This document shows, one piece after another, positions 1 through 38,539 of a stretch of 38,539 nucleotides of DNA (position 1 is its first letter; the number at the start of each line of letters is the position of its first letter). Under the pieces are notes generated by a model. It did not search any database. It had not been told where the DNA came from and saw nothing but the letters and a program-made list of their open reading frames with translations. The stretch lies in the IMG/VR virus record IMGVR_UViG_3300009551_000034, positions 1 through 38,539 of that record. One strand, written 5' to 3'. The stretch comes from a virus. A program made the position numbers and the translations under genes.

Positions 1-123
1 TGACGTCATGAGCAGACCGGTCGCCTTCGTCGGGAATTTCACCCGGAGACGCGGACCCTCGGCGCCCGAGACCTTCGTGACCTGTACGCTTCCCGTGGCG
101 ATCTCGTCCTTACAGACGGTGAA
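1..123. repeat. Left copy of 123-base end repeat (circular overlap)
   Basis: These bases are identical to the last 123 bases of the window. The tail-fibre reading frame crosses the repeat and joins both ends into one 380-codon gene, so this is best read as the overlap of a circular or circularly permuted map. A real linear direct terminal repeat would cut that gene in two. Confidence 0.95.
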
Positions 124-555
124 CTGCGAGGCGTCCGTCTCGTTCCACTTCCAGATCAGCGGATGATGGAACGTGTCGAGCTTCGCCTTGTCGGCCGCCG
201 ACATCGAGCCGTCCGCGCCAGACGTCGCGGCGGAGATCGAGATATCCGGGGTGAGCCCGCCCGACGAAACGATCGGAGCCGAACCGGTAACGGCCGTAAC
301 TCCGGCGGTTCCGCCGTTGACCTGAGACCATCCTGTCGAACCGGTCCCGGTCGACTTCACCCACAAGCCGTCATCACCACTCGGCGTCCCACCACGTACC
401 TGCACGTAGGATCCCGGAGGAGCCGTTACGACACCTTCCGGCGACGAGGCGGCCAGCCCGACCTTCACGCCTCTTAGGGCTGCCGGGAGGCCTTCTCCCG
501 CGAACGCTGGAAGGGCGTCCTGGGTGACGTACGTTCTCTTCGAGGAGGTGGGCAT
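1..555 (-). CDS. Tail fibre / receptor-binding protein, N-terminal part (wraps to right end)
   Basis: This is the first 185 codons of a 380-residue protein whose remainder lies at 37829-38416. ATG is at 555-553, six bases after the TGA of the esterase gene. Residues 46-76 carry a PGSYVQVRGG...GLWVKSTGTGSTGW pattern, and residues 86-126 carry a TGSAPIVSSGG...MSAADKAKLD pattern. Both are common in phage tail fibres just before the shaft or receptor domain. The C-terminal half is rich in Ser, Thr, Gly, Phe and Tyr and looks beta-structured. It is probably displayed at the tail tip, where it would bind the host surface. The receptor cannot be inferred. It is the last large gene of the late block. 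The fibre-type motifs are seen directly; the host-binding role is inferred. Confidence 0.8.
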   Translation of the reverse strand, partial: MPTSSKRTYVTQDALPAFAGEGLPAALRGVKVGLAASSPEGVVTAPPGSYVQVRGGTPSGDDGLWVKSTGTGSTGWSQVNGGTAGVTAVTGSAPIVSSGGLTPDISISAATSGADGSMSAADKAKLDTFHHPLIWKWNETDASQFTVCKDEIATGSVQVTKVSGAEGPRLRVKFPTKATGLLMTS

Positions 556-558
556 CGC

Positions 559-1347
559 TCACGCCGCCATCAGGGAGTCAACGACATTCGCTGCATCGAG
601 CGCGACGGTCTCCGACACGGTGGAGGGGTAGTGGAGGCCGTCCGGCGACATCGCGTAGGGGTCGGTGTTGAAGAGCGTGATCTTCGCGTCGGCGCCGGCC
701 GTCGAGTCTTGTCCTGCCTGGACGTCGGCGTAGTGAGCCGTGCTCGATCCGCTGTTGAGTCTCATCAGCAGAATCTGGAGATTCGGGAGCCCGAGATCTG
801 AGCGTACTGCGGAGAAGAACGCCGGGAGGTTCGTTCCATAGTTTGCGGCCATCGTCGGATCCATCGCGTCGTTCTCGCCCTGCCACCAGATCAGGAGCGT
901 GCGGTCTTCGGTAGCCAGCGTGGGCCTGTACGGCGAGGCCTTCGCGGTTGCTACCGTATTGATCAGCTCCCGGTAGTTGTGGTTGCCGGCGCCCGCTGGA
1001 CTCCAGTCGCTTGCGAGGCTGGTGGAGCCTTCCGCGCACTGAATGAGCGAGAGGCGGTGCCCGAGCTGCGTCGAAAGCTTCCACGCGAGAACCTGATTGA
1101 AGCCGCCCCAGAGGCGAGAGCTCGTGAGGGGCGTGTACGTCATCGGATAGTAGAGATTCTGCGAGTACGGCTGCCAGCACCCCACCTTGATGTTCGCGTT
1201 CGAGTTGAATAGGCCTCGCCACCAAACCCACGCCTTCACGTTCGGAAGGAGAGCGTACTTAGAATCCGTCACGACGCGCGTGTCCGGGCAGTAGGGGACG
1301 ATGTTTGATTGGCCCGCGAGGATTAGCGTTGTGGTTCCGGCGCTCAT
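559..1347 (-). CDS. SGNH-type esterase (sialate O-acetylesterase-like), tail-associated
   Basis: A 262-residue SGNH/GDSL-family hydrolase. Residues 8-15 read LILAGQSN, placing the nucleophile at Ser14 and an oxyanion-hole Asn at 15. Residues 153-161 read IWWQGENDA, close to the WxQGExDA motif of sialate O-acetylesterase-type enzymes, and PDGLHYP supplies Asp236 and His239 of the triad. The family removes acetyl or acyl groups from carbohydrates. Its position between the lectin-like gene and the tail fibre suggests it trims a surface polysaccharide during adsorption. ATG at 1347 overlaps the previous TGA (ATGA), which excludes the longer open frame running upstream. No signal peptide is seen, as expected for a virion part. 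The substrate is not determinable. Confidence 0.85.
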   Translation of the reverse strand: MSAGTTTLILAGQSNIVPYCPDTRVVTDSKYALLPNVKAWVWWRGLFNSNANIKVGCWQPYSQNLYYPMTYTPLTSSRLWGGFNQVLAWKLSTQLGHRLSLIQCAEGSTSLASDWSPAGAGNHNYRELINTVATAKASPYRPTLATEDRTLLIWWQGENDAMDPTMAANYGTNLPAFFSAVRSDLGLPNLQILLMRLNSGSSTAHYADVQAGQDSTAGADAKITLFNTDPYAMSPDGLHYPSTVSETVALDAANVVDSLMAA

Positions 1348-2180
1348 CCTTGTACCGCTCCGATCTGTCTCCCCGAGTACGCGCGGACGCGCCGGAGCGC
1401 CGAGGCGGTCGCGTTCGGTCCGCAGATGAATAGGTCGGCTAGGTTTGCGTAGAGGAACAAGCTGGACTCGGCCCGAGAGCCAACGTGCATATCCGCCGTC
1501 GCATACACGCCCGACGAGTAGGCGGATCCGCTCCCGGGGTCGGTGACGAGAAGCTGGACTCCGTCGAGCGTCTGGGCCGTCGAGCCGGCGGAAGAACCTC
1601 CGAGGTCGACCTGGATCACGCCCGGGTCGATCAGCGGAACCGTTCCTGCGTTCGACCTCCGGATCCCGAGCCCGGCCCCGGCTCCTCGATTGCCGACTTC
1701 GAGCGTCGAAGAGACCGTGTCGTTGAGGAAGATGCCGAACAAGCCCGTCGCCGAGAACCAGGAAGAACCCCATTCAACGATCGTTTGTAGCGAGGCGGGA
1801 GTGTTCGACTGGAGGCCAATCACGAAGTGAGAAGCGGAGAGAGCGTGCATCGCCGCCTTGAAGGCCGCGTCCGTGCAAACGAGCCCGTGAGATCCTCCGA
1901 AGATGATCCCCGCGTGAGTCTTCCCGCCAGGGTCGGTGATCGAGGTAGCCCCGTAGGACGGGCGTAGCGTGCTGGTGGCGGTGAGCTGGTACCCCGCCTT
2001 CTGGCCTGTCACGGAATTGATCAGGGAACCCGTCAGCGAAAGCCCGGCCCGGGCCGTCCACCACTCGATCAGGTCGAGTTCCGGGTCGGTGAGGGGAGAG
2101 TAGGTGGCGGCGGATGAGACTCCACGAACGTACTTTCTACGTTCGCTCCGAGTCGCGCGTCTCGCCGCCGTCCTCCTCAT
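1344..2180 (-). CDS. Concanavalin/LamG-like tail protein
   Basis: About 278 residues. After a short basic N-terminus comes a segment resembling the start of lectin-like phage proteins (DPELDLIEWWTARAGLSL), then alternating strands and a HFVIGLQSN stretch typical of LamG or concanavalin-like jelly rolls. These domains bind carbohydrate or decorate tails. The order 145-residue protein, this protein, esterase, fibre points to the tail tip. ATG at 2180 forms an ATGA overlap with the gene before it and its own TGA overlaps the esterase ATG. A GTG about 18 codons further in, just before SSAATYSP, is an alternative start, because the first residues are Arg-rich and look non-conserved. The fold call rests on general pattern only. 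Confidence 0.6.
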   Translation of the reverse strand: MRRTAARRATRSERRKYVRGVSSAATYSPLTDPELDLIEWWTARAGLSLTGSLINSVTGQKAGYQLTATSTLRPSYGATSITDPGGKTHAGIIFGGSHGLVCTDAAFKAAMHALSASHFVIGLQSNTPASLQTIVEWGSSWFSATGLFGIFLNDTVSSTLEVGNRGAGAGLGIRRSNAGTVPLIDPGVIQVDLGGSSAGSTAQTLDGVQLLVTDPGSGSAYSSGVYATADMHVGSRAESSLFLYANLADLFICGPNATASALRRVRAYSGRQIGAVQG

Positions 2181-2611
2181 CGGCCGACGTCCGATCCCGC
2201 GTAGTCTCCGTCGGACGAGCGCACGACGGCGAAGCCGTTGTTGCTGGACGAACTCTGGATCCGGAGGAATGGATAGCGAGCGGGGATCGCCACGTCGACG
2301 CTGCCAGCGTCGATCCATCCGGGCGCGTTGGGGACGATCCCGGCTCCTCCTCCGGAATCAGTCGACACATCGAAGCCGTCGTCTGCGAGCGCTTCCGTCG
2401 CGAAGAACCCGAACAGCAATCGATCTCCGACTGTTCCCGGGAGCCATTGAATGGTGATGTACTGATCTCGACCCCACGCGGAGAGATCGATGATGTCGCC
2501 GTTGTCGTCGATCGATGGGAACTGATAGGCGCCCTCTCGGATCTGACTCGGGTCTGTACTCGGGCTTCCCGAAGCTCCGCACCGAGGGCCTACTACGATA
2601 TCTCTCGCCAT
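2177..2611 (-). CDS. Small structural protein of the tail module, unknown
   Basis: 144 residues, beginning ARDIVVGPRCGASG. A GTG directly before the ATG (2614-2612) overlaps the stop of the preceding gene and would add one residue. The sequence is mixed polar and aromatic with alternating short hydrophobic segments (QYITIQWLPG, RLLFGFFATEAL, YPFLRIQSSSSNNGFAVV), suggesting a compact beta-sandwich. I recognise no family. It lies between the ejection-type proteins and the lectin-like protein with 4-base overlaps on its downstream side, so a virion role is likely. It could be a small tail-tip adaptor or a decoration domain. Confidence 0.65.
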   Translation of the reverse strand: MARDIVVGPRCGASGSPSTDPSQIREGAYQFPSIDDNGDIIDLSAWGRDQYITIQWLPGTVGDRLLFGFFATEALADDGFDVSTDSGGGAGIVPNAPGWIDAGSVDVAIPARYPFLRIQSSSSNNGFAVVRSSDGDYAGSDVGR

Positions 2612-2613
2612 CA

Positions 2614-4221
2614 CTACCTACCTTCCGGCGCCGCCGGCTCGTCGAGTTGAATCAAGCTCTCATCGAAAGGCGTTACCGGCCTCCCGAGGTCGGGAGCGGT
2701 CGCCGCTTCGATCGTCGTCGCGTATTCCGGGTCCTGACGTGACAGGACGTCGTGGGCCGCCGCGAGAGCGCCGGGACCGCGTTCGGCCGCAGCTCGAAGA
2801 ACCGGTGCGTACCGACCGAGGGCCGACGCGCCAGCTCCGCCACGCTCTAGGAGGCTCCGGACCGCATCCAGGCTCGTGGCCCGGAGAGCCGTTCCCCGGC
2901 CTCGTAGCCCCCTTCTCGCAGCTCCGAGGGCCAGCGCCGTACCTCCGAGACCGAGAGCTTGCGGAACGTGATCGGCCGCCGCCGAAACGCCATCGGCGAG
3001 AAGACCGAGAGTCCCCACGCCACCGGCGCCGAGAAGGTTCCCGAGAGCGGACCCGCTCGCCGGGGAGGAAGAAGGAGAGAACTCGCGTGCACGTCGCGCG
3101 GTCGCGAGTCGACGTTCCGCTTCCGCTCTCACGTCCGGTGAAGCGGTCGAAGCGAGATCTCCGAACTCTTCGGCGAACGGGCTCTCGGTCGAGGAACCTT
3201 CGTTACCGAACCCGAGGATCAGGTCCGGATCACGTGACGTTGAAGCGGTAGGGAGTTCGCCGCGATCGCGGGCGGCCCGGCTGGCTTCCGTCGTGCCCGA
3301 ACGAGAGATGTAGTCCTCTGCAGCCGTGTGCACCTCGGAGGGGCGTCGAGCCCGACCGGTGAGGCCCATCGCCCGGATCCGATCCGCTTCCCCTCGAAGA
3401 CCGCCGGGAGCGGCGCGAACGATCTCTTCCCGAAGAGGACCTCCGCCTGTCGCCGCTCGAACGTGGGCCTCGTCGCCCAGTTCCCGGAGACGATCGATGA
3501 TGCTCGACCCCGCTCGGGAAGCCGACGGAGCGACGCGTTCGAGAGCTTCGCCCCCGGCCCCGAGAAGACCACCGGCGAGGCCGCCGCCGAAGACGCCCTC
3601 ACCGGTGTCGGCCAGCAGCTCGTCCCCTTCGCCTTCGGAAGCTCCGGAGGATGCGAAGCCCCCGAAGAGGGCGCCGCCGCGGACGGCCTGAAGGCCTCGA
3701 CCGATCGCAGTCGGAGCGCGAGCCTCGGCCCCGAGGGGCGCCGTCGCGAGCGCACCGGTGATCTCCCCAGCTCCGTAGCCGTATGGTGAACGATCCGAAG
3801 CTTCGTCTTCGGCGTCTCGAACCACGTCACGAACACGACCGTAGGTCTCGGTCGGATCCGTCGAGAGGTCGTCGAGAGAACCCGGAAGTCCGGAAACGGA
3901 CCCGGCCTGACCGAGCGCCGCCGCCGCTCCGGTCAGCTCATCCAGCCAGTTCGCGGAAGCTCCGGCTCCTCCTCCGAGGAGGAAGTCGAGAGGGTCGGAC
4001 GTCACGTCCTCATAAGCACGATGGAGGCGACGTCCGATACCGGGGGAGTCGAGAGCGTCTTCCTGAGCACGAGCGGCGTCACGAGCCCGGCGATCTTCCG
4101 CGTGAGGATCCCCGACGATGTGCTCCTCCGGGAGGACAATCGCGTGAGGTGGGAGCGGACCCATCTCGTCGCCGATCGGCTCCTCGTCGAGTTCGATCTG
4201 ACCTTCGTCGAATTCGCTCAC
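2614..4221 (-). CDS. Putative internal virion / DNA-ejection protein
   Basis: 535 residues, Gly/Ala-rich, with long low-polarity stretches (about 160-235 and 395-440, such as GVFGGGLAGGLLGAGGEAL) that could form membrane-active helices. Such composition just after the tail nozzle gene is typical of podovirus ejection proteins, which leave the head with the DNA and form a channel across the envelope. The same short motif stands near both ends: FDEGQIELDE at 4-13 and FDESLIQLDE at 519-528. GTG at 4221 overlaps the upstream TGA (GTGA). There is no lytic transglycosylase motif. The function is inferred from composition and position and could equally be a scaffold-like core protein. Confidence 0.6.
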   Translation of the reverse strand: MSEFDEGQIELDEEPIGDEMGPLPPHAIVLPEEHIVGDPHAEDRRARDAARAQEDALDSPGIGRRLHRAYEDVTSDPLDFLLGGGAGASANWLDELTGAAAALGQAGSVSGLPGSLDDLSTDPTETYGRVRDVVRDAEDEASDRSPYGYGAGEITGALATAPLGAEARAPTAIGRGLQAVRGGALFGGFASSGASEGEGDELLADTGEGVFGGGLAGGLLGAGGEALERVAPSASRAGSSIIDRLRELGDEAHVRAATGGGPLREEIVRAAPGGLRGEADRIRAMGLTGRARRPSEVHTAAEDYISRSGTTEASRAARDRGELPTASTSRDPDLILGFGNEGSSTESPFAEEFGDLASTASPDVRAEAERRLATARRAREFSPSSSPASGSALGNLLGAGGVGTLGLLADGVSAAADHVPQALGLGGTALALGAARRGLRGRGTALRATSLDAVRSLLERGGAGASALGRYAPVLRAAAERGPGALAAAHDVLSRQDPEYATTIEAATAPDLGRPVTPFDESLIQLDEPAAPEGR

Positions 4222-6194
4222 GGGATAGCCTCCCAGGGAGCCTGCAAGGTCATCCCGGCCGGCGCGCTACCGGTCGCGCCCGTCTCCGTGTTGCGGATAC
4301 GAACGCGAGCGGGCGCCGCCGGAGCTGCTGGAGCGCTTCCGCGTGTGCCGCTCTGTGGAATTGGCGAGCTCGATCCTGCTGATCCTCCGGAACCACCAGG
4401 ACCCGTGGGGAATCCACGGAGGTAGTACCTCTCGAAGTGCTCCATCTGTTCTGGAGACGCTCCGCCGCCCTCGGCGATGTCCATCACGTTCTGACGCAGG
4501 GTGTCGCGCCACGCGTCGAGAGCGGCCTCGTAGGTATCCGTTCCCCCGGTGATTGCGTCGTACCAGTTCACCGCGGGCGGGCTGTCCTGGATGTAGATCT
4601 CCCGCTCACCAGCGTTGATCGTTCCCGCGTTCGAGATTCCGGACTGAGCGGTGGCGAGTCGAGACTGAGCCTGAGACATCGCTGTCGCCGCGGGCGATCC
4701 AGGGACGAAGAACTGAGAAGGCGGATACTGGTGATAGACCGTGTTAAGGTGATTCAGCGCCGAAACAACGTTTCGAGTTCCGTCGAGAACGCCTCGAACG
4801 GCCCTTTGCGAAGGAGCGTCCGAGTAGACGTCGGTCGAGAGGGTGAGAGGCTCTTGTCCACGAGGGGCGGCGACGGCGAACGTCGGGCCCCCGCCAGCTC
4901 CGGCGCCTACTCCGCCTTCGCCCATCCGACTCGTTCGAGCGACTACGGCCGCGTGGAGTTCTCGCGGCGTCATCACCGACGCGCGCCGCTCCGCTTCCGC
5001 CTGGCTCATTCCGCCGGCCACGAGGTCGCCGATCACGAGGGACCGAGCCTCCGTCGCGCTCGTCCCGGAACCTCCGCCGGTACCGCCCCCTCCGGTGTCG
5101 CGGAAGCCGAGACGATCGAATCGGGCGATGATCGGGGCGAGTTCCTCTGCCGTCATCGACTCAATCGGACGCGCGAAAGAAGCCTCCGTACGAGCCCGCA
5201 TCTCGGGCCGCATCATCGCGAGAGTCGTTCGGACCGCCTGCTGGGCGCCACGAGAGACGCTCGAAGTCGCACTGTTCCGGGCTTCACGAGTCGAACGGGC
5301 GAGTTCGTCGGCCGAAGCCTGACGAGCGGAAGCCGCCTCGCGAGAAGCGGTAAGGGCCCGACTCGCGGCCTCGTTCGTGTCCGCCTGTCGAACCTGGAGG
5401 CCGTAGTTTCGATCGGCTCGCTCGTCCTCGATGCGCTGACGCGCTTCGGTTCGAGCGGTCGCCGCCTCGGACTGACGAAGGTTCGACTTCGAGGCGAGTG
5501 CGGAGCGGAGTCCCGCTCGACGCTCCTGTTCGAGGCGAGAGACGCGATCGTCGAACTCGGGCGCCTGGCGGTGGCCCGCGACCATAAGCCCGGAGCCGAG
5601 GGCGTGGAGGATGCGGCGGAACGGATCCGCGTCTCTGGCTCCGGAGATCTCGTCTTCGCTCGGAAGCCCGGCGTCGAGGCGCGGAAGGGGACCGGCGGCC
5701 CGGTTCCGTTCCTCATCGATCGGAGGTTTCGACATAGTCTCAGCGGCCACCTCCGGCGGAGGAGGTGGCGATGCTGGAGACATCGCAGATGCAGACGCCG
5801 GAGGCGCCGCCGAGGTCGGGTTCGTGAGCGAGTCGAGAGCGGCGAGGGCCAGCTCATCGTCGTCACTCGAAGGAGAAGCCTCGACAGACGGAGACGGCGC
5901 TACGGGGGGCGTAGGCGCCTCTTCGAGGTCGAGATCGGGAGTCGGGGTGGGTCCGATCTCCGGGGCGTCTACGGGTGTCGTAGACGGCGGCCGGAACTCG
6001 ATCGGTGGAGTCGCTCCGGGACGCTCCGGAAGAGCCCCCGCCGGTTCGGTCGGGAACTCGCCATCTCGAACTGAAGCGAGATCATCCGTGAGGTCGCGCT
6101 CCGCGTACTGCGGGAGAGGATCCTCCGGAAGGGACAGATGGTCGAGAGCCGCCAAAGCGGCCTCGTCCTCATCCGTGAAGTCGATACGTGCCAT
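4218..6194 (-). CDS. Putative internal virion protein, Pro-rich N-terminus and coiled coil
   Basis: 658 residues. The first 170 are acidic and proline-rich and look disordered, with two copies of a short motif: DEDEAALAALDHL at 8-20 and DDDELALAALDSL at 111-123. Residues of about 200-330 are an Arg/Glu/Ala-rich predicted coiled coil, followed by Gly-rich linkers and a mixed C-terminal part. The layout fits a large core or ejection protein of a short-tailed phage packed with the genome. ATG at 6194 has a GAGGT ribosome site about six bases upstream. It overlaps the 535-residue gene by GTGA. No enzymatic motif is seen. The alternative is a tail-tape-like protein, but no long-tail genes are present. 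Confidence 0.6.
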   Translation of the reverse strand: MARIDFTDEDEAALAALDHLSLPEDPLPQYAERDLTDDLASVRDGEFPTEPAGALPERPGATPPIEFRPPSTTPVDAPEIGPTPTPDLDLEEAPTPPVAPSPSVEASPSSDDDELALAALDSLTNPTSAAPPASASAMSPASPPPPPEVAAETMSKPPIDEERNRAAGPLPRLDAGLPSEDEISGARDADPFRRILHALGSGLMVAGHRQAPEFDDRVSRLEQERRAGLRSALASKSNLRQSEAATARTEARQRIEDERADRNYGLQVRQADTNEAASRALTASREAASARQASADELARSTREARNSATSSVSRGAQQAVRTTLAMMRPEMRARTEASFARPIESMTAEELAPIIARFDRLGFRDTGGGGTGGGSGTSATEARSLVIGDLVAGGMSQAEAERRASVMTPRELHAAVVARTSRMGEGGVGAGAGGGPTFAVAAPRGQEPLTLSTDVYSDAPSQRAVRGVLDGTRNVVSALNHLNTVYHQYPPSQFFVPGSPAATAMSQAQSRLATAQSGISNAGTINAGEREIYIQDSPPAVNWYDAITGGTDTYEAALDAWRDTLRQNVMDIAEGGGASPEQMEHFERYYLRGFPTGPGGSGGSAGSSSPIPQSGTRGSAPAAPAAPARVRIRNTETGATGSAPAGMTLQAPWEAIP

Positions 6195-6203
6195 CGTCGT
6201 ACC

Positions 6204-6935
6204 TCAGGCCGCCGCCGCGATGATCGAGCCGAGAGCGGCGAGAGTGTCTTCCTGGTTTTGCTGTGAGCGATTCGCCTGGGAGTTCGCCGTGGAAGCGTCG
6301 GTCGAGTACTGACCGGTGGCTCCGGCCGCACGCGCCGCCGCGTCCTGCCACGCCTGCTGTGTCGCTCCGATGTCGGTCGATCGGATATTGCCGGCGAGCG
6401 ATCCCGCCGCGTTCGTGGCCGCGAGCTGGCGCTGTTGAGCCGACTGCATCATCGCACTCTCAGCGTCCGACGTTCGCTGCTGTCCCGCCTGCATGGCCTG
6501 TTGCTGGGTCGCGAAGTCGAGGCCGGAGCCTCCGAGCCCACGAGCCGAAGCCTGCTGAGAGAGCGCCCGGCGCTGAGCTCCTGCCGCCTGCGAGTCGCGG
6601 GCTCGGGTCGTTTCCATCGCCTGACGATCCGCCCCGGTCGGTCCCTGCTGTCCCCACTGCTGGAGCTGGGCGAGGGCGCCGAGCTGCGCGTCTCGATCTT
6701 CGGAAGGTCCCGAGAGCTGGTCCGCCGTCGGAGGAGAAAGCGTGTCCCAGTAGGCGCGGTTCCGGTTCGCCGCGTCCTGCTGACGAGCGTAGTTGACCTG
6801 GTCGGAGAGACCGGTAAGGCCTCCGATCGGAGAACCGGCAATCGAAACGAGAGCTGGGTTGTTCTCGTTCAGAGTGTCGTAGGCGCTCGTGGGGTCGTTG
6901 TATTCGGCGCCGTATGGATTGTAGTTGTTCGGCAC
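6204..6935 (-). CDS. Putative internal virion protein, Gln/Ala-rich
   Basis: 243 residues, starting with an Asn/Tyr-rich segment (PNNYNPYGAEYN) and continuing as Gln/Ala/Arg-rich helix (about 60-225), ending in a hydrophobic LAALGSIIAAAA tail. Helical Gln-rich proteins with a hydrophobic end occur among podovirus internal core proteins that assemble the ejection channel. GTG at 6935 is preceded by GGAGGG with six-base spacing, and the previous gene ends at 6937. It is the first of three consecutive internal-protein candidates. The role is inferred from composition and gene order. Confidence 0.6.
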   Translation of the reverse strand: MPNNYNPYGAEYNDPTSAYDTLNENNPALVSIAGSPIGGLTGLSDQVNYARQQDAANRNRAYWDTLSPPTADQLSGPSEDRDAQLGALAQLQQWGQQGPTGADRQAMETTRARDSQAAGAQRRALSQQASARGLGGSGLDFATQQQAMQAGQQRTSDAESAMMQSAQQRQLAATNAAGSLAGNIRSTDIGATQQAWQDAAARAAGATGQYSTDASTANSQANRSQQNQEDTLAALGSIIAAAA

Positions 6936-6936
6936 G

Positions 6937-7314
6937 TTATCCCTCCACGACGAGAATAGTCAGGTCGTAATCTACGTTGTCGTCCAACCCTAGTCCTCCA
7001 AGGATGGTCAGATTCGACGAAGTAGAAGTCGACGCCCATGAACACTTCAAAGGGACACCGGAGTAGAAGATCGTCCGGTTCGCCTCCGTCGAGGCTCGGA
7101 TACACCGGACGTCGATCGGCGGCTTCGAGGAGGAAAGTCGAAGGACCCGAGGCGACGAGGTGTTGAACGTGGTCTGGTAGACCGTTCCGATCTGATCTCC
7201 GTATCGGACGTTCCCCGCGAGGATGTTCTGCACGGAGTCGACCCACGCCTGTAGGTTCCGGGCGGAGCCCTCCCAGCCGTTCTCGCTTCGAAGAGTGAGC
7301 TTTACGGGTTTCAT
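6937..7314 (-). CDS. Small virion protein following the tail nozzle gene, unknown
   Basis: 125 residues beginning KPVKLTLRSENGWEGSARNL, with many short beta strands and an acidic hydrophobic C-terminus (YDLTILVVEG). ATG at 7314 overlaps the TGA of the nozzle gene, so translation is coupled to it. Many podovirus genomes carry a small gene here between the tail and internal proteins. I do not recognise a family and see no catalytic motif. It may be a tail accessory or knob subunit. Confidence 0.65.
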   Translation of the reverse strand: MKPVKLTLRSENGWEGSARNLQAWVDSVQNILAGNVRYGDQIGTVYQTTFNTSSPRVLRLSSSKPPIDVRCIRASTEANRTIFYSGVPLKCSWASTSTSSNLTILGGLGLDDNVDYDLTILVVEG

Positions 7315-10300
7315 CGCGTCGTCTTCTCCGACGTCCCCTCGAAGACGATCGAGATCCCATTCACTCGGAGCGGGTAGACGTCACTCGTGATCAGGATCGG
7401 GGCGAGGTTCGCGTTTCGCGCCACCTGGAAGGAGACCCCGACGCGAAGGGGCTGGATCTGCTGGACCCGAGCCTTGTTCGAGACGAGCGTCCATGGGCTC
7501 GTGTCCCGCTCGGAGGTCGCTCCGACCTCGTAGCGTGGGATCGAGCTGGTGCTCTCGGGGTACGGGGCCCGAAGGTCCATCTGTACCTGGATCTCGCGGG
7601 CGACGACGCCAGTCGGAACCCCGGCCGGAGCTGTCGGTTGCCACTCGATCGCGAGGATGCACGAGGCCATCTCGTGACCGCCGTAGTGAGTCGTCTCGGG
7701 GAGAGACCCGACCGGCGAAAACGCTGATTCGAGGGTCAGTGTCTTCGTCCCATCGTTGTCCACGACCTCCGTGATCCGGCGGAACTCATGAACTTCGGAG
7801 ATCGAGCGCGAGAGGGCGTCCCCGACCTGCACGTCCCACGGCCCGAAAGCGCTCGTGTTGACGATTGCTGTTGTCACTCCGGCGAAGGTCAGGACGGTGA
7901 CGTCGCTCCGCGCGAGGAAGTAGGAGCGATCGTATCCCTGGATGTTCGGGAGGGCCTCTCGGACCTCGTAGCGTCCGCTTCGGGCCGTGTAGAGGTTGTC
8001 GGTCTTCGAACCGGCGGCCGTGTTCCACGCCGTCGCGCCATCCTGCGTCCATTCGGAGAAGGCGCTCGTGTTGAGCGAGTAGCAGTAAATCTTCCCGACG
8101 GTCGCCGTCTCGGCGCTCGCCGGTACGCAGAAGAGGACAAGTTGACGCGACTGCCACGGGACGACGATCGCCCCGTGCGAGTCCTGCTGTACGTAGGAGA
8201 GATAGGTTCGAAGCTCGTTGTCGAGCTTCCCCGCCGATAGGCTCTGGACCGAGTCTTCCGTGATGGCGAAGAACCCGCGGTCTCCCCAGGCGAAAGCTAC
8301 GTTCTTCGCGGTAGCGACCGCCTCGGAGCGGACGAGGTGTAGGGTCGGATCGAGGAGGTCAACGCTCCACTGATCGGGGGCGACGCCGGTAACGCGCCAC
8401 AGGCCATCGGCCTTGAAGACGAGGAGCGCGTTCCGGAGAGGGACGAGGGAGAGGATCGGATACCGCTGGTCGCCGATCTCGAAGTACGACGTGAGAGACA
8501 CCGCCTCCGGCTCGTCCGTCTGGCTGAAGTAGAGTCGGTTCGCCCGGGCGTCATTCGTCGTCGGGGACGTCGTAGGGGCGTCGAGAGGTGGGGAGAAGGC
8601 GCTCGGGCAGGTCGAGGAGATCGTATGGGCCCCTCCGCCCACTCCGACCTCTTCGAGAGTGAATCCCGTGCACCCGTTCGGATAGGGTGTCGTGCCTTCC
8701 CCGTTGAAGATGTCGGGCGCGTTAGCGGACTGCCCGGAGAGGGTATCTCCGAGCTTCACCGGCGTGGTCGAGAAGGCCCACCCCTCTAGGATGTAGTCGA
8801 CGGTCGGAAGCCAGCCGTTCGGGAGCGCCTTTGTTCCCTGGAGCGCCGCGTAGTAGTTCAGCCAGTAGCAGATCGAAGCGATCGCAGACTGTCGGCCCCA
8901 GTCCCCGTAGCGAGCGTCGTGGATCGGGAAGCAGTACGGGTAGTCCCCGGACCACGGTGCGATCCTCGTATGAGCGGTGAGGTCCTGGGAAGCGCCGAAG
9001 AACTCGATCCACGCGTACAGGGTCAGCCCGTCGACTGTGATCGTGTCGCCTACGAACGCGTCCACGGTCCCGCTGTGCAGAGCGGCCGTCGTCATCGTGA
9101 TCTGGGTCGGAGAGTCGACGGATTCGATAAACGTCTGGTTTCGAACCTTCGCGCCGTCGAGGCCGGGGCCGCTCGTGCAGTCGGTCCAGTACATCCCCGG
9201 CTTCCACCCGGCCGTGGACGTGAGGCTCGTGACGATCTTCGAGCCGTTCACATACACGCCCGTCCCCGTCTTCTCGGCGAGGAGGCCTTGCGGAGAGTCC
9301 GCGTCCATCGTCCCCATCAGCGTCGTTCCCGAATCGAAGGCGTTGTTCGAGAGGGTGAGCTGGGTGTACGGGAGGCCGAGGAACGTGATCGTGTCGATCT
9401 TCAGGATCCGCGTATTCGCCGGGATGAATGGCCCGTCGACCGTCGGCCCGTATTTGAAGTTGTCGGTGAACAGCATCCCGACGACGAGCCCGGCCGCCGA
9501 GACCGAAGCGGTCGAGGCTTCGAGCGTCACCGTGTCGAGTCCGAGCGTGCACGAGGCGATCCGAAGGTTCCTCATCACCCCAGCGCGGTAGAGGTGCTGG
9601 AGGACGATCTCGGGACTGCGGTGCTTTGAGACCGTGTTCCCGTACCACATACACCGCTGCCAGTTAGCGATGGCCTGCGCCTGAGGAGGCGCGTACTTCG
9701 CGCTCCCCGCTCCGCCCTGGTCCACGTCGGTGTAGAGCTCAGCGCCTAGATCGTTCTCGGGGACGACGTCCTTCGGCGGGACGAAGTAGCCGTTGTCTAC
9801 GTCGTCGGCCGTGATCGTGTACGTGAATGCGAGGTAGTAGACGGGGATCGGAGCCTGCGCCTCGATGTTCGCCTTCGCGGTCCCCATCGGCACTGCCAGA
9901 GTCCGGTAGAACTCGACGCTATCGCCCGCGACGAGGACCGGAACGGCTCCGGCCCCGCTCGTGTAGTACGGGATGTAGAAGCGCGTCCCGGAGCCCCAGG
10001 CGTTGATCGATGGGAGACACGTCGTGATCAGGTCGTAGCTCGGAGGACTCCGGCGGATGTAGCCGTTCGAGTCTTTCTTCACGAAGACGAACTTGTAGGC
10101 GACAGCCCATTCCTGCTCGGTGATCGGGACGACGTCTTCCGGGTGTGCCGGGTCCCACCCGACGAAGAGATCCGCGTAGGACAGCTCCGCCCCGTGCCAG
10201 TCGGTGATCGGGTTCATCTCGACGCCCGCGACGCGAGCGTCAGCGGTTCCGGGAGAGCCCGCCTCGAAGGCGACAATCCCCCGACTCCCCGTCATGTAGA

Positions 10301-10655
10301 GGTTCTTCCGAGCTTCCGCGAACTTCGTCTCCGTCAGCCCGAAGTCGACGGGCGTGAAGGCTCCCGGGAGAGGCTCGGCGAACGGGCCGTCTGTCCCGGT
10401 CGTGTTCTTCACTTGCCAGGTGTCGCCGTTCTTCGCGACGACGAAGACGGTCCCGTCGAACTCGACGAGGTTTTTCGGCGCGAAGTTCGTCTCGGTGTCC
10501 TCAACTAGGACTTCGAAGTTCGGACGGGACTCGGCGACGCCGGCCGCCCGGATCACGACGTTCTCCGCCCGGCGAAGCGCACCAGACGAGCCCACGAGAA
10601 GGCCGCTAGGATCACGCGCTAGGCTCTCGATCGTGAGGAGGGTACTAACGCTCAT
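7311..10655 (-). CDS. Tail nozzle / stabilisation-like protein (P22 gp10 / T7 gp12 role)
   Basis: 1114 residues. The N-terminus (about 10-45) reads LARDPSGLLVGSSGALRRAENVVIRAAGVAESR, split here as LARDPSG, GALRRAENVVIR and GVAESR. This is the loading pattern seen at the start of podovirus tail tubular B and P22 gp10-like proteins. The rest is beta-rich with repeated strand-turn blocks, as in beta-propeller nozzles. It is longer than the P22 or T7 proteins, so inserted domains are likely (about 330-620). It sits directly after the head-tail adaptor gene and overlaps it (ATGA at 10655), as expected for a tail-tube component. The assignment rests on the N-terminal pattern, length and synteny. 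Confidence 0.7.
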   Translation of the reverse strand: MSVSTLLTIESLARDPSGLLVGSSGALRRAENVVIRAAGVAESRPNFEVLVEDTETNFAPKNLVEFDGTVFVVAKNGDTWQVKNTTGTDGPFAEPLPGAFTPVDFGLTETKFAEARKNLYMTGSRGIVAFEAGSPGTADARVAGVEMNPITDWHGAELSYADLFVGWDPAHPEDVVPITEQEWAVAYKFVFVKKDSNGYIRRSPPSYDLITTCLPSINAWGSGTRFYIPYYTSGAGAVPVLVAGDSVEFYRTLAVPMGTAKANIEAQAPIPVYYLAFTYTITADDVDNGYFVPPKDVVPENDLGAELYTDVDQGGAGSAKYAPPQAQAIANWQRCMWYGNTVSKHRSPEIVLQHLYRAGVMRNLRIASCTLGLDTVTLEASTASVSAAGLVVGMLFTDNFKYGPTVDGPFIPANTRILKIDTITFLGLPYTQLTLSNNAFDSGTTLMGTMDADSPQGLLAEKTGTGVYVNGSKIVTSLTSTAGWKPGMYWTDCTSGPGLDGAKVRNQTFIESVDSPTQITMTTAALHSGTVDAFVGDTITVDGLTLYAWIEFFGASQDLTAHTRIAPWSGDYPYCFPIHDARYGDWGRQSAIASICYWLNYYAALQGTKALPNGWLPTVDYILEGWAFSTTPVKLGDTLSGQSANAPDIFNGEGTTPYPNGCTGFTLEEVGVGGGAHTISSTCPSAFSPPLDAPTTSPTTNDARANRLYFSQTDEPEAVSLTSYFEIGDQRYPILSLVPLRNALLVFKADGLWRVTGVAPDQWSVDLLDPTLHLVRSEAVATAKNVAFAWGDRGFFAITEDSVQSLSAGKLDNELRTYLSYVQQDSHGAIVVPWQSRQLVLFCVPASAETATVGKIYCYSLNTSAFSEWTQDGATAWNTAAGSKTDNLYTARSGRYEVREALPNIQGYDRSYFLARSDVTVLTFAGVTTAIVNTSAFGPWDVQVGDALSRSISEVHEFRRITEVVDNDGTKTLTLESAFSPVGSLPETTHYGGHEMASCILAIEWQPTAPAGVPTGVVAREIQVQMDLRAPYPESTSSIPRYEVGATSERDTSPWTLVSNKARVQQIQPLRVGVSFQVARNANLAPILITSDVYPLRVNGISIVFEGTSEKTTR

Positions 10656-11611
10656 CGCCAGCGTCTCCGACCAGCCCCGGCCCCGCGGAGAGGCGAGAAG
10701 CGGGAGATGATCGGACGCGAGCCCGCTTCGTTCCGCGGTTCGATAAGGTCCTGGGCCGCCTTCATCGAGCGAAGGACGCCGGCCCCGGCCGCCGCCGCCC
10801 CGTCGAGGTCCTTCGACATCCGTAGAACCTGCTCGACCACGAGTCCTTCGAGCGTTGTGAACAACTCTTCAGGGATCTGCGGAGAGACGGTCTGGTCTCG
10901 GAGACAGATCCAGTCCTGTCGGCCGTTCGGATTCCCGACAACCGTCGAGATCACCGCCGGGTCGACCGGCGTACTCGGGTCGAGCGTGATCACGTTCGGA
11001 TCGCCGGAGTCCCAGGACGCGACTCGGAGATCCGTGTAGGTCAGGTCGTACGGCGTTTCCCCGTACACGACGTCGAGGAGGGTCCCCGCCGTCTGCATCG
11101 TCTCCGGGACCGGCCCGGCCAGCTCGATCGACGTCGTGGACCCGGCGTGGTCGATCTGCATCGCCGCGCTCGTGAGGACGAGTTTCGACGGCTGACGCAG
11201 GTACCACACGCGCATCGTGTATCCGGCCGGAGGAGTCCCCGGGAACACAATGAAGTCGTCCTTGAAGTAGTAGCAGTAACTCGTGGTCGACGGACCGATA
11301 CCGACCCATCCGCTCGGCGGGTCGATGTTGTCGAAGTCGAGTACGACTCCGGCCGTGTTGATGAGCTTCACGTCCCGGACGATCCGAGCGAGCGATCGCC
11401 GTGGAAGCCGGTAGGTCGTAGCCCCGGTGACGCGGATATCCTCGAACGTCAGCCAGTAGTCCTCGCGAGAGGCCTTGATGCGGTCGGCTACGACCGTGAT
11501 GAGATGGTCGTTCGCGAGGGAGAGTAGGCGTGCGTCGGTGAAATCCGAAGTCTCAGGGAGGAAAGCCTGGAGTCGGATCTTTTCGAGGAGGTCTGCGGTG
11601 GTGTAGGCCAC
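10652..11611 (-). CDS. Head-to-tail adaptor protein
   Basis: 319 residues starting AYTTADLLEKIRLQAFLP, with an N-terminal helical part, a central beta region (about 75-210), and a C-terminal helix-rich part (LFTTLEGLVVEQVLRMSKDL) ending in an Arg-rich tail. This architecture and its position between capsid and nozzle genes match podovirus adaptors of the T7 gp11 / P22 gp4 functional class, which form a ring under the portal. The start is GTG at 11611, with a strong GGGAGG six bases upstream. TGA overlaps the next ATG. A minor tail subunit is the main alternative. Confidence 0.65.
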   Translation of the reverse strand: MAYTTADLLEKIRLQAFLPETSDFTDARLLSLANDHLITVVADRIKASREDYWLTFEDIRVTGATTYRLPRRSLARIVRDVKLINTAGVVLDFDNIDPPSGWVGIGPSTTSYCYYFKDDFIVFPGTPPAGYTMRVWYLRQPSKLVLTSAAMQIDHAGSTTSIELAGPVPETMQTAGTLLDVVYGETPYDLTYTDLRVASWDSGDPNVITLDPSTPVDPAVISTVVGNPNGRQDWICLRDQTVSPQIPEELFTTLEGLVVEQVLRMSKDLDGAAAAGAGVLRSMKAAQDLIEPRNEAGSRPIISRFSPLRGAGAGRRRWR

Positions 11612-11623
11612 GTTAGACCTCCC

Positions 11624-11911
11624 TCAGCGCTGTCGAAGCCTCGAAAGCTCCGCTAGGGGGTCGTCGCCCTCTTCGAGAATCTCTTCGTCGCCGTCGCCCG
11701 AGCCGGTCGCGACCTCTTCGGCCTCGGCCGTCGGGTCTTCGTCTTCCTCGGGAGGAGGCCCGCCGATCAGGATTGTGATCGCCGCGCGCTCGTCCGGGTC
11801 GAGAGCGTCCGCGAAGCGACCCCGCCCCATCATCGTGGAGATCCCTTCGAGCGCCGCGAGCTGCGCCGCCTCGTCGTCCGCCTCGTCTCGTGGGTCGCGG
11901 GGAAGCTTCAC
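11624..11911 (-). CDS. Small acidic protein between capsid and adaptor genes
   Basis: 95 residues, strongly acidic (EEDEDPTAEAEEV, EEILEEGDD). GTG at 11911 overlaps the TGA before it and is preceded by an AGGGGGGAG ribosome site. This favours it over an in-frame ATG 15 codons upstream that lies inside the previous gene. Near the N-terminus DDEAAQLAALEG resembles the DExALAALD motif repeated in the 658-residue internal protein. It could be a chaperone, a packaging accessory or a tail-assembly helper. No family is recognised. Confidence 0.65.
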   Translation of the reverse strand: MKLPRDPRDEADDEAAQLAALEGISTMMGRGRFADALDPDERAAITILIGGPPPEEDEDPTAEAEEVATGSGDGDEEILEEGDDPLAELSRLRQR

Positions 11912-12846
11912 GCGGATACTGCTCCCCCCTTGAGGACCACGAGGGACGAAGCCCACGCGTCAGTCGTCGAAGGAGCGAACGAGGAGGCCCCGAGCGTCAG
12001 GACGGAGCACGACTTCGAGACCGAGATCAGGGCTCCGACGCGTCCGCCCTCCTGGAGAGCGAGCGTCATCACCCCTAGGGCGTTCGACGCGAGGACGAGG
12101 CCCTTCAGCTTGGAATGCGCGTTGATTTTCGCGACGAGGTTGGTGGCGGTCGCCGTGGCGTCCGCCCCCGGAGCGAATTCGGACTCGTTCGCGGGGGAGG
12201 ACTTGCACGTCAGAACGACGGACCCGATCGTGATCGTGTCGTTCGCCGTGGCGTGATCGGAGAAGGTCGAAGCGAAGCTCAGCCGAGCCCCGGGATCGAT
12301 CCCCCCGGTGAAGAACGAGCCGGTGATCGTGAACGCGTCGGACGTACCGACGTGCTTCTGCAGGTAGTGGGCGTTCCCGCCGCTCCCGGGGCGCACCGCC
12401 GTGATCGTCAGCGTCCCGGACGCGTTCGTCGCAGTCCAGAAGCCGAAGGCGTACGGATGGCCGTTGATCGCCGCCGCGAGGTTCGCGCCCGTCGTGGTCG
12501 CGTTCGTCTGCTTGAGAAACGTTCCGTCACCGGCGACCGGAGTCCCCGATGTGACGCACGTGAACTTCAGGAAGCGTCCGAATCCGTCGTTGAGGACGAG
12601 GTAGTCCCCCGCGATCAGGTCGGCGTACGTGATTGAGACCTGCTGTGAGGCCCTCACGCCCGTCGAGTCGTCCGTACGGACACGGACGACGGCGGGAGTT
12701 ACCCCGCCGGCCACGGCCGCGAACAACGCCGAAAGGCGGTCGAGTGGCCCGCGTACTCCCTGGGAGACGAGCAGGCTGAGGTCGGTCCCGGACTTCCCTG
12801 GGACCACAACCTCGATCAGCATCTTACCAGCGTTACCACTCGCCAT
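11908..12846 (-). CDS. Two-domain beta-rich capsid-associated (decoration-like) protein
   Basis: 312 residues containing two related halves. One runs about 70-165 (GDYLVLNDGFG...NLAAAINGHP...GTLTITAV) and the other about 190-280 (NDTITIGSVVLTC...NLVAKINAHS...GVMTLAL). The NLxAxINxH helix in each half matches a module common in phage structural proteins, where it supports a beta-sandwich on virion surfaces. The gene lies just downstream of the major capsid gene, so a decoration, head-fibre or minor capsid role is most likely. ATG at 12846 has AAGGG about seven bases upstream. The repeat is visible directly; the location in the virion is inferred. Confidence 0.6.
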   Translation of the reverse strand: MASGNAGKMLIEVVVPGKSGTDLSLLVSQGVRGPLDRLSALFAAVAGGVTPAVVRVRTDDSTGVRASQQVSITYADLIAGDYLVLNDGFGRFLKFTCVTSGTPVAGDGTFLKQTNATTTGANLAAAINGHPYAFGFWTATNASGTLTITAVRPGSGGNAHYLQKHVGTSDAFTITGSFFTGGIDPGARLSFASTFSDHATANDTITIGSVVLTCKSSPANESEFAPGADATATATNLVAKINAHSKLKGLVLASNALGVMTLALQEGGRVGALISVSKSCSVLTLGASSFAPSTTDAWASSLVVLKGGAVSA

Positions 12847-12885
12847 CGTCGTTCCCTTTCAGTCGAGCCTAGGAATCAGCTCGGT

Positions 12886-14163
12886 TCAGGGAGCGTCGGG
12901 AGTGACGATGCCGGTGATCTTGATGTTCTTCGCCGGACGACGCGTGAAGAGATACTGGTTCGAGTAGTTCCGGACCTCGACACCGGCCGAGTTCGGCAGG
13001 TTGAAGAAGAAGTCGTCGGTCTTCTCGCCGGGCATCCCGTTCGCGATGTCCGAGGCGCCAGATCGGAGCCAGAACTCCGGCATGATCCCGAAGCACTCGC
13101 CCTGCTTCACCATCGGGTGAGGGCGAAGCTCCATCGCACCACCGTTGCTGCCGTAGAACGTCAGCTTGGTAGCGCCGTTGACCATCTCCTTCTTCGACCC
13201 GTCGGCGTACCGGCGGAGAGCGGACTGGTCATCGCACAGCGTCTGCCACGCGAACGGGTTCATGAGGTACACGATTCGGCCGTACCCACCGCGAACGACC
13301 ACTCGGGTCGTCGCGTTGTGGAGACGAGACATCGTGAGGGCCGCTCCGCCGAGGGAGACGGTGTTCCCGCGCCACAGGCCGTACTGACCCGCATCGATAC
13401 CGAACATCGAGCCTGTGTTCGTCACGATGGCGTCGATTCCGTACATCGTGTTGACCACGGTTCCGGAGCCACCGCGGAACGCGAAGACCTGACCGGCCGC
13501 GAGGAGACCGACGTCGGTCGTGTCGCCCGAGATCTTCACCTTCCGGTTGTCCGGGTCCGTCTCCACGAGGAACTGGAGAGGAGCGTTCGTGTTGAGCGGT
13601 GAGGTTCCCGGCGCCGTGAAGACGTCGAGACGGCTCTTCTCCGCCTGAGCCCAGATTCCGGGCGCCCACGTCGCGCTCGTGATCGTGACGATCTTCGAGG
13701 TCGAGGTGTCGTTGGCGACGGACTCGATCGTCCCGATCGAGGTGTTGCCGTACAACATGTTCGCTTCGACGAGGAAGCGGTGCGACTCGTCGAGGCCGAT
13801 CACGACCTCATCGAGAGCGGACCCGAAGGCCGCGTCACCGGCGCTCTGGGCGCGGTAGATCGCGTTGTAGGCGATCTGTTCGCGGATCACGATGTCCGCC
13901 GACTTCACGACCACTTCGGCGGTCTGAAGGGGAACCGGATCGTTCAGGTCATAGACGGTATCGAGAGTCGTCGAGCCGGCCTGGGTGAAGCCCTGGCTGC
14001 GGGACATGAACATCGGCTCGCGGAAATCGAGACCGATGGTCGTACGACCGCCCTCGTAGGGGATCTCGTCCTGGCAGATCGCCCATTCGGGAACAAGCTT
14101 CTGCTTCTCGCCGTAACGGGTCTTGTACCAACCGTTCAGTGTATTCGCGACAACGCCTGACAT
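12886..14163 (-). CDS. Major capsid protein
   Basis: 425 residues, placed right after the scaffold gene and before decoration and adaptor genes, the standard position for the shell subunit. It begins with a helical N-arm (VANTLNGWYKTRYGEKQKLVPEW), then a loop with DFREPMFMSRSQGF, a long central helix (about 85-130) and beta-rich C-terminal parts, consistent with the HK97-like fold. Length and lack of a cleaved prodomain fit podovirus coats built with a separate scaffold. The ribosome site GGAG lies eight bases before ATG 14163. A repeated promoter-like motif is 135 bases upstream, so this gene may have its own late promoter for high expression. The assignment is by order and general pattern. 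Confidence 0.75.
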   Translation of the reverse strand: MSGVVANTLNGWYKTRYGEKQKLVPEWAICQDEIPYEGGRTTIGLDFREPMFMSRSQGFTQAGSTTLDTVYDLNDPVPLQTAEVVVKSADIVIREQIAYNAIYRAQSAGDAAFGSALDEVVIGLDESHRFLVEANMLYGNTSIGTIESVANDTSTSKIVTITSATWAPGIWAQAEKSRLDVFTAPGTSPLNTNAPLQFLVETDPDNRKVKISGDTTDVGLLAAGQVFAFRGGSGTVVNTMYGIDAIVTNTGSMFGIDAGQYGLWRGNTVSLGGAALTMSRLHNATTRVVVRGGYGRIVYLMNPFAWQTLCDDQSALRRYADGSKKEMVNGATKLTFYGSNGGAMELRPHPMVKQGECFGIMPEFWLRSGASDIANGMPGEKTDDFFFNLPNSAGVEVRNYSNQYLFTRRPAKNIKITGIVTPDAP

Positions 14164-14297
14164 CTTTGCGACTCCGAATCTGTCGCCCGGTTAGGGGCGG
14201 GGTGGATCCGTTCGGTCGCTTGGAACGTCACCTCCGAAGGGCCTTGATGAGGGCTTGCTTAGGAGGGCGGTCGGCTATCAGAACAGTAGGTGAGAGA

Positions 14298-14327
14298 ACT
14301 CTACGGTAGGTTGTTGAACTCGTCTGC
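14298..14327 (-). promoter_or_regulatory. Candidate late promoter, capsid copy
   Basis: On the minus strand this reads GCAGACG, four variable bases, then CAACAACCTACCGTAGAGT. The same 26 bases with the same 4-base gap occur upstream of the portal gene at 17929-17958, both between genes and both pointing into the late block. This is strong evidence for a conserved promoter or regulator site. It does not match a standard sigma-70 consensus, so a phage-modified polymerase or activator is possible. The gap 14164-14297 otherwise holds only the leader and ribosome site of the capsid gene. Confidence 0.6.
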
Positions 14328-14339
14328 TGGGAAAGTGGT

Positions 14340-15560
14340 TCAGCGAATCCGGTTCGACGCGTCGAGGCGTCGGAGATACGCGCGCATCTGATCCGGAGTC
14401 TTCACGTCGGCCATCGGAGAAGGTGCCGGCTTTGCCCTCGTCGCCGTACGGCGCCCCGGCTGCGAGGCGACTCTCTCGACGTTGATCTGGTTGATCTTCG
14501 CGGCTCCCTCTTCGCCGAGAAGCTTCACGAGGGCTTCCGGGGAAAGGGACTTCAGGTAGGCGGCAGTCCGTCCGTTGAACTCTTCGGCAACCTGTGCGGC
14601 GATCTGCTGGTTCGTGACTGGGATCCCGAGCTTGATAGACTCGGCCTTCAAGTCCGCCATTCGCTTGAAGGACTCCGCGTTCACCTCGACTCCGGCGTTC
14701 TTCAGGAGAATCGGAAAATCGCGAGAGAACTTCTGTGCCAGTTCGGTCTGCTTCACGGTGCGAAGCCGAGCCTCATCCGCTTTGATCTTCACCTCGCGCT
14801 GCCTCAAAGCGTCTTCGCGCTTCCGGTCTTCCGCCGTCATCTGCTCTCGACGTGCGGCCTCGGCCTTCTGCTCGGGAGTCATGGAGTCGAGACGGATCTG
14901 TTCGTTCACGACCCTCTCCGCGAGGGTGAGGAGCTTCTCCGAGCCGATCATCTTCGCGAGCTGGCCGGCGGCCTGCTCCGGGTCACTCATGAGCTGCTGG
15001 AAGCGCTCGAAGCCCTTCTTGATGCGCTCGTTCTCGGCGCGGATCTCGGCCGCCTCCTTGTACTTTTGGTGGGCGCCCTTCGCGAGCGGAAAGACCTCGG
15101 CCATCTCATCGAGGGTGACGTCCACCTCCTCGTGATTGACCTTCATCTTCCGCCTGTAGGCCTTGAGGCGTTCTTCGAGGACGTCCGAGACGTCGATCTC
15201 GATCTCGCTCCCGTCGTCGAGCTGGTACTTCACGAGGTCCGGAGTTCGCTCCGGAGGAGGGGTCGCTTCCTTCCGCTTCGCCGTCGCCGCGGGCGGGGCC
15301 GCGGGCTTCGCGCCGGTCGCGACCGCCTGTGCGCTCGGAGTCCCCGTAGGGCTCGTAGAGGCCGGGGGAGAGGCCGCCCCGGGCTTCGCCGCCGCCGTCG
15401 GGGCGGAGGGCGTAGAGGGCTTCGGGGCGTACCCTCGCGGTGGCTTCCCGGCGGTGGAGGGCGCGAGGATCGGACCTCCCGTCGTAGAACCGCCAGAAGG
15501 GGAAGGGGACGGGGCTCCGCCCGTGGGCGAACCTCCGGGAGAACCAGCTACATCAGCCAT
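14340..15560 (-). CDS. Capsid scaffolding protein
   Basis: 406 residues. Residues 1-105 are a Pro/Ser/Thr/Ala-rich disordered segment. About 110-150 is a compact part with KYQLDDGSEIEIDVSDVLEE. About 155-275 is a highly charged coiled coil (KAEAARREQMTAEDRKRE). The C-terminus is basic (RRTATRAKPAPS...YLRRLDASNRIR), as in scaffolds that bind coat protein through a positively charged tail. It lies between portal and capsid genes, the classical scaffold place. ATG at 15560 has GGAGG eight bases upstream. It probably directs procapsid assembly and exits or is degraded. No protease domain is seen. Confidence 0.8.
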   Translation of the reverse strand: MADVAGSPGGSPTGGAPSPSPSGGSTTGGPILAPSTAGKPPRGYAPKPSTPSAPTAAAKPGAASPPASTSPTGTPSAQAVATGAKPAAPPAATAKRKEATPPPERTPDLVKYQLDDGSEIEIDVSDVLEERLKAYRRKMKVNHEEVDVTLDEMAEVFPLAKGAHQKYKEAAEIRAENERIKKGFERFQQLMSDPEQAAGQLAKMIGSEKLLTLAERVVNEQIRLDSMTPEQKAEAARREQMTAEDRKREDALRQREVKIKADEARLRTVKQTELAQKFSRDFPILLKNAGVEVNAESFKRMADLKAESIKLGIPVTNQQIAAQVAEEFNGRTAAYLKSLSPEALVKLLGEEGAAKINQINVERVASQPGRRTATRAKPAPSPMADVKTPDQMRAYLRRLDASNRIR

Positions 15561-15584
15561 CGGAAGAACCTCCAGAGAAAGAGA

Positions 15585-17741
15585 TCACGCGGGAGCGCGC
15601 TGACCCGTGAGTGGGTTGGTCGGCATCAGCGGACCGCCGGGAGGCGGAGGGCCTCCGAGCGGGCGAGCGCGACCGTCGGGCGCCGGAGGGCCGGCGTTCG
15701 GGCCCGGGCCCGTCGTCGGGCCGGGAGGCTTCGGCGCGGAGCCCTGCGGCATCGCCTGCAAGGCCGGGGGCGGCGGAGGCGCGACGCTCTGGGTGAGGGA
15801 CCCGAGCTCAGGGCCCATCGCCATCCACATCTGCGTATGAGCGTTGATGTGGTCGAGAACGATCTTCGAGGCGGCGTCGTTCTCGCGAATCTCGCGAATC
15901 GCTAGGACCGCCGCGTGTTCCCGGACGTGGATACCGTGGTCGTCTACGAGGCGAACCGTGCAGGGTTTACCCTCGGCGAGGTCTTCGTTCTCGCGGGCGA
16001 TGAGGTCGAGCTGGGCCTTCTCGCCCGAGTAGGCCGATTCGAGACGCCCGGTCGAGAGAACCTCGATGTACTGCTCGGGGGTCTTCAGTAGCTTGTTCTG
16101 GAGCAGCTGTTGCGCGATTTCGAGACGACCCGCCGAACTCTCCTGAAGAGGAGAACCTACGTTGATCGTGACTCGGTCGATCGTGTCGAGCTTGTCGCCG
16201 CTCCACTCGATCATCGCGCCCTTATTCGCCCGGCCGACGATCTCGACCGGACGCGGGTTCTTCGCGTACCTCTTCAGAAGGGAGATCAGGCCCGTTCCAA
16301 CGCGCTCGCGGTGGCGAACCACGGCGCTCTGAAAACCACCGTTGAAGGCGATCGCGAGAGACTGAACGAGAGCGAGGGCCGCTCCCGACTTCAACTGGGG
16401 AGCCGGGTCGCCTCGGATTACTGAGTTGATCCCCGAAAGGGTCTCCATCAACCGCTGGATGACGTCGCGGAACTTGTCGACCGACGCCGGCATCGAGAGC
16501 AGGTCAAGAGCCTCCGGCCGTCCGCCGTTGGGAGCGTCCGGGTTGGGGGTGTATTCGAGGAGACGCATCCCCTTCGCCACCAGCTCGGGGGAGAAGTCGG
16601 TCCCCTTCGGGGCCAGAACGTTCTGCACACCGAAGGTCGTAACGTTCGTGATCTGGCCGTTAAGAACGGCGTCGTAGACTTCCTGCAGGGCCAGGAGATC
16701 CCACATCGGGGTATGTCCCCGAGCGATCGTCATCTCCCTCTCGGGCGTGAGGAGGTAGACGGGGACCTCCGCTAGGTCCATCTCCTCGTCTTCGAGGACG
16801 ACGCCGGAGCTACCGGAGAGGACCATCGCGAAACGCCCCTTCGGGAGCGCGTCGCACGGGAGGTGGTACAGGTACCAGACCGTGACGAGGTCGGCGTTCG
16901 AGTCGTCGGTCTGTCTCTCCCAGGGAGAGCTAGAGCGGGACGCGGACCGGGCCCAGAGGCGTTCCCCGGAGCCTCGAAGGGCGATGATGTCGTCCTTCCA
17001 CTCGGGATAGCGGGCCGCGAGGTTCCAGAGATTCTCGCGGTAGGGGACGATCGCCCAGTCGAGGTCCTTCGAGGCCCGGTCGAGATCGTGGATGATCTCC
17101 ATCGGGTTGAACATCCGGGCTTCGACGTCACCCGAGAGGACCGCTACCTTGTCAACAATCGGAAGCCCGTCGGCGTCGAGCAGCGGATTCCCGCGCTCGT
17201 CGAGGACGGGGCGGTCCTTGTAGCCGACCGGCTTCCCGACGAAGGGGTTCCACCGGAGAGCCGTGTAGCCTTCGCCGAAGTTCAACGAGGCTCGGGCCGC
17301 GTCGGTCGTCACCTCTTCGAGGGAGAGGGCCCGGTGGTAGAATTCGAGCAGGGACTTCGCGAGAACAACCTGACGGGCCGACTCGGTGTCCGTGTTCGTC
17401 GCCCTCGGGTCGTAGGCGATACGATCGTGCTGCGCGGTCGCGATAAGCGCCTGCTGGATCGACCGAAAGTGGTTCGTCCGGATAACGACGTTCTCGCCGT
17501 TCTCGCCCCCGTAGTTCACGGCCGTCGAGTCGGCCATCCCGCCGTTCGCGTCGAACCCGTAGTAGGTCCGCTCGGCGGCGAAGAAGAGCGAGAGCCGGCC
17601 GTCCCGGCGGAGACGAGCGTTGTAGCGGAGAGCCTTGCTCTGGATTACCTCGGGGAGGTCTTCGGACTCGACGTCGGCCCAATACCGGTCGTCCGGTAGG
17701 GCGGCGAATCCACCGGTCCCCGAGAATCCTGTTGGGCTCAT
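15585..17741 (-). CDS. Portal protein
   Basis: 718 residues, in the size range of P22-type portals. The N-terminal third carries mixed helices and strands, the middle holds wing-like beta parts and long helices (TPMWDLLALQEVYDAVLNGQ, then SGINSVIRGD), and the last 80 residues are Pro/Gly-rich. It forms the dodecameric ring at one capsid vertex, where DNA enters and leaves and where the terminase docks. It follows the large terminase gene and precedes scaffold, as in most tailed phages. ATG at 17741 has GGAG upstream with long spacing. The SGINSVIRGDPAPQLKSGAA segment is typical of podovirus portals. Confidence 0.85.
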   Translation of the reverse strand: MSPTGFSGTGGFAALPDDRYWADVESEDLPEVIQSKALRYNARLRRDGRLSLFFAAERTYYGFDANGGMADSTAVNYGGENGENVVIRTNHFRSIQQALIATAQHDRIAYDPRATNTDTESARQVVLAKSLLEFYHRALSLEEVTTDAARASLNFGEGYTALRWNPFVGKPVGYKDRPVLDERGNPLLDADGLPIVDKVAVLSGDVEARMFNPMEIIHDLDRASKDLDWAIVPYRENLWNLAARYPEWKDDIIALRGSGERLWARSASRSSSPWERQTDDSNADLVTVWYLYHLPCDALPKGRFAMVLSGSSGVVLEDEEMDLAEVPVYLLTPEREMTIARGHTPMWDLLALQEVYDAVLNGQITNVTTFGVQNVLAPKGTDFSPELVAKGMRLLEYTPNPDAPNGGRPEALDLLSMPASVDKFRDVIQRLMETLSGINSVIRGDPAPQLKSGAALALVQSLAIAFNGGFQSAVVRHRERVGTGLISLLKRYAKNPRPVEIVGRANKGAMIEWSGDKLDTIDRVTINVGSPLQESSAGRLEIAQQLLQNKLLKTPEQYIEVLSTGRLESAYSGEKAQLDLIARENEDLAEGKPCTVRLVDDHGIHVREHAAVLAIREIRENDAASKIVLDHINAHTQMWMAMGPELGSLTQSVAPPPPPALQAMPQGSAPKPPGPTTGPGPNAGPPAPDGRARPLGGPPPPGGPLMPTNPLTGQRAPA

Positions 17742-17967
17742 AGGCCCAGCGCTCCGAAGCGGTGATCAGCGACAAGGACTTGCGAAGACAACGTCGGGCG
17801 CGTTCCCTTTCGAGACCGCAGCTCCCGATTCAGATGTAGTCCGTCGCGGTATTCGCTGAACATCGGTAGTTTGGTATCGTCTCTCCGATAGTCACGCCTC
17901 GTAGAGAGTCCGGCGTTCGACCGATAAGACTCTACGGTAGGTTGTTGGAGGCGTCTGCCACCGTTGG
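17742..17967. other. Intergenic leader between large terminase and portal
   Basis: 226 bases without a gene. It contains the repeated promoter-like block at 17929-17958 and a leader of about 190 bases before the portal ATG. No clear intrinsic terminator after the terminase gene is visible. Confidence 0.5.
17929..17958 (-). promoter_or_regulatory. Candidate late promoter, portal copy
   Basis: Second copy of the GCAGACG-N4-CAACAACCTACCGTAGAGT block, identical at all 26 conserved positions to the one before the capsid gene and in the same orientation. It lies ten bases after the terminase stop and 188 bases before the portal start, in one of the few gaps of an otherwise overlapping gene chain. 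Confidence 0.6.
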
Positions 17968-19551
17968 CTATTTACGGACGCCTCGCGCCTCTCTAAGGGC
18001 ATAAGCCCACTTCCGGGCCCGGTCCTCGGTCTCGTCCCTCGCGGGGTTCCTAAGGTGGCTAGGGACCTGCTGGGTGTAGAAGTCGAACTTCGTAGGCGGG
18101 AGAGGGTTGTGGTTCCGGTCGACGTGGCGAACGAGGTACATCGCGGCGGCGACTCCGTCGCAGTGTCCGAGGATCGAAGATTCCTCGAAGTCGGTACCGG
18201 CTCCGTTCCACATCCCATTCTCCAAGTGCGCGATCGTCTCGGTGCAATCCGGGTGGATGAGGAGGTCGCCTCTCTGGATTTCCATCCGGAGGGCCTGGAG
18301 CGCGGCGCGCTTTTCCTGGTTGTGGACAGCGCCCCACCGGACGTCTCGGGCCGGGTCGTTCGGGGCCTGTAGGCGGGAGAGGTCGGCCCGGAGCGTGGGC
18401 TGGGCGTCGATCAGACGCGTGTGCCGGCTGAAAGGCGGGGTCGTACCGGGCCAGAGCGATTGTTCCTTCGCGAGGACGGCGCGTTGGATCTCGTCGGGCC
18501 GATAGCCGCGGAGGTACAGCTCGCCCTCGACGACGATCTTCGCGAGCTGGAAGTGCCAGTAGGCGAAGAGAAGGGCCGTGAAGTGCTTCGTGAAGCCGTA
18601 GTCGCCGATTACGTACCGGTCGAAGAAGGGCGGGCGGGGAATAGCTCGAACGACCTTGTCGTGGGCTACGGCGAACTCGGGGACGAGCGCCCGCTCTGGG
18701 TTCGTGATGAACTCGGCGAGTCCTTCTCGACGCCAGACGACCTCGCTCGAACAGCCGCTCCGGAACTTCGCGATGTCGTCTTCGGAGAGGTGGGAAGGGG
18801 GGGCGTCGGTGATCTTCCGGTGGTGGTAGCTCTTCGTCTTCTTCGCTTGGTCGACGAACTTCTTGAAGGGGTGAGCGATCGACTCGGGAGGCGAGGAGGC
18901 GACGAGGATCTTCCCGTAAACACTCCCGGCCGTCTTCGAGTTCTCTCGACCTCGCCCGGCCTTCATCATCGTCGGGACGAGAATCGAGCCGACAACGTAT
19001 TCGAGGACGTCGATAAACCCGGCCTCGTCGATCACTACGAGATCGGACTTCGGCCCACGGAGGCGATTCGCCTTCTGGAGGTCTTCGGACCCCTTTAGGA
19101 CGATCACGGACCCGTTCTGAAAGCGGATCTCGTCGCCTACGATCGTCGGCTTCAGCTCGGGAGGCGCGGTCTCGGCGATGAAGTAGACGATGTCGTCAAC
19201 GAAATCGTGGAGGGACGTGATCGTCGCGCCGAGATAGGGGACTCTCGCCTTCTTCTTGTTGAGACAGACTTCGCAAGCGAGAACTAGCGCCGCAAAGGAC
19301 TTCCCGTAACGGCGAGCGATACACCAGACGCTGATGAACGCGGAGGTCGCTCGGAACTCTTCGAGTAGCTCGACCTGTCCCTCGTGGAGGAGGAAAGACA
19401 GGTCGCCCTCTCTCCACGCCTCGAACCGGAGCGACTCCTTTACGGCATCTTCGCCGTATTTCGCGATCGTCTCCGAGAGGGTGAGTTCCTCGTGTGCGTT
19501 GTTAGCGGGGTCGCCCGCGGTCCTATCCGAGCCTCGTAGGCGCGGACCCAT
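17968..19551 (-). CDS. terL: Terminase large subunit (packaging ATPase/nuclease)
   Basis: 527 residues. An adenine-binding Gln (GQVELL, near 59) is followed by a Walker A variant CIARRYGKS at 77-85 and a Walker B with catalytic Glu, LVVIDEAG at 171-178. SSPP at 219-222 fits the coupling motif. The C-terminal RNase H-like nuclease shows Asp317 (VIGDYGF), Glu343 and Asp465 (GHCDGVAAA). The protein cuts and pumps phage DNA into procapsids with the small subunit, docked on the portal. ATG at 19551 follows the previous stop by three bases. The N-terminal 20 residues are polar and a slightly later non-ATG start cannot be excluded. All motif residues needed for activity appear present. Confidence 0.95.
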   Translation of the reverse strand: MGPRLRGSDRTAGDPANNAHEELTLSETIAKYGEDAVKESLRFEAWREGDLSFLLHEGQVELLEEFRATSAFISVWCIARRYGKSFAALVLACEVCLNKKKARVPYLGATITSLHDFVDDIVYFIAETAPPELKPTIVGDEIRFQNGSVIVLKGSEDLQKANRLRGPKSDLVVIDEAGFIDVLEYVVGSILVPTMMKAGRGRENSKTAGSVYGKILVASSPPESIAHPFKKFVDQAKKTKSYHHRKITDAPPSHLSEDDIAKFRSGCSSEVVWRREGLAEFITNPERALVPEFAVAHDKVVRAIPRPPFFDRYVIGDYGFTKHFTALLFAYWHFQLAKIVVEGELYLRGYRPDEIQRAVLAKEQSLWPGTTPPFSRHTRLIDAQPTLRADLSRLQAPNDPARDVRWGAVHNQEKRAALQALRMEIQRGDLLIHPDCTETIAHLENGMWNGAGTDFEESSILGHCDGVAAAMYLVRHVDRNHNPLPPTKFDFYTQQVPSHLRNPARDETEDRARKWAYALREARGVRK

Positions 19552-19554
19552 CCG

Positions 19555-19911
19555 CTACCCGGCGAGGGCTCCTAGGGAGGCTCGGAGCTTCCGGCGGGTA
19601 TCGACCTGGCGGGTTGCTTCCTCGATCGCGCGGAGGGCTCGGTTCCTCGAAGCCTTCCGGCTCCGCGTATTCCACAGCCGCAGGAAGCTCGCCGACACGT
19701 GTACCGCGGCCTGAGCTCCCGGTTCCGCTACGTAGGGCGTCGGGGTGGCGTGCTCGGGGGGGGTGCCGTGCGTTACCGAACCCGGCTGCGGAGCCAGCTC
19801 GGTCGGGTCGGGCACTTCTCGGGAAGTGGACACTCTAGTCGAGACACCCCACCCCCCACGGACGGGATCATCGAAAGACCCTGGCCCCCCTCCCTGTACC
19901 CCCCCGGTCAC
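19555..19911 (-). CDS. Small basic protein upstream of large terminase, unknown
   Basis: 118 residues from a GTG at 19911 that overlaps the upstream TGA (GTGA). The N-terminal 60 residues are Gly/Pro-rich and low-complexity. The C-terminal 50 (FLRLWNTRSRKASRNRALRAIEEATRQVDTRR, given here only in part as RKASRNRALRAIEEAT) form a basic helix. Real coding is supported by the coupled start and by the close spacing to terminase, but the N-terminal half could be non-functional. Possible roles are DNA-binding packaging accessory or assembly chaperone. No family is recognised. Confidence 0.5.
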   Translation of the reverse strand: MTGGVQGGGPGSFDDPVRGGWGVSTRVSTSREVPDPTELAPQPGSVTHGTPPEHATPTPYVAEPGAQAAVHVSASFLRLWNTRSRKASRNRALRAIEEATRQVDTRRKLRASLGALAG

Positions 19912-20150
19912 GCGCGCCTCGGAGAACCCGAAGGGAGCCTAGCCTCGACGCTCCGCGTAAGGCGGGCTAGCTCACCCTCGACCTTCTCGACCCTGCCGAG
20001 CAGCTCGGAGGACGTCTCCGCGTCTTTCCGGTGCAGGGCGGCCTCCTCACGAAGCTCTCGCCGCTCCGCGGCCCGAGAGAGCAGGTTCATCCTCCAGCCG
20101 GCGAGGGCGAGGAGACCGAGACCGAACAGCGAAAAGGCGATAGCGGTCAT
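19908..20150 (-). CDS. Small membrane protein with coiled-coil tail
   Basis: 80 residues. Residues 2-20 (TAIAFSLFGLGLLALAGW) form one transmembrane segment, followed by a charged coiled coil (RAAERRELREEAALHRKDAE...LLGRVEKVEGELARL). N-out or N-in topology cannot be decided. ATG at 20150 overlaps the preceding TGA (ATGA), which fixes this start over longer open frames upstream. One membrane span plus a coiled coil resembles inner-membrane spanins or holin partners, but it lies in the terminase cluster, not next to the putative holins. No clear match. Confidence 0.65.
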   Translation of the reverse strand: MTAIAFSLFGLGLLALAGWRMNLLSRAAERRELREEAALHRKDAETSSELLGRVEKVEGELARLTRSVEARLPSGSPRRA

Positions 20151-20608
20151 CGGCTCTCCCAACCTCTCCCCGAAACGAAGGAGTCGTTTCGGATCTCGTT
20201 CGAGATCTTCGCCGCGACCGTCGGCCGGGCGTCGGCCGATTCGAAGTCCCGTACTCGATACCGGTCTACCTCGTGGGCTGGTATCGAAACTCGGACCCAG
20301 CTTGTCCCGCCCGAACCGAGTCGGAGAACGAATCCCCTCCACGGACGTTCAGTCGACTTGACATACTGGTCCTTCTGCGAACCCGAATGGGGGCTCTCGG
20401 CCCCTTCCGAAGTGAGGTTTCGACCCGAGGGCGGAGACTGGTCCTTTTTGCACTTCTCGGCCGAATCTGAGGGTTCGGTCCGGTCGGTGAGGAGTCGGGT
20501 GGACCGCACCGGTTCTTCGACGGCGCGGAGCGCCTCTCGACGGGCCTTTGCCTTCTCGGAGGAAGCGAGCTGAGCCTTTTGAAGGGCGGCTTTCTGGGCT
20601 GGAGTCAC
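20147..20608 (-). CDS. Hypothetical protein between terminase subunit genes
   Basis: 153 residues from GTG 20608, which overlaps the small-terminase TGA and has GAAGGA upstream. Residues 1-33 are an Ala/Lys/Glu helix (PAQKAALQKAQLASSEKA), 34-85 look disordered, and 85-153 form a mixed alpha/beta piece (WRGFVLRLGSGGTSWVRVSI, then HEVDRYRVRDFESADARP). Its coupling to terminase genes suggests a packaging-linked or DNA-associated role, which is inference. No family is recognised. Confidence 0.6.
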   Translation of the reverse strand: MTPAQKAALQKAQLASSEKAKARREALRAVEEPVRSTRLLTDRTEPSDSAEKCKKDQSPPSGRNLTSEGAESPHSGSQKDQYVKSTERPWRGFVLRLGSGGTSWVRVSIPAHEVDRYRVRDFESADARPTVAAKISNEIRNDSFVSGRGWESR

Positions 20609-21372
20609 TTCTCGGGGTCCTTCGGGCTCGGGAGCATCTCGATCGGCTCTCGGAGGTCGCCTCGGAGGACGGATCTTCGGTCCTCTCGGGAAAGCTTGAT
20701 AGTCACGCTGGGTAGGGCGTTCCCCGTCGTCTCGATCTGCTTCTTCTGGACGAGGTGGAAGTTCTTCGGGTCGTGGCGCTCTAGGGCGTAGGCCCTCATA
20801 GGCCAGATCTTCCCGGTCGTATCCTCCATCGCCTCCCTCAACCACTTACGGCGAGGTTCGGACCGGGCCGTCTCAACCTGGTTGGCGATGTCCGGGTTCC
20901 GCTCCATCAACTCCGATAGGGAGGACTCGGATAGGCCCTCTTCCGCGCAGGCCCACGAAAGCCAGTCGCCCGCGCGGAGACGCGTGCAGAGGCTCTCTAG
21001 GCGCTCCGGTGTCCATTTTCGTGGGGCTCCTGGGCCCCTCGCGCGCGAAGACGCTGGTATGCTAAGCGCGGAACCCCCTAGTTTCGTGGTCTCTTTCCAC
21101 GCCCGGAACTCCGCTAGTTCCGCCTCGTTCGGGAGGGAACCCGACCCTGAGGGACGCTCCGCGTCGGTCAAGGTCACCCTCCGGGAAGGAACCGAACCCG
21201 TAGGACGCTCCGCGTCGGTCAAGGTCACCCTCCGGGAAGGAACCGAACCCGTAGGACGCTCCGCGTCGGACGAGTTCCCGTCGGGCTCACCGAGCCCTGA
21301 GGGACGCTCCGCGTCGGTCACGTCACCGGAGACGACCGAGCCCCGAGCAGACTGACGCTTCGTCTCGTTCAT
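20605..21372 (-). CDS. terS: Terminase small subunit with N-terminal repeats
   Basis: 255 residues. Residues 133-165 form a helix-turn-helix (RAGDWLSWACAEEGLSESSL), followed by long helices (DIANQVETARSEPRRKWLREAM) like those that make the terminase oligomer ring. It would recognise the phage packaging site and load the large subunit, encoded four genes later. The N-terminal 80 residues are unusual: DAERPSG or DAERPTG occurs four times (20, 36, 53, 70), spaced 16-17 residues, from a 51-base DNA repeat. ATG at 21372 has AAGGA seven bases upstream. It is the first gene of the late block. A different HTH regulator is a weaker alternative. Confidence 0.75.
   Translation of the reverse strand: MNETKRQSARGSVVSGDVTDAERPSGLGEPDGNSSDAERPTGSVPSRRVTLTDAERPTGSVPSRRVTLTDAERPSGSGSLPNEAELAEFRAWKETTKLGGSALSIPASSRARGPGAPRKWTPERLESLCTRLRAGDWLSWACAEEGLSESSLSELMERNPDIANQVETARSEPRRKWLREAMEDTTGKIWPMRAYALERHDPKNFHLVQKKQIETTGNALPSVTIKLSREDRRSVLRGDLREPIEMLPSPKDPEK
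21152..21317. repeat. 51-base tandem repeat inside terS
   Basis: Two identical 51-base units start at 21152 and 21203. A third copy, diverged after 16 bases, starts at 21254, and a fourth partial copy starts at 21302. All begin GGACGCTCCGCGTCGG, which encodes the recurring DAERP. The period is a multiple of three, so the frame is kept. Near-identity of the first two units suggests a recent duplication. Since many phages place the packaging site in or near terS, the repeats could also be DNA-binding sites. Confidence 0.9.
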
Positions 21373-21473
21373 ACGAAGTCCTTCCGCCCGAACTGTAGCG
21401 AGGGCCTATCCGAGTCCGTGGTATGCTGGTTGTGTAGGGGCGAACGAACGAACCCCGAAAGGAACAGGGTCCA
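21373..21473. promoter_or_regulatory. Divergent control region between late block and 21474 gene
   Basis: 101 bases separating terS (minus) from a plus-strand gene. It should hold at least one promoter in each direction. GGTATGCTGG at about 21420-21429 contains a TATGCT -10-like element on the plus strand, but I see no convincing -35. On the minus strand the late-promoter motif found twice elsewhere is not clearly present. Confidence 0.35.
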
Positions 21474-21884
21474 ATGATTGATAGTGCTGAAGAAGTCTTC
21501 GGGGACCTCCTCGAAGCCCGAGTCCCCGATTCGACGAAGAAGATCGCTGCCGCAGGAAGGCTTCTCGCCCGTCTCGAAGAGGTCCTCGGGAAGTTCGAGT
21601 ACCGGATGCAGAAGAAGCCCCAGCGTCTCGGAATCGGTAGCATCAACCCCGATCGTCACATCCCGATGGAGGTCGCTCACGACGACGACGGGAACTTCTA
21701 CCTCTCGTTCGGGAACGAGTCGTCGCTTCTCCCGGTCCAGTACAAGCGGCACCCCGGGGAATACGTCGGAACGTCGAAGGTTCGCGTAAACGGCGTCGAG
21801 GAGTGGTCCGACGCCCTCTCCGACATCGCTAAGGCGATCCGGGACGCCCTGAGGAAGAGGGCTGCCGAGCGAGACGAGGAGTAG
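21474..21884 (+). CDS. Hypothetical protein, 136 residues
   Basis: Acidic-basic mixed protein starting IDSAEEVFGDLLEARVPDST. Helices at about 1-45 and 110-136 flank a short beta region (GNFYLSFGNESSLLPVQY, SKVRVNGVEEW). ATG at 21474 has AAAGGA ten bases upstream. It stands alone, divergent from terS, and its stop lies five bases from the end of the opposing small-gene chain. It reads as cytoplasmic and I recognise no family. An early or regulatory role is possible from the divergent arrangement only. Confidence 0.7.
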   Translation: MIDSAEEVFGDLLEARVPDSTKKIAAAGRLLARLEEVLGKFEYRMQKKPQRLGIGSINPDRHIPMEVAHDDDGNFYLSFGNESSLLPVQYKRHPGEYVGTSKVRVNGVEEWSDALSDIAKAIRDALRKRAAERDEE

Positions 21885-21889
21885 CGAGC

Positions 21890-22018
21890 TCATCGCGCGC
21901 TCCCCGTATTCGCCCCTAGGACGTACCCGATGGCGAAGACCACCCCGACAGCCAGGAGGCCGAAGAAAGCCCGTCTCGCCAGAACCTCGACGACTCCCCT
22001 GATGACGAGGTCGGTCAC
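21890..22018 (-). CDS. 42-residue membrane peptide, last gene of the small-gene chain
   Basis: GTG at 22018 overlaps the upstream TGA (GTGA) and the frame ends at TGA 21892-21890. The product is a basic-flanked single membrane span: VEVLARRAFFGLLAVGVVF then AIGYVLGANTGSAR. Its size and span fit small phage membrane peptides such as holin-like, superinfection-exclusion or anti-host peptides. Coupling to seven upstream overlapping genes is the main support. It is short enough to be missed by length cut-offs. Confidence 0.65.
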   Translation of the reverse strand: MTDLVIRGVVEVLARRAFFGLLAVGVVFAIGYVLGANTGSAR

Positions 22019-22332
22019 TTCTGACTCGCCACGTCGTAAGAGCAGTTCGGGTTCACTTCGTCCACTGACACTCCGCAGCCCACGCAGGCCCTCGACCTAC
22101 GTCCCTGGTTGAGCTTCCATTTGGTGTAGTCCGAGTAGCAGTTCGGGTATCTCCGCTCGATCTCGGCGAAGTCGCATTCCCGCGGCGAGGGGTCGACTTC
22201 GGTAAGGAGTTTCCCGTCGTCGAGCCAGTACGTCACGACCTCTCGGACGGGACTCACCTCTGTGCCGTCTCCGGTCGTGGCTACGACTCGGGTCACGGTC
22301 ACGCGTTCGACTCGGCGCACTTCGTTCCTCAT
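22015..22332 (-). CDS. Hypothetical protein with Cys-rich C-terminus
   Basis: 105 residues from ATG 22332 (ATGA overlap). The N-terminal half is beta-like (RVTVTRVVATTGDGTEV, REVVTYWLDDGKLLTEV). The second half has Cys residues at ECDF, NCYS, ACVGCG and NCSY. ACVGC with the later NCSY could bind a metal, but the spacing is not a standard zinc ribbon. The function is unknown. It is the seventh gene of the eight-gene chain. Confidence 0.65.
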   Translation of the reverse strand: MRNEVRRVERVTVTRVVATTGDGTEVSPVREVVTYWLDDGKLLTEVDPSPRECDFAEIERRYPNCYSDYTKWKLNQGRRSRACVGCGVSVDEVNPNCSYDVASQK

Positions 22333-22496
22333 TCGCTCTTCTCCTCGGCCGTATTCGACCGAATGGGCGCTTCAGCGCCGACTTCGACCAGGACCCGTGT
22401 TCGAGCCTCCATCAGCTCCCAAAGCGTGGACGCTTCGAGGTGATAGACTTCGGGGCCGTGTCTCGTGGTGAGAGTGATATCCAGCGCGTAGTTCAT
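22329..22496 (-). CDS. Small hypothetical protein, 55 residues
   Basis: ATG at 22496 overlaps the TGA of the gene before it, and its own TGA overlaps the next ATG. The sequence begins NYALDITLTTRHGPEVYHLE and continues as an amphipathic helix (STLWELMEARTRVLVEV), a beta-alpha miniature fold. No family is recognised. Both coupled ends make this start more likely than the longer open frame upstream. Confidence 0.6.
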   Translation of the reverse strand: MNYALDITLTTRHGPEVYHLEASTLWELMEARTRVLVEVGAEAPIRSNTAEEKSE

Positions 22497-22837
22497 CGCA
22501 ATCTCCTCCATTCGCGGAACGGGAACTGTCCCTGGACGAACCTCGGAGGGAGGTCTCCCCTCCACTCGGGTTCGTCGATTCCGCCGATCGTCTTCACCTC
22601 AAGGCGCTTCCCGCACGTGAGGTCGTAGGGCCGGTAGTGATACCGCTTCGGAGTGTCGTCGCCCCAGGCGTTGTAAGCCTCGTGGACCTCGACGAGTACC
22701 TGAACCCCGTCCTTCGAGCCGACGTAGACCGCGACCACGTAACCGTCCCGTGGGTGCGACTTCCGAGGTCGGTTGAACGCCTTCTCGTGGTCGGCCTTCC
22801 GGGCGGCTTCCCGGGCTTCCTCGATCGGGTCGCTCAT
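22493..22837 (-). CDS. Hypothetical protein, 114 residues
   Basis: Begins with a charged helix (SDPIEEAREAARKADHEKAF), then a beta-rich part (DGYVVAVYVGSKDGVQVLVE, KRYHYRPYDL, CGKRLEVKTI) ending RFVQGQFPFREWRRLR. ATG at 22837 overlaps the preceding TGA. The beta part resembles small SH3-like or OB-like barrels by pattern only. Fourth product from the end of the chain. No catalytic motif is seen. Confidence 0.65.
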   Translation of the reverse strand: MSDPIEEAREAARKADHEKAFNRPRKSHPRDGYVVAVYVGSKDGVQVLVEVHEAYNAWGDDTPKRYHYRPYDLTCGKRLEVKTIGGIDEPEWRGDLPPRFVQGQFPFREWRRLR

Positions 22838-23028
22838 GGCTTCGCCTTCTCGGGGACGAACCCGTGGTGTTCGAGGAACTCGTCCACCGTGTATGACGTC
22901 TCTCCGTAGAGGAGCGTCTCCGTTCGCCTCTTAGGCGGGGTCAGCGCCAGGAGGTCCTCTCGGCGGCAGTCCCGAAGGACCTCAGCGATCGTCTCAGCGA
23001 TCTCGTCCCGCTCTTCCAGCTCGCTCAC
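22834..23028 (-). CDS. Small acidic helical protein, 64 residues
   Basis: GTG at 23028 overlaps the TGA of the membrane-protein gene (GTGA). This coupled start is preferred to the long Arg-rich open frame that precedes it, which is antisense-like in composition. The product is helical and charged (SELEERDEIAETIAEVLRDC) and ends with GETSYTVDEFLEHHGFVPEK, which looks like a small folded hairpin. Unknown function. Confidence 0.6.
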   Translation of the reverse strand: MSELEERDEIAETIAEVLRDCRREDLLALTPPKRRTETLLYGETSYTVDEFLEHHGFVPEKAKP

Positions 23029-23483
23029 GACGGCTCGTCCTCTCGACAGGCCATGGACGCCCCGGTTGGCTTCGGCTTCGGCTCTTCGAGCCCTACGGCT
23101 CCTCCGCTTCGGAAGTGTCCGGCGTGAAGCTGAATCCGATACTCGCGGTTCGGTTCGTACTCGGGAGCTGGGGGAGCTTCGAGGGTGAGGGCTTCTTTCA
23201 CCGCCTCGTCGAGAGGAGGGAGCACGGGCACCGTAGCGGGCTTCAAACCGGCGAAGGCTCGGTTCCGCTTCCCTTCCTTCCGCTCCAGATCCTCGATGCT
23301 GAGGCCTTCTCGGGCCGCCTGGCGGAGCCGCTCTGCGTCGATCTCCTTCTGCAGCGAGCCGGAGACCCAGATCCCCGGTGCCCACTCTGGAGAGCGAATC
23401 CGAATCGTCTTCGAGCGAAGGACCCGCCTCCAGCCCCACACGGCGAGGAGGAACAACCCGAGAAGGACGAACGGCCCGATCAC
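23025..23483 (-). CDS. Membrane-anchored hypothetical protein, 152 residues
   Basis: GTG at 23483 overlaps the upstream TGA. Residues 2-18 (IGPFVLLGLFLLAVWGW) form one N-terminal membrane span or uncleaved signal anchor, followed by basic RRVLRSKTIRIR. A soluble part of about 125 residues with Glu/Arg helices follows, and the tail is Pro-rich. With a positive patch directly after the span, the soluble part is probably cytoplasmic. It might tether a phage function to the inner membrane, or alter host envelope traffic. No family is recognised. Confidence 0.65.
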   Translation of the reverse strand: MIGPFVLLGLFLLAVWGWRRVLRSKTIRIRSPEWAPGIWVSGSLQKEIDAERLRQAAREGLSIEDLERKEGKRNRAFAGLKPATVPVLPPLDEAVKEALTLEAPPAPEYEPNREYRIQLHAGHFRSGGAVGLEEPKPKPTGASMACREDEPS

Positions 23484-23788
23484 TTCGCCGCCGCCTTCTT
23501 CGCTCGCGCCTTCGAGACCCGCTCTCGCTTCTTCTCGGAGCGATCCAGGACCACCAGCGGCTTCGCCGCAGCCTTCTTCGGAGTCGTGGCGACCTCGATC
23601 CGGTAGGCCGGCGTGACGAGGGCGACGGTCGTGTTCCCGTCGTCTCCGTGAGCGTGTACGAGGGTCGGCGTCTTCAGATGCAGCGCCGTCCGGGCGAACT
23701 CGCGGATCGCCTCCTCGGGGCTATTACAGCCTACGTTGAGGGCCGTCTTCCCGCCGTCCGCGTCGCTCACGACTCTGTAGTAGGTCAT
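23480..23788 (-). CDS. Hypothetical protein, basic C-terminus, 102 residues
   Basis: ATG at 23788 overlaps the TGA of the first gene in the chain, favouring it over an upstream in-frame start. The N-terminal 75 residues are mixed alpha/beta (TYYRVVSDADGGKTALNVG, SPEEAIREFARTALHL, TTVALVTPAYRIEV). The last 25 are Lys/Ala-rich (SEKKRERVSKARAKKAAAK), a histone-like tail that could bind nucleic acid. No family is recognised. Confidence 0.65.
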   Translation of the reverse strand: MTYYRVVSDADGGKTALNVGCNSPEEAIREFARTALHLKTPTLVHAHGDDGNTTVALVTPAYRIEVATTPKKAAAKPLVVLDRSEKKRERVSKARAKKAAAK

Positions 23789-24174
23789 CGGCTCTCCTTC
23801 GGAGCCGCAGCCGTCCCGTTCTGGGCCGCCCATTCCCGCTCCTCGCGTGCTCGGATGGCGTCGGCGTGTTCCGGAGTTCCCTGTCTCGCCTTCTCGGTGA
23901 AGAGCTTCTGGACCTCTTCGCGGGCGACCGAGATGAGGGTTCGTTGAAACGAGATAGAAGCCTGAAGGAGGCTCACGTCTCGGAAGATACGAGATCCGTC
24001 TTCAAAGATTCGCTGCCGCTCGTCGAGAGCGCGAAGCGCCTTCCCCAGCGTCTCGTAGTCGTCCCTTTCGGTGACCTGGGGGAACGATCCCTCCGGGTAC
24101 TTCGCGACGTAGGCCTCCAGTCGGGTTCGGAACCTCGCGAACACCTCGACCAACTCTCCAGTTCGATCGTTCAT
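23785..24174 (-). CDS. Helical hypothetical protein, first gene of the small-gene chain
   Basis: 129 residues, nearly all helix (TGELVEVFARFRTRLEAYVA, LGKALRALDERQRIFEDGSR, SVAREEVQKLFTEKARQ), likely a coiled-coil oligomer. ATG at 24174 has GAGGAG about six bases upstream. A promoter should lie in 24175-24300: a GGGTATTCT stretch on the minus strand around 24230 offers a possible -10. As the leading gene it may be the best expressed of the eight. Function unknown. Confidence 0.7.
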   Translation of the reverse strand: MNDRTGELVEVFARFRTRLEAYVAKYPEGSFPQVTERDDYETLGKALRALDERQRIFEDGSRIFRDVSLLQASISFQRTLISVAREEVQKLFTEKARQGTPEHADAIRAREEREWAAQNGTAAAPKESR

Positions 24175-24247
24175 CGACTCTCCTCATCTGGCGACGCGTC
24201 CTTAAACAAGGTGGTCGGCCAGGCTGAGAGAGAATACCCGAGTCGTG

Positions 24248-24403
24248 ATAGGGGCGCTGCCAACGTTGTTTGTTATCGACGGCCGATCAAAGGTAGGACA
24301 GGCTTATCGCGTGCCCCAAACGAGGGCGGTGTAGGGTCTGGCAACGAGGTCGGAGCCCCTATTCCATCGAGAAGGCCGCCTCCGGGCGGCTTTCTCGTTT
24401 CTT
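24248..24403 (+). ncRNA. Candidate structured small RNA ending in an intrinsic terminator
   Basis: ATAGGGGC (24248-24255) can pair with GCCCCTAT (24355-24362), and just inside them TGCCA (24258-24262) with TGGCA (24339-24343). The closed domain is followed seven bases later by a terminator hairpin. The terminator has no gene in front of it on this strand, so it probably ends a short non-coding transcript. No promoter is convincing and no known RNA family is recognised. Confidence 0.35.
24369..24403 (+). terminator. Intrinsic terminator without an upstream gene
   Basis: GAGAAGGCCGCC pairs with GGCGGCTTTCTC across a TCCG loop (12 pairs including one G-U), followed by GTTTCTT. It stands between a gene-free stretch and the 24585 gene. 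Confidence 0.75.
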
Positions 24404-24584
24404 GAACCTCGTTCAGCTAGCTCTTGGATCTCGTCCCATTCCGACCGCCAAGAAGCTCAGTCCGAACTGGCAGTTACGCCAAGTCGCCAATTTAGTAGCA
24501 GACGAGCCAGCAACTCTGGGCGTACCTGAGGGAGGTTCCTTCAACCCAATTCCCGAGCGTCACCGACGCCAAGGAGCCCTCGAA

Positions 24585-25214
24585 ATGACCACGAACAAGA
24601 AGACCGTTTCCGCCCTCGCCGACCTCGCCTCGACCTTCTCGGACCGCCGGGAAGGGGACCTCGCTCTCCTCCACGAGCGAGCGGCCGAGATCCCCGGCCT
24701 CGTCTCCGCGTACATCGCTTCCCTCACGACGAACCAGCGGATCGAGGGCGCCGAGAGCGACGCGATCCGCGCCCTCCTCGGGGATCGCGTGAACGCGTAC
24801 CTCGCGAGCGTCGAGGCCTACGATGCTCTCGCCGCGATCCGAGACCGAGAAGCGACCCGAGGCGTCGATAGCGTCGCGCGAGAAGCGGCGCCGAAGGAGA
24901 AGACGATCCGCGTCTCGGCTCCGAAGGCCACAGCTCCCACCTCTACGAGCCCCGCTACGACGTCTTCGACGAACGACGCGACGACGGCCACGGAAGACCT
25001 CCTCGGGGTCGTAGACCTTCGTACGGCTCCGGCGAGCTGGAACCACTACACGGCTTTGAAGGTCGCGCAGGACGCTGCGAAGAGGACGTACACCGGTAAG
25101 AAGCTCGAACGGACGCTTCTCGCCTTCGCTGGAGTGAAGAGCTGGAAGGGAACGGTCGAGGTCGCCACGAAGGCCGGTCTTCGCGTCCTCCTCACCGAGA
25201 AGGCGTCGTCGTGA
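24585..25214 (+). CDS. Hypothetical protein, two helical parts joined by a Ser/Thr/Ala linker
   Basis: 209 residues from ATG 24585 with AAGGAG eight bases upstream. About 1-95 is helical (SALADLASTFSDRREGDLAL, VNAYLASVEAYDALAAIRDR). About 105-145 is a low-complexity linker, and about 148-205 is a second folded part (ASWNHYTALKVAQDAAKRTY, GVKSWKGTVEVATKAGL). No catalytic motif. The good ribosome site and first place in a three-gene chain suggest strong translation. An assembly, host-takeover or DNA-associated role are all possible. Confidence 0.7.
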   Translation: MTTNKKTVSALADLASTFSDRREGDLALLHERAAEIPGLVSAYIASLTTNQRIEGAESDAIRALLGDRVNAYLASVEAYDALAAIRDREATRGVDSVAREAAPKEKTIRVSAPKATAPTSTSPATTSSTNDATTATEDLLGVVDLRTAPASWNHYTALKVAQDAAKRTYTGKKLERTLLAFAGVKSWKGTVEVATKAGLRVLLTEKASS

Positions 25215-25489
25215 GCTACGACCCGACGATCGTCCTCCCGTTCGGCGCTCGCGTTCGCCTCGTCTCCATCGACGACCACGGGCTCACCGGACGGGACCTC
25301 CACCCAGAGCAGTCGGACCTCGGCTTCGTCGGCGTCATCACGGCGAACCTCATCGAGGTCGGAGCGGACCTTTCCTTCGACGTTAAGCCCGGTACCGGCG
25401 TCCCCGAAGGAGCGATCATCGTCTACACGGTTCGCGCTCCCGAGGGGAAGCTCCTCGAAGTCGCGAGCTACGAGGTCGAGCCGGTATGA
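25211..25489 (+). CDS. Small beta-rich hypothetical protein, 92 residues
   Basis: GTG at 25211 overlaps the preceding TGA (GTGA). Alternating strands and turns (TIVLPFGARVRLVSIDDHG, LGFVGVITANLIEVGADLSF, AIIVYTVRAPEGKLLEVAS) suggest an SH3-like or small barrel fold. It is acidic and cytoplasmic. It is coupled to both neighbours, hence probably made with them. No family is recognised. Confidence 0.65.
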   Translation: MSYDPTIVLPFGARVRLVSIDDHGLTGRDLHPEQSDLGFVGVITANLIEVGADLSFDVKPGTGVPEGAIIVYTVRAPEGKLLEVASYEVEPV

Positions 25490-25626
25490 AGAGCCGGTCT
25501 CGTAAGGCTCTAGCGCTCGCGGTCGTCCTCTCGGTCATGCTCGCCGGGATCGGGGCTCTCGCCTCGACGTCGTGCCGGGAAGACAACAGAGGGACGCTTC
25601 CTCCCTACCGGGTCGTTCTCCCGTAG
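25486..25626 (+). CDS. 46-residue secreted or lipoprotein-like peptide
   Basis: ATG at 25486 overlaps TGA of the gene before it (ATGA). The peptide starts KSRSRK, then a hydrophobic core ALALAVVLSVMLAGIGALA, then STSC and a short polar tail REDNRGTLPPYRVVLP. It could be a signal peptide or a lipobox with Cys30, although -3 Ser is not the usual Leu. Short Pro-containing lipoproteins can be outer-membrane spanins (Rz1-like), but no inner spanin is next to it. A terminator follows 22 bases after the stop. It is shorter than usual gene-calling limits. Confidence 0.6.
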   Translation: MKSRSRKALALAVVLSVMLAGIGALASTSCREDNRGTLPPYRVVLP

Positions 25627-25648
25627 CGTCCCCTCGCGGTTCTCGATC

Positions 25649-25681
25649 AAGGGTCGTCTCCTTCGGGAGGCGGCCCTTTTT
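25649..25681 (+). terminator. Intrinsic terminator of the 24585-25626 gene chain
   Basis: A 13-pair stem (25649-25661 with 25666-25678, including G-U pairs) closed by a TTCG tetraloop and running into TTTTT. This is a textbook rho-independent terminator. Confidence 0.9.
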
Positions 25682-25697
25682 CGTTTCGCCCGCCACG

Positions 25698-25711
25698 TGT
25701 ACTCTGGGCTT
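25698..25711 (+). promoter_or_regulatory. Possible leaderless promoter of the DUF6602-type gene
   Basis: TACTCT at 25700-25705 fits the TANNNT -10 pattern and lies six bases before ATG 25712, with no ribosome site in between. That spacing is typical of leaderless transcripts. No -35 is evident, and the preceding terminator isolates the gene. Confidence 0.4.
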
Positions 25712-26617
25712 ATGGCTCGACGGCCCCGATACGAGACTCATCCGACGAATCTCGACGACCTCTTCCGGGCGCAGGAGGAACTCCTCCGAGCAAAGCTAGA
25801 AGCCGCCCGGGCCGGCCTCTCCAGCCATCTTCCGGAACTCGGGGCGAACCTGGAGGTGGTGGTCAGGTCGTTCCTCCGATCGTTCCTGCCTCACGAGTAC
25901 GGCCTTGGAAGAGGCTTTGTCATCTGGCGTCCGAAGGGGTCCTCAAAGGTGTCCGTGTCGACTCAGCTCGATATCATCATCTACGACGCTCTTCGAGGAG
26001 GGCCGATCGCGGATCTCGAAACGTCTCAGGTCTATCCGATCGAACACGTGTACGGGTACGTCGAGGTGAAGACGGCCTTCGAGGATCATCTTGACTTGAC
26101 CCTGGCGAACTCCCACCGGCTCCGAACTCCGAAGCACGCCCTGCTTCAGGGACGTCCGTGGGACATTCTCCCGTACCTCGTGGGCGATCAGCAGAAGCAG
26201 GCGGAGGAAAGGATCGCGAAGGCGGATAGGCCCCTCAATCGCTTGGAGTCGATTCGTATGGATCGGAGTCGGCTCCTATGTTGGATGGTGGCTTTCGAGG
26301 GGACGCGCGCGAAGAAGCATTCGTCCGTTGAGGGACTTCAGAAGCTCTTCGAGAAAGAGTGGTTGCCTACGGAAGAGCATTCCCATCTGACTGGCGCCCT
26401 CATCCTCAGCATCAGCTCGAAGGTAAGGGAGTCGGTGTTTCTAGGTTCCCAGGCTGCTCACGGCGAGCCTCGTCAGTCCTTCGCGTTTAACGAAGGAGCG
26501 GCGCTCCGATTTTCGAAGATGATGTTGCTGAACCTCTCCGCGTTCGAGCGGATCCCGATCGGCCTCTCCCTCAATTACAACCAGTACCTAGACCCGCCGG
26601 GCTCACCTCAGCCGTAG
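25712..26617 (+). CDS. DUF6602-type protein with PD-(D/E)XK-like nuclease motif
   Basis: 301 residues. After an N-terminal helix (FRAQEELLRAKLEAARAGLS) comes HEYGLGRGFV at 61-70, then QLDIIIYD (85-92) with Asp87 and YGYVEVK (114-120) with Glu118 and Lys120, separated as in PD-(D/E)XK nucleases. Phrases such as GRGFV, QLDIIIYD and PIEHVYGYVEVK match what I know of DUF6602 proteins, found in bacteria and phages and sometimes near defence genes. Middle and C-terminal helices have no clear motif. It is a single-gene unit between two terminators, facing a DUF5677-like gene, a typical cargo arrangement. Activity as a nuclease is inferred; the substrate is unknown. Confidence 0.7.
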   Translation: MARRPRYETHPTNLDDLFRAQEELLRAKLEAARAGLSSHLPELGANLEVVVRSFLRSFLPHEYGLGRGFVIWRPKGSSKVSVSTQLDIIIYDALRGGPIADLETSQVYPIEHVYGYVEVKTAFEDHLDLTLANSHRLRTPKHALLQGRPWDILPYLVGDQQKQAEERIAKADRPLNRLESIRMDRSRLLCWMVAFEGTRAKKHSSVEGLQKLFEKEWLPTEEHSHLTGALILSISSKVRESVFLGSQAAHGEPRQSFAFNEGAALRFSKMMLLNLSAFERIPIGLSLNYNQYLDPPGSPQP

Positions 26618-26629
26618 CAGCCGAAAGAT

Positions 26630-26666
26630 CGACGCCCGCCCCGGATCATTCCGGAAGCGGGCGTCG
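26630..26666. terminator. GC-rich hairpin between convergent cargo genes
   Basis: CGACGCCCGC (26630-26639) pairs perfectly with GCGGGCGTCG (26657-26666), with CCGG/CCGG pairing inside the loop. There is no T tract on either side, so it may terminate weakly or protect RNA ends after the DUF6602-type gene. Confidence 0.5.
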
Positions 26667-26739
26667 GGTGCCTCAATCAACAGGGCTGTCGGTGAGACGG
26701 CGCGCAGGATGATGGAGATCTCGCGAACAGGCAACCGCG

Positions 26740-27690
26740 CTACTTCAGACCCTCGATCTCCTCCATACTTCGCGTCGCTTGTAGCGCTGCCTTCGTGGCG
26801 TCATCGAGCCCGATCTTCTCCGCCAGCGTCCCACCACACCGACTATCGAGGAGGAAGACCAGTTGAGCCAGACTGGTGGCCCCGAGCCCGAGGGCCCGGG
26901 CGAGCGCTGCGCCGTCGCTCGCCCAGCCGAAGTGAACGGGCTGAGGCGCCGAGAGGCGATGCCCTAGCGGAGATACGTGAGTGGCGTTGCACGCTACGTC
27001 GTAGAGGCTCTCTTCGTGCGGTCCGAGTTCGGCTACGAGTTGTGTGATGCCTTTTCCGGCGTGCCAGGCTGCGAGCTTCTCCGGCTTCTTCTCGAAGTCG
27101 GCGCCGTAGAGCTTCTTCCACTCGTCTATCTCCGCCGAGGTGAGCGAGTCGGCGCCGACAGTCTTGAGCGACTCTTCCTCATCCGCGTATATCTCGTCGA
27201 TCTCGTTCTTTTGGGCATCGAACTCGTCCTGAGTGATGAGTCCGTCCTTCTTTCGGCCTTCGACTCGCTCCAGGGCAGCCTTCCGAGCGGCCCTCATCCG
27301 AGCGAGGCGCAGGTACCCCGCGACCTTCGACCATTCAAGAAAGCGGGCGACCCGTACCGGAGTCTTCGCCGGGTCCTCGTAGAGGTAGTTCAAGGCCGCT
27401 CGGATCTCCATCAACGATCGGGAGTGATGGATAGCGCCCGCGAGCGAGCCGTTCTTCATCGAGCCGACGAGCGCGAAGCACTCGATCGCGGTCTTTGCGA
27501 TGAGCACGTTCACGACGAGCTTTTCGTCGTCCGTCCCCTCGATGCCGAGGTCGTTCGTGTCGTACAGAAATCCCAGGGAGAGCGCGGTCTTCTCGATCGC
27601 TCTGAAGGCGGGGTTCCGTTGCAGGCCCTCGTCCAGCTTGCGCAGGGCGTCCCGGTATTCGGCTACGTACTGGTCGAAGTCTGAGTTCAC
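26740..27690 (-). CDS. DUF5677-like protein
   Basis: 316 residues, almost all helical. HHSRSLMEIRAALNYLYEDP (about 92-111) followed by RVARFLEWSKVAGYLRLARM, and later YDVACNATHVSPLG, resemble the pattern of DUF5677-type proteins, whose function is poorly known. A long charged helix pair lies at about 130-190. GTG at 27690 gives the compact start but lacks a ribosome site. An in-frame TTG at 27726 has GAGGAGGGG six bases before it and would add 12 residues. It faces the DUF6602-type gene and both look like accessory cargo, possibly against competing phages, which is inference. Confidence 0.6.
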   Translation of the reverse strand: MNSDFDQYVAEYRDALRKLDEGLQRNPAFRAIEKTALSLGFLYDTNDLGIEGTDDEKLVVNVLIAKTAIECFALVGSMKNGSLAGAIHHSRSLMEIRAALNYLYEDPAKTPVRVARFLEWSKVAGYLRLARMRAARKAALERVEGRKKDGLITQDEFDAQKNEIDEIYADEEESLKTVGADSLTSAEIDEWKKLYGADFEKKPEKLAAWHAGKGITQLVAELGPHEESLYDVACNATHVSPLGHRLSAPQPVHFGWASDGAALARALGLGATSLAQLVFLLDSRCGGTLAEKIGLDDATKAALQATRSMEEIEGLK

Positions 27691-27756
27691 CCGTCGAGTG
27701 TGCGGCCCCGCCCCGCCTTGATGCAACGCTCGCCCCTCCTCGACCGAGAAGAGGCG

Positions 27757-27909
27757 ATGCTGATCAACGCGTGGGGCGTCGACTCGACCGGCAGGGCGAC
27801 CGTCGTCTGGTGCCTGGGGCACTTCGATCTCCACGTGATGCCGTCGGGATGGACGTACATCACGTGGAGGGACGAGTTCGTGAAGACGATCGAACCGGGG
27901 AGGGCCTAG
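27757..27909 (+). CDS. Small hypothetical protein, 50 residues
   Basis: ATG at 27757 has GAAGAGG four bases upstream. The product LINAWGVDSTGRATVVWCLG...FDLHVMPSGWTYITW looks like a small beta sheet with a short helix at the end. An in-frame ATG at 27721 is an alternative. It is divergent from the DUF5677-like gene and may overlap its 5-prime end if that gene starts at the TTG. Support is composition and ribosome site only. Confidence 0.4.
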   Translation: MLINAWGVDSTGRATVVWCLGHFDLHVMPSGWTYITWRDEFVKTIEPGRA

Positions 27910-28106
27910 ACCCCGCAGAGCAAGATCTCGGTGGCCCTTCGGATTACCGCCTCGTTGGCCGGGTCGTCCGGGTCGATGCCGACCGACACCAGCCCTTCCC
28001 GAAGCCGACTCGGCTTCCCTCCTACCCGCGCCGCCGCCTTTGCGAGTCGCTCAACGCGATCGCGCCCAGACGCGTCGCCGCGTCCTTCGAACGTATCTCC
28101 GTGCAC
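27906..28106 (-). CDS. Small helical hypothetical protein, 66 residues
   Basis: GTG at 28106 has GGAG seven bases upstream. After a polar N-terminus comes a basic helix (RVERLAKAAARVGGKPSRLR) and an acidic C-terminal helix (DPANEAVIRRATEILLCGV). It could be a small DNA-binding or protein-binding module. It ends four bases into the end of the 50-residue plus-strand gene (convergent). The plus-strand frame over the same bases is Ser/Pro/Arg-rich and looks like a shadow. Confidence 0.45.
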   Translation of the reverse strand: MHGDTFEGRGDASGRDRVERLAKAAARVGGKPSRLREGLVSVGIDPDDPANEAVIRRATEILLCGV

Positions 28107-28670
28107 GTTTCATCTCCGTCGAAACACGGAGGGATCACGAGCTCATTTGTCCCCGGGGCCCCGCGCCTCCCGAGTCGAGAACGAAGCTGAAGTCACATCA
28201 GCTTCGCTTGGAACGCCGGCACGCTCCCTAACGTGATCCCACCGCGTCTTAGCGACAGGAAAGAAACGACGAACCTGGACCTGCGAATGGAACGAAGGCT
28301 GCCGGGCCTGGATTGAAACTCTCGCCTGACTCCTCCTCGGGACGGAAAGGCTGTAGGCACGGTAGCGAACGCTCCGACGCTGTCCAGGGGGAAATGAATG
28401 GGCGCTGAACCACGCCTGGTCGCGTTCGGGGCGATGAAGCGATCTACGGACGGATCCGTCGGGAGGGGTTCAGGCCCAGGTCCGACCGTCCTGAGATGTC
28501 CGTTGATGTCTCTTTAGGTACGTGTTTCTCGCTCTTCCCGCAGAAAAAGTCTTGACCGATCCCGTGGGAGGCGTATGCCCATTTTTGTCTCTCCTCCCCC
28601 CATGAGGCCTTCCTGAGGCCTGGGGCGAACGCGAAACGGGCATTCCGTCCGTCGCGTGAGGAGAGAGCAG
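28107..28670. other. 564-base gap without a convincing gene
   Basis: Open frames here are Arg/Ser/Pro-rich and lack ribosome sites. Visible elements are a hairpin CGAAGCTGA/TCAGCTTCG (28182-28206), a promoter candidate at 28552-28579, and paired AGGCCT boxes (28605-28621). The rest shows nothing I can assign. No tRNA is seen. Confidence 0.55.
28552..28579 (+). promoter_or_regulatory. Sigma-70-like promoter before 28671 gene
   Basis: TTGACC (28552-28557), a 16-base spacer and TATGCC (28574-28579) lie about 90 bases upstream of the 28671 gene in an otherwise empty stretch. The -35 is close to consensus, the -10 is weaker. Confidence 0.45.
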
Positions 28671-28859
28671 ATGAGTACGCGTTTCTTCGATCTGGATGCG
28701 GCGTTGGTCGCCCTCGAAGGTTACGGCTACGAGCGTGACGTCGAGGATCCCTCCCGCTACTACGGCCCGTTCGGAGTCGTCGCCGAGATCCGACAAGAGC
28801 TAGGCGGCGAAGTGGAGGTGCTCGTCTTCCTCGTCGAGAGCCGTCAGGCCGCCGCATGA
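28671..28859 (+). CDS. Small hypothetical protein, 62 residues
   Basis: ATG at 28671 has GAGGAG eight bases upstream. The product STRFFDLDAALVALEGYGY...YYGPFGVVAEIRQELG...VEVLVFLVE reads as helix then beta hairpin. It is acidic and cytoplasmic. It is served by the promoter candidate upstream. No family is recognised. Confidence 0.6.
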   Translation: MSTRFFDLDAALVALEGYGYERDVEDPSRYYGPFGVVAEIRQELGGEVEVLVFLVESRQAAA

Positions 28860-28898
28860 CGGCTGGCCGACTCACGCTGAACGCGTTATCAGTGCGCG

Positions 28899-29204
28899 AT
28901 GCCGTTCTTCGCGTCGCACCCCGAGGCCTCGCCGCTGATCGTCGTCAGGACGGTCGACCGCGAGAAGACGATCGGCGTCTACGTCGTGACCGAGGAGAAG
29001 GAGGAGAAGCGGACCTTCCTCGCGAGGCGGATCGCGGTGAAGGGCTCGTCCACCGTGCTCCGCCCCGAGGTACAGCCCGACGTTTTTCACGCCGTGGTCG
29101 AGGCGGAGGATGTCGTCGGGATCGGCGTCGCGACCTCGCTCACGAGGCGCGTCCGCTACCAGCAGTTGGGATGGTTCGACCCAGCGCTCGTCCCGTTCGA
29201 GTGA
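28899..29204 (+). CDS. Hypothetical protein, 101 residues
   Basis: Beta-rich, beginning PFFASHPEASPLIVVRTVDR, with a Lys/Glu segment (VVTEEKEEKRTFLARRIAVK) and ending SLTRRVRYQQLGWFDPALVP. ATG at 28899 has no clear ribosome site, 39 bases after the previous stop, so it may be read through coupling or as a short-leader transcript. A hairpin follows the stop. Function unknown. Confidence 0.6.
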   Translation: MPFFASHPEASPLIVVRTVDREKTIGVYVVTEEKEEKRTFLARRIAVKGSSTVLRPEVQPDVFHAVVEAEDVVGIGVATSLTRRVRYQQLGWFDPALVPFE

Positions 29205-29231
29205 GCCGAGCTGGCGCGAATCGAAGACCGC

Positions 29232-29272
29232 AACACCGCAGTTCCCTTGGGGACCGGGGATGTTGCGGTGTT
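29232..29272. terminator. Hairpin after the 28899 gene
   Basis: AACACCGCA (29232-29240) pairs with TGCGGTGTT (29264-29272), with a 23-base G/C-rich loop. The T tract is weak (CTTCGT). Likely transcription end or RNA-stabilising stem. Confidence 0.5.
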
Positions 29273-29428
29273 CTTCGTGATACGGGTCTCTGTTCCGTGG
29301 ACCGGTCGGTATTGGAGTATTGGTCTAGCGATCCGAGGGGAATCCGGAAGGAGTCGTCCGTTACAGGCTGCAAGGCGCTCGGATCTTCCGGGGACGCCAC
29401 CTCAGCAGAACGGACGTTCGATGTAGAG

Positions 29429-29854
29429 ATGAGTCGGTTCAACACGAAGAAGAAGCGAGAAGAGAAGGCACGGAACGCTCAGGAGCGATCGGCGAGAGCC
29501 CCCGAGCTTCCCTCGAACGCGAAGGCGCGGGCGTTGGTTGCCTCGATGGAGAAGGAGATCAACGAGTTCATCCGAGACGAGAGGAAGAACCTCGTCGGAG
29601 ATCGGATGCTCGTTCTCTTCGATCCCTCCAGCCACACGCCGGCTCGGATGATCCTGGAGGCGAAAGGACAGCGAACGTCCGACCTGCGTCTCGTCGTGAT
29701 CGAGCGGGTCGATGCGCAGAAGATGCTCCACCTCTACGACCCCGAGATCGATCTCTCGAAGTACCCGACGGCTCCGGACCGCGTCCTCCTCGCCGTCCTC
29801 GCGTACGAGACCGAAGACTTCGCGCACTTCGCGAAAGCGTCGGCTCCGAACTAG
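29429..29854 (+). CDS. Hypothetical protein with basic N-terminus, 141 residues
   Basis: Starts SRFNTKKKREEKARNAQERS, a strongly basic helix, then LVASMEKEINEFIRDERKNL and a mixed alpha/beta domain (RMLVLFDPSSHTPARMILEA, DLRLVVIERVDAQKMLHLYD) ending FAHFAKASAPN. ATG at 29429 is preferred, because the open frame upstream crosses a hairpin and looks non-coding. The basic start could bind nucleic acid. It converges on the recombinase gene. No family is recognised. Confidence 0.6.
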   Translation: MSRFNTKKKREEKARNAQERSARAPELPSNAKARALVASMEKEINEFIRDERKNLVGDRMLVLFDPSSHTPARMILEAKGQRTSDLRLVVIERVDAQKMLHLYDPEIDLSKYPTAPDRVLLAVLAYETEDFAHFAKASAPN

Positions 29855-29861
29855 AAAAAGC

Positions 29862-29898
29862 AGACGGCCGTCGGGAGGGGGATCCTCGACGGCCGTCT
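29862..29898 (-). terminator. Terminator of the serine recombinase gene (possibly bidirectional)
   Basis: AGACGGCCGTCG (29862-29873) pairs perfectly with CGACGGCCGTCT (29887-29898). On the minus strand the stem is followed by GCTTTTTC, a good terminator for the leftward recombinase. It also lies eight bases after the stop of the 29429 gene, so it may serve both convergent genes. Confidence 0.75.
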
Positions 29899-29967
29899 TC
29901 GACCTCGGTGAGGAGGTCGGCGCGGAACGTGATCTAGATCTCGCGCGACGTCTACGAACCGACGCGA

Positions 29968-31620
29968 TCAGAAACTCGCGGAGAAGGCGATCGCCACGTC
30001 AGGCGGAAGAGATAGCTTCGTCCCCTCCCGTTTGTTCCGCCCGACGGCGGCCGAGAACGGGAAGACCTTCCCGGAAACGACGAAGCCGCCGTCTTTCCCG
30101 GGGCGAAGCGAAAGGCGCTCGCCCCGGAGGATCGCGTCGATCACGACCCGACCCCTCGCCGCGTCGCCTAGGAGGGCCGAGGAGACGTCGGAGAGTTCCG
30201 CCTCGACCACGCGCCACGTCGGCTCGGCTCGGGCGTCTTCGTGTGACGTCGTCGATTCGGCGGCCCGGAGCGTCGCCGCTTCCGCTTCGAGGTCCCGGAG
30301 CTTCGTCGCGAGGGCCGGCGACGCGCCGTCCGCGAGTAGGTCGGCGAGTCGCGCGATCTTCGCCTCGACCTCGACGAGCCGGCGCTCGGGCGAGATCGCG
30401 CCCGCCATCGTCGTCTTCGCGGAGGCGCGCTCGCGATCGACGTAGCGCTCGTACGCCGCCCGGAGCTTCGCTCGACGGGCCGGATCCGAGAGAACCTCCT
30501 GAAGCCGACCGAGGATGGCGTCGTGCGCCCGAGCGGCGTTCACGCTCGACGCGAAGGAGCAGGCCCCTCGATCGTGCGCCTGACACCTGAAGTATTGAAG
30601 AGCCGGCTTCGCGCCGGACTTCTCGTCCTTCGACTGTCGCTTTCGACTCTTCGTCCCCGTAAGTCCGAGTCGCCCGCCGCACTCTGGACAAGCGATACGA
30701 CCCGCAAGGATCCAGCGAGAAGGCCGATGCTGCCGCCCCGAAGGGAAGTGCGCCTTCATGTACTCGCGGTGAAGAGCCTGGACTCGTTCCCAGGTCGCGA
30801 CGTCCACGATCGCGAGATGGGCGAACGAGTGAGTGGTCCCGCCTTCCTTGCGGTGGATCGAACGCTTCCGACCGTCTTTAATCACGACCTGTCGACGTCC
30901 GATCGTGACGCGGCCGATGTAGTCCTCGCGAGCGAGGATGGTGCACAGCGTCTGTACGACCCAGCCTCGTCCGGTCGGGCTCGGGATCTTCGCCTTCCGC
31001 AAGGCGTCGATGATCTCGTGGTAGCTGTTCCCCTCGGCTCGAAGCCGGAAGATGCGGCGAACTACCTCGGCCCTTTCCGGATCGATCTCGGTGGGTCGTT
31101 GACCGTTCCCCGCTGTCGGCGCTCCTCTTCTGTATCCGTACGGAATCTTCCCGGTCGAGCAGCCCTTCGCCGCGAGGACTCGAAGCGCCGCTCCCGTACG
31201 TTCGCCGATCGTCTCGCGCTCCCACGCGACGACGCTGATGATGACGTTCAACGTCATTCTTCCGCTCGCGGAACGCGTGTCGATTCGATCCGAGAAGCTG
31301 ACGAGGTGGAACTTGTCCCCGAAGAACTCGGCGACGAGTCGGGACCAGTCGCCAAGATTACGTGTCAGGCGATCGAGCTTGAAGATGACGAGCGTGTCGG
31401 CTTCTCCGGCTTGAAGCCGAGCGAGAGCCCGCGTGAGACCTGGCCGGTTCATCGTCGCGGCCGAGAAGCCTTCGTCCGAGACGATGTCGAGGAGTTCGAG
31501 ATCCTGGTTCGCGCAGTAGCCCGTGATCTTCTCCCTCTGCACGGCGAGCCCGAGGCCGGAGATGGCCTGTTCCTCGGTGCTGACACGCGCGTAACCGATC
31601 GCACGACTAGGACGCGTCAT
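29968..31620 (-). CDS. Large serine recombinase (phage integrase)
   Basis: 550 residues from ATG 31620, with GAGAAG about seven bases upstream. The resolvase domain (7-150) has GYARVST with nucleophile Ser14 and FKLDRLTRN (80-88) with catalytic Arg residues. The Recombinase domain (about 160-290) holds KIPYGYRR and WVVQTLCTILAREDYIG. A zinc ribbon uses Cys311, 314, 346 and 354. A coiled-coil region (about 395-455) fits the large serine integrase layout. It would integrate the phage between attP and attB without host factors; excision normally needs a directionality factor, not identified here. The in-frame extension upstream is low-complexity and rejected as start. Catalytic residues look intact. 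Confidence 0.93.
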   Translation of the reverse strand: MTRPSRAIGYARVSTEEQAISGLGLAVQREKITGYCANQDLELLDIVSDEGFSAATMNRPGLTRALARLQAGEADTLVIFKLDRLTRNLGDWSRLVAEFFGDKFHLVSFSDRIDTRSASGRMTLNVIISVVAWERETIGERTGAALRVLAAKGCSTGKIPYGYRRGAPTAGNGQRPTEIDPERAEVVRRIFRLRAEGNSYHEIIDALRKAKIPSPTGRGWVVQTLCTILAREDYIGRVTIGRRQVVIKDGRKRSIHRKEGGTTHSFAHLAIVDVATWERVQALHREYMKAHFPSGRQHRPSRWILAGRIACPECGGRLGLTGTKSRKRQSKDEKSGAKPALQYFRCQAHDRGACSFASSVNAARAHDAILGRLQEVLSDPARRAKLRAAYERYVDRERASAKTTMAGAISPERRLVEVEAKIARLADLLADGASPALATKLRDLEAEAATLRAAESTTSHEDARAEPTWRVVEAELSDVSSALLGDAARGRVVIDAILRGERLSLRPGKDGGFVVSGKVFPFSAAVGRNKREGTKLSLPPDVAIAFSASF

Positions 31621-32102
31621 CGCGTTCTTCTCGACGTCGAGCGGCTTCGACGAGGGCGAGGATGATCGCGTCGTAGGTGGCGTCGTCGAAGTCGTCGGGT
31701 TCTTGGTCGTCGTCGGCCACGACCGCTTTACCCGCTTCAGCTCGGCCGGGTTGTTGGGCTCAATTGGAGGGCGTGGCGCCCTGTCGGCGCGCCCAGAGAT
31801 AAGCTTTCGCGGCTGGCGGTCGACGGAGAGATTAGCTTTCGGGAGGGACCGGGAGGATGTGTACATCCTCGGATTTTCCCGCGCGATCCGCTGGCCCGTC
31901 TGCCCGTGAAGCTTCCGTGGTTCCGGGAGGTTACGAGGCTCCAGGGCCCGAGATCGAGCGGCCCACGGAACGGTTCCGGGGGTCGAAGAGATCCAGCGTC
32001 CCGGTAGTTCCGGGGCCCTCGCCGGGGCTCTCGGGGTCGGTGGGTAGCGTGACTCCGACGGCCGCCCCGGACTCCCCCGGACGGCAAACGAAACGGAACC
32101 CG
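31621..32102. other. 482-base gap with direct repeats and a palindrome beside the recombinase
   Basis: No real gene is seen. AGAGATAAGCTTTCG (31795-31809) and AGAGATTAGCTTTCG (31827-31841) are 15-base direct repeats with one difference, 32 bases apart. GAGGATGT-GT-ACATCCTC (31853-31870) is an inverted repeat. These could be a recombinase attachment site, operator or paired promoters. Promoters for the leftward recombinase and the rightward genes should lie here. Confidence 0.55.
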
Positions 32103-32390
32103 ATGACCACCAAGAAGAAGAAGACGAGAGAGAAGACCGAAGCCTTTCCGGTGATCGTTCCTGACGTAGATCGCGTGCACAACGGCACGGACCGCAACGC
32201 CGCTGCAGCTCGTGTCCTGATCGCGGACTGGCTGTATCGCTTCTCGAACGAGAAGGACATCGACGACGCTGTAGCCCACCTCGCGATCGATGAGCTGTTC
32301 GAGATCGACGGGGAAGGGAACATCAAGGTCACCGACTTCGGCGAGGATCGTCTCACGCAGATCTGCGACCACGACGGGCGGACGTCGTGA
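32103..32390 (+). CDS. Hypothetical protein, 95 residues, first of three coupled genes
   Basis: Starts with a basic run TTKKKKTREKTEAF, then DVDRVHNGTDRNAAAARVLI and ADWLYRFSNEKDIDDAVAHL, ending in an acidic part (DELFEIDGEGNIKVTDFGED). ATG at 32103 is followed by plausible coding, whereas the open frame upstream is Pro/Ser-rich. The next gene overlaps by GTGA. A small helical, perhaps DNA- or RNA-associated protein. Its place next to the integrase makes it a candidate excision or control factor, without direct evidence. Confidence 0.6.
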   Translation: MTTKKKKTREKTEAFPVIVPDVDRVHNGTDRNAAAARVLIADWLYRFSNEKDIDDAVAHLAIDELFEIDGEGNIKVTDFGEDRLTQICDHDGRTS

Positions 32391-32584
32391 GCGCTCCGAA
32401 GGTGAAGAACCGCGAGCGGAAGAACTTGATCGCGCGGATCAACCGGTACATCCGTGGCCGTGGCTCCGTAGCGGTCAGCTCCGAAGGTCGGGTCTTCTTG
32501 TATCCGGTCTTTCACGACTACACGGACCGTCGCATCGAGATCTTCGACGTGACCGTCTTCGGCGCCTCGATCGGGGTGCTGTGA
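32387..32584 (+). CDS. Small basic hypothetical protein, 65 residues
   Basis: GTG at 32387 overlaps the previous TGA. The first half is highly basic (SAPKVKNRERKNLIARINRY, then IRGRGSVAV) and the second half beta-like (RVFLYPVFHDYTDRRIEIFD). The next gene also overlaps by GTGA. It could be a small DNA-binding accessory such as a recombination directionality factor, a size and charge match only. Confidence 0.6.
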   Translation: MSAPKVKNRERKNLIARINRYIRGRGSVAVSSEGRVFLYPVFHDYTDRRIEIFDVTVFGASIGVL

Positions 32585-33108
32585 GCGACGGAGCCGTGCC
32601 CGGACCCTGCGAGGGGTCCGGGCCGCTCGCCCCGAACGTCGAGCTGGTGAGGTTCTTCGAGATGGTCGCCGGCCCGGCGCCGCTCGATCGTCCGAACCTG
32701 CCCGACGATCTCCTGGACCTCGTAGTCGCAGATGTGATGGTCGCGAGAGCTACCGCCGTCTCCGCGTGGTCCGTCTCGATGTGCAGACGCGATCCAATTC
32801 TCAAGGTCGCGCTACGCGATCTGACACCGTCGCTCGCGCGGAAGTGGTTCGCGGAACTGCCGCTTGAGCTCTCGGAATCGACGCGCACGAGCATGCACAC
32901 GCAGCTCCGGATGCCGCTCGCTTTGCTGCTGAAGGCGTTCGTCGTTCCAGCGCCTTTCGAGAAGCGCTGGAAGACGATCGTGAACGACGGCTCCGGGCTC
33001 AAGCGACACGAGGTGTCCGAAGCGAAGTTCGCCAAGCGCTTGAGCGAAGGAAACGTCTTGGCGATGTTCGGTCTCGACCTCGCAGCCATCACGACCGACG
33101 ACGAGTGA
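32581..33108 (+). CDS. Helical hypothetical protein, 175 residues
   Basis: GTG at 32581 overlaps the TGA before it. Residues 20-80 are helical and hydrophobic-acidic (NVELVRFFEMVAGPAPLDR, LPDDLLDLVVADVMVARATA). The remainder has LKVALRDLTPSLARKWFAEL and LRMPLALLLKAFVVPAPFEK, then an acidic end. No membrane span of clean length. No family is recognised. A hairpin (33134-33171) follows. Confidence 0.6.
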   Translation: MSDGAVPGPCEGSGPLAPNVELVRFFEMVAGPAPLDRPNLPDDLLDLVVADVMVARATAVSAWSVSMCRRDPILKVALRDLTPSLARKWFAELPLELSESTRTSMHTQLRMPLALLLKAFVVPAPFEKRWKTIVNDGSGLKRHEVSEAKFAKRLSEGNVLAMFGLDLAAITTDDE

Positions 33109-33356
33109 TCGCCGCTCGTAAACGCCCGTAGGAGACGTCGGGTCGATCCGGACAGCGGTCGGCCCGACGTCGAGCCTCGACGCCTTCCTGAAGCTCGTAG
33201 TTGGCCGCGCGTGGTCCTTATTGGAGACGTTGGAAAACCAGAGCGAAATCAACGCTTCGGTAGTTAGTCGATAAACCGGCCTTAGGTACGAGAGGCCGAG
33301 AGCGTAACTAGATACGAGACGGCCCCAAGGCCCGAAAGTCAAGAAGGAGAAAACCG
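33109..33356. promoter_or_regulatory. 248-base control region before the RHH gene
   Basis: Contains a 9-pair hairpin, GACGTCGGG with CCCGACGTC (33134-33171), probably the end of the preceding transcript. A more AT-rich part (about 33220-33300) is the likely promoter and operator zone for the RHH gene. No clear -35/-10 pair is visible. Confidence 0.45.
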
Positions 33357-33515
33357 ATGAGCAAGTCGAATCAAGTGAAGATCAACGTGACCCCGGAGAT
33401 GTTGATCGCGATCGATGCCTGGAGGCGTCGTCGCGTGATCGACCACTCCGAGATCCTCTCCCGCCCGGAGGCGATCCGCCGGATGGTGTCCGAGTCCCTG
33501 GGAGGTGTCCGGTGA
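33357..33515 (+). CDS. Ribbon-helix-helix DNA-binding protein, 52 residues
   Basis: SKSNQVKINVTPEMLIAID: a short strand (QVKINV), a helix (PEMLIAIDAWRRRRV) and a second helix after LSR (PEAIRRMVSESL). This is the CopG/Arc-like RHH pattern, in which paired strands insert into the major groove as dimers. ATG at 33357 has AGAAGGAG seven bases upstream. Its TGA overlaps the GTG of the 92-residue gene, so both are made together. It could be a repressor, a copy-control protein or an antitoxin. The gene is short and would be missed by length filters. Confidence 0.75.
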   Translation: MSKSNQVKINVTPEMLIAIDAWRRRRVIDHSEILSRPEAIRRMVSESLGGVR

Positions 33516-33790
33516 CCATTACCGTTTCAAAGACCGCTACTGCGATCCGACAGGCCCTCCCGAAGTCGTGGCGGGTCGTCGAGGGCGAAGAGATGCTCTT
33601 CGTATTCAGAAACAAGAAGGATGCGGACCGTGACCGAGAGGCCCTCCTCATTCGGCTCGTTACGGGAGACGGCTACTCCGAGCTTGAGCGCGGTAAGGAA
33701 TTCGACTCAGCGAAGCAGGTTGTCCCGGCGATCATCCGAGCCCTCCGGGCGATCGGTTACTCGGCCGTCAGCACCTACTTCCTCACGTGA
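33512..33790 (+). CDS. Hypothetical protein coupled to the RHH gene, 92 residues
   Basis: GTG at 33512 overlaps the RHH gene stop. Sequence TITVSKTATAIRQALPKSWR has a basic start, then WRVVEGEEMLFVFRNKKDAD, LIRLVTGDGYSELERGKEFD and AIIRALRAIGYSAVSTYFLT. The alternating strands and final amphipathic helix suggest a compact alpha/beta protein. As partner of a small RHH protein it could be a toxin, but it does not match ParE, RelE, PIN or HigB patterns. A perfect 11-pair hairpin follows the stop. Confidence 0.65.
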   Translation: MTITVSKTATAIRQALPKSWRVVEGEEMLFVFRNKKDADRDREALLIRLVTGDGYSELERGKEFDSAKQVVPAIIRALRAIGYSAVSTYFLT

Positions 33791-33796
33791 AAAGGT

Positions 33797-33825
33797 GAAG
33801 GCCGCCCTGACGAGGGGCGGCCTTC
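33797..33825 (+). terminator. Hairpin after the RHH gene pair
   Basis: GAAGGCCGCCC (33797-33807) pairs perfectly with GGGCGGCCTTC (33815-33825), loop TGACGAG. No T tract follows, so termination efficiency is uncertain. Confidence 0.55.
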
Positions 33826-33858
33826 GGGAGGAACCGAACGATGACCGAACGAACAACC

Positions 33859-33901
33859 ACCTTACCCCTTCGGTAAGGTCTGAACGAAGCGACCCGTTCA
33901 G
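33859..33901. promoter_or_regulatory. Two adjacent inverted repeats before the double-RHH gene
   Basis: ACCTTACC (33859-33866) pairs with GGTAAGGT (33872-33879), and CTGAACG (33880-33886) with CGTTCAG (33895-33901). They abut each other 35-78 bases before the double-RHH start, a usual place for an operator. Binding by an RHH protein is inferred. Confidence 0.5.
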
Positions 33902-33936
33902 GAATCAACCTGGCGGGCCGGAGAGAGGAACGGCGA

Positions 33937-34737
33937 ATGCGGAAGCTGACCCCGGAAGAACGGTCCGAGCGGGAGAGGTCACAACGTGCGAAGCGCAACG
34001 AGCGCTTCCGCAACAAGGACCAGTCGCTCAAGCGAGTCCAGGTCTACGTCGAGGGATACCTGGCTCGGTGGGTCCTGAGGATCGCGGACGCTCTAAGGCT
34101 CACCGTACAGGAACTGATCCACGACCTACTTCGGTCCTACTGCTCTCGTGCCGGAGGCGTCCGGAGCCTCCCCGCTAGTCCGAGATGGTCCCTTCCGGAG
34201 GACCCGCGAGGGCTTGAACGAGTCGACCTCCTGTTGACCGCGGAGGAGATCCAGGTCCTTCACCGCGGAAAGAAGCGGATCCCCTCCCTGTCCCGAGGGA
34301 GCGTGATCGAGATCATCTTGATGGAGTCGATCCGCTTCCGAGGGAAGTGGGCCTGGTTCACACACCCTGATACAGGCCACGAGGTTCCTCTCTTCGGTCG
34401 CGTGGAAGATCCCAAGTACGGATCTTACATCAACGGTCTGGTCCAACAGCCCGAAGAGGCCCGCTGGTACGACCGGTACACCGCGAGGTCCATTCGCAGC
34501 AAGGTCGCTCAGGCCTCGTCGCCTTCGGCGTTCCGAGAGGCGCTCCGCGCTTTCTCCATCACCCACGCCCCCTACGTCCAGGAGATGTACTTCGGAGGCT
34601 TCACCCCTCCGGAACCCCCTCCTCCGTCAACCCACAAGGCTATCCGGTCCTGGGTCGAAGACGGAGAAGGCCGTCCTCCCTCGTCTCGTCACGGATCTAC
34701 CCCTCTCTCTCCGGAAGAGGATGAAGATGCAGCCTAA
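33937..34737 (+). CDS. DNA-binding protein with two RHH-like segments
   Basis: 266 residues. A basic N-terminus (1-30) leads into a first RHH-like unit at 33-69 (RVQVYVEGYLARWVLRI, then TVQELIHDLLRSYC). A second lies at 95-134 (RVDLLLTAEEIQVLHRG, then SLSRGSVIEIILMESIR). Two units in one chain would give a pseudo-dimer that reads an asymmetric or paired site. A further alpha/beta region follows (about 135-215), and the end is Pro-rich and acidic. Inverted repeats just upstream suggest self-control, and the 29-base inverted repeat after its stop is a likely second target. No exact family is recognised; a repressor or origin-binding role is inferred. Confidence 0.6.
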   Translation: MRKLTPEERSERERSQRAKRNERFRNKDQSLKRVQVYVEGYLARWVLRIADALRLTVQELIHDLLRSYCSRAGGVRSLPASPRWSLPEDPRGLERVDLLLTAEEIQVLHRGKKRIPSLSRGSVIEIILMESIRFRGKWAWFTHPDTGHEVPLFGRVEDPKYGSYINGLVQQPEEARWYDRYTARSIRSKVAQASSPSAFREALRAFSITHAPYVQEMYFGGFTPPEPPPPSTHKAIRSWVEDGEGRPPSSRHGSTPLSPEEDEDAA

Positions 34738-34745
34738 CCAGTCCT

Positions 34746-34950
34746 CAGTCTTTTCAACTACATATCCCCGGTTTTCCGTCTCCTCTGTCTATATAGACCG
34801 AGGGCATTTTCAGGAATCGACCGAACAGAAAAATCAAATCCCCGTCGGGCTCTCCGGCGGCGCAGCCGCCGGCCTAACTGAAACCCGAAGTTCTATATAG
34901 ACAGAGGAGACGGAAAACCGAACCTAAGTGCTTGTAATGATTGAAGACTG
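34746..34950. repeat. Nested inverted repeat with perfect 29-base arms
   Basis: Arm 34769-34797 is the exact reverse complement of 34892-34920, with 94 bases between. Each arm ends in a palindrome at the inner side (GTCTATATAGAC at 34787-34798; TCTATATAGA at 34892-34901). Outside, CAGTCTTTTCAA (34746-34757) faces TTGAAGACTG (34941-34950). Inside, GGG-cat-TTTCAG (34802-34813) faces CTGAAACCC (34878-34886), and a GC hairpin CCGGCGGC-GCA-GCCGCCGG (34854-34872) sits near the right arm. The whole unit fills the gap between the double-RHH gene and the 34968 gene. It could be a replication origin, cruciform operator, invertible switch or structured RNA. I know no named element like it. Confidence 0.9.
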
Positions 34951-34967
34951 ATAAAGGAGGTGTCCGT

Positions 34968-35417
34968 GTGGAAGAACTGAACGAAGCGAAAGCCTATGAA
35001 GCTCTGGTACTGAGGGATGTTCGAGGGGAGTCCTCCGAGACGGAGGCGGAGGTCCTCTGTGAGTCCCTTGAGGCTGCGATCGAGTGGAAGGACACCCTGA
35101 CTCGCTTCTGCCAGGAGGTAGAGGCTGAGCTGACGCAGATCAGACTCGACGTAGATCAGGCTCGGGAACAGAGCTTCAAGATCGGCCCGTCCGGGAAGCC
35201 CAGGTACATGAGGTACAAGACCGAGAGGGAGGCGCGGAAGGCCGACCTTGTAGCGTTCAAGACGGCCTGTATCGCGAAGCTGAAGGAAGCGAAAGAGGCG
35301 GTCCGCTCCTTCCGTGAGGAAAAGAGCGGACAGGAGAAGCCGGGGATCTTCGCGAGGTTGGACCGCCTGGAGGAGATCCTCCTTCGGATCGAGAGCCAGA
35401 TCGGACGGAGGGTGTAA
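34968..35417 (+). CDS. Coiled-coil hypothetical protein, 149 residues
   Basis: GTG at 34968 has AAAGGAGG seven bases upstream, one of the strongest ribosome sites in the window and only three bases outside the inverted-repeat unit. The product is long charged helices (TEAEVLCESLEAAIEWKDTL, EVEAELTQIRLDVDQAREQS, RLDRLEEILLRIESQIGRR). No enzymatic motif. The inverted repeat may control this gene and the two coupled after it. Confidence 0.65.
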   Translation: MEELNEAKAYEALVLRDVRGESSETEAEVLCESLEAAIEWKDTLTRFCQEVEAELTQIRLDVDQAREQSFKIGPSGKPRYMRYKTEREARKADLVAFKTACIAKLKEAKEAVRSFREEKSGQEKPGIFARLDRLEEILLRIESQIGRRV

Positions 35418-35419
35418 CG

Positions 35420-35713
35420 ATGAGGCGGAGGATCGCGATGAAGGACGACTTTGAAGACGAGATCGAAGATCTGTTCGCGAAGCCCCTTTCGGCGGAGGAG
35501 CTGAAGGCGGAGGCGAGAGACCGCAGACAGGAGAACATCGACCTGAATCTGATCCTCGGGTGTCCGATCGATTTCCCACCCTCGGAGGCAATGATTCAGT
35601 ACGAGGGGAAGCCTCTGAGGCACCTTCTGACGGCCTCAGAGAGAATGGAGATGAAGAGGACGCTCCCCGGAAGGTTGATCAGACCCTTTGCGGATGAGAA
35701 AGTCTTGAAGTGA
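35420..35713 (+). CDS. Hypothetical protein, 97 residues
   Basis: ATG at 35420 lies two bases after the previous stop; ATG 35438 is an alternative. Begins RRRIAMKDDFEDEIEDLFAK, with acidic helices, then LILGCPIDFPPSEAMIQYEG and RHLLTASERMEMKRTLPGRL. Possibly a small regulatory partner. It overlaps the next gene by GTGA. No family is recognised. Confidence 0.6.
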   Translation: MRRRIAMKDDFEDEIEDLFAKPLSAEELKAEARDRRQENIDLNLILGCPIDFPPSEAMIQYEGKPLRHLLTASERMEMKRTLPGRLIRPFADEKVLK

Positions 35714-36306
35714 CGAAGAAGAACTTCACTCCACCCCCGTCCCCGAAGACGACGATCACCCTCACGGAGGAATCCGTCCGCCAGCTCCGGCTCGTTCGCG
35801 ACAAGATGGGTGGTTCGCTCGACGAGGCCGTGGCGTACCTGGTCGCGTTGTTCTCGGGCGACGGGGGGGCCGTCGAACTTCCGCGCCAGCCGGAGTTGGC
35901 CTCGGGGCCGACGTACGAGGGCGAGATCTTCAGGTCGCACGCCATCGTCCGGGACGGCGCGTTCCTCGTCGAGACGACCATCCACGAGGCGAAGGAGGGG
36001 GACGTCTTCGACGATGGCGCCCGACGCTGGCTCGCGGGGATGTACGACTACGTCTGGTCCAACAAGGCGACCTTCGACCGCGTAGGAGCCGAGTTCGATC
36101 GTCACCTCGACCGAATGGCCACGAAAACGAAGAAGACGACCGGGAAGCCCGGGAAGCGTCCCTACAGGTTCTCGTCGGAGGAGGCCAGGGAACGCGTCCG
36201 CGGTGCCAATCTTGGTGTGAAGCGTCCCAAGTCTCCGGAGACAATCGCGAAGATCAAAGCCACGTGGGCCAAGAAAAGCGCGGTGAAAGCCAACAAGTCA
36301 GAATAG
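35710..36306 (+). CDS. RHH N-terminus joined to a NUMOD-like DNA-binding C-terminus
   Basis: 198 residues from GTG 35710 (GTGA overlap). Residues 15-49 fit RHH: strand TITLTEE, helix SVRQLRLVRDKMG, helix SLDEAVAYLVALF. The middle (about 60-130) is alpha/beta. Residues of about 150-190 (FSSEEARERVRGANLGVKRP, SPETIAKIKATWAKK) match the NUMOD3-type pattern usually attached to homing nucleases, where it contacts DNA. No nuclease core lies in this protein, but the next gene is an HNH nuclease. A two-site DNA-binding regulator, or a recruited fragment of a homing element, are both possible. Confidence 0.65.
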   Translation: MTKKNFTPPPSPKTTITLTEESVRQLRLVRDKMGGSLDEAVAYLVALFSGDGGAVELPRQPELASGPTYEGEIFRSHAIVRDGAFLVETTIHEAKEGDVFDDGARRWLAGMYDYVWSNKATFDRVGAEFDRHLDRMATKTKKTTGKPGKRPYRFSSEEARERVRGANLGVKRPKSPETIAKIKATWAKKSAVKANKSE

Positions 36307-36354
36307 TTCGGTGGTAGTCCGATAGTCGACCCTCTGTTGTAACGGAGGTCGACG

Positions 36355-36879
36355 ATGGACTGGAGATCGATGATCGGAGAGCCGGACGAGAGAGGGTGTC
36401 GGCGATGGGTCGGGACGTGGCTGGTAGGGGGCCGTCCTCAGGTCCGAGTCGACGGGAAGAATCAGTACGTGGCGCGAATCCTCTTGAGCGAGTCGCTCGG
36501 GAGACCGATTCGCTCGGGCTACTACGCACTACATACGTGTGACGTAGGTACGTGCTGCGAGGTGAGCCACCTCTTCGAGGGGACACCGCGTAGGAACATT
36601 CTGGATGCGGTAGAGAAGGGGCGATGGACCCAGGCGGGCTACCACCCTCGGATCGAGCCTGATCAAGCGCGCTGGATTCGGGAGCAGTACGCGAGCGGGA
36701 ACCGGTGGTGGACGAGGAGGCGGCTGGCCGATCGGTTCGCCGTTTCCGAGAACACGATCACCGAGATCGTCCGCGGTCATCGGTTCCGGACGGCCGGAGG
36801 ACCGATCTCAGGGCCGCGTGGAGCAGGCGGTCGTCCCGTGTCTCCAGCAGGCGACCTCGCCGCTTCTCCGTCTCGGTGA
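36355..36879 (+). CDS. HNH homing-type endonuclease with C-terminal HTH
   Basis: 174 residues. The HNH_3-type core has CRRWVGTWLVGGRPQVRV, then LHTCDVGTCCEVSHLFEGT with His60, Cys62, Cys67, Cys68 and His72, and Asn81 in RRNIL. The C-terminal part ADRFAVSENTITEIVRGHRF is a helix-turn-helix that would give site contact. Such free-standing nucleases spread by cutting alleles that lack them. ATG at 36355 has GGAGG six bases upstream. Its last 122 bases overlap the end of an opposing gene. All core metal and catalytic residues appear present. Confidence 0.88.
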   Translation: MDWRSMIGEPDERGCRRWVGTWLVGGRPQVRVDGKNQYVARILLSESLGRPIRSGYYALHTCDVGTCCEVSHLFEGTPRRNILDAVEKGRWTQAGYHPRIEPDQARWIREQYASGNRWWTRRRLADRFAVSENTITEIVRGHRFRTAGGPISGPRGAGGRPVSPAGDLAASPSR

Positions 36880-37171
36880 GCTGCTTAGCCCGCCGGGCGG
36901 CGACTTCGGCTCGCATTTCGTTGGACCATTCGGCGCACTCTGGATGACGACTCATCTGGGAGATGCGGCCGATCTGGACGCACTCGGTCCCGCGTCGAAG
37001 GTCCTGTACCGCTACCTGTCTCTCCATCCCGCACGACTCGCACTCCAACAGGACGAGAGCCCCGGCGTGATGTTCTGTGAGGACGAAACACCCGTATCTT
37101 GTTCCGATCGGCGGTTTCTCGCCGCGAAAATTCGGCCTTCGAGCTTTGGCCCCATCACTACGAGAACCCAC
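36758..37171 (-). CDS. Zinc-finger-like small protein opposite the HNH gene
   Basis: 137 residues from GTG 37171 with AGGAAGAG about nine bases upstream. Residues 18-70 (EKPPIGTRYGCFVLTEHHAG, LVLLECESCGMERQVAVQDL, RRGTECVQIG) match the zinc-finger-like domain found beside phage homing nucleases, usually ending SCGC. Here only three of four expected Cys remain, so metal binding may be lost. The C-terminal half is basic and helical. It overlaps the HNH gene end by 122 bases and starts one base from the divergent 37173 gene. It may be a decayed homing-element partner. Confidence 0.55.
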   Translation of the reverse strand: MGSRSDGAKARRPNFRGEKPPIGTRYGCFVLTEHHAGALVLLECESCGMERQVAVQDLRRGTECVQIGRISQMSRHPECAEWSNEMRAEVAARRAKQLTETEKRRGRLLETRDDRLLHAALRSVLRPSGTDDRGRSR

Positions 37172-37172
37172 G

Positions 37173-37391
37173 ATGAAGACTCTTCCTAATCAAGGCTCCC
37201 CCGAACTTCTTCACCAGCTCCTCCGGGCTGACGAGGAGGCGCTACGTTCGATCCGGAAGCTGGAGGAGACGTCAGACGGGCTGCGACGCATCGCGTTGCT
37301 CCTAAGGGCTAATCTGGCGGCGCGTTTGCCGAGGTACTCACCGACCGATCAGGTGCTCGAAGATCCAGGCGCCGATCGCCGCGAGGGTTGA
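37173..37391 (+). CDS. Small helical protein, 72 residues
   Basis: ATG at 37173. The product KTLPNQGSPELLHQLLRADE, EALRSIRKLEETSDGLRRIA, LLLRANLAARL is a strong amphipathic helix with codon use like its neighbours. It overlaps the end of the opposing holin-like gene by 54 bases and lacks a strong ribosome site. It could be a small helical regulator or a chance open frame. Confidence 0.4.
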   Translation: MKTLPNQGSPELLHQLLRADEEALRSIRKLEETSDGLRRIALLLRANLAARLPRYSPTDQVLEDPGADRREG

Positions 37392-37655
37392 AGAGGCGAA
37401 GACGGCCCCGGTGATCTTCGCGATGAGTCCGGTCTGGCCGTGGGCGTACTTGTCGAGCTTCTCCCCGAGTTCCTTGAGGCCCTCTTCGATCTTGTCGAAC
37501 CGCTTTTCGTCGTCGGCGGTGTGCACGTCGAATCGGCGGAGCGAATCGACGTGACGCGTCTCGATCCGCTCCCGGACCGACTTGAAGCCCTCTTCAAGTC
37601 GAACTTCCATTCCTGCGATCTTCGTCTTCGTATCATCCGGCATAGCGTGTTCCAT
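37338..37655 (-). CDS. Holin or XhlA-like membrane protein with coiled coil
   Basis: 105 residues. Residues of about 8-75 are a charged coiled coil (DTKTKIAGMEVRLEEGFKSV, KRFDKIEEGLKELGEKLDKY), followed by one membrane span (LIAKITGAVFASSTLAAIGA) and EHLIGR. The order coiled coil then C-terminal span is the XhlA pattern, which works with a holin in lysis. ATG 37655 is used. ATG 37643, with GGAA seven bases before it, is an alternative. It follows the 50-residue membrane gene after the tail fibre, an expected lysis position. No endolysin follows. Confidence 0.7.
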   Translation of the reverse strand: MEHAMPDDTKTKIAGMEVRLEEGFKSVRERIETRHVDSLRRFDVHTADDEKRFDKIEEGLKELGEKLDKYAHGQTGLIAKITGAVFASSTLAAIGAWIFEHLIGR

Positions 37656-37664
37656 CGTGGAAGC

Positions 37665-37817
37665 TCAAGTGTTGGAGGGAGCGGACTTCGACATATATCC
37701 GACCGCCCCCGCGGCAATCACCATCGCTACCTCGTGGTCCCCGAGGCCCGCACAAACCGACGCCGCCGTGAAGGCGACGAAGGCGATCGCGAACTGTTCC
37801 CAGGATGTAGAGGTCAT
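37665..37817 (-). CDS. Small two-span membrane protein, holin-like
   Basis: 50 residues. Two hydrophobic segments (EQFAIAFVAFTAASVCAG, about 7-24, and EVAMVIAAGAVGYMS, about 28-42) with a GDH turn between them. ATG at 37817 has GAGGAG seven bases upstream and lies inside the end of the tail-fibre gene, so it is coupled to late expression. Size and spans fit a class II-like small holin or antiholin, paired with the next gene. The longer open frame upstream is a shadow of the fibre gene. Confidence 0.7.
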   Translation of the reverse strand: MTSTSWEQFAIAFVAFTAASVCAGLGDHEVAMVIAAGAVGYMSKSAPSNT

Positions 37818-37828
37818 CTTCGTACTCC

Positions 37829-38539
37829 TCAAAGGTCCATCGGGTGTCGAAACACGCAGAGCGAGTCGAACTCGAAGTAGTAGTTTGACGTTGTGCCGGT
37901 GTTGCCGAGAAACGCGAGCCCGCACGTATCGAGCGTCGCCGAGTTCCACCCGGATCCGAACGCGCCGACGGAAGCGGCAAACGTCTTCTCGTTCATCATA
38001 TCAGTGTTCCTCGCCGACGAGGACGCGGCCGGAACGTCGAGTTGAAAGTTGCCTCGGAACTTCGGCGGAGACCCGGCGGTCTTTCGCGCCGTCGTGTTGT
38101 AGGCGAACAAGGCTGAAAGGGAGCGATCGTCTCCGAGGCCGAGGTTGAGATCGAACTGAGGCCAGGATGGAGTTCCACCAGACAACGAGGTGGTGCCCCC
38201 GGCGATGTAGGCGTATCGCGTCGCGGTGCCGACCTGGGTCATCGCCGATAGCGAGTAGTGCGAAGAACCGGTGAGCTTGTTCCCGAGGAACGAGGCTCCT
38301 GCCGAGTACCACTCGGTGTAGTGAGTGAAGTCGGAGATCCCGACGAGCCGGAAGCTGAAGATGTACCGCTTCGCGTCCGTGTCGTAGAGCGGAAGGGTGA
38401 GGTCGTTGATCATGATTGACGTCATGAGCAGACCGGTCGCCTTCGTCGGGAATTTCACCCGGAGACGCGGACCCTCGGCGCCCGAGACCTTCGTGACCTG
38501 TACGCTTCCCGTGGCGATCTCGTCCTTACAGACGGTGAA
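37829..38539 (-). CDS. Tail fibre / receptor-binding protein, C-terminal part
   Basis: Continuation of the gene that begins at 555 on the left end. Non-redundant bases are 37829-38416; 38417-38539 repeat bases 1-123. This part holds residues of about 186-380: RYIFSFRLVGISDFTHYTEW, YSLSAMTQVGTATRYAYIAG, a Ser/Thr/Asn-rich middle and GTTSNYYFEFDSLCVFRHP at the end. It reads as a beta-rich receptor-binding head. The C-terminal end overlaps no other gene; the stop is 12 bases before the holin-like ATG at 37817. Reading the left or right half alone would give a false truncated gene. Confidence 0.8.
   Translation of the reverse strand, partial: FTVCKDEIATGSVQVTKVSGAEGPRLRVKFPTKATGLLMTSIMINDLTLPLYDTDAKRYIFSFRLVGISDFTHYTEWYSAGASFLGNKLTGSSHYSLSAMTQVGTATRYAYIAGGTTSLSGGTPSWPQFDLNLGLGDDRSLSALFAYNTTARKTAGSPPKFRGNFQLDVPAASSSARNTDMMNEKTFAASVGAFGSGWNSATLDTCGLAFLGNTGTTSNYYFEFDSLCVFRHPMDL
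38417..38539. repeat. Right copy of 123-base end repeat (circular overlap)
   Basis: Identical to 1-123, base for base. It should be removed once to obtain the 38,416-base unit. Confidence 0.95.

Follow-up and report, generated by a model that had tools for sequence, protein, structure and literature searches.

Analysis of the IMG/VR virus record IMGVR_UViG_3300009551_000034 (38,539 nucleotides in full, hereafter the window) identified a 212-base element at positions 34739 to 34950 that consists of a 59-bp imperfect inverted repeat around a 94-nt spacer. The element is a genuine and highly unusual singleton, and it is not due to chance. Judging from its anatomy, we tentatively read it as a DNA-level site in which two inverted 29-bp protein-binding sites would form the operator or control region of the genes at 34968 to 36306, probably bound by a ribbon-helix-helix (RHH) protein. 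A sequence-only reading had listed five candidates for this locus (a replication origin, a cooperative operator with a cruciform, an invertible promoter, a miniature element, and a long hairpin RNA); the anatomy best favors a protein-bound control or replication site, the invertible promoter has weak support, and the cruciform and the miniature element are disfavored.

The window ends in an exact 123-bp direct repeat (1 to 123 and 38417 to 38539), which makes it probable that the record is complete, with a circular genome of 38,416 bp. The phage is temperate, podovirus-like, and previously unplaced. Its terminase, P22-like portal, and other structural genes lie on the minus strand, and a large serine integrase is encoded at 29968 to 31620. 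The distant relatives of the phage are a Silvanigrella phage and metagenomic viruses, with about 25 to 33% protein identity. Two of the metagenomic relatives (L126 and L128), reached through the terminase and portal by two-sequence alignment, have structural genes alone in common with it; their early regions are unrelated, and they contain neither the element nor RHH_1 matches. A scan of the species genomes with the portal gave no match. Polymerase, helicase, and primase genes were not recognized among the genes tested with Pfam and PHROGs, a result that does not in itself prove their absence.

The two inner arms of the element (34769 to 34797, plus strand, and 34892 to 34920, minus strand) are exact reverse complements of 29 bases, as had been described from the letters alone. 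They are continued outward by a left outer arm (34739 to 34768, plus) and a right outer arm (34921 to 34950, minus), such that 48 of the 59 positions across the complete arms (34739 to 34797 and 34892 to 34950) form Watson-Crick pairs, with 29/29 in the inner part and 19/30 in the outer part. The 29-bp units are thus sharp-edged on both sides, with perfect pairing within them, 19/30 outside, and no immediate match inward. The element starts one base past the TAA stop codon of the upstream gene (34735 to 34737) and ends two bases short of the ribosome-binding site AAAGGAGG (34953 to 34960) of the downstream gene. The asymmetric spacer (34798 to 34891) contains the TTTCAG/CTGAAA pair and the GC hairpin noted earlier, both of which were seen by folding. 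A small open reading frame (34721 to 34900) spans the element; codon scoring did not select it, and it was dropped as a gene. An assembly artifact is unlikely because the terminal overlap of 123 bp, which we infer probably reflects the assembly k-mer, exceeds the 59-bp arms in length.

The inward end of each arm is formed by the palindrome TCTATATAGA, which occurs in the genome only at 34788 to 34797 and 34892 to 34901. The left copy widens to a 22-bp near-perfect, operator-like palindrome with one mismatched pair (CCTCtGTCTATATAGACcGAGG, 34782 to 34803), the sole 22-mer of such palindrome grade in the genome, while the right copy consists of the 10-mer core alone. The earlier proposal of a GTCTATATAGAC-type palindrome in each arm consequently holds for the left arm, where 12 bp are exact, and falls one base short in the right arm. 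In addition, the spacer holds the 14-bp sequence TTCAGGAATCgACC (34809 to 34822, plus strand), which has 13 of 14 positions in common with 33897 to 33910 just upstream of the RHH gene. This is a weak lead, as shuffling this one pair produced as high a match score about 3% of the time, uncorrected for 15 regions.

Inverted repeats of this length are rare. When the window was simulated 60 times with a first-order Markov model, perfect inverted repeats within 400 nt reached maximum lengths of 11 to 15 bases, against 29 here; in other viral loci, 1.115 Mb in total, the maximum was 23, with none of at least 25. The predicted RNA fold reaches -100 kcal/mol with a z-score of -11 on either strand; in a genome-wide folding scan the element scored -10.1 and the next window -4.9. 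Its GC content is 50% in a genome of 64%, the lowest of any 200-bp stretch, in agreement with the initial impression that it is richer in AT than its surroundings.

Searches for relatives of the element support its description as a singleton. Rfam covariance models gave no match at gathering or permissive thresholds, blastn searches of phages and plasmids with the element returned nothing meaningful, and 20- to 21-mers taken from the arm were absent from the viral and species-genome collections. These searches, together with those of the viral contigs, agree with the earlier statement that no known element is matched. The genome itself carries no second copy of the element and no other copies of the palindrome near other genes. 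The core 14-mer CTGTCTATATAGAC was found 120 times in viral contigs, in each case as an unrelated chance site that lacked arms, and a search for paired TCTATATAGA copies 80 to 110 nt apart produced 35 matches with no convincing extension of the arms past the core. The best-looking of these paired matches (the L143 group) was rejected as AT-rich low-complexity DNA beside an IS3-like transposase. The flanking proteins likewise had no relatives among the viral contigs, phages, and plasmids.

The gene upstream of the element (33937 to 34737, plus strand) encodes 266 amino acids with two predicted RHH units and is the candidate for a protein that would bind the arms. Its product matches the NCBIfam model PRK11675, a LexA-regulated protein that we take to be of an RHH-type family, with an E value of 1e-6 and a score of 29 bits, where the cut-off is 62. 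Two beta-alpha-alpha units appear in its structure models, which are of low confidence. There was no Pfam match, and Foldseek searches with the models gave nothing below an E value of 0.001; the weak matches include chains of F plasmid TraY. The identification of this product as a double RHH protein, made earlier from the translation, is therefore plausible on the predicted fold, the family match being below its cut-off. Another RHH repressor-like gene, encoding a 52-aa RHH protein, starts at 33357. Downstream, a short plus-strand cluster begins with a gene for 149 amino acids (34968 to 35417), whose GTG start lies 7 nt past GGAGG; the AAAGGAGG site that had been attributed to this gene is present at that spacing. 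The cluster also includes a gene for 198 amino acids (35710 to 36306, plus strand) with an RHH-like N terminus and a NUMOD3-like stretch at its end, both recognized by eye; its product had no family match. An HNH endonuclease gene (36355 to 36879, PHROG 59) closes the early cluster.

These features are the basis of the reading as a DNA control site. The two 29-bp arms would represent a single protein-binding site present in two inverted copies, with the TCTATATAGA palindrome at the inward end of either copy. An RHH protein, most likely the 33937 to 34737 product, would bind both arms, and the bound protein would bridge or loop the 94-bp spacer and thereby control transcription of the downstream cluster from 34968 to 36306. 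The binding of this product to the arms, the presence of a promoter, and the regulation are all inferred. An operator is consistent with the repeated palindromic and inverted site, with the RHH repressor-like gene at 33357, and with the recurrence of the 14-bp spacer motif upstream of the RHH gene. The chance that all 29 inner pairs would match at the divergence of the outer arms is about 2e-6, and the inner unit has therefore been selected or recently homogenized. The sharp edges, the Watson-Crick pairing, the AT-rich arms, and the DNA-type palindrome make DNA sites more probable than RNA. Against an operator, a simple one needs no 59-bp repeat that spans exactly from a stop codon to a ribosome-binding site, the palindrome does not recur near other genes, the structure models of the presumed binder are of low confidence, and a search of the element revealed no sigma-70-like promoter, although the promoters of the host may be of another kind.

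The RHH reading has its nearest parallel in F plasmid TraY, in which a single chain with two RHH units constitutes the whole RHH dimer fold (PMC12117103). Two RHH units per chain are likewise predicted for the 33937 to 34737 product, and the TraY sites at oriT resemble the element in being short palindromic or inverted, AT-containing sites near the gene of an RHH protein, in the phage a predicted one. The phage differs from the F system in having no relaxase or oriT, and no sequence homology has been shown between the two. Typical RHH sites are also much shorter than 29-bp perfect inverted arms placed 94 bp apart. Should the neighboring protein bind the arms, the element would reveal early-region control in a divergent temperate phage without recognized replication or classical repressor genes, and it would provide a defined pair of a protein and a 29-bp site for direct testing.

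An intercistronic RNA hairpin is possible, though on the whole unlikely. If the flanking genes are co-transcribed, which this explanation assumes, their message would form a stem of great stability, and its cleavage by RNase III would separate and stabilize two messages as in the T7 early mRNA. The flanking genes are co-oriented, and a stable stem does lie between them; since this stem fits exactly from the stop codon to the ribosome-binding site, any RNA that reads through the gap would adopt it, and the same fold was predicted in a longer context. The intercistronic comparison for such a read-through stem is provided by the T7 RNase III sites (PMC4858673). The stem of the element shares with the T7 hairpins its place between co-oriented early genes and its end beside a ribosome-binding site, but it is much longer (59 bp with a 94-nt loop), single, without G-U pairs, and furnished with internal DNA palindromes. 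The pairing itself weighs somewhat against an RNA function. All 29 inner pairs are Watson-Crick, with no G-U pair, and the 11 outer mismatches include 2 (plus strand) or 3 (minus strand) G-U combinations against about 1.8 expected at random. The outer G-U count being near random and the inner count zero, selection for pairing in RNA is thus not apparent, an argument drawn from few positions in one sequence. Moreover, the two strands fold equally well, the AT-rich arms with their DNA-type palindromes would be superfluous for an RNA, and nothing comparable is found elsewhere in the genome.

A lytic replication origin, in which an initiator encoded next door would act on the inverted sites and open an AT-rich region, is the more doubtful explanation. 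No other 200-bp stretch of the genome is as AT-rich as the element, and the detrended circular GC skew reaches its lowest point within it, at 34,886, and its highest at 18,907. The missing match to any replication gene among those tested with Pfam and PHROGs also counts in its favor, as does a distant relative (G002) in which a repeat- and hairpin-rich stretch (about 9790 to 9960) follows straight after a primase-like gene. The GC-skew support is nevertheless weak: the change-point likelihood of a two-arc model hardly varies between 25.8 and 35.0 kb and slightly favors 28.3 kb, block permutations give p values of only 0.03 to 0.07, and fourfold sites place the minimum elsewhere. The resemblance to iteron or inverted-repeat phage origins lies in an AT-rich repeat region beside a gene for a DNA-binding protein and near a GC-skew minimum, but the element has no DnaA boxes, direct iterons, or iteron family, and no known initiator or helicase gene was identified here. 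A bolder version, in which the element is a lytic origin or master switch and a tandem RHH initiator on two inverted 29-bp sites represents a new kind of initiator-origin pair, is a long shot. An origin at this locus would suggest a so far undescribed family of initiators.

It is rather improbable that the element is inert, either as an inverted duplication produced by template switching or as a relic of a foldback or miniature mobile element. The outer arms look decayed, the singleton has no conserved relatives in any search, and it fills an intergenic gap, all of which would suit a relic. However, the longest target duplication is 3 bp, where chance usually gives 4 to 5, and neither a second genomic copy nor a 20- to 21-mer match of the arm in the genome or viral collections was found, so the element has neither the target-site duplication nor the multiple copies of a miniature inverted-repeat transposable element. 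That the inner arms are perfect while the outer ones have decayed further implies selection or recent homogenization.

It is very unlikely that the element is an invertible switch, in which the 94 bp enclosed by the 29-bp arms would be flipped by a recombinase. Exact inverted arms around an asymmetric segment are shared with fimS and the Bacteroides capsule promoters, and the phage does encode a serine recombinase; this enzyme, however, the sole recombinase found, has the architecture of a large integrase, and its gene is over 3 kb from the element; no dedicated or cognate invertase was found beside the arms, and the spacer is very short, shorter than the segments of those systems, with no promoter-like site detected. 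The cruciform attached to the earlier operator proposal is disfavored as well, because a 94-base spacer makes extrusion from duplex DNA unlikely. Other identities were rejected: an intrinsic terminator (no T run after a short GC stem), a protelomerase site (the spacer interrupts the palindrome, and no protelomerase family was found), and an attachment site.

Several other features were observed in the genome and in the distant relative. A second AT-rich intergenic region (33109 to 33356), upstream of the gene for the 52-aa RHH protein, contains repeated TACGAGAG/TACGAGAC words and is a possible operator. A GC-rich, terminator-like hairpin (AAGGCCGCCC/GGGGCGGCCTT, 33797 to 33824) lies just upstream of the 33937 gene and is followed by two more hairpins. 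A DUF6602 protein (25697 to 26617) is matched in PADLOC by PD-(D/E)xK and NucC-type effector nucleases (E values of 1.6e-22 and 4e-14) and is possibly a phage-borne defense effector. Another hairpin, with 24-nt arms and a 3-nt loop, is located between two plus-strand genes at 29223 to 29273. In G002, the stretch directly after the primase-like gene (L135:9790-9960) consists of dense CGGGAACC/GGTTCCCG repeats and nested hairpins and is a candidate replication origin of that virus, and an operator-like inverted repeat with one CGTACGTACG word per arm (L136:17790-17859) lies across the start of a gene on the minus strand.
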